Positions 1 through 64,000 of a DNA stretch of 64,000 nt are shown here, piece by piece. Source of the DNA: Aminobacter anthyllidis (GTDB lineage: Bacteria; Pseudomonadota; Alphaproteobacteria; Rhizobiales; Rhizobiaceae); assembly GCF_018555685.1 (NCBI RefSeq), contig NZ_JAFLWW010000005.1, positions 496,001-560,000 of the forward strand, in the 5' to 3' direction. How positions within the stretch are numbered: the stretch's first letter is position 1; the number at the start of each line of letters is the position of its first letter. Both the position numbers and the translations under genes were made by a program. The notes under the pieces are model-generated. The model saw only the letters and a program-made list of their open reading frames with translations. It was not told the DNA's origin and ran no database searches.

Positions 1-53
1 CGTTTGACAGGAACGAGAGCGCATATCTTCGAAGGTGCAGCAATCGTGGCCAT
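1..53 (-). CDS. cofC: CofC-like 2-phospholactate guanylyltransferase, N-terminal fragment cut by window edge
   Basis: An ATG at 53 opens a leftward frame of 17 complete codons (MATIAAPSKICALVPVK) that runs off the edge. A short hydrophobic strand ending in VPVK is how CofC proteins usually begin. CofC activates a three-carbon phosphoacid (2-phospholactate, phosphoenolpyruvate or 3-phosphoglycerate, depending on the organism) with GTP in coenzyme F420 synthesis. The start lies 5 bases after the cofD stop, so it is the next gene of the same transcript. The call rests on this motif plus gene order; the substrate type cannot be read from what is visible. Confidence 0.7.
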   Translation of the reverse strand, partial: MATIAAPSKICALVPVK

Positions 54-58
54 CAGAG

Positions 59-1036
59 TCAGCCTCCGAATTGCCGCTGCGGGCTCGACACGAGGTGGCG
101 CGCAAAATCGAGCGCCTCGCCTGCGAGCCGGACGCGATCTTGATCAGTGTTCATGAGCGACGAAGCCGTACGAACCGCGCAGCCGGCGATTTCGCGTTCC
201 TGTTCATCGGTGTGATCGATGATCAATCCATCGATCAGGTCGAGATAGTGCTCGGCGATTGCTTTCGATGTCCTGGGGATGCCAAGCTCGGTCATGATCT
301 TGTCCGTCGGCCCCTTGACGGCCTTGCCGCCTATGATGGGCGACACTACGACCACGGGTGCGACCGACTTCTTTATGGCCGCCCGGACGCCCGGCACCGA
401 CAGGATAGGATCGATGCTGAGAAAAGGATTTGACGGGCAAACAATGATCGCCGTCAGTTGCGGATCACCCAGAGCGGACAGAACCTCAGATGATGCGCGC
501 GCTCTCACCGAACGTTCGAAATGAATGCTGTCAACGCGCGGGGCGCAACGCCGTTCTACGAAATAGCGTTGGAACGGCAGCACTCCTTCCGATGTCACCA
601 CGGCGGTGCTGATCCGGTCGTCGCTCATAGGCAGAACCTGCGCGGCAATCCCGAAATGTGCTGCGAAACTGCTGGTGACGGCGGAAAGCGTCTCGCCGGT
701 CCTCAGACGCCGCGTTCGTTCGACGTGGATGGCAAGATCTCGATCGCCGAGTTGAAACCAGGTCTCGCCGCCGAGTGTCGACAGCGCCTTCATGAAATTC
801 CAGCTCTCGTCCTGCCGGCCCCAGCCGAGTTCGCGATTGGCGAGGCCCGACAAAGTGTAGAGAACGGTGTCGATGTCGGGCGAGACTTTCAGGCCGAGGT
901 GCTCGAAATCATCGCCTGTATTGACGATCAGCGTGAGATCGTTGCCGAGAAGCCGTTCGAGACCGAACGCGAGCTTGGCACCTCCGACACCGCCACACAG
1001 GGCAACCACCCGACCCGTTGATTTGGAAGCGTTCAT
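59..1036 (-). CDS. cofD: 2-phospho-L-lactate transferase (F420 biosynthesis)
   Basis: A 325-residue protein that transfers the phosphoacid moiety from the CofC product to the deazaflavin Fo, giving F420-0 (or dehydro-F420-0). The N terminus has the CofD glycine-rich nucleotide loop GGVGGAKLAFGL at about residues 15-26, followed by NTGDDFEHLGLKVSPDIDT, the conserved Fo/metal-binding stretch, and SGLANRELGWG. Length is normal for the family. Its ATG overlaps the cofE stop by 4 bases (1033-1036), which suggests translational coupling. The protein is a stand-alone CofD with no fused domain. The family assignment is secure; the phosphoacid used in this organism is unknown. Confidence 0.93.
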   Translation of the reverse strand: MNASKSTGRVVALCGGVGGAKLAFGLERLLGNDLTLIVNTGDDFEHLGLKVSPDIDTVLYTLSGLANRELGWGRQDESWNFMKALSTLGGETWFQLGDRDLAIHVERTRRLRTGETLSAVTSSFAAHFGIAAQVLPMSDDRISTAVVTSEGVLPFQRYFVERRCAPRVDSIHFERSVRARASSEVLSALGDPQLTAIIVCPSNPFLSIDPILSVPGVRAAIKKSVAPVVVVSPIIGGKAVKGPTDKIMTELGIPRTSKAIAEHYLDLIDGLIIDHTDEQEREIAGCAVRTASSLMNTDQDRVRLAGEALDFARHLVSSPQRQFGG

Positions 1037-1800
1037 CGGAACATGTCCCTCTCGCGGGAGCGGATCAATGATGCGGCCGGCCGCGCGGGCGCGGTTGGCC
1101 GATATCCGCGGATAAGAACCACCGGCAAGCCTTCGTTGGCTTGCCCCATCATCAGCGAGGCCGCCGAGGCGATCTCGTCTGCGACAGCGATCTCGGTCAC
1201 CTTCAGTGTTCGGCCGAACAGGTCCTCGGCGCCGACCCGATCAACCAGCGCCGGCATTCCTGCAGCTCCGATCGCAACGCCAACCACGCCATTGCGCCAT
1301 GGGCGGCCAAAGCTGTCGTTGATGACGACGCCGCAAGCGACCCCGAACATCTGATCCAGACGAAGTTTGAGGGCGGATGCGGAGCCATCGGGATCGCGCG
1401 GGAGCAATAGGACGCGGCTGCCGTTGGCATGCTCGATGTTGGATTCATCGATGCCGGCATTCGCCATGACGAAGCCAAGCTTATGAGCGACCACGATGAC
1501 GTGCGGCCCGACCTTGACGACCTCCTCCGCCTCGCGCAGCACCACCTCGACGTGGCGCGGATCCTTGCCGACTTGTGCGGCGATGTCGCGGGCACGTTGC
1601 GACGGCTCGACGCTATCAAGTTCGACGTAGAGACCGTCTGCCTTGGAGATGACCTTCTGCGCCACCACGACGATGTCATCGTCCATCAGACCCAGCCCAC
1701 ACGTGCGCAGGGCCTCTGCGATCAGGCCGGCGAGATCGTCCCCGGGGGCGATCAGCGGCAGTCCAGGTATTGCATGAAGCGAGAGCGAGACGGATGCCAT
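1033..1800 (-). CDS. cofE: Coenzyme F420-0:L-glutamate ligase
   Basis: A 255-residue CofE that uses GTP to add glutamate residues to F420-0, building the polyglutamate tail. Visible family blocks: IPGLPLIAPGDDLAGLI near the N terminus, DDDIVVVAQKVISKADG (about 40-56), and INDSFGRPWRNGVVGVAIG (about 160-178), which holds metal and substrate ligands. It is the short single-domain form, as in archaea and Proteobacteria. It lacks the C-terminal nitroreductase-like FMN domain of actinobacterial FbiB, so a dehydro-F420 reductase activity, if needed, must come from elsewhere. It sits 6 bases after the npdG stop and overlaps cofD. Confidence 0.93.
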   Translation of the reverse strand: MASVSLSLHAIPGLPLIAPGDDLAGLIAEALRTCGLGLMDDDIVVVAQKVISKADGLYVELDSVEPSQRARDIAAQVGKDPRHVEVVLREAEEVVKVGPHVIVVAHKLGFVMANAGIDESNIEHANGSRVLLLPRDPDGSASALKLRLDQMFGVACGVVINDSFGRPWRNGVVGVAIGAAGMPALVDRVGAEDLFGRTLKVTEIAVADEIASAASLMMGQANEGLPVVLIRGYRPTAPARPAASLIRSRERDMFR

Positions 1801-1806
1801 GGCCGT

Positions 1807-2472
1807 TTACGCAGCGTTTGCGTCCTCAAGTCCGGTGATTGCGATGCCGGCACCGGGGACTTTGTATTGACGGTTGATCCAGATCAGGACCGATGTGAGC
1901 GCTTCGGCCGCGGCCGAGTTTGCGAGAGCACCACCACCGACACCACGGTTGGCGACGGCACCTGCGAGTTCAATGACCTGATTGCGAGCCTCCTTGTCGT
2001 CGCTGAACACCAGAACGTCGCACTCGGCTCGTCCGCCCTTGTGCAGTTTGGCCGCACCAACATTGTGGAAGGCGGAGACAACGCGGACCCCCTCTCCCAG
2101 CAGTCCCTGGGCGATCTGGGCTGCGGAACCAGCGCTCGGAAGCTGTACGGTGGAGACTTTCGGAGGCACCAGCGGCACAGCCGCGTCAACGACGATCTTG
2201 CCCTGAACGACCTCCTTGATTTCGGCGATCGTTGCGTCATGGCTTGCGAATGGCACGGCCAGCACGACTACGTCAGCCAGCCTGGCGGCGCCAACGTTGT
2301 CTTCACCGACAATGCCTGATCCAAGTTCGGATGCGAGAGCAACTGCTTTGTCACGGCTACGCGAGCCGATCACGACTTTGTAGCCGGCGGCAGCCCAGGC
2401 CTTCGCCAGGCCGGAACCGAGGTCTCCAGTTCCACCAATGATTCCGATTACAGGCTTGGACGAGTCGGACAT
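1807..2472 (-). CDS. npdG: NADPH-dependent F420 reductase (NADPH:F420 oxidoreductase)
   Basis: A 221-residue Fno/NpdG-type enzyme that moves hydride between NADPH and F420. The N-terminal Rossmann motif GIIGGTGDLGSGLA is at about residues 10-23. SRSRDKA, about 24 residues downstream, supplies the positive charges that select NADPH. The family segments VVLAVPFASH, VDAAVPLVPP and SAFHNVGAAKL follow. It is the first gene of the leftward F420 operon, so the host both makes and reduces the cofactor. The F420-dependent enzyme that uses the reduced cofactor is not visible and may lie left of the window. Start chosen at the ATG that gives the Rossmann fold a normal N-terminal length. Confidence 0.9.
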   Translation of the reverse strand: MSDSSKPVIGIIGGTGDLGSGLAKAWAAAGYKVVIGSRSRDKAVALASELGSGIVGEDNVGAARLADVVVLAVPFASHDATIAEIKEVVQGKIVVDAAVPLVPPKVSTVQLPSAGSAAQIAQGLLGEGVRVVSAFHNVGAAKLHKGGRAECDVLVFSDDKEARNQVIELAGAVANRGVGGGALANSAAAEALTSVLIWINRQYKVPGAGIAITGLEDANAA

Positions 2473-2549
2473 CGTTCCTCACATTTGAAGTTGGAGAGCA
2501 GGATTGCGCTCTGTTGGGCTGAGCCATTCACACGCTCGCCAATGTGATG

Positions 2550-2578
2550 AACATACTATCAATAGTAAGATAAGACAA
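2550..2578 (-). promoter_or_regulatory. Predicted promoter of the F420 operon with embedded palindromic operator
   Basis: On the minus strand, TTGTCT (2578-2573) and TATGTT (2555-2550) are separated by 17 bases, a plausible sigma-70 type -35/-10 pair 78 bases before the npdG start. A perfect palindrome TACTATCAATAGTA (2554-2567, 6-base arms) fills the spacer and touches the -10 box, the usual place for a repressor to block RNA polymerase. The regulator is not identifiable. The match is by eye. Confidence 0.5.
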
Positions 2579-3603
2579 GTTGGATTTGCGCGCCGCTTTG
2601 CGCGCTTATCCGATGCATCACGCGGCCTGCCATTTTGGCCAATCGAAAGAACGATCTGCGCTACTTGGTCGGCATGATTGCAAGTGATGGTAGGGATCGA
2701 GCCCGAAGGGAGATTCCGATGTCAGACACTGGTCGACCAGCGCAGTGCAGGAAGGACACGGGCTGTCCTCCCGCTGCAGGCCTCGCGAAGGCGCCGCCAA
2801 TAGGCTTCGGCCGGGTGTAGGTCGGATAGCGGGGGAACACCACATGACAGACGATCGTGTCGCGGCCGCTCGCGATCAGTTCGGAGGATGCGCGCCGCGC
2901 TCACCGCGCCTGGTCCGCCGAAGACCGTCGGCGCTTGCGCCTGCTCGGCCAATGTCCCCATCTGCTGCCGTAGCTCGCTTCCTTTTGGAGAAGGCAATCG
3001 CGTACGGTGAGGTGTTCCGTGAGTTCATTGGGGAAATGGATCTTCATCTCTTTCGCTACCCTGAAATCTAACGTTCAGCCTCCCGCAACGTCCAAATCGC
3101 CCGAGCACCCAGCCTGCAATTGGGGCTAGAGGCGTCGATATGCGCAATGTCAGCTCTACATTGGGTGGGCAATCCGCTTCGGGGCCGGGAGCGGGCTGGC
3201 AGCTTTCGATCGACAGGCCGCGAAAGCGGACCTCCATACGCAGAGGATTGGGCACCGAAGCGATCAGGCGGCGTGTGCAGGCAATCGTGATCGAACCAGT
3301 AGTTCCGGAAATGCCGTGGACCGCAGGCGGGGTCCACACACGATCGATAGGGTTGGCAAAGCTCGGCATGGCCGAAAGACCGCTGGCATAAAACCGCTTT
3401 GCGCCATGCAAGCGAGCGTCGGAGAAATGCGTCGAATGAAGGCATCGGCCATCGACATGTGATGAGCGGACGGCGCAACGCCTGTTCAAGTGGCTCAAAG
3501 CGGATCTGTCGGGATTGCAACTCCGCGACGCAGACCCTGGAGCGCTTCAGCCAGAGTGGCCACACGCGCCCGATCGCGGTATCGTGTTCAGCGCAGGTGC
3601 GGA
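2579..3603. other. About 1 kb between the F420 operon and the phosphonate island with no gene I can name
   Basis: No reading frame here gives a recognisable family, and several frames on both strands are broken by stops. The most protein-like stretch is the leftward frame 3025-3498. A second leftward frame at 2722-2997 (90 codons) is also unassigned. The position, between two metabolic islands, fits a decayed insertion or gene remnant, but I see no terminal repeats, transposase motif or tRNA end. Confidence 0.5.
3025..3498 (-). CDS. Unassigned open frame, possible gene remnant
   Basis: A leftward open frame of up to 157 codons. The part from about residue 33 onward (from GAKRFYASGLSAMPSFANPI) looks more protein-like than the first 30 residues, so a start at the internal ATG at 3369 is possible. 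It contains four scattered cysteines and ends in a charged tail. I see no known motif, no clear ribosome-binding site and no signal peptide. Its third-position G+C is lower than in neighbouring genes, which would fit decay or foreign origin. It could be chance. Confidence 0.2.
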   Translation of the reverse strand: MSHLNRRCAVRSSHVDGRCLHSTHFSDARLHGAKRFYASGLSAMPSFANPIDRVWTPPAVHGISGTTGSITIACTRRLIASVPNPLRMEVRFRGLSIESCQPAPGPEADCPPNVELTLRISTPLAPIAGWVLGRFGRCGRLNVRFQGSERDEDPFPQ

Positions 3604-4452
3604 TTACCGCATCTTCCCGATGCGCTTGCGCAGCCATCCCGATCCAATCTCGGCAAGAAGCACAAGACCGATAATCACCAGCAATATGGCGGCAACACGC
3701 GTGCTCTCCATCTGCTGCGTCGTGCGCTTTAGATACCAGCCCATGCCACCACCACCAAAGAACCCAACGACGGTCGCGGCACGGAAAGCCACATCCCATG
3801 TGTAGATGGCGATACCGGTGAAGGCGACGCGCACTTGCGGAAGGACCGCGTATTGGAACACCTGCAAAGGATTGGCGCCGACCGAGCGCAGTGCCTCGAC
3901 GGGCCCCATGTCGATTGCCTCAAGCTCATCGGAAAAAAGCTTTCCGGCAAATCCGACGCAGAAAACAGTCAGCGCCAGCGTGCCCGCCAACATGCCAAAT
4001 CCAAGGACGGTGACGAAGAGGATGGTCCAGATCGTCTCGTGGATGGAGCGGCTGCTCATGATGGCAAAGCGCCCGAATGGATAAGCAATTCGCTTGCTGA
4101 CAGTGATGTTGCGCGCAGCCAGCCAGGCAAGCGGGATCGAGCAGACAACGCCGAAAAAGCCGCCGAGCAATGACATTTCCAGCGTGCGCAGGACCGAGCG
4201 CAGGAAGTCTGCGTCGGAGACGTAGTTCATGTCAGGGGGAAAATAGCGGGTCGCAAGGATTTCGACGAGCCTGGGGAAAGCGCCGAGAATACGAGACAGG
4301 TCAATATTGAGGTAGGTTATCGAGTAGCCGAGGAAGGCGAGTATCGCCAGGATGACAGCGAACCGGATTGTCGATTCTGGATGACGGTAGCGCGACCATT
4401 TGCGGTTCGCTGCAGGCATCGAGTGGGTAGCGGTGGTGGTTACAGGCATCAT
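3604..4452 (-). CDS. phnE: Phosphonate ABC transporter permease PhnE (second copy)
   Basis: A 282-residue inner-membrane permease of the PhnE family, the last gene of the leftward phosphonate operon. It has an N-terminal membrane segment at about 30-47, a large loop, then four or five more hydrophobic segments. The cytoplasmic coupling (EAA) motif is EALRSVGANPLQVFQYAVLPQ, at about residues 185-205. It follows the first phnE by 7 bases and should pair with it as a heterodimer with PhnC, as in many PhnCDE1E2 systems. The two copies are diverged, not a recent duplication. The substrate is a phosphonate by family; which one is inferred from context only. Confidence 0.9.
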   Translation of the reverse strand: MMPVTTTATHSMPAANRKWSRYRHPESTIRFAVILAILAFLGYSITYLNIDLSRILGAFPRLVEILATRYFPPDMNYVSDADFLRSVLRTLEMSLLGGFFGVVCSIPLAWLAARNITVSKRIAYPFGRFAIMSSRSIHETIWTILFVTVLGFGMLAGTLALTVFCVGFAGKLFSDELEAIDMGPVEALRSVGANPLQVFQYAVLPQVRVAFTGIAIYTWDVAFRAATVVGFFGGGGMGWYLKRTTQQMESTRVAAILLVIIGLVLLAEIGSGWLRKRIGKMR

Positions 4453-4459
4453 CGCGTCC

Positions 4460-5287
4460 TCAGATCACGGCTTTGCGGGCGTAGTGGGAAATCACTTCTC
4501 CGATGGCGATCAGCACGAGGACGGCCAGCACCACCAGCGTGACGCCGCCATAATTGAACATCGCCATCTGACGGAAGAAGACCAGACCAAGCCCTCCTGC
4601 ACCGACGAGCCCCATGATTGCCGAGCGGCGAATGTTGATGTCCCACTCAAAGATGATGGTCCCGATAATCACCGGCAAGATTTGCGGCACGATGCCGTAG
4701 TACATGACCTGGAACTGGTTGCCGCCGACTGCGCGGATCGCCTCGACCGGCTTTGGGTCTATGTTCTCGATCGCCTCGGCCGTTATTTTCGAGATGAAGC
4801 CTACCGAGCGCATCGCCACTGCGAGGATGCCGGGCAGCGCGCCAAGACCGACCGCGCCGACGAACAGCAGAGCCCAGATGATCTCGTGGATCGAACGGCT
4901 GAGCACCATCAGGAAGCGGCCGAGGGGATAAAAGAAGTACTTGCTGGGAGTGACATTGGCCGCGCCGAACCAGGCGACAGGCAGCGAAAAGACGCAGCCC
5001 AAAATGGTGCCGAGCGTCGCCATCATCAGCGTTTCCAGCGCCGGCACCAGGAGCTTGGGAAGAAGCGACCAGTCGATCAGAAGGAAGCGCTCAAGTGTGC
5101 CGCCGATACCGAGCGCGCCGCCCATGCGCTGCCAGTCGGTGTCGAACATGATGGTGTCCCAGAAACACCAGGCAAGCAGCGCGACGCTGCAAGCGACGAG
5201 CAACCAGTTGTTGATGCGACGGCGGCGCTTGTGGGCGAGATAGGCATCGAACCCGTGTGCGGAGACTGGCGCGGCGGTAATGCTCAT
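4460..5287 (-). CDS. phnE: Phosphonate ABC transporter permease PhnE (first copy)
   Basis: A 275-residue permease. The start is the ATG at 5287, which overlaps the phnC stop by one base (TGATG); a longer in-frame extension inside phnC is spurious. The first membrane segment is at about residues 22-40 (NNWLLVACSVALLAWCFW). The coupling motif EAIRAVGGNQFQVMYYGIVPQ is in the C-terminal half, and the RSIHE signature of PhnE permeases occurs here (SRSIHEIIW) and in the second copy (SRSIHETIW). One-base overlap upstream and 7-base spacing downstream indicate a single polycistronic message. Confidence 0.92.
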   Translation of the reverse strand: MSITAAPVSAHGFDAYLAHKRRRRINNWLLVACSVALLAWCFWDTIMFDTDWQRMGGALGIGGTLERFLLIDWSLLPKLLVPALETLMMATLGTILGCVFSLPVAWFGAANVTPSKYFFYPLGRFLMVLSRSIHEIIWALLFVGAVGLGALPGILAVAMRSVGFISKITAEAIENIDPKPVEAIRAVGGNQFQVMYYGIVPQILPVIIGTIIFEWDINIRRSAIMGLVGAGGLGLVFFRQMAMFNYGGVTLVVLAVLVLIAIGEVISHYARKAVI

Positions 5288-6039
5288 CACAGCACTTCCA
5301 TGGCATAGATTTCGTCGAGATCCTGCTTGCGCATGCCCTTGGCGGGACCGTCGAACTTCTTGTAGCCATCCTGCATGCCGATGATGCGGTTGCAGGTTTC
5401 GAGCGCCAGCTGCACGTCGTGGATGTTGCACAATACCGGGATCTTGAACTCGGCCGCCAGTTCGCGGATCAACCCCATGACGTCGCGCGAGATCTTCGGG
5501 TCGAGGGCCGAAGTCGGTTCGTCAAGCAGCAGAATCTCCGGCCGCTGCATCAAGGCGCGAGCAATGCCGACACGCTGGCGCTGGCCACCCGACAAGGCGT
5601 CGGCGCGTTTGTCGACATGATCCTGCAGACCGACGCGCTCCAAGAGGTTCAGCGCCCGATCAATGTCTTCTTTCGGAAACGCTTTGAAGAAACTGCGGAA
5701 GGCGCCTGTATAGCCAAGGCGGCCAGACAAGACGTTGTCCATCACCGACATGCGGTTCACCAGGTTGAATTCCTGGAAGATCATGCCGATGCGTCGGCGC
5801 AAGCGGCGCAGATCGCCGCTGTTGAGTGGGCAGACAGATTGCCCAAACAGGATGATATCGCCTTCGGTTGGCTCGACCAGCCTGTTGATGCACCGGATCA
5901 AGGTCGACTTGCCGGCACCACTCGGCCCGATGACCGCGCAGAAATCATCGCCGCCCACCTCGAAATCGATACCCTTGAGAATCTGAGGGCCTCCGGTCGA
6001 ATAGCTGACCTTAAGATTGCGAACCTCGAGAATCGACAT
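5287..6039 (-). CDS. phnC: Phosphonate ABC transporter ATP-binding protein
   Basis: A 250-residue ABC ATPase that drives the two PhnE permeases. Walker A GPSGAGKST, Q-loop FQEFNLV, signature LSGGQRQRVGIARAL, Walker B LLLDEPTSALD and the H-loop in NIHDVQLA are all intact. ATG at 6039 is chosen because the protein then begins directly with the usual MSILEVRNL strand. A GTG at 6108 overlaps the phnD stop and is open, but it would make the ribosome translate through a 10-bp hairpin and add 23 low-complexity residues. Confidence 0.93.
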   Translation of the reverse strand: MSILEVRNLKVSYSTGGPQILKGIDFEVGGDDFCAVIGPSGAGKSTLIRCINRLVEPTEGDIILFGQSVCPLNSGDLRRLRRRIGMIFQEFNLVNRMSVMDNVLSGRLGYTGAFRSFFKAFPKEDIDRALNLLERVGLQDHVDKRADALSGGQRQRVGIARALMQRPEILLLDEPTSALDPKISRDVMGLIRELAAEFKIPVLCNIHDVQLALETCNRIIGMQDGYKKFDGPAKGMRKQDLDEIYAMEVL

Positions 6040-6060
6040 GGCATCCGCGACCTTGGCAGG

Positions 6061-6083
6061 AAGGCCGCGCTGCGCGCGGCCTT
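6061..6083 (-). promoter_or_regulatory. Intercistronic hairpin between phnD and phnC
   Basis: A perfect inverted repeat with 10-base arms (AAGGCCGCGC and GCGCGGCCTT) and a 3-base loop lies between the phnD stop and the phnC start. No run of T follows it on the transcribed strand, so it is not a typical terminator. Such hairpins after binding-protein genes usually protect the upstream message from 3' decay or cause partial termination, giving more binding protein than permease. Confidence 0.6.
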
Positions 6084-6104
6084 CGACTATGATCTTTTCG
6101 TGTC

Positions 6105-7016
6105 TCACTGGCCCGCCGCCTTCTCAGCCGCCACCAGCTTGCGGATGATATCGTAATCGCTGTCCTTCATGGGCACGAACTTGGTCGACTTGATGCCATC
6201 GAAGAACGGCTTCGAATTCGCATCCTCGTGCAGGGTCAGAAAGGCTTCGCGAATTGCCGCCTTCAGCGGCTCGCAGAGATCGCCACGATAGACCATCGGG
6301 TCCTGCGGGATGATCTCCGACGACCAGATGACCTTGAAGTCTTCCGCTTTCGCAAGACCTCGATCGATGACATTGTCGAGCCGGTGCGTTGCGACGAAGG
6401 CGTCATCGACACGGCCCTCTTTCACCGCGAGCGCTGACTGGTCGTGACCGCCGGTGTAGACCACCTTGGAGAAGTACTTCTCGAGCTCCGGGCCAACCTT
6501 CACCAGGTCGCCGAAAACCATGCGCGGCAACAGGTTGCCTGAGGTGCTGGCGGGATCGGCGAGGCCGACAACGGAACCCTTCACGGTCTCGATGCTGTCG
6601 AACTTGGAACCGGCCTTGCTGATCAGCACTGCCCTGTAGCCGGGGCCTTCCTCCTGGAAGTGCCCCTTGGCCTTGGTGTAGGTGGCAAAGACCTCCAGCG
6701 CCGGGTCCTTTTCCTTAGCCAGCACGTAGGAGTTGGGCCCGTGGACACCGATCTGAACCCAGCCATTGACCATGCCTTCGATCACCGAGGCGTAGGACGT
6801 CGGCATGAAGAATTCGACGGGCTTGCCGGTCTTTTCCTTCAGCTTGTCCAGCAACGGCTTGTAGATGTCGAGTTCCTGGGTGGTCTCCTCGGTCGGGATG
6901 ATCGAGAAGACCAGCTGGTCCGGATTTTTGCACTCCTGCGCCAGTCCCGAGCTCGCATAGGCGACGACTGCGCCAGCAGTCATCAGGCCCACGAACGTGT
7001 GTTTCAAAGCACTCAT
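6105..7016 (-). CDS. phnD: Phosphonate ABC transporter periplasmic binding protein
   Basis: A 303-residue PhnD-family binding protein. It starts at the ATG at 7016, which gives a clean signal peptide (MSALKHTF, hydrophobic stretch to about residue 25, cleavage likely after GLAQ). The mature part starts CKNPDQLVFSIIPTEE and has the PhnD ligand-loop features TSYASVIEGM, GPNSYVLA, DPASTSGNLLPR and TGGHDQSALAVKEGRVD. It captures phosphonates in the periplasm for PhnC/PhnE. It lies 56 bases after the alcohol dehydrogenase gene and is separated from phnC by a stem-loop. Confidence 0.93.
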   Translation of the reverse strand: MSALKHTFVGLMTAGAVVAYASSGLAQECKNPDQLVFSIIPTEETTQELDIYKPLLDKLKEKTGKPVEFFMPTSYASVIEGMVNGWVQIGVHGPNSYVLAKEKDPALEVFATYTKAKGHFQEEGPGYRAVLISKAGSKFDSIETVKGSVVGLADPASTSGNLLPRMVFGDLVKVGPELEKYFSKVVYTGGHDQSALAVKEGRVDDAFVATHRLDNVIDRGLAKAEDFKVIWSSEIIPQDPMVYRGDLCEPLKAAIREAFLTLHEDANSKPFFDGIKSTKFVPMKDSDYDIIRKLVAAEKAAGQ

Positions 7017-7072
7017 GTTTTCCTCCCAAAAAAACGGTGATACCGCAGCGTCCTCCCGCTGCAGCGCTTCAA

Positions 7073-8203
7073 TCATGCGACTGCTTGGCGTTTCTCCTTG
7101 CCTAGACCGGCAGCCCTCAGCAGGTTGTCCTTGCCGCCGATGAAGTTCTGTCCACGCTCGCCGTCGAAGGCGAGGTCGATTAGCTCGCGCCATTCGCCAT
7201 GTTCGATGCCGTAGTGGTGATGATCCGTGGCGATCCCGAGCTTGGCAAGGAATGCCGTGAGATGATCGGCCGCGCCGTCGGCATCCTTACCAAATATCGC
7301 GTTCAATCCCTCCGTACAGATGCCACCTTCTCCCGCAACACTGCGGATGATCATCGGCAAGGTGAACGAGCAGGCGATGCCGTGCGGGACGCCGTGCCGC
7401 AAGGTGATGGGATAGGACAGCGAATGGGCGATCGCCGTCTTGGTGTTCGAAAAGGCAAATCCTGCAAGCGTGGCCGCTCGAGCCATCCGCTCACGCAGGT
7501 CGGCGTTGCGGAGATCATTGGCAAGAAGCGGCAAAGTCGAGAGCACGCCGCGGGCCGCCATGACCGCATGCGCCATGGAAACGGGATTGGAATTCCGATT
7601 CCACAGGCTTTCCAGTGCATGCGACAGTGCGTCCAGCCCGGTCTGGATCGTCAGCTCGCGTGGCTTGCCAATCATCAGATCGGGATCGACGATCGAGAAT
7701 TCGGGATAGAGGCCCGGGTGCGCCAGCGAGAACTTCACGCCGCCCGCATTGTCCCAGACGGTTCCCCAGCACGTGACTTCGCTTCCGGTGCCAGCGGTTG
7801 TCGGAACCGCAATCAGCGGCCAGGGCTTGATCGTCTCGGCGCCGGCCCGCTTCTTGAGATAGGCGTCTACCGTCGCGAAATCGCCCAGTGCTGCGGCAAA
7901 GACTTTGGCCGAGTCGATGACCGACCCGCCGCCAAGCGCGACCACCACTTCAGGCTGTGCAGCCAGCTTGGCGAAGCGTGCAGTCTGCATCTCCAGCAGG
8001 GCAATGTCGGGATTGGGCGCGATATCGTCGATGATCAAAGCGGGCCTACCCGCCTTGGCCTCGAGCTCGGCAACGAGGCCCCTGAAGTACGGATCGCCGT
8101 AGGTGACCAGAGCGTATCTGCGGCCGCCGATGGCGTCGGCGAGCCTGGAAAAACTGCCCCGGCCAAAACGGACGTCGACGGGATTGCTATATGACCACAC
8201 GGT
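7073..8203 (-). CDS. Phosphonate-metabolism-associated iron-containing alcohol dehydrogenase
   Basis: A 376-residue group III (Fe-dependent) alcohol dehydrogenase resembling the phosphonate-associated subfamily (TIGR03405 type). Key blocks: VVALGGGSVIDSAKV (NAD-binding), PTTAGTGSEVTCWGT, and metal ligands in GLDALSHALES, AIAHSLSYPITLRHGVPHG and a later histidine-rich turn. A GTG at 8203, 8 bases after AGGA, is preferred over an ATG at 8257 that has no ribosome-binding site and would overlap the regulatory region. It heads the leftward operon with phnDCEE. The likely reaction is interconversion of phosphonoacetaldehyde and 2-hydroxyethylphosphonate; the direction is inference. Confidence 0.85.
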   Translation of the reverse strand, partial: TVWSYSNPVDVRFGRGSFSRLADAIGGRRYALVTYGDPYFRGLVAELEAKAGRPALIIDDIAPNPDIALLEMQTARFAKLAAQPEVVVALGGGSVIDSAKVFAAALGDFATVDAYLKKRAGAETIKPWPLIAVPTTAGTGSEVTCWGTVWDNAGGVKFSLAHPGLYPEFSIVDPDLMIGKPRELTIQTGLDALSHALESLWNRNSNPVSMAHAVMAARGVLSTLPLLANDLRNADLRERMARAATLAGFAFSNTKTAIAHSLSYPITLRHGVPHGIACSFTLPMIIRSVAGEGGICTEGLNAIFGKDADGAADHLTAFLAKLGIATDHHHYGIEHGEWRELIDLAFDGERGQNFIGGKDNLLRAAGLGKEKRQAVA

Positions 8204-8292
8204 TGAATTCCTGTCTTGAACTGATGGCAGGAGAAGTGTGGCGGAGGGCCGATCCATTGACTAATACAAATCTTTGTCGATTATCATAGACT
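8204..8292. promoter_or_regulatory. Divergent control region between the Fe-ADH/phn operon and the LysR gene
   Basis: An 89-base AT-rich gap separates the two divergent transcripts. It holds the inverted repeat ACAAA-TC-TTTGT (8266-8277). CATAG-A-CTATG (8285-8295) overlaps the ATG of the LysR gene. The ATAG/CTAT half-sites match those in the longer repeats at 9169 and 10926, which suggests that the LysR protein binds here and controls itself and the divergent operon. Confidence 0.45.
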
Positions 8293-9165
8293 ATGGCTAT
8301 AGTATTTACCCACCTCCGCTCGTTTCATGCTGTCGCTGAAAACCGAGGTTTCACGGCCGCAGCCAACGCCCTTCACATCAGCCAGCCAACCGTCACAACA
8401 CAGGTGAAGGAGCTGGAGGATCGCTATGGCGTCGAATTGCTGGTGCGCCGCGGGCGCCGCGTCGAGCTGACGGAGACAGGCGCCGCACTCTTCGACATCA
8501 GCCGGCGCATCATGAGCTTGCAGGACGAGGCCGAAGAATTGCTGCTCAGCAGCGGGCGGCTGACGACAGGCCAGTTGCGCGTGGCGGCGGTTGGACCTTT
8601 CCATGCCACCGAGATGGTGGCGCGCTTCCTGGCGACGTACCCGTCGATCAAGGTCAGCATGCTCTTGGGCAACTCGGACCAGACACTCCAGAGGATCCTC
8701 GATCTCGAATCCGACGTCGCAATCCTCGCCCATGTCGTCGATGATCCGCGGATCTACTCGGTTGCCTTCAGCACACATGAAGTGGTCGTGTTCGTGAATT
8801 CAGATCACCCTTGGCATGGCCGCGAAAGCATCACGATGGCCGAACTGGCAGACCAGCCGCTCATCCTGCGCGAAACTGGTTCCACCACCCGCCGTGCCTT
8901 TGAACAGGCGGCCGAAAAAGCCGGAGTACCGATAAAGCCGTTGCTCGAGATCGGCAGCCGCGAGGGCGTCTGGAAGGCCGTAGAGCGTGGACTGGGTATT
9001 GGTGTCGTCGCGGACTTCGAGTTTGTCGCGCACCCTCGCCTCGAGACCATCCGCATCGCGGATGCAACGATCCAGACGGAGTACCGGCTTGCATGCCTGC
9101 AGGAACGCCGGCACTCGCCCAAGATCGAGGCTTTCATGACGTCTGTCCTCCATCCCAAGGCGTGA
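8293..9165 (+). CDS. LysR-family regulator of aminoethylphosphonate/phosphonate catabolism
   Basis: A 290-residue LysR-type transcription factor. The N-terminal winged helix-turn-helix spans about residues 1-62 (FTAAANALHISQPTVTTQVKELEDRYG). A periplasmic-binding-like effector domain follows from about 90. The sequence resembles the regulators found beside phosphonate degradation genes (TIGR03339 type). It sits exactly between the leftward transporter/ADH operon and the rightward catabolic genes, the usual place for a LysR protein that activates both. The effector is unknown; a pathway phosphonate such as phosphonoacetate or phosphonoacetaldehyde is likely. Confidence 0.85.
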   Translation: MAIVFTHLRSFHAVAENRGFTAAANALHISQPTVTTQVKELEDRYGVELLVRRGRRVELTETGAALFDISRRIMSLQDEAEELLLSSGRLTTGQLRVAAVGPFHATEMVARFLATYPSIKVSMLLGNSDQTLQRILDLESDVAILAHVVDDPRIYSVAFSTHEVVVFVNSDHPWHGRESITMAELADQPLILRETGSTTRRAFEQAAEKAGVPIKPLLEIGSREGVWKAVERGLGIGVVADFEFVAHPRLETIRIADATIQTEYRLACLQERRHSPKIEAFMTSVLHPKA

Positions 9166-9168
9166 TCC

Positions 9169-9191
9169 ATCCATAGTCATGCACTATGGAT
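9169..9191. promoter_or_regulatory. Predicted LysR operator before the Na/Pi transporter gene
   Basis: ATCCATAG and CTATGGAT, perfect 8-base arms separated by 7 bases, lie just after the LysR stop and 72 bases before the transporter start. The form T-AG-N7-CT-A fits a LysR-type box. A near-identical site recurs before phnA (10926). Confidence 0.55.
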
Positions 9192-9262
9192 CTATTGAAA
9201 CTATCGAATTGACGAATAGGCCCTGAAGCCTGACCCTTTGTTTAGTCGACGAAGGGACGCCC

Positions 9263-10927
9263 ATGCACTTTTCCCTGATTTTGCTTCATCTGGCCGGCGC
9301 GACCATGCTGCTGCTTTTTGCCGTGCATATGGTGCGCAGCGGTATGGAACGCGCGTACGGTGAAACGCTGCGATCGATGCTGGGAGAGGCCAGGCGCGGC
9401 CAGACCAAAGCCGCGGCAGGCGGGATGGTGATGGCAGTAATGCTGCAAAGCTCCACTGCTGTTGCGATGCTTGCCTGTGGTTTCGCAGCGAGCGGGGTTC
9501 TCGCGCTGCCGACCGGGCTTGCTTTGCTGCTTGGCGCGGACCTTGGCTCGGCGGTGGTCGTGCGCATCCTGTCGTTCGATCTCGGCTGGCTGGTACCGGT
9601 CTGCCTGTTTGCCGGCGGAGTGATGCACCTGAAGCTATCAGGCGAGAAGCTTCGCGAAACCGGGCGGATGATCCTTGGTGTCGGGTTCGTCCTTTTGTCG
9701 CTGCAGTTGATAGGGACAGCGACGGGGCCGTTGCGCAGCGGAGCCATGCTGCCGTCTCTGTCGGCTTACCTGGCTGACGACTACGTCACCGCCTTTCTCG
9801 TCGGGGCCCTATTTACCTGGGTGGTGCATTCGAGCGTCGCCGCGGTCCTCATGACTGCGGCATTTGCCGCGCAAGGCCTTGTGCCGCTGGAGGCCGGCGT
9901 GCCGCTCGTGCTCGGTTGCAATCTTGGTGGTGGCCTCATCGCTTTCTGGCTGTCACGTGGCATGCCTGCCGTGGCACAGCGGATTCCGGTCGGCAATCTG
10001 ATCTTCCGCGCGACGGGTGCAGTCTTGGCTCTTGCCGCACTCGAAATGAGCGGTTTTTCAATCGCAATGCTGGGGTCTGGGCCAGGCACGGCGCTGGTCA
10101 ACTTCCACCTTTTGTTCAATGGCGGCCTGGTCGCTGTTAGCCTGCCCTTCATATCGGCGATGGCGGCACTCACCCGTCACCTGCTACCCGATCCACTAGC
10201 TGAAGCCACCGGCGACCCCTTGAGCCATCGCGTCAGCGCGCTCGATCGTTCCGTCATCGCGACACCGCGCCTCGCACTTGCCAGTGCCACGCGCGAACTG
10301 CTGCGCATGGGCGAATTGCTGGAGACGATGGTGCGGCCGGTCATGGACCTCCTGCGCGCCGGCACCCGCAGCGAGATCGCTCGCGTCCGTTGCCTGGATG
10401 AAGCGGTCAACCAGGCCCACACCGACATCAAGCTCTATCTTGCCGAGGTGAACCGCGGCCAGATGACAGTTGAGGAAGCGCGGCGCAGCATCGAGTTGAC
10501 CGATCTGGCCATCAATCTCGAACATGCCGGCGATGTGATAGCCAAGAACCTGCTGGTCCTTGCCGAGGAGCGCGCCGACAAGAACTGGCGCTTCTCCAAC
10601 GAGGGTTGGAAAGAACTGGCCGATCTGCATGAGCGGCTGATCGAAAATATGCACCTTGCCCTCAACGTTCTCATTTCACAGGACCAGCTGTCCGCACGAC
10701 AGCTGGTCGTCGAAAAGCAAAGAATGCGCGACCTGCACCGCCATACGCATGGCCAGCATTTGAAGCGGCTGCAGTCCGGAACGCCGGAAAGCATCGAAAC
10801 CAGCGGAATGCATCTCGAAATCGCCCGCGGCCTGAAAGAGATCAATTCGCTACTGGTTACAGTCGCCTACCCCATTTTGACGGCAAGCGGCGATCTGTTG
10901 GAAAGCCGGCTGGCCAAGGCAAGCTGA
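9263..10927 (+). CDS. Na/Pi cotransporter family protein with PhoU-like tail
   Basis: A 554-residue membrane protein. The first 300 residues hold two Na/Pi-cotransporter repeats (PF02690 type) with the QSSTAVAML and HSSVAAVLM signatures (about residues 53 and 195), each inside a cluster of hydrophobic segments. From about residue 340 a soluble helical part resembles PhoU. Relatives such as YjbB export phosphate. In this cluster PhnA would release inorganic phosphate in the cytoplasm, so a Pi valve would let phosphonates serve as carbon source without phosphate overload (inference). GAAGGGA, 6 bases before the ATG, is the ribosome-binding site. Confidence 0.85.
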   Translation: MHFSLILLHLAGATMLLLFAVHMVRSGMERAYGETLRSMLGEARRGQTKAAAGGMVMAVMLQSSTAVAMLACGFAASGVLALPTGLALLLGADLGSAVVVRILSFDLGWLVPVCLFAGGVMHLKLSGEKLRETGRMILGVGFVLLSLQLIGTATGPLRSGAMLPSLSAYLADDYVTAFLVGALFTWVVHSSVAAVLMTAAFAAQGLVPLEAGVPLVLGCNLGGGLIAFWLSRGMPAVAQRIPVGNLIFRATGAVLALAALEMSGFSIAMLGSGPGTALVNFHLLFNGGLVAVSLPFISAMAALTRHLLPDPLAEATGDPLSHRVSALDRSVIATPRLALASATRELLRMGELLETMVRPVMDLLRAGTRSEIARVRCLDEAVNQAHTDIKLYLAEVNRGQMTVEEARRSIELTDLAINLEHAGDVIAKNLLVLAEERADKNWRFSNEGWKELADLHERLIENMHLALNVLISQDQLSARQLVVEKQRMRDLHRHTHGQHLKRLQSGTPESIETSGMHLEIARGLKEINSLLVTVAYPILTASGDLLESRLAKAS

Positions 10928-10950
10928 TCCATAGCTCTGGCCTATCGATC
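10926..10950. promoter_or_regulatory. Predicted LysR operator before phnA
   Basis: GATCCATAG and CTATCGATC form 9-base arms with one mismatch, separated by 7 bases. It is the same layout and nearly the same sequence as the site at 9169. It overlaps the stop of the preceding gene and lies about 120 bases before phnA, implying that phnA-phnY has its own promoter. Confidence 0.5.
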
Positions 10951-11066
10951 GAATTCATAATTGCGATTTGGCAAATAGATGGAGTTACGGCACACAAGAG
11001 ACGATCCATATCCGAGGCGGCGCATACCACCGGCAATCGGATTGCTCCAAGCCAAAGGACCCTCCC

Positions 11067-12323
11067 ATGAACAAGATGACCACGATCAACGTCAGCGCCA
11101 ATGGCCGCAGCTATGAATGGCCGCGCGTGCCGGCGATTGCGATTTGCCTCGATGGCTGCGAGCCGGCCTATCTCGACGAGGCGATCAAGGCAGGCCTGAT
11201 GCCCTCGCTGGTGAAGATCCGCGCCAACGGCACCGAACGCACCGCCCACAGCGTCATCCCGAGCTTCACCAACCCCAACAATCTGTCGATCGCCACCGGC
11301 CGGCCGCCGGCAGTGCATGGCATCTGCGGCAACTATCTCTACGAGCGCGAGACCGGCAAGGAAGTGATGATGAACGACCCGCGCTTCCTGCGCGCGCCGA
11401 CCGTCTTCCAGGCCTTTTACGATGCCGGTGCGCGGGTTGCCGTGGTCACCGCCAAGGACAAGCTGCGCGCTCTTCTCGGCAGCGGCCTGAAGTTCGACGA
11501 GGGCCGCGCGATCTGCTTCTCGTCGGAGAAGTCCGATGTCTCGACCAAGGCCGAACACGGCATCGACAATGCATCCGCCTGGCTCGGCAAGCCGGTTCCG
11601 GAAGTCTATTCGGCCGAGCTGTCGGAGTTCGTCTTTGCCGCCGGCGTCAAGCTGCTCAAGGAATTCAAGCCTGACGTGATGTATTTGACCACCACCGACT
11701 ACGTGCAGCACAAATATGCCCCCGGCGTGCCGCAGGCCAACGCCTTCTACGAGATGTTCGACAAATATCTCGGCGAGCTCGACGCACTCGGTGCCGCCAT
11801 CGTCATCACCGCCGACCATGGCATGAAGCCCAAGCACAAGGCCGACGGCACCCCTGACGTGGTTTATGTCCAGGACGTTCTCGACGAATGGCTGGGCAAG
11901 GACGCAGCGCGCGTCATCCTGCCGATCACCGATCCTTATGTCGTCCACCACGGCGCGCTCGGTTCGTTCGCCACCGCCTACCTGCCCGAAGGTGCCGACC
12001 AGGCCGACATCATGAAGCGCCTCGCCGCCATTGAAGGCATCGACGTCGTCATCGACAACGCCACCGCCTGCGAACGTTTCGAACTGCCATCCGACCGCAT
12101 CGGCGACATCGTGCTGGTCTCCACCGAAAACAAGACCATCGGCACCAGCGAGCATCGCCACGATCTGGCAGCGCTCAACGAGCCGCTGCGCTCGCATGGC
12201 GGCCTGACCGAACAGGCAGTACCGTTCATCGTCAACCGCAAGCTGCCGTCGCTGCCGAACGAACCGGTTCTGCGCAACTTCGATGCGTTCTATTATGCCG
12301 CCATGGCGGCAGCGCTGGCCTGA
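11067..12323 (+). CDS. phnA: Phosphonoacetate hydrolase
   Basis: A 418-residue alkaline-phosphatase-superfamily enzyme that splits the C-P bond of phosphonoacetate to acetate and phosphate, using two zinc ions. Visible: metal ligand Asp29 in ICLDGCEP, nucleophile Thr68 in [19 protein letters not shown], the metal-binding [10 protein letters not shown], and the C-terminal histidine in [12 protein letters not shown] at 11067 follows AAAGGA by 8 bases; an upstream in-frame ATG at 10968 adds a non-conserved leader and is rejected. phnY starts 13 bases downstream, so the two are co-transcribed. The acetate formed could be activated by Acs (44462). Confidence 0.95.
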
Positions 12324-12336
12324 GGGAGGACTGACG

Positions 12337-13791
12337 ATGGTCAAGGCTGAAACAACGTTCAAGGTGCGCCATGAACCGATGCGCATCGCCGGGCGCAAGG
12401 TCGATGCCGATGGCGTCGTCAACGTCCATTACCCCTACACCGATGCGGTGATCGGCACTGTGCCTGCGGGGCGTGCCGAGCACGCCCGCCAGGCCTTCGA
12501 GATCGCGGCCAACTACAAGCCGAAGCTGACGCGCTACGAGCGTCAGCAGATCCTGTTTCGCACCGCAGAGGCCCTTGCCGCACGCAAGGAAGAGATCTCC
12601 GACATCATCACGCTGGAGCTCGGCATCTCGAAAGCCGATTCCTTGTACGAGGTCGGCCGCGCCTATGACGTGTTCACGCTGTCGGCACAGATGTGCATCC
12701 AGGACGACGGCCAGATCTTTTCCTGCGACCTGACCCCGCACGGCAAGGCGCGGAAGATCTTCACCACGCGTGAGCCACTTAAGGCGATCTCGGCAATCAC
12801 GCCGTTCAACCATCCGCTCAACATGGTCTCGCACAAGGTGGCACCGGCGATCGCCACCAACAATTGCGTCGTGGTCAAACCGACCGAACTCACCCCGATG
12901 ACGGCGCTGATCCTCGCCGACATTCTCTACGAGGCAGGTCTGCCGCCGGAGATGCTGTCGGTGGTGACAGGCATGCCGGCCGACATCGGCGCCGAGATGA
13001 TCACCAACGACAACATCGAGCTGATCACCTTCACCGGTGGCGTGCCGGTCGGCAAGCTGATCGCCCGCACCGCCGGCTACAAGCGCCAGGTGTTGGAGCT
13101 CGGCGGCAACGATCCGCTGATCATCCTCAATGATCTCTCGGATGACGATCTCGCCAAGGCGGCCGATCTCGCGGTGGCAGGTGCGACCAAGAACTCGGGC
13201 CAGCGCTGCACCGCGGTCAAGCGCATCCTGTGCCAGGAAAGCGTCGCCGACCGCTTCGTGCCGATGGTGCTCGAACGCGCCAAGAAGCTCAAGTTCGGCG
13301 ACCCGATGGACCGGACGACCGATCTCGGCACGGTGGTGCACGAAAAGGCCGCCGCACTGTTCGAAAGCCGCGTCTACATGGCCGCCGAACAAGGTGCCGA
13401 AGTGCTCTACGACCCCGGCCGCAAGGGCGCGCTCTTGCCGCCGATCGTCGTTGACCGCGTTCCGCATACGTCGGAACTGGTCATGGAAGAGACGTTTGGC
13501 CCGATCATTCCGATCGTGCGCGCGCCCGACAATGACGATGAACTGATAACGCTGTCCAACTCGACCGCCTTCGGCCTGTCGTCAGGTGTGTGCACCAACG
13601 ACTTCCGCCGCATGCAGAAATACATCGCCGGCCTGCAGGTTGGCACCGTGAATATCTGGGAAGTCCCCGGATATCGCATCGAGATGTCGCCATTTGGCGG
13701 GATCAAGGATAGCGGCAACGGCTACAAGGAAGGCGTCATCGAGGCGATGAAGAGCTTCACAAACGTCAAGACATTCTCGTTGCCTTGGTGA
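12337..13791 (+). CDS. phnY: Phosphonoacetaldehyde dehydrogenase
   Basis: A 484-residue aldehyde dehydrogenase that oxidises phosphonoacetaldehyde to phosphonoacetate with NAD(P). The ATG at 12337 sits behind a strong GGGAGGA. With this start the catalytic cysteine is Cys291 (NSGQRCTAV), the general base is Glu254 (LELGGN), and Arg108 and His159 are present. As I recall, this is the same numbering as the characterised Sinorhizobium meliloti PhnY, where Arg108 and His159 bind the phosphonate. It produces the substrate of PhnA immediately upstream. The family includes other ALDHs, but the combination with phnA makes the assignment firm. Confidence 0.94.
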
Positions 13792-13896
13792 AATCGGCGT
13801 CCCCCTGGCAGCCAAACAGCAAGCCCGTATTTCGCAGTGCTGCTGTTGCGAACAGACTTCGAACGCCAGGGCGGCGCAAGCGGAATATTCCTGATC

Positions 13897-14092
13897 GACA
13901 AGGGTCGTCGCATCAGGGCGCTTGGATCCCCCTGGCAGGCGCTGGATTACCTGCATACCGCGTTCGATTGGCACCGGGAACAAAGCCGCAGTGGCCGTCC
14001 AGCCGATCCGGCACGTCATGGCGAAGCACCTCAAGGGCGAGGAGAGCTCAGGCATGCAATCGTCACAGAAGTTTGCCGCTGGGAGCGCGTCT
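13897..14092 (+). pseudogene. Possible frameshifted DUF982-like remnant
   Basis: The 660 bases between phnY and the chemoreceptor gene have no intact recognisable gene. One frame reads RIRALGSPWQALDYLHTAF; after about 13975 the next frame reads KAAVAVQPIRHVMAKHLKGE and then KFAAGS. Joined across one frameshift they resemble the small DUF982 proteins common in Rhizobiales (SP-x-EALDFL... then AV..C..VL.G...E.AR.AF..AA). There is no good start signal. Rejected alternatives are the three overlapping 90-140-codon frames here, which look like chance openings. The AT-rich bases 14320-14451 probably carry the promoter of the chemoreceptor gene. Confidence 0.35.
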
Positions 14093-14451
14093 CGACGACC
14101 TCACCAAGGATCACTACAACCAACATCTGATGCTCGACAGTACCTGGGTCGGCGTTCACCAGCAGGCAGCGACCGGAAAGGGGGCCAAAACCTGGTTCCG
14201 CTGAACCTGTGCTGGAACATGCGTGCGGTTCCGCCCGGGCCACGCTGATTCTGCTGCAGATGCACCGGATTCAAGCCTGGAAGCAATACCTTCGGGTCGT
14301 TTGAAAAACGCTCTGGTTGAAACGCTTAAAGGCCCTTCCCGTATGCCGTCAGAGAACCTAGCAAGAACAATATTCAAATATTATTATTTAATAAAATTGC
14401 AATCTTATCATCGGGATACTCGTCCAAATCGACGCGAACGCGGAACCCGTT

Positions 14452-16269
14452 ATGACCATCAGATTGAAACTCATTGCCAGTATCGCCCTCCTGGCGGTTT
14501 TGTTGCTTATCTCAGGCGGCACGGCCTTTTTGGCGCTGCAATCCATGTCGGAGCGGACCCATACCATTGTCGTCGATCGCGTCGAGCCGATGACCCACTT
14601 GAAGACCGTCGCGGACATGTACGCCGTCAACATCGTCGACACGGCCCACAAGGTCAGGAGCGGCGCGCTCGATTGGACAGATGGCGAGAAGGCGTTGCGC
14701 GTCGCCATCGAGGCCATCGACCGTTCCTGGACGGCCTATGCGTCCACGGCCATGACACCGGAGGAAAAAGCGTTGGCCGACGGTTTCGCCGAGCTTCGCG
14801 AGAGCTCGAAAACTGAGATCGACACTCTGATCGAGATCATCGCACGAAAAGACCAGGCATCGCTCGATCGCTTTGTCGTTGATCGGCTCTATCCGACGAT
14901 CGATCCGCTTGCCACGCCCATCAGCGACCTGGTTTCCCTCCAGCTTCGCGTGGCCCAGGAGGAGTTTAGCGCCGCAAACGATCTGAAGTCGGCCATCGTC
15001 CTGTGGATGAGCGCGCTTGCCGTTGTGTCGTTCGCCATCGTCGGCGTCTCGGTCTGGCTGGTGATCGGCGGCGTGACGACCCCGCTCAAGCGCATGCAAG
15101 AGGCGATGCACCGCCTAGCGTCCGGCGACACGGCGACCGCGGTTCCTTTTTCCGGGCGCAGCGACGAGATCGGTGAGATGGCTGGGGCCGTCGAGGTGTT
15201 CCGGCAGGCGGCGATTGCCAACAGGCGGATGGAAGAGGAGGCGCAAGCCACGCGGGCTCGGGCCGAAAGCGACCGCATTCGCCTGACCGAGGCAGCGGAA
15301 GCCGCCGCCCAGGCGCGACTGGAGCAGGCGACCTCGGGGCTTGCGGCCGGTCTACGCCGGCTTGCCTCCGGTGACCTGTCGTTCCAGCTGGAACAGGCCT
15401 TCGCGCCGGATTTCGAGCCGCTGCGCCATGATCTCAACGCCGCGATCGGCCAGCTCGGCGGCACGCTGTCGGCCATCACCTTGTCGGCCGGCTCAATCGA
15501 CAACGGAACCCGCGAGATCAGCGTCAGCGCCGACGATCTGTCGCGCCGCACCGAACAGCAGGCGGCTTCGCTGGAAGAGACGGCTGCCGCGCTCGACGAG
15601 ATCACCGTCAATGTCTCAAACTCCTCCAAGCGCGCCGACGAGGCGCGCTCGGTGGCAATGCAGGCCAATGCCAGTGCAGCCCAGTCAGGCGCGGTGGTAG
15701 CGAACGCGGTAGAGGCCATGGGCCGGATCGAGGAAGCCTCCGGCCAGATCTCCAACATCATCGGCGTCATCGACGAGATCGCCTTCCAGACCAATCTGTT
15801 GGCACTGAACGCCGGCGTCGAGGCGGCGCGGGCAGGAGAGGCGGGCAAGGGCTTTGCGGTCGTCGCCCACGAGGTGCGCGAACTGGCGCAGCGCTCCGCC
15901 AAGGCGGCCAAGGAAATCAAGGATCTGATCCGTCATTCGAGCGTCGAGGTCGAGGCCGGCGTCAAGCTGGTGCGGCAAACCGGTGAGGCGTTGACGACCA
16001 TCGAAACCCATGTGGTGGCCATCAACCGGCACATGGACGCGATCGCCACCTCAGCGCGCGAGCAGTCGACCGGCCTTGCCGAGGTCAATACTGCGGTCAA
16101 TCAGATAGACCAGGTAACCCAGCAGAACGCCGCCATGGTCGAGGAGACCACCGCCGCAAGCGTGACGCTCGCCGGTGAAGCCGCCCGACTGCGCCAGTTG
16201 ATCGCCCAGTTCGCGCTTGCGGAGGCTGCCACCGCTTCGGCATTGCCGGGGCGGCGTCGCGCTGCCTGA
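14452..16269 (+). CDS. Methyl-accepting chemotaxis protein
   Basis: A 605-residue chemoreceptor. TM1 is at about residues 7-29 and a periplasmic four-helix-bundle sensor domain spans about 30-185. TM2 (about 186-208) is followed by a HAMP domain ([18 protein letters not shown]), a helical linker and a second HAMP-like unit ([11 protein letters not shown], about 300-350). The cytoplasmic signalling hairpin has the highly conserved tip [21 protein letters not shown] (about 442-462). There is no C-terminal CheR/CheB pentapeptide. The ligand is unknown; it stands next to the phosphonate catabolic genes, but no shared promoter is visible. Confidence 0.93.
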
Positions 16270-16279
16270 CAGCAGGCAA

Positions 16280-16309
16280 GTCGTACCGTGAGTCGTCGTA
16301 CCGTGAGTC
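16280..16309. repeat. Two perfect tandem copies of a 15-base unit
   Basis: GTCGTACCGTGAGTC occurs twice head to tail, 11 bases after the chemoreceptor stop. Nothing else like it is seen in the window. It is most simply a small slippage duplication. Confidence 0.9.
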
Positions 16310-16328
16310 AGAGCCTCCGATAAACGCC

Positions 16329-16350
16329 GAGGTGGCCGCCAGGCCACCTC
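16329..16350. terminator. Hairpin between convergent transcripts
   Basis: GAGGTGGCC-gcca-GGCCACCTC is a perfect 9-bp stem with a 4-base loop. It lies between the rightward chemoreceptor gene and the leftward genes. On the minus strand it is followed by CGGCGTTTAT, a weak T-run. Confidence 0.55.
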
Positions 16351-16352
16351 CT

Positions 16353-16514
16353 CTAGCTTGGCTGCCTCCCGGCCAGCAGGTAGTCAGGCCGCATCGGCGC
16401 CTTGCCGGCGGCGGCAGCCAGCGCCTTGCGGTCCTTGTTGACTGCAGCCAGGACGACCGCGTTTGCAAGCCCGTCTTTGCGGGGCGCCCCGATAGATTTT
16501 GGCACCGCGAGCAC
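16353..16514 (-). CDS. Short unassigned frame downstream of the D-amino-acid transaminase gene
   Basis: A leftward frame of about 53 codons from GTG 16514 (or 50 from GTG 16505) to TAG. It encodes a basic, alanine-rich peptide: VPKSIGAPRKDGLANAV, then AAVNKDRKALAAAAGKAP and a LLAGRQPS end. Almost every codon ends in G or C, as in real genes here. The frame stays open upstream into the end of the transaminase gene in a different register. It may be a small gene or the 3' end of a gene truncated by rearrangement. No family recognised. Confidence 0.35.
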   Translation of the reverse strand: MLAVPKSIGAPRKDGLANAVVLAAVNKDRKALAAAAGKAPMRPDYLLAGRQPS

Positions 16515-16537
16515 CTGCTGATCAGAGCCCCCGCCTG

Positions 16538-17404
16538 TCAGCTTGCACTCTTGCGCGCATGGTCGACATAGATCTCGCGTAACCGCGTGACGACCGGTCC
16601 CGGCTTGCCGTCGCCGACCGGCTTTCCGTCGATCCGGGTCACCGGCATGACGAATGTCGAGGCGCTGGTGATGAAGGCTTCGGCCGCGCCCAGAGCTTCC
16701 TCGACGGTAAAGCGGCGTTGCTCAAGCGTCAGGCCACCTTCCTCGGCCAACTGGACGAGCGCCTGCCGCGTGCAGCCGGGCAGCGTGCGCTGGCTGTTGG
16801 CGGGCGAAACGATCTTGCCGTCATGGGTGATGATGTAGGCGGTCGAGGACGCGCCTTCGCTGACATGACCGTCTTCGATCATCCACGCCTCGTCGCAGCC
16901 TTCTGCCTTCGCATCGCGCTTGGCAAGCACCTGCGGCAGCAGGGACACGCTCTTGATGTCGCGCCTGGCCCAGCGCTGATCGGCCAACGTCTTGACGGCA
17001 ATGCCGGTCCTGGCCGAAGCAACATCGACAAGCACCTTCGGCTGCGTGAACAGCAACAGCGTCGGTTCCAGTTCCTCGCCATACAGGAAATTCCGTTCCT
17101 CGGCGCCACGGGTCAGCTGCAGATAAACCAGCCCTTCCTGCAACCCGTTGCGCTCGATCAGACCACGCTCGATCTCCTCGATTGCCCCGGTGGCAATGGG
17201 CAGGCGCAGGCCAAGTTCACGCGCCGAGCGCTCCAGTCGCGCCATATGCAAGGTGCTGTCGACCAGCTTGCCATCGAGAACGGCCGTTACCTCATAGATG
17301 CCATCGGCAAACAGGAAGCCGCGATCGAAGATCGACAGTTTTGCCTCGGCAGCCGGCAGGTAGCTGCCATTCAGCCAGACGATGCGGTTTTGTCCACCGG
17401 TCAT
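16538..17404 (-). CDS. dat: D-amino-acid transaminase-like PLP enzyme (fold type IV)
   Basis: A 288-residue class IV aminotransferase, usual length for D-alanine/branched-chain transaminases. The PLP lysine is in WARRDIKSVSLLPQ (about residue 144). LSIFDRGFLFADGIYEV and CDEAWMIEDGHVSEGASSTAYII are the typical dimer and PLP-phosphate elements. The NSQRTLPGCTR loop and the D-substrate-type FADGIYEV favour D-amino-acid over branched-chain activity, but specificity within the family is hard to read. It follows the S58 peptidase gene by 26 bases, so the pair probably degrades peptides containing D- or beta-amino acids. Confidence 0.85.
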   Translation of the reverse strand: MTGGQNRIVWLNGSYLPAAEAKLSIFDRGFLFADGIYEVTAVLDGKLVDSTLHMARLERSARELGLRLPIATGAIEEIERGLIERNGLQEGLVYLQLTRGAEERNFLYGEELEPTLLLFTQPKVLVDVASARTGIAVKTLADQRWARRDIKSVSLLPQVLAKRDAKAEGCDEAWMIEDGHVSEGASSTAYIITHDGKIVSPANSQRTLPGCTRQALVQLAEEGGLTLEQRRFTVEEALGAAEAFITSASTFVMPVTRIDGKPVGDGKPGPVVTRLREIYVDHARKSAS

Positions 17405-17430
17405 AAGAACTCTCCAATGTGAGTAAGTTG

Positions 17431-18519
17431 TCAGCGCGCCTTGTACCGAGCCAGCGCTTCCAATGAAATTGCCTCGACGCGGGACGGCTTGCCGCTGCTC
17501 GCATCATAGCCCTCGACCGTATGCGCCATGCACAGCGAGTTGAGGATAGCCTCTTCGGTTGCCTCGATCACCGCCTCAAACAGCGGCGACACCAGTTCGT
17601 TCGGCAGTGTCGGCATCAGGGCGATGCTAGCGCGCCGTTCGGGTGCGCGCCTGACACTTTCATGGGTCGAAAATGCCAGCGCATAGTCGCCTGAGCCGTT
17701 GCTCAGTGCCGCCCCCGTCCTGGCCAGGCCGCCGAAAGCGCGCTGAGCCAGGCGCTTCAGGTTGCGCTCGCACAAGGCAGCGTCGGTCGCCACGACGATG
17801 ACGATCGAGCCGTCCTTGTCTTCCGTGGCCGGGCTGGCACTGCAAGGCACGCCGTCGACCAGGAGGCGTCCGCCATAGTTCGACTGCACCAACACGCCGA
17901 CAGTGAAGGTTTCGCCGCTCTTGAAAGGCACGAGCCTCGAGCTTGTGCCGATACCGCCCTTCAACCCGAAGGCGACGGTGCCAGAGCCCGCGCCGACAGC
18001 ACCTTCGGCCACCTCGCCATCACTGGCGGCGTCGATTGCAGCTCTGATTTCCGAAATGTCGGGACGGCCGGCACGGATGTCGTTCAGGCGGGAATCGTTC
18101 GTCTCGCCGACCACCGCGTTGATAGACACCACGCGGCTGTTGCCGGGCTGCGCCAGCGTGTGGGCATGGATCGCCTCGATGGCGCGGCCGGTTGCCAGCG
18201 TGTTGGTAAGCACGACAGGCGTTTCGATCTCGCCCAACTCTTCGATCTGGGTCGAGCCGGCGAACTTGCCGTAGCCGTTGAACACGGCGATTGCCGCCGG
18301 AACCTTGTCGCAAAAGATGTTGCCGCCATGCGCCAGGATGGCGGTGGCGCCGGTGCGGATGGTGGCACCTTCGACAACAGTTGCATGCCCGACCAGAAGC
18401 CCAGGGACATCGGTGATGGCATTGAGCGGGCCGGGGGCGAAGACACCTGGTGCGATGCCAAGGTCGCGCAGCCTCGAACGCGGCGATGTTTCGGAACTGT
18501 CTGTCGAATTGTGCTTCAT
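17431..18519 (-). CDS. Peptidase family S58 (DmpA/BapA-type) self-cleaving aminopeptidase
   Basis: A 362-residue N-terminal-nucleophile hydrolase related to DmpA (L-aminopeptidase/D-esterase) and the beta-peptidyl aminopeptidase BapA. Blocks: ITDVPGLLVGHATV, VLTNTLATGRA, VVGETNDSRLNDI, GAGSGTVAFGLKGGIGTSSR and VGVLVQSNYG. The autoproteolysis site is Gly237-Ser238 in EDKDG-SIIVVVATD; Ser238 becomes the nucleophile of the small chain. No signal peptide is visible, so it acts in the cytoplasm. ATG at 18519 gives the usual length; an in-frame extension to 18681 would enter the glycosyltransferase gene. Confidence 0.88.
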   Translation of the reverse strand: MKHNSTDSSETSPRSRLRDLGIAPGVFAPGPLNAITDVPGLLVGHATVVEGATIRTGATAILAHGGNIFCDKVPAAIAVFNGYGKFAGSTQIEELGEIETPVVLTNTLATGRAIEAIHAHTLAQPGNSRVVSINAVVGETNDSRLNDIRAGRPDISEIRAAIDAASDGEVAEGAVGAGSGTVAFGLKGGIGTSSRLVPFKSGETFTVGVLVQSNYGGRLLVDGVPCSASPATEDKDGSIVIVVATDAALCERNLKRLAQRAFGGLARTGAALSNGSGDYALAFSTHESVRRAPERRASIALMPTLPNELVSPLFEAVIEATEEAILNSLCMAHTVEGYDASSGKPSRVEAISLEALARYKAR

Positions 18520-18628
18520 CCGACATCCATAAGGCGCTTTGCCGTCCGGCGACATGGCAAAGCTCGATACCAGGGCGGCACCGTCTTCTATGCCACGGCC
18601 GGCTTTCAGGCGGCCCGATCTTCCAGCA

Positions 18629-19885
18629 TCATCGATGGTTTCGAAGGGCTTCTGCGCAGGCCTCGAGATAGGCATAGCCATATCTCAGGTCGGGTTCGAG
18701 ATAGGCGCCCTCGCCCCACTCATTCCACGCATTGATGAAGACAAGGCGCTCGTTCGCGGGGTTTGCCTGCGCGCGCCTCATGGCGTGCCCGAGCCACTCT
18801 TCGAAAAGAGCCGGCGTCGAGCCGTGATAGATCTGGGCTGACGTCGGGCGGCGGGCACTGTTGTCCCAAGACGGCATGACGCCGGGGTGAACAACGCCCG
18901 CCTCAACCGACTTTGCCTTTTCCGCCGCCACCACGTCGGTATAGCTTCGGATGCGCCCACTGTCCCTGAAGCGAGAGACGGCCAGGCTGCTTTCGATGTT
19001 GGGTGTACGGACATTGTGCGGCGGGAACTCGGACAGCGCATCGAAGCCATGGTCCTGATGCGCGCTGAAGTCGAACGCGTTTGTGGCGATCAGATAGATC
19101 CCGGGATACCCCATCCTGGCCATCTCGGCGCGCCAGCGCACAATGGTCGCCTTCATGTCGGGAAAGAGGCTGGCGCGGTAAATCGTGAAAACCGGCTTGC
19201 CGTCGATCTTCAGATAGCGGGGATCGCGGAAATACGTGTCGAGACCGCGAATGACCGCGATGTCGTCCTCCGGCGAATGCCGTTGCGCCAGAAGCACATC
19301 CTGCTCGCGTCCGGACCAACGCCGCGACCAGGTCTCGTTGGCCCAGCATAGGCAAAACGGCAGATCGAGATCGGCGGTTGCCAGGTAGTGGTCCAGCGGG
19401 CCTTCAAGCAGCCGTCTGCCGCCAAACCAGTAGAAATGAAAGCAGAAGGCCGAGATGCCGTAGAGCTTGGCAAGCTCGACCTGCCGGCTCATGACCTCAG
19501 GCAGACGCAGATCGTAGTAGCCGAGTTCGCCCGGCATCCGTGGCTGGTAGTGGCCTTCGAAAACAGGAAACGCGCGCGCCACATTACGCCATTCGGTGAA
19601 ACCCTTGCCCCACCACTCGTCGTTTTCGGCTGTCGGATGGAATTGCGGCAGGTAATACGCCACCAGCCGAATGTCCGTCTTGGGCGGCACTTCGTTGGAA
19701 ATCGGCTTGTAGTCGCCGGCAGGATAACGGCCGAGGAGATTGCCGACATTGGCGTCGTAAAGCCGGTCCGCCGGCTGTGTCTTCGCCAGCCAGCGGGACG
19801 GCTGCGCGATCCGCCGCAACCTCCCCCATAATCTGCGCAAAAACGATGGCCTTTCACGCCACGGAGCGCTTGACAGCGCGTTCAC
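18629..19885 (-). CDS. WbsX-like glycosyltransferase / polysaccharide synthesis protein
   Basis: A 418-residue member of the WbsX family (PF14307 type), which occurs in O-antigen and capsule gene clusters. Recognisable: RLVAYYLPQFHPTAEND.WWGKGFTEW, CWANETWSRRW, GKPVFTIYR and the C-terminal FINAWNEWGEGAYLEPD. The GTG start at 19885 overlaps the stop of the upstream GT2 gene by 4 bases (GTGA); a longer frame to 19999 would run far into that gene. It is the last gene of the rhamnose cluster. Catalytic activity of the family is poorly known. Confidence 0.85.
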   Translation of the reverse strand: MNALSSAPWRERPSFLRRLWGRLRRIAQPSRWLAKTQPADRLYDANVGNLLGRYPAGDYKPISNEVPPKTDIRLVAYYLPQFHPTAENDEWWGKGFTEWRNVARAFPVFEGHYQPRMPGELGYYDLRLPEVMSRQVELAKLYGISAFCFHFYWFGGRRLLEGPLDHYLATADLDLPFCLCWANETWSRRWSGREQDVLLAQRHSPEDDIAVIRGLDTYFRDPRYLKIDGKPVFTIYRASLFPDMKATIVRWRAEMARMGYPGIYLIATNAFDFSAHQDHGFDALSEFPPHNVRTPNIESSLAVSRFRDSGRIRSYTDVVAAEKAKSVEAGVVHPGVMPSWDNSARRPTSAQIYHGSTPALFEEWLGHAMRRAQANPANERLVFINAWNEWGEGAYLEPDLRYGYAYLEACAEALRNHR

Positions 19886-20724
19886 CGGCGCTTCCCGAAA
19901 CTGTTCATCGGGCCACCATTCAGTCCATTTGCAAAACCCAGAAGCTTGGAGCGGCGCGAGCTGGAGAACAGCACATGTGGCCACAGCAGCTTCAGCCACG
20001 TGCGATAACGCTCGGCCGGCACGTCCAGCGGCATCTGGTGCTTGTTCATGACATAGACCAGCGAACGCCCCATCGCCTCCCCCTTGATACGGCCGGACTC
20101 GATCGACCTGGCGCTGGATCGCCCTTCCGCATGGTCGACCACAGCACCGGCGGCAAGCCGAAGCTCGATGCCGGCCCGCCGCAGCCGCAAGCTCAGATCG
20201 TCGTCCTCATGAAACAGGAAGATTTTCTGGTCGAATCCGCCGACCTGCTCGAAATGCTCGCGCCTGATGAAGATGCAGGCGCCATGCAGGACCGGGATGG
20301 CGCAGTCGTGATCGGGCGGCGACCCGTGCCAAAAGTCGGAAGCAGGCAGCAGCCGCGACCACCGCCTGAAGCGCCGACGCGAACCCGAATAGAAGCGCGG
20401 ATTGAAGGCAGCATCTGGATGGGCGGCGGCGGCGGCGACAAGCGCCTCTATCGCGCCAGCCTCGAAGCGGAGATCGGGATTGGCAAGCAGCAGGAACTGC
20501 GCATTGCCCGACGCCGCACCGACGTTGCAGGCGCTGCCATAGCCGACATTTTCCTCGATCTCGATGACCTTCGCCCCGGCAGCCTCGGCAAGCGTCACGG
20601 AGTCGTCCGAGCTGGCATTGTCGACGACAACAACGTTTGCACAACTGGGAACAGTCGCCAAAAACACCGGCAGGACCGAGCCGCTGTTGTGGGTAACGAC
20701 GATCAAATCCACTTCCGGTTTCAT
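19882..20724 (-). CDS. Family 2 glycosyltransferase (possible rhamnosyltransferase)
   Basis: A 280-residue GT-A fold enzyme. It begins VDLIVVTHNSGSVLPVFLAT, then VVVDNASSDDS, with LLANPDLRFE as the DXD-like region and HEDDDLSLRLRRAG as the acceptor/metal motif. ATG at 20724 opens the domain directly; longer frames upstream are non-conserved. A 235-base AT-rich gap (20725-20959) separates it from rfbD, so it may have its own promoter. Neighbouring dTDP-rhamnose genes suggest rhamnose as donor sugar (inference). Confidence 0.87.
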   Translation of the reverse strand: MKPEVDLIVVTHNSGSVLPVFLATVPSCANVVVVDNASSDDSVTLAEAAGAKVIEIEENVGYGSACNVGAASGNAQFLLLANPDLRFEAGAIEALVAAAAAHPDAAFNPRFYSGSRRRFRRWSRLLPASDFWHGSPPDHDCAIPVLHGACIFIRREHFEQVGGFDQKIFLFHEDDDLSLRLRRAGIELRLAAGAVVDHAEGRSSARSIESGRIKGEAMGRSLVYVMNKHQMPLDVPAERYRTWLKLLWPHVLFSSSRRSKLLGFANGLNGGPMNSFGKRR

Positions 20725-20959
20725 AAAGTCGTCCGCATCAACTTGACTGAACGTAAATGTCGACTCCTGCCAAAGCAATGAGCTTTCCCTCGTTTTGCAT
20801 CTATGCAGTGAAACGGCTGTCCGGACAACACATATACAATCACAGCTTCTTTCAGCTGCAGCAATCCAGTGATCAACCACGGCGAGAAATCTTCGAGCGG
20901 CTGCTACCCGGCCTCGCTCCCGCTGGCGGTCTTTCCTACCGGAAGCGTCGGAACAAGGC

Positions 20960-21844
20960 TCACCTGTTTGCCGACCCCGCCAATTCCGTCACCAATGCGC
21001 CGACCCTTTCCTGCCAGTGCCCCGCGCGATAGTTGAAATCGCGGAAGAAGGCTTCGGAGTTCAACTCCGAATTTGCCGGTCGCGCCGCTTTCGCCGGCCA
21101 TTGTTCGCTGCCGACCGGCTCGACAAGGGCGGACGGTCCGTCCAGCGACGCACTGACAGCAAAGACATGACCGGCCAGGTCATGCCAGCTTGCCCGGCCC
21201 TGGCCGGCAAGGTGATAGAGGCCTTGCGGAAATCCCCCTTGCCGACGCCATGCCGCTGCCGCCGCCAGCAGGCCATCGGCAAGGTCATGAGCCTCGGTCG
21301 GATTGCCGAACTGGTCCGCCACCACCTGCAGGCTGTCGCGCGTTTCCGCCAAGGACAGCATCGTCTTGACGAAATTGCGGCCATAGCGGCTGACAACCCA
21401 GGCGGTGCGGACGACCAGATGATCCGGATTGCCGGCGCGCACAGCCTCTTCGCCTGCCAGCTTGCTACGGCCGTAGACCGTCTGCGGATTGGGTTTGTTC
21501 GCCTCGACATAAGGACGTGTCGACGTGCCGTCGAAGACGTAGTCGGTGGAGATCTGGATGATCGGAATGCCGGCGAGCCTGGTCAGCCTGGCCAGTTCAG
21601 CCGGCGCCTCGGCATTGATGCGAAAGGCGCGCTCGGGCTCGTCTTCCTGCTGGTCGACGCCGGTGTGCGCCGCCGCGTTGATCACCATGTCTGGCGCGAC
21701 CGATTTCAGAACCGGCGCGAACGTCGCCGGGTTCTCAAGGTCGAGGTCGGGTCGCCCGACAAGCACGATCTCCGCCTGTCCCTGGGCGCGCGCGGCAAGC
21801 GAGCGCGCCAGTTGTCCCGATGTTCCGGTAACGAGAATCTTCAC
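20960..21844 (-). CDS. rfbD: dTDP-4-dehydrorhamnose reductase
   Basis: A 294-residue RfbD/RmlD, the last step to dTDP-L-rhamnose (NADPH reduction of the 4-keto group). Rossmann motif [41 protein letters not shown] and the catalytic YGRSKLAGE are present. The GTG at 21844 overlaps the rfbB stop by 4 bases (GTGA) and puts the fold at the N terminus, so the longer frame to 21907 is rejected. Confidence 0.93.
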
Positions 21845-22920
21845 TTGGCGCCGACCAGTCCCTGGCGGCTCCCGTCGAAACGCTGCTCGCGGATCGGCCG
21901 CCACCACCAGCCATTTGCCAGATACCAGTCGACGGTCCTGGCAAGACCCGTCTCGAATGTCTCCAGTGGCGTCCAGCCCAGTTCCCGTTCGCTCTTGGTC
22001 GGATCGATCGCATAGCGCCGGTCATGCCCCGGACGGTCGGTGACATAGGTGATGAGGTCGAGATGGGAGCGACCGCTGGCGCGGGGGCGGCGGGCATCAA
22101 GCAACGCGCAGATGGTCTCGACGACCTCCAGATTGGTGCGCTCGGCGCGTCCGCCGATGTTGTAGCTATCGCCAACACGACCTCTGGTCATGACCGTTTC
22201 GAGCGCCCTGGCATGGTCTTCGACAAACAGCCAGTCGCGGATGTTGGCGCCCTTGCCGTAGACGGGCAGCGGCTGCTCATCCAGAGCGTTGGCGATGACA
22301 AGCGGGATCAGCTTTTCCGGGAAGTGGTAGGGCCCGTAGTTGTTGGAGCAATTCGACAGGACGACCGGCAGTCCGTAGGTCTCGTGCCAGGCGCGAACGA
22401 AATGGTCGGACGCAGCTTTCGACGCTGAATAGGGCGAAGACGGCTTATACGGCGATTCCTCGGTGAAGACCCCGGAATCGAAAGGCAGGTCACCAAACAC
22501 CTCGTCCGTCGAGACATGGTGGAAGCGGAAGCGCTTGCGCGCGTCCTCGCCAAGACCACGCCAATGGTCGAGTACAGCCGACAGCAGGCTCGCCGTGCCG
22601 ACGACATTGGTGGTGACGAAGGCCATCGGCCCGTCGATCGAGCGGTCGACATGGCTTTCGGCGGCCAAGTGCATGACCAGATCGACCTGCTCGTCCGCCA
22701 GGATCTGACGCACCTTGTCGGTGTCGCAGATGTCGGCATGCCGGAACACGTAGTTGGGATGGCCCTCAAGATCGCGCAGCGACGTCAGGTTGCCGGCGTA
22801 GGTCAGCTTGTCCAGGTTGACGACGCGGTAACTGCCGGTGCCGACCAGGTGCCGGCAGACGGCCGAGCCGATGAAACCGGCACCGCCAGTGACCAGAACA
22901 GTTTGAAGAACGTTTTTCAC
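21841..22920 (-). CDS. rfbB: dTDP-glucose 4,6-dehydratase
   Basis: A 359-residue extended short-chain dehydrogenase, second step of dTDP-rhamnose synthesis. [16 protein letters not shown] binds [16 protein letters not shown] carries the catalytic Thr-Asp-Glu. [15 protein letters not shown] has the Tyr-X3-Lys pair, and [17 protein letters not shown] is the substrate loop. The ATG overlaps the rfbC stop by 4 bases. Length is typical. Confidence 0.95.
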
Positions 22921-23480
22921 GGGTAGATGAATCCGGTTTCGACATCAGCCAGCAAAGGGGCCACTGCATCCTTGTCCGACAGGATCACTTCGGCCGCCGG
23001 CACGGGCCACGCTACTGCGATAGCAGGATCATCGAAGCGGATCGAACGATCATGCGGTTGCGAATAGGGCGCGGACACCTTGTAGACGACCTCGGTGTCG
23101 GGCTCGAGCGTGACGAAGCCATGCGCAAAGCCTTTGGGCACCAGGATCTGGTTCCACTGCTTGGCCGAAAGCGTCAGCCCGACCCATTTGCCGAAGCTTG
23201 GCGAGCCCTTGCGGATGTCGACGGCGACATCGAAGATCGAACCGCGCAGCACGCGCACCAGCTTGTCCTGCGCGAAGGGCGGCAGCTGGAAATGCAACCC
23301 GCGCAGCACCCCGCGCTCGCGCGAGAGCGAGTGGTTGTCCTGCACGAAATCGACAGCCACGCCGGCCTGCGCCAGCTTGTCGGCATTCCATGTCTCGGAG
23401 AAAAAACCGCGCGCGTCCTCGAACCTGGGCACGCGTATCTCAAGAACGCCGTCCAGGCCCAGATTGCTGACTTCAACCAT
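22917..23480 (-). CDS. rfbC: dTDP-4-dehydrorhamnose 3,5-epimerase
   Basis: A 187-residue cupin-fold epimerase. Active-site histidine is in [16 protein letters not shown], followed by [21 protein letters not shown] and the second conserved block [20 protein letters not shown]. The ATG at 23480 overlaps the 3' end of rfbA by 8 bases; a much longer in-frame opening upstream (to 23804) lies inside rfbA and is non-conserved. Third step in the rhamnose pathway. Confidence 0.94.
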
Positions 23481-24354
23481 GGCCGATTTCCCTGACCCGA
23501 CGCTCAAGGTAGCGCGCATAGTCGGTCTTGCCGAGGGCAGCAGCGCGGCGAAGCATCTGTTCCTCGCTGACCCAGCCCAGCTCGAAGCCGATTTCTTCCG
23601 GGCACATGATCTTGATGCCTTGCCTATGCTCGATCGTGCGCACGAAAGATGATGCCTCATGCAGGCTGTCATGCGTTCCGGTGTCGAGCCAGGCATATCC
23701 CCTGCCCAACCGCACGACATGCAATGTGTCGCGCTCGAGATAGGTGCGATTGACGTCGGTGATCTCCAGCTCGCCACGCACCGACGGCTTGATCGACGAG
23801 GCAATGTCGACGACCGAATTGTCGTAGAAATAAAGCCCTGTCACCGCCCAGTTGGAGCGCGGCTCCGCCGGCTTTTCCTCGATCGACAAGGCGCGCTGGG
23901 TCGTCCGGTCAAATGTCACGACGCCATAGCGCTGCGGATCCTCTACCTGATAGGCAAAGACCGAGGCGCCGTTCTCGCGCGCCACCGCGGCCCGGCAGCG
24001 CTCCGACAGGCCGTCGCCATAGAAGATGTTGTCGCCAAGGATGAGAGCCACCGGACTGTTGCCGATGAAGTCACGCCCGATGATGAAAGCCTCGGCCAAG
24101 CCGTTGGGGGACGGTTGAACAGCGTAGGAAAACGAGACGCCGAAAGCCGAGCCGTCGCCAAGAAGCTGCTGGAACTGCGGCAGGTCGCGTGGTGTCGAAA
24201 TGATGAGGATGTCCTGGATACCCGCCAGCATGAGAACGCCAAGCGGATAATAGATCATCGGCTTATCATAGATCGGTAGTATCTGCTTCGATACCGCAAG
24301 TGTCGCTGGGTAAAGTCGCGTGCCACTACCGCCCGCTAGAATGATTCCCTTCAC
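23473..24354 (-). CDS. rfbA: Glucose-1-phosphate thymidylyltransferase
   Basis: A 293-residue nucleotidyltransferase, first and committed step of dTDP-L-rhamnose synthesis and first gene of the leftward operon rfbACBD. It begins [17 protein letters not shown] (nucleotide-binding loop), then [30 protein letters not shown] and [10 protein letters not shown]. The start is a GTG at 24354 preceded by AGGA; the longer frame to 24477 crosses the divergent promoter region with the ankyrin gene. Confidence 0.95.
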
Positions 24355-24542
24355 GGTGGATTCCTGATGTCGTTGCCTTTGACCCCCGTCCGGCTGACGA
24401 TTCGCAATAAACCGTATGGCAAGCACAAACAAGACACCAACGTCATCTGCCACAATCACGAACAGATTTGGTTTCAAAAGGTAAAACTTGCGGAGCGCAG
24501 GTTCGCTATCAATGCGGGGGCTGGCCAGCCGCAGTGAAAGAT

Positions 24543-25223
24543 ATGAAAATGACCACGGTATTGCCCAAAATCGCTTATGTCCTGATCCTCGCCCTCATGG
24601 CATGGATTGCACCAGCCGCCGGAGACGAGATGCTCGATCGTGAACTGCACACAATGGCATCCAGGGGCGATGCCACCGCCATCGCGGCCCTTCTCACCAA
24701 GGGTGCCAGCATTGATGCACGCGACGAAAGCGGGCGCACCGCGCTGTTGCTGGCCACTCATGCCAACCAGATCGAAGCGGCCAAGGTGCTGATCGATGCC
24801 GGTGCCGACGTCAACGCCAAGGATGCCATCAACGACAGCCCCTATCTCTATGCCGGTGCACGCGGACATCTCGAGATACTGAAAATGACCCTGGCGCATG
24901 GCGCCGACCTCAAGAGCACCAATCGTTATGGCGGCACCGCCCTTATCCCCGCCGCCGAACGCGGCCACGTCGACACGGTGCGCACGCTTATCGAGGCCGG
25001 TGTCGATATCGACCACGTCAACAAGCTCAACTGGACCGCACTTCTGGAGGCAATCGTGCTAGGCGATGGGGGCCCACGCCATGTCGCCATCGTCAAGCTG
25101 CTCGTCGACGCTGGCGCCAACGTCAACCTTGCCGACGGCGATGGCGTGACGCCACTTCAGAATGCGCGCAAGCATGGCTTCGCCGACATCGAGAAGATCC
25201 TGGTCGCGGCCGGCGCGCGATAG
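24543..25223 (+). CDS. Exported ankyrin-repeat protein
   Basis: A 226-residue protein with a signal peptide (hydrophobic core [15 protein letters not shown], cleavage near residue 27) followed by about five ankyrin repeats. Several carry the [29 protein letters not shown]-like consensus (given here only as pattern: TAL..A...G....VK.L...GADVN). It is probably periplasmic and a protein-binding module of unknown partner. It is divergent from rfbA and followed after 59 bases by the CoA-transferase gene. ATG at 24543 is chosen because it gives the signal peptide a normal length. Confidence 0.85.
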
Positions 25224-25282
25224 CGTCCGGCGCAGCCAACCGGGCCTTCACAAGGACCGTCCAGCCGCAAGGAGAAATCGTC

Positions 25283-26374
25283 ATGCCGGCACCGGCCAAA
25301 GGACCGCTTGTGGGGATTCGCGTCGTCGAATTCGTCGGGCTGGGCCCTGCCCCTTTTGCCGCCATGCAGTTCGCCGATATGGGCGCAGATGTCATCCGCA
25401 TAGCCAGGCCAGGCGCAGTACCGACATTGCCTGACCCCATTTCCGGGCGCGGACGGCCAACAGTCGAGGCCGATCTGAAGAACACCGAAGACGCAGAAAT
25501 GGTGCGAAAGCTGGTCGATGGCGCCGACGCTCTCATCGAAGGTTTCAGGCCAGGCGTCATGGAGCGGCTCGGGCTCGGGCCAGAACCATTGCTTGAGCGC
25601 AACCCCCGCCTTGTCTACGGGCGCATGACGGGATGGGGGCAGACCGGCCCCCTCGCCAACCACGCCGGGCATGACATCAACTTCATCGCTATCACCGGCG
25701 CGCTCGCAGCAATTGGCCCGGTCGACCGTCCCTTGCCGCCGCTCAACCTTGTCGGTGACTTCGGCGGCGGTGCGATGTTCCTCGTCTCCGGCATGCTCGC
25801 CGCACTTCTTTCGGCGCAGCGCACCGGGGCCGGTCAGGTCGTCGACGCCGCTATTTGCGACGGCACCATACAGCTGATGAGCATGGCACACGACCTCGCA
25901 GCCTCGGGCGGCTGGCGAGCTCAGCGCGACGCCAATCTGCTCGATGGCGGCGCTCCCTATTACGGCGCCTATGCCTGCGCCGACGGTGTCCACATCGCCG
26001 TCGGCCCGATCGAGCCGCAGTTCTTCGAACTGTTTCGGCAGACTGTCGGGCTGGATGTTTCAGCCCATGCGCTCCGCGCCGACCCGCGCAATTGGCCAGC
26101 ATTGAAAGAGAAGATCGCCACACTGATCAGCACGCGGCCCAGCTCGGAATGGCTGGCCTTGCTCGAACATTCCGACGCCTGTGTTTCGCCAGTGCTCGAC
26201 CTTCACCAGGCGGTACTGCATCCGCATCTCGTCGCCCGGGAGAGCTTCGTCGAGCTTGACGGACTGACACAGCCCGCCCCGGCTCCACGCTTTTCAGACA
26301 CACCGACCGAGGCGCGTGCCCGGCCTCACGACTTGCTGCCGCTGACCGAGGCGGTCGAGATGTGGAACAACTAA
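25283..26374 (+). CDS. CaiB/BaiF CoA-transferase family protein, alpha-methylacyl-CoA racemase-like
   Basis: A 363-residue family III CoA-transferase fold protein. It starts GIRVVEFVGLGPAPFAAMQFADMGADVIRI, then GFRPGVMERLGLGP, and GWGQTGPLANHAGHDINFIAITGAL. This last block contains the His and Asp that racemases of the Amacr type use for proton exchange, so racemisation of 2-methylacyl-CoA is more likely than CoA transfer. Ribosome-binding site AAGGAG, 8 bases before the ATG. No pathway neighbours. Convergent with the atp operon. Confidence 0.85.
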   Translation: MPAPAKGPLVGIRVVEFVGLGPAPFAAMQFADMGADVIRIARPGAVPTLPDPISGRGRPTVEADLKNTEDAEMVRKLVDGADALIEGFRPGVMERLGLGPEPLLERNPRLVYGRMTGWGQTGPLANHAGHDINFIAITGALAAIGPVDRPLPPLNLVGDFGGGAMFLVSGMLAALLSAQRTGAGQVVDAAICDGTIQLMSMAHDLAASGGWRAQRDANLLDGGAPYYGAYACADGVHIAVGPIEPQFFELFRQTVGLDVSAHALRADPRNWPALKEKIATLISTRPSSEWLALLEHSDACVSPVLDLHQAVLHPHLVARESFVELDGLTQPAPAPRFSDTPTEARARPHDLLPLTEAVEMWNN

Positions 26375-26434
26375 ACTGAAATTGAGCAATGTACCTCACA
26401 GCGGAGCTCCGCGCGCTGAGAGCCAAAAAGCAAA

Positions 26435-26459
26435 AAGCCGCCGGTATCACCGACGGCTT
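26435..26459 (-). terminator. Terminator of the atp operon
   Basis: AAGCCGCCGGT-atc-ACCGACGGCTT, an 11-base stem with one mismatch. On the minus strand it is followed by TTTGCTTTTT, a T-rich tail about 40 bases after the atpC stop. It may also stop the convergent CoA-transferase transcript. Confidence 0.7.
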
Positions 26460-26501
26460 GAGCAGATCTGCCGATCTGGGCACTGGCCCAGGCGAGAAAC
26501 C

Positions 26502-26900
26502 TTAGATCGCGGCTTCCAGCGTCGACAGGTGGTTGAGATAGACTTCCGCCTTGGTGCGGGCCTGATCTTCCTTGGCGTCGGAGACGTCCTCGCGCGCTTC
26601 CTGGATGCGGCGCAGCAGTTCGGCGCGGTCGATATCCTTGACCGGCGTCGCCGATTCGGCGAGCAGCGTGCAACCGGCAGGAACGATGTCGGCGAAACCG
26701 CCGAACACGACGTAGCGTTCTTCCTTGCCGGCAACGGTCTTCACCGTCACGACACCCGGCTTGATCGTGGTCATGACCGGCGCGTGGTTGGCCATGACAG
26801 TCATTTCGCCCTCCGCACCCGGAATGACGACGGACTCGACCTGCTCCGAAACGAGCAGACGCTCGGGCGAGACCAGTTCGAATTTGAAAGCTTCAGCCAT
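26502..26900 (-). CDS. atpC: ATP synthase F1 epsilon subunit
   Basis: A 132-residue epsilon subunit: N-terminal beta-sandwich (FKFELVSPERLLVSEQVESVVIPGAEGEMTV pattern, with GAEGEMTVMANHAP the family hallmark) and a C-terminal helical hairpin rich in Glu/Arg. It links the gamma shaft to the Fo ring and inhibits ATP hydrolysis. Last gene of atpHAGDC, 106 bases after atpD. Confidence 0.95.
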   Translation of the reverse strand: MAEAFKFELVSPERLLVSEQVESVVIPGAEGEMTVMANHAPVMTTIKPGVVTVKTVAGKEERYVVFGGFADIVPAGCTLLAESATPVKDIDRAELLRRIQEAREDVSDAKEDQARTKAEVYLNHLSTLEAAI

Positions 26901-27006
26901 GGTGTCTCACAAATGCTTGGACGGAGTTCCGAGCAGACCTGCCCGCAACAGGGCAGTCATCGGTGCAACAGCGCGGACCGATTGGCCCGCGCTGCGGCTT
27001 TTATGA

Positions 27007-28611
<1,605 letters not shown>

Positions 28612-28619
28612 TCACGTGG

Positions 28620-29504
28620 CTAGAGCGCTTCGGCGCCCGAAATAATCTCGATCAGTTCCTTGGTGATCTGGGCCTGACGCTGGCGGTTGTACGTGATCGT
28701 CAGCTTGTTGATCATGTCGCCTGCGTTGCGCGTGGCGTTGTCCATCGCGCTCATCTTGGCACCCATCTCACCGGCCGCATTCTCAAGCAGCGCACGGAAG
28801 ATCTGCACCGAGATGTTGCGCGGAATGAGATCGCCGAGGATTTCGCCCGGCTCAGGCTCGTATTCGTAGACCGCACCGCCGCTGGTGGCGGTATCAGTGC
28901 TGACCGACGGAGCCGCAGCCGGAATGACCTGCTGTGCTGTCGGAACCTGGCTGATCACCGACTTGAACTCGGAATAGAACAGCGTGCAAACGTCGAAGCC
29001 GCCCTGGTTGAACAGGGTGATCACCTTCTTGGCAATCATGTCGGCATGAACGAAACCAACCTGCTTGGCATCGCGCAGTTCGACGCGATCGATGATCAGC
29101 GAAGCGAAATCGCGACGCAGGACATCATAGCCCTTCTTGCCGACGGTGATGATCTTGACCGTCTTGCCCGAGGCCTGGAGCTTGCGGACATGGTCGCGGG
29201 CCAGACGCGAGATCTGGCTGTTGAAGCCGCCGCAAAGGCCGCGCTCAGCAGTGCAGACGACGAGCAGATGCACGTCGTCCTTGCCGGTGCCGGTCATCAG
29301 CGCCGGGGCATCGCCACCGCCGCCGACAGCCTGGGCGATGTTAGCGAGAACCGCACCCATGCGCTGCGAGTAGGGACGCGCGGCTTCCGCAGCTTCCTGG
29401 GCGCGACGCAGCTTCGCCGCGGCGACCATCTGCATCGCCTTGGTGATTTTCTGCGTCGCCTTGACCGAGGCGATACGGTTGCGGAGGTCTTTTAGCGAGG
29501 CCAT
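28620..29504 (-). CDS. atpG: ATP synthase F1 gamma subunit
   Basis: A 294-residue rotor shaft. The N-terminal helix [24 protein letters not shown] and the C-terminal helix with [32 protein letters not shown] pattern form the coiled coil; [11 protein letters not shown] is the conserved core strand. It starts 16 bases after the atpA stop. A short insert at about 198-212 (ending [11 protein letters not shown]) is typical for alphaproteobacteria. Confidence 0.95.
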
Positions 29505-29520
29505 GCCTTATCCGTCAGTG

Positions 29521-31050
29521 TCAGGCGAAGTTTTTCGCGAAAGCGTCGATGTGACCCTTGAGCTTGCCGCGGAGATCGTCGCTGAGCGCCTTCTCCGTAC
29601 GGATGCCGTCGAGAACGTCTTTGCCTTCCGAGCGCATGTAAGCCAGCAGGCCCTGCTCGAACTTGCCGACCTTGTTGAGGGCCAGCTTGTCGAGGTAGCC
29701 GTTGACGCCGGCGAAGATCACCGCGACCTGCTCTTCGGTCTTGAGCGGCGAGAACTGCGGCTGCTTGAGCAGCTCGGTCAGGCGCGCACCGCGGTTGAGC
29801 AGACGCTGGGTAGCGGCATCGAGGTCAGAACCGAACTGCGCGAACGCCGCCATCTCGCGGTACTGCGCGAGCTCGCCCTTGATCGAGCCTGCAACCTGCT
29901 TCATCGCCTTGATCTGGGCCGACGAGCCGACGCGCGACACCGACAGACCGACGTTCACGGCAGGACGGATGCCCTGGAAGAACAGGTTGGTCTCGAGGAA
30001 GATCTGGCCGTCGGTGATCGAGATCACGTTGGTCGGGATGTAGGCCGACACGTCGTTGGCCTGCGTCTCGATGACCGGAAGCGCGGTCAGCGAACCCGAG
30101 CCGTTTTCGTCGTTCAGCTTGGCCGAACGCTCGAGCAGGCGCGAGTGCAGATAGAAGACGTCGCCCGGGTAAGCTTCGCGGCCCGGCGGGCGGCGCAGCA
30201 GCAGCGACATCTGGCGATAGGCGACGGCCTGCTTGGACAGATCGTCATAGCCGATCAGCGCGTGCATGCCGTTGTCGCGGAAGTATTCGCCCATGGCGCA
30301 GCCGGCGAACGGCGCCAAGAACTGCATCGGGGCCGGATCGGAAGCCGTGGCAGCGATGATGATCGAATATTCGAGCGCGCCGCGCTCTTCGAGCACCTTG
30401 ACGAACTGCGCGACGGTCGAGCGCTTCTGGCCGACAGCGACGTAGACGCAGTAAAGCTTTTCCTTGTCCGGACCGGACTGGTGAATAGCCTTCTGGTTCA
30501 AGATGGTGTCGAGAATGATGGCGGTCTTGCCGGTCTGGCGGTCACCGATGACGAGCTCACGCTGGCCGCGGCCGACCGGGATCAGGGCGTCGATGGCCTT
30601 GAGGCCGGTCGACATCGGCTCATGCACCGACTTGCGGGGGATGATGCCGGGCGCCTTGACGTCGACGCGGCGGCGTTCCTTCGCCTTGATCGGACCCTTG
30701 CCGTCGATCGGATTGCCGAGCGCGTCAACGACGCGACCGAGCAGCTCCGGACCAACCGGGACGTCGACGATCGAGCCGGTACGCTTGACGGTGTCGCCTT
30801 CCTTGATGTCGCGGTCGGCACCGAAGATGACGACGCCGACGTTGTCGCTTTCAAGGTTCAGCGCCATGCCGCGGATGCCGCCCGGGAACTCGACCATTTC
30901 GCCCGCTTGGACGTTGTCGAGACCGTAGACGCGGGCGATACCGTCGCCGACCGACAGAACCTGACCGACTTCGGTAACTTCGGCTTCCTTGCCGAAATTC
31001 TTGATCTGGTCTTTCAGAATTGCGGAAATTTCCGCGGCGCGGATGTCCAT
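29521..31050 (-). CDS. atpA: ATP synthase F1 alpha subunit
   Basis: A 509-residue non-catalytic nucleotide-binding subunit. P-loop GDRQTGKT is at residues 169-176, the arginine finger region [13 protein letters not shown] is present, and [20 protein letters not shown] is intact. The ATG overlaps the atpH stop by one base (TGATG). Length is standard. A long open frame on the opposite strand across this gene is a codon-usage shadow. Confidence 0.97.
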
Positions 31051-31610
31051 CAGCCGACCTCTTTCAGTGCAAGCTTGAGCGAATTGAGTTTGGTTTTGAG
31101 CGACGTATCGATCTGGCGCGAGCCCATCTTCACGATCAGGCCGCCGAGCAGCGAAGGATCGACGGCGACCGAGATCGCCACGTCCTTGCCGGCGACGCTC
31201 TTCAGCGCCGACTTGAGTTCCGTTTCCTGCGCAGCGGTCAACGCATGCGCCGAAGTCACCTCGGCCGACGTCTCGCCACGATGCTCGGCGGCGATCTGGC
31301 GGAACGCCTTGATCATGCCGGGCAGGGCGAAGAGGCGGCGGTTGCGCGCCACGAGGCGGAGGAAATTGCCGGTCAGACCGGCGATCTTGGCCTTGTCGGC
31401 GATCGCCGAAATGGCCCTTTCCTGATCTTCGCCGGAGAACACCGGGCTCTTGATCAGGCGATCGAGATCAGCGCTGCCGTCAAGCAGCGCAGCGAAACGA
31501 CCGAGGTCGGCTTCTACCTTTGCAACAGCGCCTGCTTCGAGCGCGAGATCGAACAACGATCCCGCATAGCGCTCAGCAACACCGGAGATTGGCGAGGAAG
31601 ATTGGGTCAC
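31050..31610 (-). CDS. atpH: ATP synthase delta subunit
   Basis: A 186-residue stator (OSCP-like) subunit, first gene of the F1 operon. [18 protein letters not shown] at the N terminus and a C-terminal domain ending [24 protein letters not shown] match the family. The start is taken as the GTG at 31610 (protein [10 protein letters not shown]...), since close relatives begin a few residues before ISGVA; a start at 31643 adds 11 basic residues. No Fo genes follow, as is usual in alphaproteobacteria, where Fo is encoded elsewhere. Confidence 0.93.
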
Positions 31611-31848
31611 GGACCGTCTTTTCTCTTGTCTGACAGGCCGCAAGATTGTTGGCGCGAGTGTGAGACTCTAGCTAAATCTTTGACCTTACTGCGTTTTTTG
31701 ACCCCGGAGTTCGCGACAGCCGCATTCCCCCGGCCGAAAGTCGATTGCCGTCTAGCACAGGCTTTTGAGGACCGCAACACGTCCTCTAACAGCCGTTTGA
31801 GGCACTATTGTCGCATCTCGCGCGCCGGAGCGGCGGCTTGACGGCGAT

Positions 31849-32244
31849 TCACGGCCAGAAGCCGAAAACAAACCCCAGGGGTAGGGCCGCCAGACCCAGT
31901 TCGATAACGATCGCCACCCAGTTGTATGGGGTGTTGGCACCGTCCGACATCATCGCGACGACGCGGCCAAAGGCCGTGAACAGCCAGGACACGCCGAGCG
32001 CCATGTAAAGCCATGGCTGGGCGAGCAGAATCGCGCACAGTCCGACACCGAGGAAGAAGCCCGCCATGGTCGCGCGTCCCTGGGCGATGGCTTCCGGATT
32101 GTCGGGCCGTGCCTGCAACCTGAGCAGGCGGAAGGCGATCCTCGGGGCGAAGAACAAGATGACGCCGAACAGCAGCGTGACCGCCGCCGAACTCCACGCC
32201 AGCCACTCGCCCTGGCTTGTCGGCCACGGAAATGTAAATTCCAT
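31849..32244 (-). CDS. Small four-helix membrane protein, DUF4345-like
   Basis: A 131-residue protein. Hydrophobic segments lie at about 15-33, 58-76, 80-96 and 108-128; the RATMAGFFLGVGLCAILL and AFGRVVAMMSDG stretches resemble DUF4345 proteins. Function unknown; acts in the inner membrane. ATG at 32244 is preceded by GGAGGG. A much longer frame extends upstream, but it opposes the methyltransferase gene and is non-conserved. The 238 bases between it and atpH hold an inverted repeat GAGGAC-N8-GTCCTC (31767-31786) and presumably the atp promoter. Confidence 0.7.
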   Translation of the reverse strand: MEFTFPWPTSQGEWLAWSSAAVTLLFGVILFFAPRIAFRLLRLQARPDNPEAIAQGRATMAGFFLGVGLCAILLAQPWLYMALGVSWLFTAFGRVVAMMSDGANTPYNWVAIVIELGLAALPLGFVFGFWP

Positions 32245-32370
32245 ATTCCCCCTCCGGCTAGGCCGTGAATCCGTGGCGATCATAGCGGACGGCGTGCCGA
32301 GCGCCAGTACGCAACTGGCGGGGGCGGCTGGAACAAGTAAGATGTGGCTACTGAGCCAGTGGAGAGGACC

Positions 32371-32886
32371 ATGGCCATACCGGAGCGCATAGTCTGGGCA
32401 ATCGACCACCTCGCCATTCGACCCGGCGAACGGCTGCTGGAAATCGGTTGCGGACGAGGCGTCGCCATGGCCGAGATTACGCCGCTTCTGATCGACGGTC
32501 ACATCACCGGGCTGGATCGTTCGGACAGCGCGATCAGCTCCGCCGAGGCGAGAAACCGCGCGGCAATCACCGCCGGCAAGGCTGCCCTTGTGCAAGGGGC
32601 TTTCGCCGACTGGAAGGGAGCGGGCCGGCTCTTCGACAAGATCTTCGCCATCAACGTCAACCTGTTCTGGCTGGAGGCGGCGCGCGAACTCAAGCTGATC
32701 CGCTCGCTGCTTGCGCCCGAGGGTCGGCTGTTCCTGTTCTTCGAGCCGCCAAGTGCCAGCCAGATCCCAACCATCGAGCGCGCTATCGTGGTGCGGCTGG
32801 CTGCGGCCAGTTACACGCTGGAAAAGTCGATGCACGGTCCAGACGCAAAACCGCCGCTGCTCGGCATGGTCGCCAAACCGACCTAG
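32371..32886 (+). CDS. Class I SAM-dependent methyltransferase
   Basis: A 171-residue small methyltransferase. SAM-binding motif I is LLEIGCGRGVAMAEI; the acidic end of strand 2 is in ITGLDRSDSAI, and KIFAINVNLFWLE is motif IV. Start ATG 32371 follows GAGAGGA; an upstream ATG at 32344 lacks a ribosome-binding site. Substrate unknown. Convergent with priA, their stops 4 bases apart. Confidence 0.85.
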   Translation: MAIPERIVWAIDHLAIRPGERLLEIGCGRGVAMAEITPLLIDGHITGLDRSDSAISSAEARNRAAITAGKAALVQGAFADWKGAGRLFDKIFAINVNLFWLEAARELKLIRSLLAPEGRLFLFFEPPSASQIPTIERAIVVRLAAASYTLEKSMHGPDAKPPLLGMVAKPT

Positions 32887-32890
32887 TCGG

Positions 32891-35074
32891 TTACAGGAAG
32901 CTCTGCGGGTCGATGTCGACCTGCACGCGCACCGAGCCGCGAACCTTGGGCCCGGCGGCAAGCAGCGCACGGATGTAGCCCTGGATATCGGCCTTCCTGT
33001 CGGCCTGCACCAGCAACCGGAAGCGATGGCGCCCGCCGATCAGTGCCAACGGCGCCTCCGCCGGGCCAAGCACATGGACATCCTGCGCCACCTGGGCCGC
33101 GCGGCGCAGCCCGCGTGCATGGCTCTCGGCCTCTGGCCTTGTCGCCGCGCTGACGATGATGCCGGCGAGCCTGCCGAAGGGCGGCAACGCTGCCTTCTCC
33201 CGCTCGGAAATCTCTCGGTCGTAAAAGGCCTCCGAATCGCCTGAGACAATCGCCCGCATGACCGGATGGTCGGGCTGGAATGTCTGCAGCAGGCCAAGGC
33301 TCTTCTTGCCGGTGCGCCCTGCCCGCCCCGTTACTTGCGACAAAAGCTGATAGGTGCGCTCGGCCGCACGCGGATCGCCATTGGCCAGGCCGAGATCGGC
33401 GTCGACAACGCCGACAAGCGTCATGTTCGGAAAGTTGTGGCCCTTGGCGACAAGCTGGGTTCCGATGATGATGTCGGCCTCGCCATTGGCGATCGCCTCC
33501 AGCTCCAGTCTCAGCCGCTTGACCCCACCGAGCATGTCCGATGACAGCACGATGGTCCGGGCATCGGGGAAGTGCGAGACCACTTCCTCGGCAATGCGTT
33601 CGACGCCGGGGCCGCAGGCGACGAGATGATCGAAGGTGCCGCATTCCGGGCAGGCCTCGGGGCGTCTCTCGTTGTGACCGCAATGGTGGCAAACGAGTTG
33701 GCCGCGAAAGCGATGCTCGACCAGCCAGGCAGAGCAGACAGGGCAGCCGAAGCGATGGCCGCAGACCCGGCACAGCGTCAGCGGTGCATAGCCGCGCCGG
33801 TTGAGGAACAGCAGCGACTGCTCTTGCCGACCAAGCGTTTCGCGCATCTTGCCAAGCAGCACCGGCGACAGGAAGCCGCCACGTGCCGGCGGCGAGCGGC
33901 GCATGTCGATGGTGGCGAGTTGCGGCAGCGCGGCTTCGGCAAAACGCGCCGACAGCACGGCTCGGGCATATTTGCCTTGCTCCGCGTTGACCCGGCTTTC
34001 CACCGAAGGCGTGGCGGAGGCCAGTACCACCGGGAAACCGCCGATATGGGCGCGCACCACGGCCATGTCGCGGGCGTTGTAGAAGACGCGGTCCTCCTGC
34101 TTGTAGGCAGGGTCGTGCTCCTCGTCGACGACGATCAGGCCAAGATTGTTGAAAGGCAAAAACAGCGCCGAGCGCGCGCCGGCGACCACCCGCACGCCGC
34201 CTTCCGCCACCTGGCGCCAGACGCGCTCGCGCATCCTCGGCGGCAGGTCCGAGTGCCACTCGGCAGGCTTCGCGCCGAATCGGTTCTGGAAGCGCTCGAG
34301 GAACGCCTGCGTCAGGGCGATTTCAGGCAGCAGGATCAGCACCTGCTTGCCCTTGTCGAGTGCCGCCGCAATCGCCTCGAAATAGACCTCGGTCTTGCCT
34401 GAGCCCGTGACGCCGTCGATGAGGGTGACGGCGAATCGGTCGGCTTCGACCTGGTCGCGCAGGCCTGCGGCCACCGCTCCCTGGTCACCCGTCAGCTCGG
34501 CTGCGGCATAGGATGTGTCGGGGGCGGCCACCACCGGGCGCGGCGGTATCATCACGGTCTCGAACACGCCTTGTGCCCTCAGCCCGTCAACGACGGTCGA
34601 GGACACGCCGGCGGCATGCGCCAGCCCCGAGCGCGTCCAGGCCATGCCGTCATTGGCCATTTCGAGCACACGTGTCCGCGCCGCCGTCATCCGGTCTGGT
34701 TCGCCGTCACTGCGCTTGATGCCTTCGGTCCACGGCTCCGGGTCGAAGGCTTCGGGCGCGCGCAGGATCATCCGCGCCACCATGCCGGGCGGCGACAGCG
34801 TGTATTGCGCGATCCAGTCGACGAGGCGCCGCATCTGCTCGGTGATGGGCGGGCAATCAAAGACATGGGCGATGGGACGGAGCTTCTTGGGATCCACCGC
34901 TTCGACCGGCCCGTCCCAGACGATGCCGGCCACTTCGCGCGGCCCCAGCGGCACGCGCACGATCGACCCGGGCACCACCTGCATGCCGTCGGGCACGGCA
35001 TAGGAATAGGCGCGCTCGGCCGGCATCGGCACCAGCACGGCGGCAGCCCTTGTTCTTGGCGAATCGGCGGTCAT
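32891..35074 (-). CDS. priA: Primosomal replication restart helicase PriA
   Basis: A 727-residue superfamily 2 helicase. The N-terminal DNA-binding domain (RAYSYAVPDGMQVVPGSIVRVPLG pattern) is followed by Walker A GVTGSGKTEVYFEA (about 225-238) and the Walker B box DEEHD. Zinc-binding cysteines occur in pairs (CRVCGHRFGCPVCSAWL, CHHCGHNERRPEACPECG), and motif V/VI contains GTQLVAKGHNFPN and QVTGRAGR. It reloads the replisome at stalled forks. Divergent from the transaldolase-like gene. Confidence 0.96.
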   Translation of the reverse strand: MTADSPRTRAAAVLVPMPAERAYSYAVPDGMQVVPGSIVRVPLGPREVAGIVWDGPVEAVDPKKLRPIAHVFDCPPITEQMRRLVDWIAQYTLSPPGMVARMILRAPEAFDPEPWTEGIKRSDGEPDRMTAARTRVLEMANDGMAWTRSGLAHAAGVSSTVVDGLRAQGVFETVMIPPRPVVAAPDTSYAAAELTGDQGAVAAGLRDQVEADRFAVTLIDGVTGSGKTEVYFEAIAAALDKGKQVLILLPEIALTQAFLERFQNRFGAKPAEWHSDLPPRMRERVWRQVAEGGVRVVAGARSALFLPFNNLGLIVVDEEHDPAYKQEDRVFYNARDMAVVRAHIGGFPVVLASATPSVESRVNAEQGKYARAVLSARFAEAALPQLATIDMRRSPPARGGFLSPVLLGKMRETLGRQEQSLLFLNRRGYAPLTLCRVCGHRFGCPVCSAWLVEHRFRGQLVCHHCGHNERRPEACPECGTFDHLVACGPGVERIAEEVVSHFPDARTIVLSSDMLGGVKRLRLELEAIANGEADIIIGTQLVAKGHNFPNMTLVGVVDADLGLANGDPRAAERTYQLLSQVTGRAGRTGKKSLGLLQTFQPDHPVMRAIVSGDSEAFYDREISEREKAALPPFGRLAGIIVSAATRPEAESHARGLRRAAQVAQDVHVLGPAEAPLALIGGRHRFRLLVQADRKADIQGYIRALLAAGPKVRGSVRVQVDIDPQSFL

Positions 35075-35164
35075 GACGCGTGACCTTGCCCCGAACTTGG
35101 TTTAGAGCAAAGGCCGAGACATGCGGTGCCCCAGGGGCACCCTTCCATTGCCAAGGAGACCACC

Positions 35165-35818
35165 ATGAAGTTTTTCGTCGACACCGCCGACGTGAAGGAC
35201 ATCCGTGAGCTGAACGAGCTCGGCCTTCTCGACGGCGTCACCACCAACCCCTCGCTGATCCTCAAGTCGGGCCGCAACATCGCCGAAGTGACCAAGGAAA
35301 TCTGCGACATCGTCGAAGGCCCGGTTTCGGCGGAAGTTGCCGCCACCGAATATGCCGAGATGATGAAGGAAGCGGCGGTGCTGTCGAAGATCGCCGACAA
35401 CATCTGCATCAAGGTGCCGCTGACGCTCGACGGCCTCAAGGCGTGCCGCGCGCTGACCTCGGAAGGCCGCATGGTCAATGTCACCTTGTGCTTCTCCGCC
35501 AACCAGGCGCTGCTCGCCGCCAAGGCCGGCGCGACCTTCATCTCGCCGTTCATCGGCCGCCTCGACGACATGGGTGTCGATGGCATGGAACTGATCGCCG
35601 AGATCCGCCACATCTACGACAACTACGGCTTCGACACCGAGATCCTCGCCGCCTCGATCCGTTCGACCGAGCACGTCAAGCGCGCCGCGATGATCGGCGC
35701 TGACGTCGCCACCATCCCGCCGGCAACGCTCAAGGCGCTGGTCAAGCACCCGCTGACCGACAAGGGCCTCGAGATGTTCCTGTCCGACTGGGCCAAGACC
35801 GGCCAGAAGATCGGCTGA
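35165..35818 (+). CDS. fsa: Transaldolase-like / fructose-6-phosphate aldolase family protein
   Basis: A 217-residue short transaldolase-fold enzyme. [31 protein letters not shown] is the family opening (pattern), the Schiff-base lysine is in NICIKVPLT (about residue 86), and [30 protein letters not shown] is intact. The short form (TalC/MipB/Fsa) acts either as transaldolase or as fructose-6-phosphate aldolase; which one cannot be told here. AAGGAG lies 7 bases before the ATG at 35165. Confidence 0.92.
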
Positions 35819-35832
35819 ATTCTTCCCACCGA

Positions 35833-35871
35833 ACAACAAAGCCGGCGCACCATCTGCGCCGGCTTTGTTGT
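35833..35871. terminator. Strong bidirectional terminator
   Basis: A perfect inverted repeat with 17-base arms (ACAACAAAGCCGGCGCA and its complement) and a 5-base loop, with T-rich ends on both strands. It separates the convergent aldolase gene and Lrp gene. Confidence 0.9.
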
Positions 35872-35887
35872 GCCTGCCAACCAGGCA

Positions 35888-36325
35888 TCATGCCAGCGGC
35901 GGCAAGCGTCGCTTCACCGGCTGCGCCTTGACGATCGAACTGTTGGTCTCGGCCTTGTCGGTGATCTGGTCGAGGATCTTGTCGAGCTCGTCGATCGAAC
36001 GGATGTGCAGCCTGGCGATGAAGCAGTCGTCGCCGGTCACCTTGTCGCATTCCGAAAACTGCGCGATGTCCTCGATCAGCTTCTGCACCTGATGCAGCTT
36101 TCCCGGCAGCGGCCGGATGCGCACGATCGCCTGCAAGGTGTAGCCGAGCGCAACCGGGTCGATGTCCACCGTGAAGGCGCGGATGACGCCGCGCTCCTCC
36201 AGCCGCCTGAGACGTTCGGAGGTGCTTGGCGACGACAGGTTTACCCGCTGCGCCAGTTCCTTCAGCGAAATCCGGGCGTCATCAACCAGAATTTCGACGA
36301 TGCGCCTGTCGAGATCGTCCAGCAT
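35888..36325 (-). CDS. Lrp/AsnC family transcriptional regulator
   Basis: A 145-residue regulator. The N-terminal helix-turn-helix (RISLKELAQRVNLSSPSTSERLRRLEERGVI, given as pattern) is followed by an RAM effector domain (GYTLQAIVRIRPLPG, TGDDCFIARLHI). It is divergent from an EamA-family exporter, the common arrangement in which an Lrp protein controls export of an amino acid or related metabolite. Confidence 0.93.
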   Translation of the reverse strand: MLDDLDRRIVEILVDDARISLKELAQRVNLSSPSTSERLRRLEERGVIRAFTVDIDPVALGYTLQAIVRIRPLPGKLHQVQKLIEDIAQFSECDKVTGDDCFIARLHIRSIDELDKILDQITDKAETNSSIVKAQPVKRRLPPLA

Positions 36326-36458
36326 GCAAGCCTCTTAGGTATTTTTGCCAGATTACCTTACAAGATTAGTCTCAACCTCACAATCACCTTCCATAATCCA
36401 TATATTCCGACCAACCACAGGCCTACAAATGCAGTCCTGAAACCAGGGGTGCGTGGCA
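36326..36458. promoter_or_regulatory. Divergent control region lrp-like / eamA-like
   Basis: A 133-base AT-rich gap between divergent starts, with A/T-rich tracts and CATATATTCC, a possible -10 on the plus strand. Lrp proteins bind loose AT-rich palindromes, so no exact operator is called. Confidence 0.4.
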
Positions 36459-37349
36459 ATGTCGGACAAGATGCGCGGCACGGTCGAAATGACCGCTGCA
36501 ATGGTGATTTCGGGAACGATCGGGCTGTTTGTCGTCCTGTCCGGCCAGCCGGTCATGTCAGTGGTATTCTGGCGCTGCGCTTTCGGTGCGATCACGCTTT
36601 TGATCGTTTGCGCGGCGCTTGGCCTGTTTCGGCCAGCGCTGATCACGCGCCACCAGATCGTGTGGGCGGCCGCGGGCGGCGTCGCCATCGTCTCGAACTG
36701 GATCCTGCTGTTCGCCGCCTTCCCGCGCGCCTCGATCTCGATCGCCACCGCCGTCTACAACACCCAGCCCTTCATGCTGGTGGCGCTTGGAGCGTTGTTG
36801 TTCGGCGAGCGCCTGACACTGACCAAGCTGACATGGCTCGCCTTCGCCTTCGGCGGCATGCTGCTGATCGTCCAGTCCAAGCCGGGCGCAGGTGCTGTCG
36901 GCACCGACTATCTCTCGGGCATCCTGCTGGCGCTGGGAGCGGCCTTCTTCTACGCCATCGCCGCGATCATCACCAAGAAGCTCAAGGGCGTGCCGCCGCA
37001 CCTGATCGCGCTGATCCAGGTTACTGTCGGCATCGCGATGCTCGCGCCCTTCGCCGACTTCCCAGAGTTGCCAACCGATGCGAAGACCTGGGCGTTGCTT
37101 GTCGCAGTCGGCGTCATCCACACCGGCGTGATGTACATCCTGCTCTACGGCGCGATCCAGAAGCTGCCGACGAATCTCGTCGGCTCATTGTCGTTCATCT
37201 ATCCTGTTGTCGCGATCCTGGCCGACTTCCTTGCCTTCGGTCATCGCCTCCAGCCGCTGCAGTTGCTCGGCGCCGCCGCTATCCTGGTTGCCGCCGCCGG
37301 CATGACGCTGGGCTGGACTCTGGTGAAGCCGCGCGTCGCGCGTGCCTGA
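36459..37349 (+). CDS. EamA/DMT-family transporter
   Basis: A 296-residue ten-helix drug/metabolite exporter with two EamA repeats (about 8-138 and 150-285). Repeat signatures: FWRCAFGAITLL, TAVYNTQPFMLVALGALLFGERLT and GSLSFIYPVVAILADFLAFGHRL. ATG at 36459 is preferred over an in-frame GTG two codons earlier. Adjacent Lrp-like regulator suggests amino-acid export (inference). The AAA ATPase gene ends 7 bases beyond, convergent. Confidence 0.9.
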   Translation: MSDKMRGTVEMTAAMVISGTIGLFVVLSGQPVMSVVFWRCAFGAITLLIVCAALGLFRPALITRHQIVWAAAGGVAIVSNWILLFAAFPRASISIATAVYNTQPFMLVALGALLFGERLTLTKLTWLAFAFGGMLLIVQSKPGAGAVGTDYLSGILLALGAAFFYAIAAIITKKLKGVPPHLIALIQVTVGIAMLAPFADFPELPTDAKTWALLVAVGVIHTGVMYILLYGAIQKLPTNLVGSLSFIYPVVAILADFLAFGHRLQPLQLLGAAAILVAAAGMTLGWTLVKPRVARA

Positions 37350-37356
37350 ACAGGCT

Positions 37357-38487
37357 TCAGTCGTCGTCCGGCATCAAGCCGGTCGACCGCATGCCTTCGA
37401 TCATCGTCGCACCCTCGACGCGTATGACCGTCAGCGCTCGCGCGCCGGTGCGGTCGTGCACGAGATCAGCAAGTTCGCGTGAATGCGTCACCACCCATAC
37501 CTGGGTGCGCTCGGCGGCGCGCGCGATCATGTCGGCCAGCGACGGCAGCATGCGCACATGCAGGCTCGCTTCCGGCTCGTTGAGCGCGATCAGTCGTGGC
37601 AGGCGGTAGGACATCAGCGCGCCCGCCAGCGCAAGGAACCGGATCTGCCCGTCGGACAGCTCCTGCGGGCGAAACACCCGCTGCGGGAACTCGGGCAGCA
37701 CAAGTCCGAACGTCGCGGTTTCACCCGGCACCGGAACATCGAGTTGTGCTCCGCCAAGCGCGTCGCCGATACAGCGGTCGAGATCGACAGTGTCCTCGCG
37801 GATATGCCTCAGCGTCGCAAAGACGGCCGCCAGGTTGGCACCGTCCTCGTCGAGCATCGGTGCCGTCGTCGCGAGGGCCGGGCGGCGCACCAGCGAGTCG
37901 GCATCGGTGCGAAAGCCGTGATAAAAACGCCAGCCGGCAACGGCGGCACGCAGGTCGCCGACCTCGGGATAACGCCCGGAGCCGCCAAGCAACGCGAGTG
38001 CCGTTTCGGAATTCAGGACGCGTTCCGGATGCTCGACCCGGCGTCCATCGCCGTCGCGGGCAAACACGACAGGGCCCTTGCGGGTCATCATCTCGACCGG
38101 ACGTCGCCCGGCTTCGACGGTCAGCGTCTCTTCCTTGACGTGCGGCTCGAAAGCAAAGCCGGCTGAAACCGGCGGCGGCAGGCCGATCTCGACCTTGTAA
38201 GCGTATCCGGCTGCTGTTTCGTCGTCGACGAAATGCGCATCGATGATAACGCGGACAGGCTGGCCGGTGCGTCTCTTGCCCGACCACAGCGCCGAGCCCA
38301 TGCCGCCCTCGCCCGCTATCTCGCGAGCCAGCGTTCCCTCAGCGGATGCCTTGATCAGCTGCAGCGCCCGATAGAGATTGGACTTGCCAACCCCGTTCTC
38401 GCCGACAAAGACGCTGACTTGGCCGAGATCCAATCGGATCGATCTCAGCGAACGATAGCCTGCGGCTGAAAAGGACGTCAGCCGCAT
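37357..38487 (-). CDS. AAA ATPase of the RecF/OLD-like ABC class
   Basis: A 376-residue SMC/RecF-type ATPase without a coiled coil. It opens LTSFSAAGYRSLRSIRLDLG with Walker A GENGVGKSN; the C-terminal half has the signature LSDGQIRFLALAGAL, Walker B RLIALNEPEASLH and VVTHSRELADLV. There is no TOPRIM nuclease domain, which separates it from OLD-type defence nucleases. No partner gene is adjacent (lptE is 25 bases upstream). Role unknown. Confidence 0.85.
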   Translation of the reverse strand: MRLTSFSAAGYRSLRSIRLDLGQVSVFVGENGVGKSNLYRALQLIKASAEGTLAREIAGEGGMGSALWSGKRRTGQPVRVIIDAHFVDDETAAGYAYKVEIGLPPPVSAGFAFEPHVKEETLTVEAGRRPVEMMTRKGPVVFARDGDGRRVEHPERVLNSETALALLGGSGRYPEVGDLRAAVAGWRFYHGFRTDADSLVRRPALATTAPMLDEDGANLAAVFATLRHIREDTVDLDRCIGDALGGAQLDVPVPGETATFGLVLPEFPQRVFRPQELSDGQIRFLALAGALMSYRLPRLIALNEPEASLHVRMLPSLADMIARAAERTQVWVVTHSRELADLVHDRTGARALTVIRVEGATMIEGMRSTGLMPDDD

Positions 38488-38512
38488 CGACCGATCCTCC
38501 CGGAACTAGGAC

Positions 38513-39076
38513 TCAGCCCTTCGACATATCCTGGGCGATGGCCAGCCTGAGCAGCTCGGCAAGCTCGCGCGCCGCGCGGTTTTCGGCATCGCGTTGCGCC
38601 CGCAGAGTGGCGAATTCCTGGCGCGGACGATCGAACGACGCCGAGACGTTGCGCTTGCCCGAGGCGATACGCTTGCCGGTCTTGATGTCGGTGATGACAT
38701 AGATGCCGGTCAGGGTCATCGTTCCGGTGGTGGGCTCGTCGTCCTTGTTGGTCACCGCAGCGAGCAGCGCCGATTCGTTCAGCGCCGTAACCGCCAAATC
38801 CATCGTGTAGGGTGCTGCCGCCTGCTGGCCGGCGCCGCCGTTGAACATGAAGATCAGGTGGTTGCGGACTTCCTGGCCGTAGCGGGTGCTGACCGGCTTG
38901 ATGTTGATCGAGGCCAGTTGCGTCGCCGTGCCGGCCTCGACGCCTGCCGACACCGGCCCGTCCGAATAGAGCGGACGAACCGAGCAGGCAGATGCCAGTG
39001 CAAGTGAGGCAAGAAGCGCCAGACGCGCAACAACACGCAACGGGCCAGCAGAATTCCGCGCATCAGGCAACGACAT
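38513..39076 (-). CDS. lptE: LPS-assembly lipoprotein LptE
   Basis: A 187-residue outer-membrane lipoprotein that plugs LptD for lipopolysaccharide insertion. The lipobox is LALASA-C (Cys about 31), followed by SVRPLYSDG, the usual opening of alphaproteobacterial LptE. ATG at 39076 overlaps the leuS 3' end by 14 bases. leuS-lptE is a conserved pair in Rhizobiales (often followed by holA, which here is replaced by the AAA ATPase gene). Confidence 0.88.
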
Positions 39077-41693
39077 TGACGATCCTCTGCGGCACAACAA
39101 TCACCTTGCGCGGCGACTTCCCATCCAGCGCCTTTTGCACTGCTTCCAGTGCCAGCGCCGCTTTTTCGACGGTCAATTGATCTGCGTCGCGGGCGATTGT
39201 CAAATCAGCTCTTTTCTTGCCGTTGATCTGCACCGGATAGGTGATTTCGTTGTCGACGATGAGCGCCGGATCGAACTTCGGCCACGCCCGATCGGCAACC
39301 ATGCCCTCGCCGCTCAACGCAGCCCAGCACTCCTCGGCCAGATGCGGCATCATCGGCGCGATCATAACGATCAGGATGTCGACCGCCTCGCGCAGTGCCG
39401 AAACCATCTCTGCCGATGCCTTGCCGGCGGCAGCGTCGGCGAGCGGACCCTGCAGCGTGTTGGTCAGTTCGTAGATGCGCGCGACCGCCTTGTTGAAGGC
39501 GAGCTTGCCGATGTCCTCGCCGACCGATTTCAGCGCCTTGTGCGCTGCCTTGGAGACTGCCGCAGCATCGCCCTCGCCGGCTGCCCTGGCTTCCGCCTTG
39601 GCCAGCACGTCGGCCGATTCGGACACCAGGCGCCAGACGCGCTGGACGAAACGATGCGCGCCCTCGACACCGGCCTCGGTCCACACGACGTCGCGCTCGG
39701 GCGGCGAATCGCTGAGCACGAACCAGCGCGCCGTGTCGGCGCCGTAGCTGGCAATGATGTCGTCGGGATCGACAACGTTCTTCTTCGACTTCGACATCTT
39801 CTCGATCGAACCGATCTCCACAGGCTCGCCGGTCGAGAACAGCGTCGCCCGCCGCTTGCCGTCGATCTCCTCGATCTTGACGTCGCTCGGCGAAACCCAT
39901 TCGCCATTCGGGCCGCTGCCGAGGCGATAGGTCTCGTGCACGACCATGCCTTGGGTGAACAGGCCCTTGAATGGCTCGGACAGGTCGAGATGGCCGGCCT
40001 TGCTCATCGCGCGGGTGAAGAAGCGCGAGTAGAGCAGGTGCAGGATCGCATGCTCGATGCCGCCGATATACTGGTCGACCGGCAGCCACTCATTGGCGGC
40101 TTTCGGATCGGTCGGCTCGTTCTCCCAAGGTGCGGTGAAGCGCGCGAAATACCACGACGAATCGACGAAGGTGTCCATCGTGTCGGTCTCGCGGCGTGCC
40201 GCCTTGCCGCATTGCGGGCAGTTGACGTGGCGCCAGGTCGGATGGCGGTCGAGCGGGTTGCCCGGACGGTCGAACTCGACGTCGTCGGGCAGCCTGACCG
40301 GCAGGTCGGCCTTCGGCACCGGCACGACGCCGCAATCCTCGCAGTGGATCATCGGGATCGGGCAGCCCCAGTAGCGCTGGCGCGAAATGCCCCAGTCGCG
40401 CAGGCGGAACTGCACCTTGCGCTCGCCCATCGGGCGATTGCCTATCGAGATCTGCTCGAGACGGTTGGCAACGTCGTTGAACGCCTCATCCGGCTTCATG
40501 CCGTCGAGGAAGCGCGAATTGATCATCACGCCGTCGTCGGTATAGGCCTCTTCGGTGATCTGAAAAGTCGTGGCATCGCCACCTTCCGGCATCACCACCG
40601 GCACCACCGGCAGGCCATACTTGTTGGCAAAGTCGAGGTCGCGCTGGTCGCCCGACGGGCAGCCGAAGATGGCGCCCGTGCCGTAGTCCATCAGCACGAA
40701 ATTGGCGACATAGACCGGCAGCGTCCAGCTCGGGTCGAACGGATGCACGACCCGGATACCGGTGTCCATGCCCTTCTTCTCGGCCGTCTCAAGTGCTGCG
40801 ACAGACGTGCCCATGCGGCGCACGTCCTCCATGAAGGCGGCGAGCTCGGGCTTGTCTTCGGCGGCCTTCTTGGCCAGCGGATGATCAGCCGAGATCGCCA
40901 TGAACGAGGCGCCGAAGATCGTATCGGGCCGAGTCGTGTAGACCTCGAGCTCGCTCTCGCCTGCAGGCGCGGTACCGGCGGCCAGTGGCCAGCGGATCAG
41001 CAGGCCCTCGGACCGGCCGATCCAGTTGCGCTGCATCAGCTTGACCTTCTCGGGCCACTCGTCGAGGCCATCGAGCGCGTCCGACAGGTCCTGCGCGAAA
41101 TCGGTGATCTTGAAGAACCACTGCGTCAGTTCGCGCTGTTCAACCAGCGCGCCGGAACGCCAGCCACGCCCGTCGATGACCTGCTCGTTGGCGAGCACGG
41201 TCATGTCCTCCGGGTCCCAGTTGACCTTGGAAGACTTGCGCGTGACCAGGCCCTTCTCGACGAAGTCGATGAACAGCATCTGCTGGCGGTGGTAATAGTC
41301 GACGTCGCAGGTGGCGAACTCGCGGCTCCAGTCCAGCGACAGGCCCATCGACTTCAGCTGCGTGCGCATCGTGGCGATGTTCTGGTAGGTCCAGTCCTTG
41401 GGATGGACCTTGTTCTTCATCGCGGCATTTTCAGCCGGCATGCCAAAGGCATCCCAGCCCATCGGATGGAGCACATTGTAGCCCATGGCGCGGCGGAAGC
41501 GCGCGACGACGTCGCCCATCGCGTAGTTGCGGACGTGACCGACATGGATGCGCCCCGACGGATATGGGAACATCTCCAGCACGTAGTATTTCGGGCGGGG
41601 ATCGTCGTTCTCGGTCTCGAAGAGCTTTGCCTCGCCCCAGGCCTTCTGCCATTTGGGTTCGGACGCGCGCGGATTGTATCGTTCGGTTGCCAT
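39063..41693 (-). CDS. leuS: Leucyl-tRNA synthetase
   Basis: A 876-residue class I synthetase. HIGH motif is HVGH in [15 protein letters not shown] (about residues 48-62); the KMSKS motif is [17 protein letters not shown]. The CP1 editing domain ([32 protein letters not shown]) is complete, as is the C-terminal anticodon-binding domain. Length is normal. A 2.5-kb open frame on the opposite strand is a GC-skew shadow. Confidence 0.97.
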
Positions 41694-41836
41694 CGGATGT
41701 TTTTCACTTAAAAGCGTGCATGGACCGGGGCGAAAACCCGCGGTTCAGGAAATCGTTGCCGGGTGTTCATCATGGATTCCCGGACCCGTCAACTCCGGCA
41801 GGCCGGAGGCGGGCAAAAAGCAGCAGGGCCAGCGGC

Positions 41837-42499
41837 ATGGAAAAGTCGGTCGAACAGCTCACTCTGGTGAAGCATAAGATAGGTGCGGCCGAGCGCGAGG
41901 CCAACAGGCCAGAGGGCTCGACAGGGCTGGTGGCGGTCTCCAAGACCTTCGATGCCGAGCACATCCGCCCCGTCATCGAGGTTGGCCAGCGCGTCTTCGG
42001 CGAAAACCGCGTCCAGGAAGCGCAAGGCAAGTGGCCAGCGCTAAAGGCTGAATTCCCCGACATCGAGCTGCACCTGATCGGCCCGCTGCAATCCAACAAG
42101 GCCAAGGAAGCCGTCGCGCTGTTCGACGTCATCGAGACTGTCGACCGCGAGAAGATCGCCGCAGAGCTCGCCAGGGAAATCGAGCGCCAGGGCCGCGCAC
42201 CGAAACTCTACGTCCAGGTCAACACAGGCTCCGAGCCACAGAAGGCCGGCATCGAACCGCGCGAAGCCGTCGCCTTCGCCAAGCGCTGCCGCGAGGTCCA
42301 TGGCCTAGCCATCGAAGGCCTGATGTGCATCCCGCCAGCCGACGAAAACCCCGGTCCGCATTTTGCCCTGCTCGAAAAACTGGCGCGCGAAGCCGGCGTC
42401 GAGAAGCTGTCGATGGGCATGTCGGGCGACTACGAACTTGCGATTGCATTCGGCGCCACCAGCGTGCGGGTCGGCTCGGCGATCTTCGGCACCCGCTGA
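41837..42499 (+). CDS. YggS/PROSC-type PLP homeostasis protein
   Basis: A 220-residue PLP-binding TIM-barrel protein. LVAVSKTF carries the PLP lysine, followed by FGENRVQEAQGKW, IELHLIGPLQSNKAKEAV and GLMCIPPADENPGPHF; SMGMSGDYELAIAFGATSVRVGSAIFG binds the phosphate. It has no known catalytic reaction; it keeps PLP and amino-acid pools in balance. ATG at 41837 opens the conserved region directly; the longer frame upstream overlaps leuS. Confidence 0.93.
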   Translation: MEKSVEQLTLVKHKIGAAEREANRPEGSTGLVAVSKTFDAEHIRPVIEVGQRVFGENRVQEAQGKWPALKAEFPDIELHLIGPLQSNKAKEAVALFDVIETVDREKIAAELAREIERQGRAPKLYVQVNTGSEPQKAGIEPREAVAFAKRCREVHGLAIEGLMCIPPADENPGPHFALLEKLAREAGVEKLSMGMSGDYELAIAFGATSVRVGSAIFGTR

Positions 42500-42520
42500 G
42501 ATGCCAGCAGCCACGAACAC

Positions 42521-42550
42521 AAAAGGCCGGGATTTGGATCCCGGCCTTTT
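42521..42550. terminator. Bidirectional terminator
   Basis: AAAAGGCCGGGAT-ttgg-ATCCCGGCCTTTT, a perfect 13-base stem with A/T ends on both sides, between convergent yggS-like and livK-like genes. Confidence 0.9.
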
Positions 42551-42568
42551 GCTTTGCGTATGTCGGAA

Positions 42569-43678
42569 TTACTCCGCGGCGACGATCTTGCCGCCTTCCC
42601 ACTTGAACAGCGAGAAGCTCGGCGAGGTCAGGTCACCGGTTTCGCCATAGGTCAGGTTGCCGATGGCGGTGGCGATCGGCTCGCCCGACTTCAGCGCGGC
42701 GGTAACCGCTGCGGTGTCGTCGGCCTTGCCAGCCTTCTCGATGCCGGCCTTGAGCACCTCGACCGCGGCATAGGCGTTGAGCGTGAAGGCTTCCGGCGGG
42801 ATGCCCTTGTCCTTCAGCACCTTGACCGCATCGGCCGAGGCTGGGTTCTTCAGTGCGTCGGTTGCGTTGGTGAACAGCGTGCCGGCAGCAGCTTCGTTGC
42901 CGATCGCCCAGAACTCGGTGTTCGACAGGCCCTCGCCGCCGATGATCACGGCGTTGACGCCGCCGTCCTTCAGCTGGCGCGCCAGAAGACCGCCCTCGGG
43001 GTGGTAGCCGCCGAAATAGATGACGTCGACATTGTCAGACTTCAGCCGGGTAATCAGCGCCGACAGATCCTTCTCGCCCGGGTTGAGGGAGTTCTGCTGG
43101 ACTTCGGTCAGGCCGCCGGCATTGATCGCCTTCTTGAAGGCTTCGGCCAGGCCCTTGCCGTAGGTGCCCTTGTCGTCGATCACGGCGACGCGCTTGTCCT
43201 TCATGTTCTTGAGCACATAGGCAGCGGCGACTTCCGCCTGCTGGTCGTCACGACCGCAGGTGCGCAGCACATTGGTCAGGCCGCGCGCGGTCAGATCAGG
43301 CGCGGTTGCCGTCGGCGTCACCATCAGGATGCCGTTTTCGGCAAAGATGTCCGAAGCAGGAATCGCAACACCCGAAGTCACCGGGCCGACGACATACTTC
43401 ACGCCTTCGCCAACGAGCAGGTTGGCAGCCGAAACGCCCTGCTTGGGATCGCCGGCATCGTCGGCAAGCTTCAGCACGATCTTTTCGCCAAGGATGCCGC
43501 CCTTTTCGTTGATAGCATCGACGGCAGCCTGGGCGCCGTTCTTGACCTGATCGCCATAAGCGGCGACCGGGCCGGTCAGCGGGGCGACGAGGCCGATGGT
43601 GATATCGGCGCGCGCGGCGGAGCCGAAGGCCATCAGCGCTGCGAGCGAGACGCCCGCAAGGATCTTCATGTTCATCAT
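42569..43678 (-). CDS. Branched-chain amino-acid ABC transporter binding protein (LivK-like)
   Basis: A 369-residue Leu/Ile/Val-binding-type periplasmic protein. The signal peptide is [21 protein letters not shown], and the mature protein starts [21 protein letters not shown]. Blocks: [37 protein letters not shown] and [16 protein letters not shown]-like. No permease or ATPase genes adjoin, so it is an orphan that must use a distant LivHMGF set. AGGGAG precedes the ATG by 4 bases. The exact ligand is not deducible. Confidence 0.92.
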
Positions 43679-43876
43679 AGTTCTCCCTTTTACCCGCCGG
43701 CCTCAAGGGTGCAGCGGAAGCTCTGGTGGCCGGAATACCCGCCCGGCGCGCGGGCCGCAATCGGCCCAGCGTCTCGAAAGCCGCAATTGATTTGTGCCAG
43801 CGCAGCGCGTCGGGAGGCCGCGTTGCAGGGAAGTTCACATCCGATCAGGGAGTTAGCCCCGTCGGAATGGACAGGC

Positions 43877-44149
43877 TCAGTGCAGCACGAATTCGCCGTC
43901 GACCTTGCGCCATTCGTTGGGCGCAATCAGCTTGCGGTGGGTGTAGTGCACCGAATGCAAGGGGCCATCGAGCTTGGCGCGCCAGAACTCGATGAAGCCG
44001 AACAGGATCGGGAATTTCGGCGCCAGATCGTAGTCCTGCCAGATGAAGGTCTGCAGCACATGCGGATGATCAGGCAAATGGTAGAGGATCTCGGCCGTGG
44101 TCAGACCGTAGCCCTTGAGCATCAGTTCAAGTTCAGAAGCGTCGCGCAT
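43877..44149 (-). CDS. usg: Usg family protein
   Basis: A 90-residue protein of the Usg family (PF06233 type), named from its position near tryptophan genes in some alphaproteobacteria. LMLKGYGLTTAEILYHLPDHP, LQTFIWQDYDLAPKFP and FWRAKLDGPLHSVHYTH are characteristic. Function unknown. Stand-alone gene here. Confidence 0.88.
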   Translation of the reverse strand: MRDASELELMLKGYGLTTAEILYHLPDHPHVLQTFIWQDYDLAPKFPILFGFIEFWRAKLDGPLHSVHYTHRKLIAPNEWRKVDGEFVLH

Positions 44150-44461
44150 CGCAATCCTTCCGTGTCGAACAGTTCCTCCACGGCATGAGTCTGCGCCGCG
44201 ATGGTTAACCGTCTACTAAAATGAACGTGAGCAGCCTGAGATAAGTTCCAAGAAATCAGCACTTTAGCAGCCGTCAGTGGGGACTGCTGATCGCCAGCTA
44301 GCGGCGTCGATTTGCCGCTGCGGAATGTGCCGAAGCAAACCCAATGTCTAATATTGTGGCGCACCGCAAATTGATAATAATGCGCGCCAACGTGCGACCC
44401 AGAGTCGCCGTCCGCCGGCCAGCAGTCGCCGCCGGATCGTTTCCGGGAGGAAGGGAAAGAA
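44150..44461. promoter_or_regulatory. Divergent intergenic region usg-acs
   Basis: A 312-base gap with no gene. It holds an imperfect inverted repeat AGCAG-N13-CTGCT around 44266-44288, an AT-rich stretch TCTAATATTGTGG and TTGATAATAATGCG (44345-44385), likely containing the acs promoter, and a GGGAGGAAGGG ribosome-binding site just before acs. No specific operator recognised. Confidence 0.4.
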
Positions 44462-46417
44462 ATGTCCGAAGTCCGTGTCCACCGCGTCCAGCCGGCGTGG
44501 AAGAAGAATGCGCTCATCGACAACGACACCTACCTGAAATGGTATGGCGAGAGCGTCAAGAACCCCGACAAGTTCTGGGGCAAGCACGGCAAGCGCATCG
44601 ACTGGTTCAAGCCCTACACCAAGGTCAAGAACACCTCCTTCGACGGCAAGGTGTCGATCAAGTGGTTCGAGGACGGGCTGACCAACGTCTCCTATAACTG
44701 CATCGACCGCCACCTGAAGAAGCGTGGCAACCAGACCGCCATCATCTGGGAAGGCGACAACCCCTACGACGACAAGAAGATCACCTATAACGAGCTCTAC
44801 GAACACGTCTGCCGCCTGGCCAATGTGATGAAGAAGCATGGCGTCAAGAAGGGCGACCGTGTCACCATCTACATGCCGATGATCCCCGAGGCGGCCTACG
44901 CGATGCTCGCCTGCACCCGCATCGGCGCCATCCATTCCATCGTCTTCGGCGGCTTCTCGCCCGACGCGCTGGCCGGTCGTATCGTCGACTGCGAATCGAC
45001 CTTCGTCATCACGTCAGACGAGGGCCTGCGCGGCGGCAAGGCCATTCCGCTCAAGGAAAACACCGACAAGGCGATCGACATCGCCGCCAAGCATCATGTC
45101 ATGGTCAAGGACGTGCTGGTGGTGCGCCGCACCGGCGGCAAGATCGGCTGGGCGCCGGGCCGCGACCACTGGTACCACGACGAGGTCCGTTCGGTGAAAG
45201 CCGAATGCAAGCCGGAGAAGATGAAGGCCGAGGACCCGCTGTTCATCCTCTACACCTCGGGCTCGACCGGCAAGCCGAAGGGCGTGCTGCACACCACCGG
45301 CGGCTATCTCGTCTACGCCTCGATGACCCACCAGTACGTCTTCGACTACCATGACGGCGACATATACTGGTGCACGGCCGATGTCGGCTGGGTCACCGGC
45401 CACAGCTACATCGTCTATGGCCCGCTCGCCAACGGCGCCACCACGCTGATGTTCGAGGGCGTGCCCAATTACCCCAGCGCCTCGCGCTTCTGGGACGTCG
45501 TCGACAAGCACAAGGTCAACATCTTCTACACCGCCCCCACCGCCATCCGCGCCCTTATGGGCGCCGGCGACGATCACGTGAAGAAGACCTCGCGCAAGAG
45601 CCTGCGCGTGCTGGGTTCGGTCGGCGAGCCGATCAATCCGGAAGCCTGGGAGTGGTACTACAACGTCGTCGGCGACAAGAAGGTGCCGATTGTCGACACC
45701 TGGTGGCAGACCGAAACCGGCGGCATCCTGATCACGCCTCTGCCGGGCGCCACCGACCTCAAGCCCGGCTCGGCGACGCGGCCGTTCTTCGGCGTGGTTC
45801 CCGAACTGGTCGACAACGAGGGCAAGCTGCTGGAAGGCGCTGCCGACGGCAATCTCTGCATCACCGATTCCTGGCCGGGCCAGATGCGCACAGTCTATGG
45901 CGACCACGAGCGCTTCATCCAGACCTACTTCGCCACCTACAAGGGCAAGTATTTCACTGGTGACGGCTGCCGCCGCGACGCCGACGGCTACTACTGGATC
46001 ACCGGCCGCGTCGACGACGTCATCAACGTCTCAGGCCACCGCATGGGCACCGCCGAGGTCGAGTCCGCACTTGTCAGCCACGACAAGGTTTCGGAAGCCG
46101 CCGTCGTCGGCTACCCGCACGACATCAAGGGCCAGGGCATCTACAGCTATGTCACGCTGATGTCCGGCATCGAGGCCACCGACGACCTGCGCAAGGAACT
46201 CGTCGCCCATGTCCGCAAGGAAATCGGCGCCATCGCTTCGCCCGACAAGATCCAGTTCGCGCCCGGCCTGCCCAAGACCCGCTCGGGCAAGATCATGCGC
46301 CGCATCCTGCGCAAGATCGCCGAGGACGATTTCGGCGCATTGGGCGACACCTCGACGCTGGCCGATCCGGCCGTCGTCGACGATCTCGTCGCCAACCGGC
46401 AGAACAAGCGGGCCTAG
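44462..46417 (+). CDS. acs: Acetyl-CoA synthetase
   Basis: A 651-residue AMP-forming ligase (acetate + ATP + CoA to acetyl-CoA). The adenylation P-loop is [11 protein letters not shown] (about 263-273), and [24 protein letters not shown] and [31 protein letters not shown] are intact. The C-terminal acetylation-site lysine is in [17 protein letters not shown]. Preceded by GGGAGGAAGGG. It would use acetate from PhnA activity among other sources. Confidence 0.97.
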
Positions 46418-46424
46418 GCCCTCG

Positions 46425-46457
46425 ATCCCCTCGCGTCATACGATGCGAGGGGATTTT
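46425..46457. terminator. acs terminator
   Basis: ATCCCCTCGC and GCGAGGGGAT form a 10-bp perfect stem extended by three inner pairs, followed by TTTTCC on the plus strand, 7 bases after the acs stop. Confidence 0.85.
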
Positions 46458-46465
46458 CCCGCGGC

Positions 46466-46735
46466 TCAGCAGCCGATCTGCTGGCGCAACTCATCGACAA
46501 GTTCTTTCGTCGGACAGACATTCTCGCAGGGAATGCCGTCATTGTCGGCGTCCGCCCGCCTGTAGCCGCCACACCAAAGCTCCACCGCCTCGGCACAGGA
46601 ACTTACCTGCTTGCAGGTTCGGGCCTGGACAAGTGTGATCGGCAATCCTTGCTCCACGGCCCGTTCCAGCCGCGATGTCGCGCCGGCGCTCCCCAATGTG
46701 AATATCCAGATTCCCAGGATCGAACCGATCCGCAT
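46466..46735 (-). CDS. Small secreted protein with excalibur calcium-binding domain
   Basis: An 89-residue protein. An N-terminal hydrophobic signal (IGSILGIWIFTLGSAGA) is followed by the excalibur motif CKQVSSCAEAVELWC and DADNDGIPCENVC (an EF-hand-like calcium loop flanked by cysteines). Start at ATG 46735 puts the signal at the N terminus; an ATG 10 codons earlier is also open. Function unknown; probably periplasmic or secreted. Confidence 0.8.
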   Translation of the reverse strand: MRIGSILGIWIFTLGSAGATSRLERAVEQGLPITLVQARTCKQVSSCAEAVELWCGGYRRADADNDGIPCENVCPTKELVDELRQQIGC

Positions 46736-46887
46736 GCACGTCTGACGCAATTCCACTTCCCCCAAAGCCCGGCCTCGACAACTTTTGCGGTCGAGACCTG
46801 CCCCGCGTCAAACCCCGCTCCCTCCCGGGCGGCACGGACAGGCTAGGTCCCAGCCCCTTGGCCCAAGCCGCCACCTCGGTATCGCTA

Positions 46888-46916
46888 TTGACAATTCACT
46901 CAATTAAGAAAAATAT
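46888..46916 (+). promoter_or_regulatory. Predicted promoter of the creatininase-family/binding-protein operon
   Basis: TTGACA (46888-46893), 17-base spacer, AAATAT (46911-46916), in a strikingly AT-rich patch. GGTAGGAG precedes the ATG at 46962. Confidence 0.6.
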
Positions 46917-46961
46917 TTTCCTATAGAATAATAATTTTCGCATGCGAGGTAGGAGTTTTCG

Positions 46962-47786
46962 ATGGCACGGGAAGTTGAGTGGGCGCGCATGACCGCACCC
47001 GAGCTGCGCGCGATCGCCGCGCGCAGCAACGCCATCGCCATCCTGCCGGTCGGCTCGCTCGAGCAGCACGGCCCGCATCTGCCAGTCATCACCGACACGG
47101 CGAGTGCCGAGGCGGCAGCCCGGCGCGGCGCGCGCCTGGTCGCCGACGATGTGCCTCTCGCCGTGCTTCCCGGCCTCTGGCTCGGCATGAGCGAGCATCA
47201 TCTGCCGTTCGGCGGCACGATCAGCCTCGACTACACCGCTTATTTCCATGTCCTGAAGTCGATTGTCCGCTCGCTGAAGGCGATCGGTTTCACCCGCCTG
47301 CTCATCGTCAACGGCCATGGCGGCAACATCGACCCGCTGGCGATGTCGACACGCGAACTGGCCGTCGAGTTCGCCATGCCCATCGTCTACACCACGCCGT
47401 GGATGCTGGCGCCGGAGGAAACGGCAGCACTGTTTGAAACCGACAACGGCCCCAAGCATGCCTGCGAGGGCGAGGCATCGGTGATGCTGGCGATCTCGCC
47501 CGACACCGTCAAATCAGACAAGTTCGAAGAGGCCTTCACGGCCGAGGCCGGCAAGCACGAGGCGCCGCACGGTGCCCACCGCTTCTACTCGTTTTCCGAG
47601 CGCGCGCCCGACACCGGCACATGGGGTGTCCCCGCCAAGGGCACGGCTGAGAAAGGCGAACGCTTCCTCGATCTGCAGGCGCGTGAACTCGCCAAGCTGA
47701 TCGTCGACCCGGTGCTGTGGACGCAGCCCGACGCCGTTTGGCGCCCGGGCCGTGGGCTCGACACCCGCGCCGGACGTGCCGACTGA
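46962..47786 (+). CDS. Creatininase-family amidohydrolase
   Basis: A 274-residue metal-dependent hydrolase of the creatinine amidohydrolase fold. Metal-binding and catalytic blocks: LPVGSLEQHGPHLPVITD (Glu and His ligands), LGMSEHHLPFGGT, VNGHGGNIDPL and KHACEGEASVML. The family includes creatininase, N-formylamide and lactam hydrolases in several catabolic pathways, so the substrate is open. It is followed after 55 bases by a peptide-type binding protein, suggesting uptake and hydrolysis of a small amide. Confidence 0.88.
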   Translation: MAREVEWARMTAPELRAIAARSNAIAILPVGSLEQHGPHLPVITDTASAEAAARRGARLVADDVPLAVLPGLWLGMSEHHLPFGGTISLDYTAYFHVLKSIVRSLKAIGFTRLLIVNGHGGNIDPLAMSTRELAVEFAMPIVYTTPWMLAPEETAALFETDNGPKHACEGEASVMLAISPDTVKSDKFEEAFTAEAGKHEAPHGAHRFYSFSERAPDTGTWGVPAKGTAEKGERFLDLQARELAKLIVDPVLWTQPDAVWRPGRGLDTRAGRAD

Positions 47787-47841
47787 CGCAGGGCTGCAAC
47801 GTCACGCCCGCACCCAAGAACACCTGAAGGGGAAGAACCCG

Positions 47842-49461
47842 ATGAAATCCTTGAAACGCGGCTCGATTCGGGCTGCCCTTTGTCTTACGGTCGCCGCCGG
47901 GGCACTCGGCTTGCTCAGTGGCCAGGCATCGGCCAAGACGCTTGTCTATTGTTCCGAGGCGGCACCGGAAGGTTTCGATCCCGCACTCTACTCCACCAAC
48001 AGCACCTGGGATGCATCGTCGAAGCCGATCTATAGCCGGCTGGTCGAATTCGAGAATGGCACGACGAACCTTGTTCCCGGTCTGGCGGAGAGCTGGAGCG
48101 TTTCCGACGACATGCTGACCTACACGTTCAAGCTTCGTCCCGGCGTGAGATTCCAGACCACCGACTACTTCACCCCGACGCGCGACATGAACGCGGACGA
48201 CGTGGTGCTTTCCTTCGACCGCCAGTACCGCACCGACAATCCATGGCACCAGTATGTCACCGGCGCGAACTACGAGATGTATGCCGGCATGGACATGCAG
48301 GCGACGGTAAAGGACATCTCCAAGGTCGACGACCTCACCGTCAAGCTGGTGCTGAGCCAGCCGAATGCGTCGATTCTCTCCAACCTTGCGATGGACCTGG
48401 GGTCGATCGTCTCCAAGGAATATGCCGACAAGCTCGCCGCGGCCGGAACGCCCGAAAAGCTGAACTCCGAGCCGGTCGGTACCGGGCCGTTCCAGTTCGT
48501 CGGCTACCAGCAGGACGCCGTGGTGCGCTTCAAGGCAAACCCGACCTACTGGGGCGCCAAGCCGAAACTGGACGAGCTGGTCTTCGCCATCACCGCCGAT
48601 GCATCGACGCGGATGCAGCGCCTCCAGGCCGGCGAATGCCATGTCGCAGCCTACCCGGCACCGGCAGATGTGCCCGGCCTCAAGGCCGACCCCAACCTGG
48701 TGGTGATGGAAAAGCCGGGCCTCAACGTTGCCTATCTCGCCTACAACACCTTGACCCCGCCCTTCGACAAGATCGAGGTGCGCAAGGCGCTGAACATGGC
48801 GATCGACAAGAAGGCCATTCTCCAGGCGGTGTTCCAGGATCTCGGCGAAGTCGCCAAGAACCCGATCCCGCCGGCGATGTGGGGCTACAACGATGCCGTC
48901 GTCGACGATCCCTACGATCCGGTGGCGGCAAAGAAGATGCTTGATGACGCCGGCGTCAAGGACCTGAAGATGAAGGTCTGGGCGATGCCGGTCAGCCGGC
49001 CCTACATGCCCAATGCGCGTCGCGTCGCCGAATTGATCCAGTCCGACTTCCAGAAGGTCGGCGTCGAAGTCGAGGTCGTGTCCTACGAATGGGCCGAATA
49101 TCTGAAGCGCGCCCGCGACAAGCAGCGTGATGGCGCGATCATCCTCGGCGGCACCAGCGACAATGGCGATCCGGACAATCTGCTGTCCTACTTCTTCTCC
49201 TGCGCCGGCGTCGGCGGCGCCAATATGGCCAACTGGTGCCACCAGCCCTTCGAGGACCTGATGCAGAAGGCACGCACGACTGTCGACCAGGCCGAACGCG
49301 CAAAGCTCTACGAGCAGGCCCAGCTGATCTTCAAGGAACAGGCGCCCTGGGCGACGCTCGACCACTCGACCGTCTCCTTGCCTATGTCGAAGAAGGTCAG
49401 CGGCTACGTGATGGACCCGCTCGGCTCGCATCGCTTCGAGACTGTCGACATCGCCGAGTAG
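47842..49461 (+). CDS. Family 5 extracellular solute-binding protein (DppA-like)
   Basis: A 539-residue periplasmic binding protein of the oligopeptide/dipeptide class. The signal peptide ends near GLLSGQASAK, and the mature protein begins TLVYCSEAAPEGFDPALYST. The signature GLAESWSVSDDMLTYTFKLRPGVRFQ (given as pattern) and RDMNADDVVLSFDR follow. The C-terminal SCAGVGGANMANWCHQPFEDLM resembles DppA. No dpp permease genes follow; a terminator lies 22 bases after the stop. ATG at 47842 gives the signal peptide; its neighbour is the creatininase-like gene. Confidence 0.92.
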   Translation: MKSLKRGSIRAALCLTVAAGALGLLSGQASAKTLVYCSEAAPEGFDPALYSTNSTWDASSKPIYSRLVEFENGTTNLVPGLAESWSVSDDMLTYTFKLRPGVRFQTTDYFTPTRDMNADDVVLSFDRQYRTDNPWHQYVTGANYEMYAGMDMQATVKDISKVDDLTVKLVLSQPNASILSNLAMDLGSIVSKEYADKLAAAGTPEKLNSEPVGTGPFQFVGYQQDAVVRFKANPTYWGAKPKLDELVFAITADASTRMQRLQAGECHVAAYPAPADVPGLKADPNLVVMEKPGLNVAYLAYNTLTPPFDKIEVRKALNMAIDKKAILQAVFQDLGEVAKNPIPPAMWGYNDAVVDDPYDPVAAKKMLDDAGVKDLKMKVWAMPVSRPYMPNARRVAELIQSDFQKVGVEVEVVSYEWAEYLKRARDKQRDGAIILGGTSDNGDPDNLLSYFFSCAGVGGANMANWCHQPFEDLMQKARTTVDQAERAKLYEQAQLIFKEQAPWATLDHSTVSLPMSKKVSGYVMDPLGSHRFETVDIAE

Positions 49462-49483
49462 GCAGAGCCCGCATCAATACAAC

Positions 49484-49513
49484 ACGCCCTTCGCGCCACC
49501 GCGCGAGGGGCGT
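49484..49513 (+). terminator. Terminator of the binding-protein gene
   Basis: ACGCCCTTCGCGC-cacc-GCGCGAGGGGCGT, a 13-base stem with one wobble pair, followed by TTGCC. Confidence 0.75.
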
Positions 49514-49547
49514 TTGCCTCGCCTCCAACAGCCCTCGAAAAACAGCC

Positions 49548-49578
49548 TTGACTTAGAGTGCGCTCGAACACCTAGCAT
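49548..49578 (+). promoter_or_regulatory. MerR-type promoter with 19-base spacer
   Basis: TTGACT (49548-49553) and TAGCAT (49573-49578) are 19 bases apart, the overlong spacing that MerR proteins correct by twisting the DNA. The spacer has the partial dyad GAGTGCGCTC. Located 30 bases before the merR-like start, so it is probably autoregulated. Confidence 0.65.
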
Positions 49579-49608
49579 CGCGAGCGTCGTAACGAGACAA
49601 GGGTGTTC

Positions 49609-50028
49609 ATGAAGATCGGCGAACTCGCAAAACGCTCGGGCCTGACCGCCTACACGATCCGCTACTACGAGCAGATCGGACTTTTGCCTGCGCCCGACAA
49701 GGACGCATCGGGCCAGCGCGACTATGACGCATCGATCCTGACCTGGATCGAGTTTCTCGGCCGGCTCAAGGCCACCGGCATGCCGATCCGCGAAATGCTG
49801 CGTTATGCTGCCCTCCGCGAGAAAGGCTCAGCCACCGATGCCGAGCGCCGCACCCTGCTTGAGGCGCATCGCCGCAAGGTGCGGGACCATGTCGCCGACC
49901 TCCAGGCCAACCTCCTCGTTCTCGACGCCAAGATATCGGGCTACGCCGATGCAGAAAAAAGGATCGAGACACAACATGACCCAGTCAAGCGAAAGCCGCT
50001 TCGAGCGCGGCGCCCGCGCACTCTTTGA
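49609..50028 (+). CDS. MerR family transcriptional regulator
   Basis: A 139-residue regulator. Winged helix MKIGELAKRSGLTAYTIRYYEQIGLLP (pattern) at the N terminus, a dimerisation coiled coil at about 75-115, and a short tail without the cysteines that metal sensors use. It overlaps the downstream carboxymuconolactone decarboxylase-like gene by 53 bases. The ligand is unknown; relatives regulate small redox enzymes. Confidence 0.88.
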   Translation: MKIGELAKRSGLTAYTIRYYEQIGLLPAPDKDASGQRDYDASILTWIEFLGRLKATGMPIREMLRYAALREKGSATDAERRTLLEAHRRKVRDHVADLQANLLVLDAKISGYADAEKRIETQHDPVKRKPLRARRPRTL

Positions 50029-50371
50029 AATCGACGGCGCAGGCGGCCAAAAGGTCGTCGATTCCCTCGCCGACATTGCCCCCGACTTCGCCCGCTACAT
50101 CATCGAGTTTCCATTCGGCGACATCTACTCGCGCCCTGGCCTGGACCTCAGATCGCGCGAGATCGCAACGATCGCGGCGCTAACAGCGCTCGGCAATGCC
50201 ACGCCGCAGCTCAAGGTCCACATCCAGGCGGGGCTCAATGTCGGGCTAAGCCGCAATGAGATCGTCGAAATCATCATGCAGATGGCCGTCTATGCCGGCT
50301 TTCCGGCAGCGCTGAACGGCCTGTTCGCCGCCAAGGAGGTGTTTCAGCAAGAGCACAGTCTCGCCGCATGA
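49976..50371 (+). CDS. Carboxymuconolactone decarboxylase family protein
   Basis: A 131-residue all-helical CMD-domain protein. DLRSREIATIAALTALGNATPQLKVHIQAGLNVG (pattern) with the conserved Glu and His is the PcaC-like core. There is no CXXC, so it is not an AhpD-type peroxidase. It starts inside the 3' end of merR (ATG 49976) and is therefore co-transcribed with and probably controlled by it. Substrate unknown. Confidence 0.87.
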   Translation: MTQSSESRFERGARALFEIDGAGGQKVVDSLADIAPDFARYIIEFPFGDIYSRPGLDLRSREIATIAALTALGNATPQLKVHIQAGLNVGLSRNEIVEIIMQMAVYAGFPAALNGLFAAKEVFQQEHSLAA

Positions 50372-50469
50372 TCTCGTACCAAGGGCCTAGTGCGATGGTC
50401 GCACTTGCCAAAACGTCGGAAACACCCCACCTTGCTGTTGTGTTCAACGAACTGAAAGGAGGTGATCCG

Positions 50470-50541
50470 ATGTCGAGTGATTTCGTTTTCCTAAACGTGG
50501 CCTCAGCGGATTGCCCTTTCGGGAAGCAGTCTTCCCGTTAA
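50470..50541 (+). CDS. 23-residue small ORF behind an exceptionally strong ribosome-binding site
   Basis: ATG at 50470, TAA at 50539-50541. The peptide starts MSSDFVFLN, has one cysteine (residue 15) and ends KQSSR. The spacing from GGAGG to ATG is 7 bases, optimal, and the complementarity to 16S rRNA is 15 bases, far beyond normal. Product function unknown; it could be a leader peptide, a small protein, or an ORF that is translated only to shape the RNA. Confidence 0.5.
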   Translation: MSSDFVFLNVASADCPFGKQSSR

Positions 50542-50610
50542 GGCGCGAGAAGCGCGGCTGGTGACCTCCGGGTCATAAGCCAGAGACCGCGCCATGGACG
50601 GAAACACGGA

Positions 50611-50645
50611 AAGGCCGCACCTTCGCAAGAAGGGCGGCCTTTTTT
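50611..50645 (+). terminator. Strong intrinsic terminator of the small RNA/ORF
   Basis: AAGGCCGC, one bulged A, CCTTC, loop GCAA, GAAGG, GCGGCCTT, then TTTT: a 13-pair stem with a GNRA-like loop and a T-run. Its T-run lies 19 bases before the convergent tadG-like stop. Confidence 0.9.
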
Positions 50646-50663
50646 CTTGGGCGCTTCGTTTGG

Positions 50664-52031
50664 CTATTTGGTCAGCGCCAGTCGCTCGATGTTCTGAGCG
50701 ATTGTCTGGAAGGCAGCATCGAGTTCCTTCCCGTTTGAGGTCTCGAAATAGCGCTTCACCACACCGTCGGGCGAAGCGCAGTCCTTCATCGTCTGCTTCG
50801 CGGCAGCGGTGTCGAGCTTGAAGCCAATGCTGAAAATCTCGACGCCCTTCTTGCGCATCTCTTCGCACAACGTCTTGGCCGCAGCGCGGGTCGCGGTCTT
50901 GCCGCTCGCATTGTAGGCGCCCTTCCCGTCGGAAGCGTCGGCATAGGACAAGTTGAATTCACCGTCGGTCATCAGGATTGCGAACTTAGCCACCTTTTCC
51001 GGATCGGCCTTGTCAGGTCGCTCCGACTTCTGAAAGATCCCGGCCCAGTTCTCGGACAGCGTGTACCATGCCCATTGGATGCCGATATGCCCTGCCGTGC
51101 CACCATCGGCAACAAAGGCCTCGATCTCGGTCTTGAGCTTCTTGCTATCGTCGGTAAGTGGCACCACCTTCGCGCTGGGGCAGGTTGGTGTGTCGTCGTA
51201 TTCTTTGGAGTAGTCGTCGATGAGAAAGTCGCGATTGACCATCGAAAGATCGGGGCCGGCATCGGTGTACTGGTAATCCCCTTTGCGCTCGGTGGCGCAA
51301 TTGTCGGGACGCGTCGAGCTCGAAACCGCCTTCGCATCGGTATTGGCCGGCGCTTGCTTGCGGTCCGCCATACTGCGCTCCACGAAGACAGAGCTTGACG
51401 CCAGAGTGCCTGTATTGACCGAGTTTGCGTAGGGCACAAGCGACATGCGCACGCGCGGGTCGCCTGACGGTGTCTTCTCACCCTTCAGAAAACTGTCGAC
51501 CGCATTCGTTGCTGCCTTCTTCAGATCTTTGATCTTCTGACCCTTCATCGATCCGGTCACGTCGAGCATCATCGCCACTTCGATGCGCTTGTCGGAATAG
51601 AGTGAAGCGGTCTTCGCCGAAACGCGCTGCTTGTTGGCACTGCCGAACAATGGAAAGAACACATTGACGTCGATATAGGCCGATGCCTCGACAGTGCCGA
51701 CCAGCTTGTCGACTGTCACCTTGTTCAGCACGACCTTTTCGCCGGGCGCCAGCAACCGGCTGGAATTGGCCTCGAGAAAGGCCCGGACTGTAACGTCCGC
51801 GTCCTCAAGCTTGATCCTACCGGTCGTCAGATCCCGCGCGGTCGACGTCACCGCGGCATCGACTGCCTGCGACAGGCCCGATTTGACATTGTGAAGCTGG
51901 GCCACGTTGACGCCGAAGCCGGCTGCCATGGCGAGCATGGAAATGGTGATCCCGCCCAGGATGGCGAAATTGCCGCCGCTGTCGCCGGCGAAAAGCTTTG
52001 CCGCCCGTGCCAGTGCCTGAAATTTCCGCAT
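50664..52031 (-). CDS. TadG-like pilus-assembly protein with von Willebrand A domain
   Basis: A 455-residue protein. A short cytoplasmic N terminus is followed by one membrane segment (FAILGGITISMLAMAAGFGVNV, about 21-42) and a TadE/TadG-type N-terminal part (QAVDAAVTSTARDLTTG). A vWA domain runs from about residue 150; its metal site MLDVTGSMKG is a DXTXS variant of MIDAS. ILMTDGEFN is the Asp-containing strand. No other tad genes adjoin, so it is an orphan of the pilus locus. Probably anchored in the inner membrane with the vWA domain outside. Confidence 0.87.
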   Translation of the reverse strand: MRKFQALARAAKLFAGDSGGNFAILGGITISMLAMAAGFGVNVAQLHNVKSGLSQAVDAAVTSTARDLTTGRIKLEDADVTVRAFLEANSSRLLAPGEKVVLNKVTVDKLVGTVEASAYIDVNVFFPLFGSANKQRVSAKTASLYSDKRIEVAMMLDVTGSMKGQKIKDLKKAATNAVDSFLKGEKTPSGDPRVRMSLVPYANSVNTGTLASSSVFVERSMADRKQAPANTDAKAVSSSTRPDNCATERKGDYQYTDAGPDLSMVNRDFLIDDYSKEYDDTPTCPSAKVVPLTDDSKKLKTEIEAFVADGGTAGHIGIQWAWYTLSENWAGIFQKSERPDKADPEKVAKFAILMTDGEFNLSYADASDGKGAYNASGKTATRAAAKTLCEEMRKKGVEIFSIGFKLDTAAAKQTMKDCASPDGVVKRYFETSNGKELDAAFQTIAQNIERLALTK

Positions 52032-52351
52032 GTCCCGCCCCGCCGCCTTTGTGCCTCTGGCAAGGACAAAGCAGGAAACCGGCCGCAGCGGCCCATTCGG
52101 GCAGGCGAAGTGGCGTCAAGGCATCAAGTCATTGAATTTCAAGTAAATCGCCGGATTACATGGTGAACAACAGGTTAATCAGCCTGCTCAACGGCCGCGC
52201 CTTCTTTACCACCCATTCACCATGACAATAGCAGCGCCACCAGTGGCGCCTCACTTCGGCACGCCGAGCCTGTGCCAGATCGGGGCAGCCACACCAAGAT
52301 GTCCCGCCTATTCGCAATCTTGGCAAAGCGCCCGAAGCGCGCGCCGCGAAC
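52032..52351. other. Noncoding gap upstream of the tadG-like gene
   Basis: 320 bases with no gene. It contains GCGCCAC-ca-GTGGCGC (52234-52249), a perfect 7-bp hairpin that may terminate the leftward PepSY transcript, and an AT-rich patch at 52125-52165 that probably holds the tadG-like promoter. Confidence 0.5.
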
Positions 52352-52618
52352 CTACATCCTCGGCTCGCCGCTGACCGGATCGATCTTGATCTCCACCTTG
52401 GCCTTGTCGGACGTGTAGTAAGTCACGTCGTAGTAGCCCTCGCTCTCCCAATCGACCTCGGAGACGTAATGGAATTGGTCGCGCTGCTCGATCTTGGCGA
52501 TGATCTCGGACAGCTTGAGCGAATTCTGCGGCGGCACCACTGGTTCCTTGGTCTGGGCCTGCGCCGGCATGGCACCCAGCAGGACAGCAAGCACGAGTCC
52601 CAAAATCATCTTGGTCAT
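52352..52618 (-). CDS. Exported PepSY-domain protein
   Basis: An 88-residue protein. The signal peptide is MTKMILGLVLAVLLGAMPAQAQ, then one PepSY unit (LSEIIAKIEQRDQFHYVSEVDWESEGYYDVTYYTSDKAKVEIKIDP pattern). Such periplasmic domains inhibit proteases or bind metal. The ATG at 52618 follows AAGGAG by 7 bases. A longer frame on the same strand (52308-52673) is in another register and is rejected. Confidence 0.82.
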   Translation of the reverse strand: MTKMILGLVLAVLLGAMPAQAQTKEPVVPPQNSLKLSEIIAKIEQRDQFHYVSEVDWESEGYYDVTYYTSDKAKVEIKIDPVSGEPRM

Positions 52619-52706
52619 AGCAACTCCTTGCGCGATCCCTGGGAGAACGAACGGCTCGCGATTTCGGTTCCATCGCGCAACGCGGGGAGCGCGCGGCCCG
52701 AACCGC

Positions 52707-52919
52707 TCAGAAATCGCTGGTCAGGCCCTTGATCTCCCAGTCGCCATAGCGCCCGGGCTCCTTGCCGCCACGGCCGCCGATCTCGCGCGGCAGCTTGGCC
52801 TGCTGAGCCTCATAGGCCTCGCGGCGCGCCTCGGCTTCCGCCAGAGCACGCTTGGCTGCCGGCGAAAGCTCCTTGGGTGCAGGCGTTTCCAGATCGGTCT
52901 GCGGTTTGGCGTCGTCCAT
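52707..52919 (-). CDS. DUF1674 / succinate dehydrogenase assembly factor 4 homologue
   Basis: A 70-residue protein. The C-terminal GGRGGKEPGRYGDWEIKGLTSDF is the hallmark of the DUF1674/SdhAF4 family, which in mitochondria binds flavinylated SdhA and helps it join SdhB. The N-terminal half is a charged Ala/Glu-rich helix. ATG at 52919 is used; a much longer frame (to 53819) opposes htpX and is a shadow. No sdh genes nearby. Confidence 0.88.
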   Translation of the reverse strand: MDDAKPQTDLETPAPKELSPAAKRALAEAEARREAYEAQQAKLPREIGGRGGKEPGRYGDWEIKGLTSDF

Positions 52920-53027
52920 GGGATTCCTCGGAAATGATTGAAACGAACCCTCGTCTCTCCCATCATATATAGCGAAGCGCGCAGCCGTGATCGACCCTGG
53001 CGCGGGCGGAAAAGGACGGAGTGAACG

Positions 53028-54044
53028 ATGAACATGATGCGGACGGCGATGCTTCTGGCGACCATGACGGCGCTGTTCATGGGCGTCGGCTACCTGATCG
53101 GCGGCTCGGGCGGCATGACCATCGCCTTCCTGATCGCGGCGGGCATGAACCTGTTCAGCTACTGGAACTCCGACAAGATGGTTCTGCGCATGAACCACGC
53201 CGTCGAGGTCGACGAGCGCAATGCGCCCGAATATTACGCCATCGTGCGCGGCCTTGCCGCCAATGCCGGCCTGCCGATGCCCAAGGTCTACCTGATCGAC
53301 AGCCCGCAGCCCAATGCGTTCGCCACCGGCCGCAATCCTGAAAATGCCGCCGTCGCCGCCTCCACCGGCCTGTTGCAGCGCCTCAGCCACGAAGAAGTCG
53401 CGGCCGTCATGGCGCACGAATTGGCCCATATCGAAAACCGCGACACGCTGATCATGACTGTTACCGCAACCCTTGCCGGTGCGATCTCGATGCTCGGCAA
53501 CTTCGCCTTCTTCTTCGGCGGCAACCGCGACAACAACAATCCGCTCGGCTTCATCGGCGTGCTGGTGGCGATGATCGTAGCGCCTTTTGCCGCCATGCTG
53601 GTGCAGATGGCGATCAGCCGGACGCGCGAATATTCCGCCGACAGACGCGGCGCCGAGATCTGCGGCAATCCGCTCTGGCTCGCTTCCGCCCTTGACAAGA
53701 TCGCCCGCAACGTCGAACGCATCCACAACCCCCAAGCCGAGCGCAATCCTGCGATGGCTCCCCTCTTCATCATCAATCCTCTTTCCGGCGAGCGCATGGA
53801 CAATCTTTTCTCGACCCACCCCAACACCGAAAACCGCATCGCCGCCCTTCAGGCGATGGCGAACGAGGGTGTCGGTCGTCCTGCCCAGCGCACGGCGCCG
53901 CAGCCGACAGCACAGCGTTCAGCGCCTTCCGGCCAGCAGGGCCCCTGGGGCGGTCGACCTGCCGAGGAGGCGGCGCCCGAGCAGCCGCGTCCTTCCGGTC
54001 CCTGGGGCCGCAATCCGACCGGGCCGAAGGGCCCGAGGTCGTGA
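53028..54044 (+). CDS. htpX: Membrane zinc protease HtpX
   Basis: A 338-residue M48 peptidase. Two N-terminal membrane segments (about 5-24 and 30-45). The zinc motif HELAH is at 130-134 with the third ligand in [12 protein letters not shown]; two more hydrophobic segments at about 145-165 and 175-195. It degrades misfolded membrane proteins. The C-terminal tail (from 295) is a Pro/Gly/Arg-rich linker. Its stop overlaps the GTG of the rsmB-like gene, a conserved Rhizobiales arrangement. Confidence 0.95.
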
Positions 54045-55444
54045 GCGGCGGCGAGCGCGACCCAAAGCGAAACCGCGCACGCAGCAGCGACGGCAAGGGC
54101 AACCGGCCGTCCATCGTCCCCGACGTTCCCGGCATCGCCGCGCGCATGGCAGCCGCTCGCCTGCTTGCCGCGACCATCGACGCCAGGACCCCGCTCGACG
54201 GCCTGACCGATCACGAACACGGCCATCCGCAATTCCGCGCACTCGACATGCGCGACCGCGGCCTCGTCCGCGCCATCCTGGCCACGGCCCTTCGCCATCG
54301 CGTCACCATCTCCAAGCTGATTGCGCGCCGGCTGGAAAAGCCGCTGCCGGCCAATGCCACCGTGCTGACCCACATCCTGCACGTCGCGGCAGCCCAGATC
54401 CTGTTCCTCGACATTCCCGACAGCGCCGCCGTCGACCTTGCCGTCACCCACGCCAAGGCCGATCCGCGCACGGTTCGTTTCTCCGGCCTGGTCAATGGCG
54501 TGCTGCGCACCCTTGCCCGCGCCAAGGAGGCCGAACTGGCCGACATGCTGGCTACGACAAACGATGCGCCGGACTGGTTCGTCGCGCGGCTGACCGCGGC
54601 CTATGGCGCGGAGGAAGCTCAAAAGATCCTCGCAGCGCATCGCATCGAGGCTCCTGTCGATTTCACCGCCAAGGCGGATCCGGCGAAATGGGCGGAGCAA
54701 CTGGGCGGCACCGTGCTGCCCACCGGGACGATCCGCATCGAACGCCTCTCCGGTCCGGTCGCTGAACTGCCGGGCTTCGCCGAAGGCGCCTGGTGGGTCC
54801 AGGACGCCGCCGCCGCCCTGCCCGCAAAGCTGTTTGGCGACGTCGCTGGTCAGCGTGTCGCCGATCTGTGCGCCGCTCCCGGCGGGAAAACGGCACAGCT
54901 CGTGCTGACCGGCGCCAAGGTCACGGCAGTCGAGGCTTCGAAAAACCGCCTTGTCCGCCTTGCCGGCAATCTCGAGCGCCTTGGCCTCGATGCCGACAAG
55001 GTCAATGCCGACATCCTTGCCTATGAGCCGGAAGAGCTGTTCGACGCCGCGTTGCTCGACGCGCCATGCTCGTCCACCGGCACGGTGCGCCGCCATCCCG
55101 ACGTGCTGTGGACCAAGTCGCCGGCCGACATCACCAAGCTCGCCGGCGTCCAGCGCGCCCTGCTCGACGCAACACTGAGGCTGGTGAAGCCAGGCGGCCG
55201 CATCGTCTTTTCCAACTGTTCGCTCGACCCTGAAGAGGGCGAAGCCCTCGTCGCCGGCTTCCTGAGCGATCACAAGGGCAAGGTCGAACTCGACCCGATT
55301 GGCGTAGGCGAGGTCGCCGGCATCGACGATTTTGTCACCGCCACCGGCTTTTTACGCACCACGCCTGCCGGCCTCGACCTCGGCAATCCCGCAATCTCCG
55401 GCCTCGACGGCTTCTTTGCAGCAAGGTTCCGCCGCATCGCCTGA
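54041..55444 (+). CDS. rsmB: RsmB-type 16S rRNA cytosine-C5 methyltransferase
   Basis: A 467-residue NOL1/NOP2/Sun-family RNA methyltransferase. N-terminal NusB-like RNA-binding domain ([35 protein letters not shown]). Catalytic domain from about 270: SAM loop [27 protein letters not shown] and the catalytic [12 protein letters not shown]. The GTG start overlaps htpX by 4 bases. A basic low-complexity leader of 30 residues precedes the NusB-like part. Confidence 0.9.
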
Positions 55445-55536
55445 TCCAATCGGCCATTAACGAAAAATTCACCCTCGCGCCCACCATTGAAACAACCTAA
55501 TTTGTTTCACGACGTGGGGTTGCGTCAGGAGGGGTA

Positions 55537-57267
55537 TTGTCGATCTCGGCGGACAGCACGACGCGCCTTTGGGCACTCGTCGCCAAGGAGTTTTGGCGCA
55601 AGGCGCGCCGGCGTTTGCGCGCCGGCCCGGCTTACAGCTGGCGCTACTCCGGACGAACGCCCGAACGCGTGCTGATCGCCCCACCCGACCTGCGCCTTGC
55701 CGACCCCCAGATCGCACTCGAAATCTACTATGGCCGCTTTCCCCTTTCCGGCCATCTGGTCGAGACCGGCGGACAGTCGCCTTTCCTGATCGACGTGCCC
55801 AATCGCGGCTGGCAGCGCAGCCTGCATGGCTTCCGCTGGCTGCGCCACATGCGCGCTGCCGGCACCGAGCTGGCGGCCGCCAACGCCCGCGCCCTGGTCT
55901 CCGACTGGATCGCCCTGCACGGCAACCGCATATCCGGAACGGCCTGGGAGCCTGCGACCACAGCCAAGCGTATCATCGCCTGGCTGCAGCATTCCTCGGT
56001 GGTGCTGCAGGGCGCCGAATTCGCCTTCTACCGATCCTTCCTGCGCTCACTCGCGATGCAGATCCGCTATCTCCGGGCGATGGCGCGCGAGATGCCCGAC
56101 GGCAAGGATCGGCTCAGGGCTCGCATTGCGCTTGCCTTCGCCGCGCTCTCCTTGCCGGCACCTGTCTCCGCGCTGCGCTCGGCCACCCGCAACCTCGCCG
56201 AAGAGCTCGACCGCCAGATCCTGCCCGATGGCGGACACATCTCGCGCAATCCGATGGCCGTGCTGGAGATCCTCGCCGACCTGCTGCCCTTGCGCCACAC
56301 CTACGCCAACCAGGCCGAGCAGCCGCCGCTGGCGCTGATCAATGCCGTCGAACGCATGCTGCCGGCATTGCGCTTCTTCCGCCACCAGGACGGCAGCCTG
56401 GCCCGCTTCAACGGCATGGGCGCCACCATCCACGACCGCATCGTCGCGATCCTGCGCCACGACGACACTGCCGGCTCACCGCCGCTGCACGCCACCCATT
56501 CCGGCTATGAACGCCTTGCCATGGGCGGCACCACCGTGATTGCCGACACCGGCACGGCCCCGCCCATCGAGGTGGCGAACCATGCCCATGCCGGCTGCCT
56601 GGCCTTCGAGATGTCGTCGGGCCGCCAGCACTACATCGTCAATGCCGGCATTGACACCTATGGTGCCGCCGACCTCAGGCCGTTGGCGCGTGCCACCGCC
56701 GCCCACTCCACGGTCACCATCAACGACACCTCTTCGGCCAGCTTCGCCCATTCGCAACGTGTCAGCGGCGTGCTCGGCAGTCCGCTTTATGCCGGCCCCA
56801 GGTCGGTGTCGACCCAGCGCTTCGACAAGACAGGCATCCACGGTTTCGTCGCTCGCCACGATGGCTACGCCCAGCGCTTTGGCCTGCATCACGAGCGCGA
56901 ACTCAGCCTTTCGGCCGGCGGCAGCATCCTGTCGGGCTTTGACCGCATTCTTCGCGCCGGCAAGACGCCGATCAAGAACGATGGCCGCGACCTCGTGACC
57001 GTCCGCTTCCATGTCCATCCCGACGTCCAGCTGTTCCGCGACCAGAAGGAGCGCCTGGTGCTGACCGGGCCCGACATCGACACCTGGGTTTTCACCTCGC
57101 CCGACGTTCCAGCCGAGGTCGAGGAATCGATCTATTTCGCCGGTCTCGGCGGCCCGTGCCGCTCGCGCCAGATCGTGCTGTCGTTCAAGGCATCGGAAAT
57201 CTCCGAAGTGCATTGGCAGTTCTCGCGCACGCGCATCATCAACCGGCTCGAAAGCGAGCGCGGCTGA
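55537..57267 (+). CDS. Heparinase II/III-like protein
   Basis: A 576-residue protein. N-terminal alpha-helical toroid (to about 310), then a heparinase II/III C-terminal beta-sandwich (from about 320, SGYERLAMGGTTVIADTG, AHAGCLAFEMSSGRQHYIVNAG, ARATAAHSTVTINDTSSASF). No signal peptide, which is unusual for a polysaccharide lyase and common in the Rhizobiales members found beside purH. Starts with TTG at 55537, 2 bases after AGGAGGGG; no other start fits. The substrate is probably an envelope polysaccharide, but activity is unproven. Confidence 0.88.
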   Translation: MSISADSTTRLWALVAKEFWRKARRRLRAGPAYSWRYSGRTPERVLIAPPDLRLADPQIALEIYYGRFPLSGHLVETGGQSPFLIDVPNRGWQRSLHGFRWLRHMRAAGTELAAANARALVSDWIALHGNRISGTAWEPATTAKRIIAWLQHSSVVLQGAEFAFYRSFLRSLAMQIRYLRAMAREMPDGKDRLRARIALAFAALSLPAPVSALRSATRNLAEELDRQILPDGGHISRNPMAVLEILADLLPLRHTYANQAEQPPLALINAVERMLPALRFFRHQDGSLARFNGMGATIHDRIVAILRHDDTAGSPPLHATHSGYERLAMGGTTVIADTGTAPPIEVANHAHAGCLAFEMSSGRQHYIVNAGIDTYGAADLRPLARATAAHSTVTINDTSSASFAHSQRVSGVLGSPLYAGPRSVSTQRFDKTGIHGFVARHDGYAQRFGLHHERELSLSAGGSILSGFDRILRAGKTPIKNDGRDLVTVRFHVHPDVQLFRDQKERLVLTGPDIDTWVFTSPDVPAEVEESIYFAGLGGPCRSRQIVLSFKASEISEVHWQFSRTRIINRLESERG

Positions 57268-57390
57268 CCGCCCCCGTCTCGCAAGCGAAATAGGCCCGAT
57301 GCGCCGCTGGGCGCCTTGATTTCCGGGCCTCATATGCTAGGCCGCGCGCAAGCAAAGTTTCCGCTCCCAACTTTGAAGGGCCCGCCACCC

Positions 57391-59007
57391 ATGGCCGTCG
57401 TTTCCAAGAATATCCCCGCACCCGACCTCGTGCCTATCCGCCGCGCCCTGCTGTCGGTTTCCGATAAGACCGGCCTTATCGAATTCGCCCAATGCCTGGC
57501 CAATGTCGGCATCGAGTTGGTCTCCACTGGCGGCACCGCCAAGAGCATTTCAGCCGAAGGCATCGCGGTTCGCGACGTCTCGGAGCTCACCGGCTTTCCC
57601 GAGATCATGGATGGCCGCGTCAAGACGCTGCATCCCTCGGTCCACGGCGCGCTGCTCGGCGTCCGCGACGACCCCGAGCATGTCGCGGCCATGGCCGAGC
57701 ACGGCATCGAGCCGATCGACCTCGTCGCGGTCAATCTCTACCCCTTCGAGGAGGTGCGCAATTCGGGCGCCCAATACGCCTCGATCGTCGAGAACATCGA
57801 CATCGGCGGCCCGGCCATGGTCCGCGCCTCGGCCAAGAACCACGCCTATGTCGCCATCGTCACCGACCCGGCCGACTACAAGGATGTGCTGGACAGCATC
57901 GTCGCCAACAATGGCTGCCTGACCTATGAGTTCCGCAAGAAGCTCGCGGCCAAGGCTTTCGCCCGCACCGCGGCCTATGACGCTGCAATCTCGGGCTGGT
58001 TCGCCGAAGCGCTCGAAATCGACACGCCCGACTGGCGCGCCTTCGGCGGCAAGCTTCAGAGCGTCATGCGCTATGGCGAAAACCCGCACCAGTCAGCCGG
58101 CTTCTACCTGACCGGCGACAAGCGTCCCGGCGTCGCCACCGCGACCCAGCTTCAGGGCAAGCAGCTGTCCTACAACAACATCAATGACACCGACGCCGCC
58201 TTCGAGCTCGCCGGCGAGTTCGACCCGGTCCGCACCGCTGCAGTCGCCATCATCAAGCACGCCAATCCTTGCGGCGTCGCCGAGGGTGCAACGCTCGCAG
58301 AGGCCTACGCCAAGGCGCTGGCCTGCGATCCCGTCTCGGCATTCGGTGGAATCGTCGCCCTCAACCGCATCCTCGATGCGCAAGCGGCCGAAGAGATCGT
58401 CAAGACCTTCACCGAAGTCATCATCGCGCCCGACGCCACGCCGGAAGCCCAGGCCATCGTCGCGGCCAAGAAGAATTTGCGCCTGCTGGTCACCGGCGGC
58501 CTGCCTGATCCAGACCGTGCCGGCATTACGGTCAAGTCGGTGGCCGGCGGCCTGCTCGTCCAGTCGCGCGACAACGCGGTCATCGATACGCTCGACCTCA
58601 ATGTCGTCACCAAGCGCCAGCCGACCCAGCGCGAGATCGAGGATCTCAAGTTCGCCTTCCGCGTTGCCAAGCACGTCAAGTCGAACGCCATCGTCTACGC
58701 AAAGGACCTTGCCACCGTAGGCATCGGTGCCGGCCAGATGAGCCGTGTCGACTCCTCGCGCATCGCCGCGCGCAAGGCTCTGGACGCGGCTGAAGCCGCG
58801 GGCCTCGCCGAGCCGCTGACCAAGGGCTCTGTCGTCGCCTCCGACGCCTTCTTCCCCTTCGCCGATGGCTTGCTGTCGGCCGTCGAGGCCGGCGCCACGG
58901 CCGTCATCCAGCCGGGTGGCTCGATGCGCGACGACGACGTCATCGCCGCGGCCGACGCCCATGGCATCGCCATGATCTTCACCGGCGTCAGGCATTTCAG
59001 GCACTGA
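57391..59007 (+). CDS. purH: Bifunctional AICAR formyltransferase/IMP cyclohydrolase
   Basis: A 538-residue enzyme doing the last two steps of purine synthesis. N-terminal IMP cyclohydrolase ([35 protein letters not shown]). The AICAR transformylase part has [13 protein letters not shown], the catalytic [11 protein letters not shown], and [34 protein letters not shown] (pattern). ATG at 57391 chosen over an earlier one at 57316 that only adds a non-conserved leader. Confidence 0.96.
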
Positions 59008-59013
59008 GATTTT

Positions 59014-59064
59014 ACCCTCCCCCTTGTGGGGAGGGTCGATCCGCGAAGCGGAGCGGGGTGGGGC
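59014..59064. repeat. GC-rich palindromic intergenic repeat (REP-like)
   Basis: ACCCTCCCC-cttgt-GGGGAGGGT is a 9-bp stem, immediately followed by CCGC-gaa-GCGG and a GGGGTGGGG tail. This composite of two hairpins between convergent genes is a repeat type I know from many Mesorhizobium-like genomes. It probably also terminates purH and the MFS gene. Confidence 0.75.
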
Positions 59065-59068
59065 GTCC

Positions 59069-60448
59069 CTACTTCACCTCATCTGCCGGATATGGCGTCC
59101 TCAACAGCACCGCCAGACCGACCGCGAAGAAGATGATGATCATCGCCATGCCGAGGCGTGGCGAGCCGCTGAGCGCGGTGACCGTCGCAACCGTAAAGGG
59201 TGCGACAAAACTCGTCGCCCGGCCTGACAGCGCATAGAGCCCGAAATAGCGCCCGGCCTCGTCGGCCGAGACGCTGCGCGCCATGTAGGAGCGCGACGAG
59301 GCCTGCACCGGGCCGAAGGCGATGCCGACAAGCAGGCCAAAGGCGATATAGGCCTTTTCCGCAGGCGTTCCAAACAGTCCGTTGGTGTCGACGCCAGGCA
59401 TCTGCCAGAGGCCGAACAGCGTATAGCCCGGTCCGGTCGAGACGATGCCGATTGTGGCGATCGTCAAAAGCACCAGCGAGAACACCACCACGATCTTCGA
59501 GCCGAAGCTGGTGTCGAGCCGGCTGGCGACGAGGCAGCCAAAAATGGCGACGACATTGAGGATGATGCCGTAGATGCCGATCTCGGTGATCGACCAGCCG
59601 AACATCGCCGCGGCAAAGGCGCCGCCGAGGCCGAGCAGCGCGTTGACGCCGTCCTGGTAGATCATGCGGGCGACAAGGAAGCGGAAGATGCCAGTGCGCC
59701 GGCGCACTTCGCCCAGCGTCGACTTGAGCTCGCTGAGCCCCAGCCGCACGGCCGGGCGGATCGCGATGCCCTTGCCGCTGTCGGGTGTGAAGAAAAACAT
59801 CGGCAGGATGAAGATCAGATACCAAAGAGCCGAAATCGGGCCAGTGGCCCGCGCGTCCTCGCCCGCTGCCGGATCGAGCCCGAACAGCGGAGCAGCGCCG
59901 ATGATCGTCTTGCCGGTCTCGGGCGAAGCGGCAAGGAAACCGACGACGAAGATCAGCACGATCATGCCGCCGAGATAGCCAAGTCCCCAGGCGATGTTGG
60001 AGATCTTGCCGATCTCTTCCTTCGACACCAGGCGCGGCATCATCGAATCGTTGAAGACGATCGAGAATTCCGCCGCCACCGAGGCGAGCGAGAACAACAG
60101 CACGATCGGCACCAGCGGCGAGCCGGGCTCGGCGTACCACAGCAGGCACAGGCAGATGATCTTGATCGCAGCGAAGGAGGCGATCCACGGCTTGCGTGGG
60201 CCGGTCTGGTCGGCGATCGAGCCGAGCACCGGCGACAGGATGGCGATGACGAGGCCCGCTGCGGCTATGCCGTAGCCCCAGGCTGCCTGGCCCATGGCCG
60301 GATCGGTCGCCATGCGCGAAACGAAATAGGGGCCGAAGATGAAGGTCGTGACCACGGTGAAGAACGGCTGCGCCGCCCAGTCGAAGAACATCCATCCCCA
60401 GACGCCACGCCGTGGCGTGCGTTGAACCACCATCGTGTCAGCCATCAT
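59069..60448 (-). CDS. MFS transporter of the UMF1/Atg22-like family
   Basis: A 459-residue protein with about 12 hydrophobic segments. Starts [27 protein letters not shown], the family opening (pattern); [18 protein letters not shown] is the loop 2-3 motif, and [37 protein letters not shown] is typical. Related to Atg22, whose yeast member exports amino acids from the vacuole; bacterial substrate unknown. Start could also be the next ATG (60445), better placed after GGAGG. Confidence 0.88.
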
Positions 60449-60522
60449 CCCTCCGCGCGCGCCGCATCAGCGCGTTGTCTGGAGCTATAGCGCAGTTCGC
60501 TTGCGTGGTCCTTGAGGAAAAT

Positions 60523-60548
60523 GCCTGCCACAGGCAACCGTGGCAGGC
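60523..60548 (-). terminator. Terminator of the NAD-glutamate dehydrogenase gene
   Basis: GCCTGCCAC and GTGGCAGGC, perfect 9-base arms with an 8-base loop, followed on the minus strand by ATTTTCC, 13 bases after the stop. Confidence 0.82.
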
Positions 60549-60561
60549 CTTATAGCAAGGC

Positions 60562-63500
60562 TCAGCGGCCCGACAGGTCGCTCATCAGGCCGGCGGCCAC
60601 CGTCAGGCGCGACACGGTGATGTCGCCGCCTTCGGTCAGGGCCTGCAGCCTTTCGCGGGTGCGGTTGATGCGTTCCCCGCCCGCTTCGAGCCATGCCGCC
60701 ACCGGATCGGCAGCTGTGCCGAAACCGGTCAAGGCCGCAACCGCGATGCCACGTCGCGCGGCACCGATGGTGTCGGATGCCCGCGACAGCGCCAGCCCCT
60801 CGTAATAGTCCGAGGTGGCAATGGCATGGGTGGCATCTTCGATACGCGGGATGCGGAACGCCTCGCTGACGCCGAAGAACGCCTTCGCCGCTGCCAGGAT
60901 GTCGGCCTTCGCGGTCTTCGCCACCAGCGCGATGTCGGGCACCAGTTCGCCGACTTCGAGCAGCGATAGCCGCTCGGCCAGCTTCTCCGGCGCGCCGGCA
61001 GCGGCAAAGCCCGCCTTGCGGTTTTCGATGCGCTCGCGGGTGAAGGCCGGCAGCATGCCGGAGAATTTTGGCTCCAGTGCCGCGCGCGCTTCCTGCAGTT
61101 CGGCGATGCGGCTCGCCAACGGCGTATCGCTCTGCTCGTTCCTGAGATACCAGCCGCTGGTACCGAAGATCAGCCGGCTCACCGCCTGGTAGAGGTCGAG
61201 CTGCAGCGTACCGTCGACGACATTGTCGAGCGCGTCGATCTCGCGATAGAGCGCCGGCAAGGCAAAACCGTCGCGAACGACGGCGAAGGCCCGCACCACA
61301 TCGGCCGCCGAACGGCCGCTCGCTTCCTGCAGCCGGTTGACGAAGGACGGACCGCCGCGGTTGACGAGATCGTTGGCGACGACACGCGCGATGATCTCAC
61401 GCCGCAGCCGGTGACCGCCGATCTCTGCAGCGTACTTCTTGGCCATGCGCTCGGGGAAATAGCCGAGCAGATCGCGTTCGAAATGCGCCTCGTCAGGAAC
61501 GTCGCTGGCAACGATGTCGGAGAACAGCACGATCTTGGCATAGGCGAGCAGCACGCCGAGCTCAGCGCGGGTCAGCGGTTCGCCACGCGTCTGGCGTTCA
61601 GCCAGGGCCGGCGGCCAAGGCAGGTTTTCCACCGCCCGGTCGAGCAGCCCACGTGCTTCCAGCGCGCTCATGAAGCGGCCCTGATGCGCGATGTCCTGCA
61701 GGCCGCGCTTGGCGGCAACCGACAGCGCCAGCGTCTGCTCGTAGTTGTTGGCCAGCACCAGTCCGGCAACCTCCTCGGTCATTTCGGCGAGGAACTTGTT
61801 GCGCGCCGGCCGCTGAAGCGTGCCTTTGCGCATCGCCGAGGCCAGGGCGATCTTGATGTTGACCTCGACGTCGGACGAATTGACGCCGCCCGAATTGTCG
61901 ATGGCATCCGAGTTGCAGCGCCCGCCCTTGAGGCCGAACTCGATGCGCGCACGCTGCGTGGTACCGAGATTGGCACCCTCGCCGATCACCTTGACCCTAA
62001 GGTCGGTGGCGGTGACGCGGATCGCATCATTGGCGCGGTCGCCGACTTCCTGGTTGGTTTCACCAGTTGCCCGGACATAGGTGCCGATGCCGCCGAACCA
62101 CAACAGGTCGACTTGCGCGCGCAGGATGGCGTTCATGATCTCGGTCGGCGACGCCGTCGTCTTGGCGAGGCCGATCGCCGTCGCAGCCGCCTGGGGCAGC
62201 GTCACCGACTTCTGGGCGCGCGAAACGATCACGCCACCTTCCGACAGCTTCGACTTGTCATAGTCCTGCCAACTCGAGCGTGGCAGGTCGAACATGCGCT
62301 TGCGCTCGGCAAAGGACGCCGCCATGTCGGGCTCGGGATCGATGAAGATGTCGCGATGGTCGAAGGCGGCGATCAGCCGCGTCTGTTCCGACAACAGCAT
62401 ACCGTTGCCGAACACGTCGCCCGACATGTCGCCGACGCCGACAACGCTGAACGGCGTCGTCTGGATGTCGCGGTTCATCTCGCGGAAGTGTCGCTTGACC
62501 GCCTCCCAGGCGCCGCGCGCCGTGATGCCCATCTTCTTGTGGTCGTAGCCGGCCGAACCGCCAGAGGCGAAAGCATCGTCGAGCCAGAAGCCGTGCTTCT
62601 CGCTGATCCCGTTGGCCGTATCGGAGAATGTCGCGGTGCCCTTGTCGGCGGCAACGACAAAGTACGGATCGTCGACGTCGCGGCGTACCACGCCTTTTGG
62701 CGGCACGACCTTGTCGCCGTCGAGGTTGTCGGTGATCGACAGCAGGCTGGAGACGAAGTTGACATAGGCCGCCTTGCCGGCCTCGAACACCGCGTCGCGG
62801 CTACCGCCAACCGGCAGGCGCTTGGGGAAGAAGCCGCCCTTGGCGCCGACGGGCACGATGACAGCGTTCTTGACCTGCTGCGCCTTGACCAGGCCGAGCA
62901 CCTCGGTGCGGTAGTCCTGGGCACGGTCCGACCAGCGCAGGCCACCACGCGCCACCGCGCCGAAACGCAGATGCAGCCCCTCGACCTCGGAACCATATAC
63001 GAAGATCTCGCGCCACGGCCGCGGCTCGGGCAGGCCCTCAACATTGCGCGAGTCGAGCTTGATCGCCAGCGACTGGCCCCGCTCCTTCTTGCCTGAGACG
63101 AAGTGGTTGGTCCGCAGCGACGCCTCGATCAGGTTGACATAGCGCCTGATGATGGTGTCGTCGTCGATGTTCGGAACAGCCTCGAGCGCATCCTTGATCT
63201 TGGCCTTGAGGTGTTTGGCGGTGACCAGCCCGTCCTTTTCCTGTGCCGGATCAAGCCTGGCCAGGAAAAGCGCATGCAGGCCACGCGCGATGTCGGGATA
63301 GCGGTTCAGTGCTGCCGCGATGAAATCCTGGCTCTGCGGAATGCCAGCTTGCTGCAAATAGCGGCCATAGGCGCGCAGGATGACGATTTCGTTGGAACCG
63401 AGCCCGGCCGTCTGGGCCAGTGCATTATAGCCGTCATTGTCGGCGTCGCCGGTCCAGACCGACAGGAACACCTCTTCGAACAGCGCTCCGCCGTCGGCGA

Positions 63501-64000
63501 GATCGATCGGCTGGCCGTAGGCGTTCTCCAGTTCCATGTCGTGAATGAAGATCTGGCTTTCGCCCTTCTCGCCAATCTCGAAAGTGCGTTCGCTGATGAC
63601 GCGGAAGCCCATGTTCTCAAGCAGCGGTACGCGCCGCGACAGCGCCACCGGCGCACCATGATGATAAATCTTCAGCGAGGCCTGCGCCGGCGCCTGGCCG
63701 GTGTCGCGATAGCAGTCGATGACGATCGGATTGGCCGGGTTGATCGTGGCAATCCGCTGGGCATCCAGCAGCGCTGCTGCCGGCGAGAAGCTGTTGCGGT
63801 AGTCCTCGGGAAACTGGTTGGCGACCGCCACCAGTGCAGTCGACGTGCCGGCTTCGGCCGACGCCTCGCGTAACCCGTCTTCCCAGGTCGTGACAATGTC
63901 GCGGAGCGCCGCCTCGATCGCAGTCTGCTCGACCTTCGGCGTCTTGCCGCCGGAACGGCCGATGATGAAGTGCACGCGTGCCAGCCCGCCTTCCGGGAAC
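60562..64000 (-). CDS. gdh: NAD-specific glutamate dehydrogenase, large 180-kDa type (N terminus beyond the right edge)
   Basis: About 1,145 codons of a gene of some 1,600 are present; the frame is open to the edge (the last codons visible read FPEGGLARVHFIIGRSGG). Catalytic core: AVARGGLRWSDRAQDYRTEVLGLVKAQ (pattern), the active-site lysine in VPVGAKGGFFPKRLP, then VGVGDMSGDVFGNGML and VIGEGANLGTTQRARIEFG (dinucleotide-binding). These very long hexameric enzymes convert glutamate to 2-oxoglutarate with NAD, mainly for catabolism of glutamate-family amino acids. A GTG at 63975 is an internal codon, not the start. Confidence 0.95.
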   Translation of the reverse strand, partial: FPEGGLARVHFIIGRSGGKTPKVEQTAIEAALRDIVTTWEDGLREASAEAGTSTALVAVANQFPEDYRNSFSPAAALLDAQRIATINPANPIVIDCYRDTGQAPAQASLKIYHHGAPVALSRRVPLLENMGFRVISERTFEIGEKGESQIFIHDMELENAYGQPIDLADGGALFEEVFLSVWTGDADNDGYNALAQTAGLGSNEIVILRAYGRYLQQAGIPQSQDFIAAALNRYPDIARGLHALFLARLDPAQEKDGLVTAKHLKAKIKDALEAVPNIDDDTIIRRYVNLIEASLRTNHFVSGKKERGQSLAIKLDSRNVEGLPEPRPWREIFVYGSEVEGLHLRFGAVARGGLRWSDRAQDYRTEVLGLVKAQQVKNAVIVPVGAKGGFFPKRLPVGGSRDAVFEAGKAAYVNFVSSLLSITDNLDGDKVVPPKGVVRRDVDDPYFVVAADKGTATFSDTANGISEKHGFWLDDAFASGGSAGYDHKKMGITARGAWEAVKRHFREMNRDIQTTPFSVVGVGDMSGDVFGNGMLLSEQTRLIAAFDHRDIFIDPEPDMAASFAERKRMFDLPRSSWQDYDKSKLSEGGVIVSRAQKSVTLPQAAATAIGLAKTTASPTEIMNAILRAQVDLLWFGGIGTYVRATGETNQEVGDRANDAIRVTATDLRVKVIGEGANLGTTQRARIEFGLKGGRCNSDAIDNSGGVNSSDVEVNIKIALASAMRKGTLQRPARNKFLAEMTEEVAGLVLANNYEQTLALSVAAKRGLQDIAHQGRFMSALEARGLLDRAVENLPWPPALAERQTRGEPLTRAELGVLLAYAKIVLFSDIVASDVPDEAHFERDLLGYFPERMAKKYAAEIGGHRLRREIIARVVANDLVNRGGPSFVNRLQEASGRSAADVVRAFAVVRDGFALPALYREIDALDNVVDGTLQLDLYQAVSRLIFGTSGWYLRNEQSDTPLASRIAELQEARAALEPKFSGMLPAFTRERIENRKAGFAAAGAPEKLAERLSLLEVGELVPDIALVAKTAKADILAAAKAFFGVSEAFRIPRIEDATHAIATSDYYEGLALSRASDTIGAARRGIAVAALTGFGTAADPVAAWLEAGGERINRTRERLQALTEGGDITVSRLTVAAGLMSDLSGR

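Follow-up and report, generated by a model that had tools for sequence, protein, structure and literature searches.

A free-standing alphaproteobacterial RNA related to Rfam CC2171, with an extended Shine-Dalgarno sequence and a short ORF, as a possible structured RNA opened by ribosomes

The 64,000-nucleotide stretch of Aminobacter anthyllidis DNA analysed here (the window) appears, from sequence comparison, to hold a free-standing RNA of about 205 nt that is homologous to the Rfam family CC2171 (RF01867). Its features are best explained, at a probability of roughly 45%, as those of a structured RNA whose short ORF lets ribosomes open and reset it, and not as those of a peptide gene. Comparison of its relatives shows an extended Shine-Dalgarno sequence and a start codon, followed by an ORF that hardly varies in length, and two covarying helices, P1 and P2; in the Rhizobiales type the ORF stops at P2, and in one clade the ribosome site and an anti-site within the RNA covary. 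Opening by ribosomes is the simplest model because it needs a strong site, a start and a set stop, and no particular peptide. The locus had been picked out in a sequence-only reading, whose observation is confirmed here and whose interpretation is supported in part.

The 23-codon ORF, two hairpins and terminator described in that reading are all located on the forward strand, at 50470-50645. A putative promoter (CTTGCC-N17-CCACCT, 50404..50432), proposed from a motif count in MSS-type members, lies upstream of the extended Shine-Dalgarno sequence GAAAGGAGGTGATCC (50454..50468), and the ORF (50470..50541; MSSDFVFLNVASADCPFGKQSSR) runs from an ATG at 50470 to a TAA at 50539-50541. The outer helix P1, supported by covariation, has its 5′ strand GTGATTTCGTTT inside codons 3-7 (50477..50488) and its 3′ strand GGACGGAAACAC directly 5′ of the terminator (50596..50607), and is predicted in the window RNA only when the 5′ tail is blocked. 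An internal anti-Shine-Dalgarno sequence, GCGGATTGCCCTTTCG (50506..50521), could close the ribosome site, as judged from the fold, the pairing energy (-18.4 kcal/mol) and shuffles. The 7-bp hairpin P2 (CGGGAAG-CAGT-CTTCCCG, 50520..50537), backed by MSS-type members and compensatory changes, ends one base ahead of the stop codon, which begins 8 nt past the loop. It is followed by a variable hairpin, P3 (50556..50581), carrying ACCTCC at 50564-50569, and by an intrinsic terminator hairpin with a U-run (about 50609..50645), seen in the fold and in relatives, a terminator-like hairpin being called in 238 of the 251 stretches gathered. The predicted fold of the RNA lies 5.0 s.d. below those of dinucleotide shuffles, none of 200 being as good. 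The unit had also been described as free-standing, with no gene after it on the same strand, and this holds: the next gene is convergent, a long ORF on the opposite strand (50664-52031) that we take to have a pilus/vWA-like look. A tmRNA was considered and rejected, ARAGORN having found only one tRNA-Pro in the window.

The ribosome site had been singled out as a 15-base complement of the full 16S tail, beyond the extent of a normal site, and its energetics bear this out. A 16S pattern was found in one of six genomes searched, the source assembly being without the 16S 3′ end; the only readable end, from a genome of the same family (locus L155), reads ...GGATCACCTCCTTTCT, so that the match spans the whole unpaired tail. 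The predicted pairing of the site with this tail is -29.7 kcal/mol, as against -13.8 kcal/mol for the best 16S-tail pairing upstream of 127 mechanically called window ORFs of at least 150 aa, many of which are presumably not genes. Its 13-base core, AAAGGAGGTGATC, has a single occurrence in the whole 6.7-Mb assembly. The RNA might on this evidence be a trap, its site binding the full 16S tail and holding 30S subunits or ribosomes, perhaps in stress. The pairing energy favours such a trap, as does the start of P1 only 8 nt into the ORF, on ground that an initiating 30S subunit covers, and the putative promoter, which may resemble RpoH promoters and be of heat-shock type, would count on the same side. 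A trap would, however, require very high abundance of the RNA, and we regard it as quite improbable.

The promoter motif itself, CTTGnn-N17-CCAnnT, stands upstream of 34 of 110 MSS-type members, with 0.05 expected in shuffled upstream DNA, and the 88 of these 110 that have CTTG in range yield the consensus C.CTTGCca...CCCCAcatT. The genome has six groES-like genes, four with CTTGAC and TATCTC together with a GTTAGC(A/G)CTC-type repeat and one with a CTCTTGAA...CCCAGAT site; comparison with these six gave no help on heat-shock control of the putative promoter, and PMC2976971 yielded no RpoH1 consensus.

A strong ribosome site, a start codon and an open frame are present in nearly all members. 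The first stop in frame 0 falls 18-28 further codons on in 125 of 137 distinct members, compared with 15/137 in frame 1, 16/137 in frame 2 and 19% of 2740 shuffles. Over the 251 stretches, among which are the copy in the window, some that are nearly identical and a small number with ORFs of odd length (6, 31-36, 55 and 59 aa), the commonest ORF lengths are 18 and 21-26 aa, and the Bradyrhizobium types have 14 aa. The strength of the site, the start and the nearly ubiquitous open frame favour a small-protein gene, in which the active product is a peptide of about 14-30 aa and the RNA folds do no more than adjust how much of it is made, and so does a codon 2 that is Ser in nearly all members, although the gathering pattern required its first base. 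A small protein gene had been among the sequence-only proposals, and it is disfavoured here, selection on the peptide being evident in none of the groups. In nearest-neighbour pairs over codons 6-17, where numbers are small, no significant excess of synonymous change was found in any of seven groups (lowest p 0.17). The dN/dS-like ratios were 1.23 in Mesorhizobium-like members, 1.28 in other MSS-type members, 1.05 in the Rhizobium type, 1.03 in the VSH type, 1.30 in others, 3.41 in sphingomonads and 0.64 in rhodobacters (p 0.17). Under an earlier grouping, synonymous fractions ran from 0.11 to 0.44 around a neutral value of 0.28-0.30, the highest resting on 18 codons, and in pooled close pairs third codon positions vary less than first and second ones. 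Moreover, P2 is read as GEQPS in some members and as LRSSL in others, that is, in more than one frame. A functional peptide is on these grounds unlikely. The stop lies 3-26 nt past the P2 loop in each frame, mostly at 3, 5, 8 or 14 nt, and because it tracks the loop across frames it is tied to the RNA and not to the end of a peptide. The frame and its end are conserved around a peptide with no detectable constraint, which suggests that translation, rather than the peptide, is what matters.

Two groups of members have ORFs of a particular kind. In the sphingomonads (MSHG type; e.g. L164, L165, L167) nearly all ORFs are 18 aa long, an anti-site is no more frequent than chance allows, and codons 6-17 show 6 synonymous and 52 non-synonymous changes, an excess of the latter. 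At loci L128 and L233 the extended site is followed, in place of the short ORF, by one of 55 or 59 aa whose start resembles a signal peptide.

The two helices were assessed by pairing each 5′ strand with its own and with exchanged 3′ strands. For P1, a sample of one member per different 5′ hexamer (49 distinct 5′ types) scores 13.62 with the members' own 3′ strands and 11.16 with swapped ones (s.d. 0.35; highest of 500, 12.06), and over all 233 members (the 251 stretches minus 13 without a called terminator and 5 outside the spacing window) the scores are 14.14 and 11.44. A run-length test, which included some wrong terminator calls, gave a weaker separation of 6.61 against 5.92. Co-changed strand pairs include CATTGTC/GACAATG, CATGGTT/GACCATG, ATGAGATT/AATCTCAT and GCAATTT/GAATTGC. 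P2 with a CARY loop is found in 99 of 110 MSS-type members, and its mean stem is 6.32 bp with the own arm and 3.86 bp with swapped arms (highest of 500, 4.46), in a test whose choice of the loop giving the longest stem biases it toward the own arm over the swapped control. That bias does not enter a 46-row alignment (46 of 78 listed sequences) and the RNAalifold run made on it. Over P1 and P2 together, 91.7% of its cells are paired, as against 79.1% when shuffled and 43-59% when slid, and it holds 82 two-sided changes (21 in P1) as against 29 shuffled; the pairs with a two-sided change number 10 as against 7.1, a figure matched by 7 of 500 shuffles. From this alignment RNAalifold recovered P2 and the terminator without P1, which was nominated by hand and then counted. 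Compensatory change among relatives, named in the sequence-only reading as the check on its hairpins, is found in P2, together with covariation in P1.

The covarying hairpin of the MSS type, whose CARY loop is almost invariant, would also suit a dual-function sRNA, one whose partners in trans are mRNAs or further sRNAs and whose ORF is a second or incidental output. This is the main rival to opening by ribosomes, and it is further favoured by the free-standing, sRNA-like unit with its terminator and by a homologue that Rfam calls an sRNA. An incidental ORF, however, would not retain its frame and stop so widely, and a complement as long as the entire 16S tail suggests ribosomes as the partner; the dual-function reading is on balance somewhat doubtful.

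How ribosomes might open and reset the RNA is suggested by predicted folds and covariation. In the unconstrained fold of the window RNA, the site at 50454-50468 pairs with 50508-50520 in the ORF, and P1 does not form, its 3′ strand being occupied by the 5′ end and by 50535-50539; the idea that the ribosome-free RNA holds P1 was rejected on the strength of this fold. Blocking the 5′ tail in the prediction yields P1 and a complete P2, and with the ORF kept open the only structures left are P3 and the terminator. The RNA alone would then have its site shut against the ORF, uptake of the 5′ tail, as by 30S pairing, would allow P1 and P2 to form instead, and elongating ribosomes would melt both. 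The ORF would in this way act as a gate that couples the shape of the RNA, and perhaps its lifetime or partner binding, to ribosome supply. Across the 233 members, the unconstrained predictions close the site in 85 and form a P1 of at least 4 bp in 121, and with the tail blocked a P1 of at least 4 bp is predicted in 214. A closed site and P1 occur together in 2 of the 233 predictions, an exclusion that is partly forced, as a mate lying inside P1 makes a pseudoknot that the program cannot draw.

The mate of the site has a mean pairing energy of -16.4 kcal/mol in MSS-type members, as against -12.8 kcal/mol in shuffles. At p <= 0.05 a mate is predicted in 58% of 107 MSS-type, 33% of 52 VSH-type, 41% of 17 rhodobacterial and 3% of 30 sphingomonad members, and in 41% of all 233, and by these predictions an in-RNA anti-site is not universal among members. 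In a Rhizobium-type clade of 21 members, the mate lies 2-7 nt past the stop codon in 20, with GGAGG accompanied by CCTCC in 3/3 cases and GGAAGG by CTTCC in 16/17; the sole GGATGG member carries CTTCC, an inexact mate. Just after the stop, CCTCC/CTTCC is absent at that place in 102 of 103 other MSS-type members. The extra base of the GGAAGG sites (17 of the 21) spoils the unbroken 16S match and leaves the anti-site in place, which counts against a ribosome trap; most of this clade has lost the match and retained the internal pairing. In the clade of the window RNA, by contrast, 18-33 nt separate the anti-site from the stop downstream of it, too far for a ribosome to cover it merely by terminating. 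Self-pairing had been part of the sequence-only reading, and it stands to the extent that the site can pair with an anti-site in the same RNA, the better-supported mates being GGATTGCCCTTT inside the ORF and the CCTCC/CTTCC just past the stop in the other clade. The mate then proposed, the ACCTCC tip of P3, was rejected as a conserved anti-site: of the 10 copies in the genus, the window RNA alone has ACCTCC between stop and terminator, and 0 of the 9 others do. Rhodobacterial members show another anti-site layout, with a CCACCTCC- or CATCTCC-like anti-site just before the P1 3′ strand. A near-constant TTGGAG is found in the ORF at L142, L306 and rhodobacterial loci such as L162, L169, L221 and L237.

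The pattern by which members were gathered had GGAGGTG-like letters and NTGT as fixed elements, which makes the conservation of those letters in part a product of selection, and loci L085, L142 and L149 (matched by the Rfam model) and L026 and L030 (matched by DNA) were left out as not fitting. DNA matches occur in 35 of 61 genomes, the source genome included, and at least one of them (L030) covers the terminator only. The sequence-only reading had made its case depend on conservation in close relatives, and this is seen: the RNA is conserved in 10 of 10 genomes of the genus, its own included, and within the family the letter pattern is found in 72 of 121 genomes and a covariance model built on 46 sequences finds it in 94 at E <= 0.01 (90 at E <= 2.6e-13 and 4 weak), leaving 27 with no match. 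Since 31 of the 121 family genomes lack a strong match, the RNA is not essential everywhere in the family. Beyond the family, the CC2171 model matches in 85 of 385 genomes of the class, with 13 above the cut-off, and in 55 of 299 genomes drawn from the phylum, none of the 55 more distant than the class. Scanning named genomes with the pattern returned at least 119 stretches; of the 80 matches listed by title, three go no further than Proteobacteria and all others belong by name to alphaproteobacterial groups, among them, as we take the names, Rhizobiales, Sphingomonadales, Rhodobacterales, Rhodospirillales, Acetobacteraceae and Caulobacterales. It is possible, and is put forward tentatively, that this is a class-wide RNA whose function is translation itself, with an ORF kept open at near-fixed length, no selection on the peptide and a co-evolving site and anti-site, and that it reports or buffers ribosome supply.

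The succession of short ORF, alternative hairpins and terminator also recalls an attenuator, or a leader peptide, controlling a gene further downstream. The window's next gene is convergent, however, and among 237 loci the nearest downstream mechanical ORF shares the strand of the RNA in 100 and is opposite to it in 137, with no neighbour gene common to all; the largest downstream cluster (28/237) is convergent and of the same kind as the window's 50664-52031 ORF. A role in attenuation is scarcely credible here.

The relationship to CC2171 lies below the thresholds of Rfam. At Rfam's own cut-offs the window reached no family, and in permissive mode (401 bases) CC2171 aligned over model positions 1-159 of 159 at 36 bits (E 3.7e-6), short of its gathering cut-off of 75 bits; this is the only CC2171 match at E <= 0.001 in the 6.7-Mb genome. 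Sixteen of 20 loci scanned, the window's included, match the model at E <= 0.1, all below the cut-off. All 13 above-cut-off members (L062-L074) hold an ORF of 21-26 aa that begins with GTG or ATG. Common to both are the full-length alignment, a 5′ GAAAGGAGGUGAUCC, the start codon, the outer helix and the terminator, and the covariation of P1 over 49 5′ types takes in the CATTGT/ACAATG of the above-cut-off members; the ORF sequence and the inner hairpins are unlike those of the window RNA. CC2171, for which Landt 2008 is reportedly the source, is filed by Rfam as gene/sRNA, without mention of an ORF, and in an account of Rfam 15 RF01867 is among the families with improved pairs, one having been added (PMC11701678). 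The sequence-only statement that no described family matched does not survive, given the full-length alignment and the listing of the Mesorhizobium huakuii sRNA MH_s33 as RF01867 CC2171 (PMC5596092). MH_s33 is an intergenic sRNA with two coordinate sets (397 and 215 long), likened to the window RNA by this listing and not by sequence, and the table passage in which it stands describes no translation (PMC5596092).

Small RNAs with a short ORF are represented among alphaproteobacteria by rnTrpL/peTrpL (PMC10117765) and Pos19 (PMC5036791). In its published description rnTrpL is an attenuator whose peptide is functional (PMC10117765), whereas the window RNA shows neither selection on its peptide nor a downstream regulated gene. 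Ribosome profiling in Caulobacter indicated that two RNAs earlier predicted to be non-coding are translated, the passages concerned leaving them unnamed (PMC4117421), and in the S. meliloti small proteome 33% of 54 non-annotated translated sORFs are reported to lie on annotated sRNAs (PMC10117765). In the literature searched, which takes in few subscription papers, no account of a class-wide translated RNA was found, and a text search with the peptide and 15-mer letters gave no title on the window RNA among the matches listed. By comparison, what is catalogued as a non-coding sRNA of Caulobacter proves to be widespread among the Alphaproteobacteria, with a short ORF that is conserved and a ribosome site close to the maximum. 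Should its purpose be translation and not a meaningful peptide, this would be an RNA that senses ribosomes and, if true, a case in which conservation of a frame must not be taken for a protein; a family of unknown role becomes directly testable in laboratory alphaproteobacteria.

An anti-Shine-Dalgarno sequence inside the RNA is a feature that the window RNA shares with SmelA075 and SmelA099 (PMC3927594) and with Rfam ar14, which have CCUCCUCCC loops. Those loops presumably offer anti-sites to other mRNAs, whereas the window RNA carries a site together with its own anti-site. At one locus (L017), an ar14 sRNA with CCUCCUCCC loops (1746-1867; RF02344, 61.7 bits, above cut-off) adjoins the RNA on the opposite strand.
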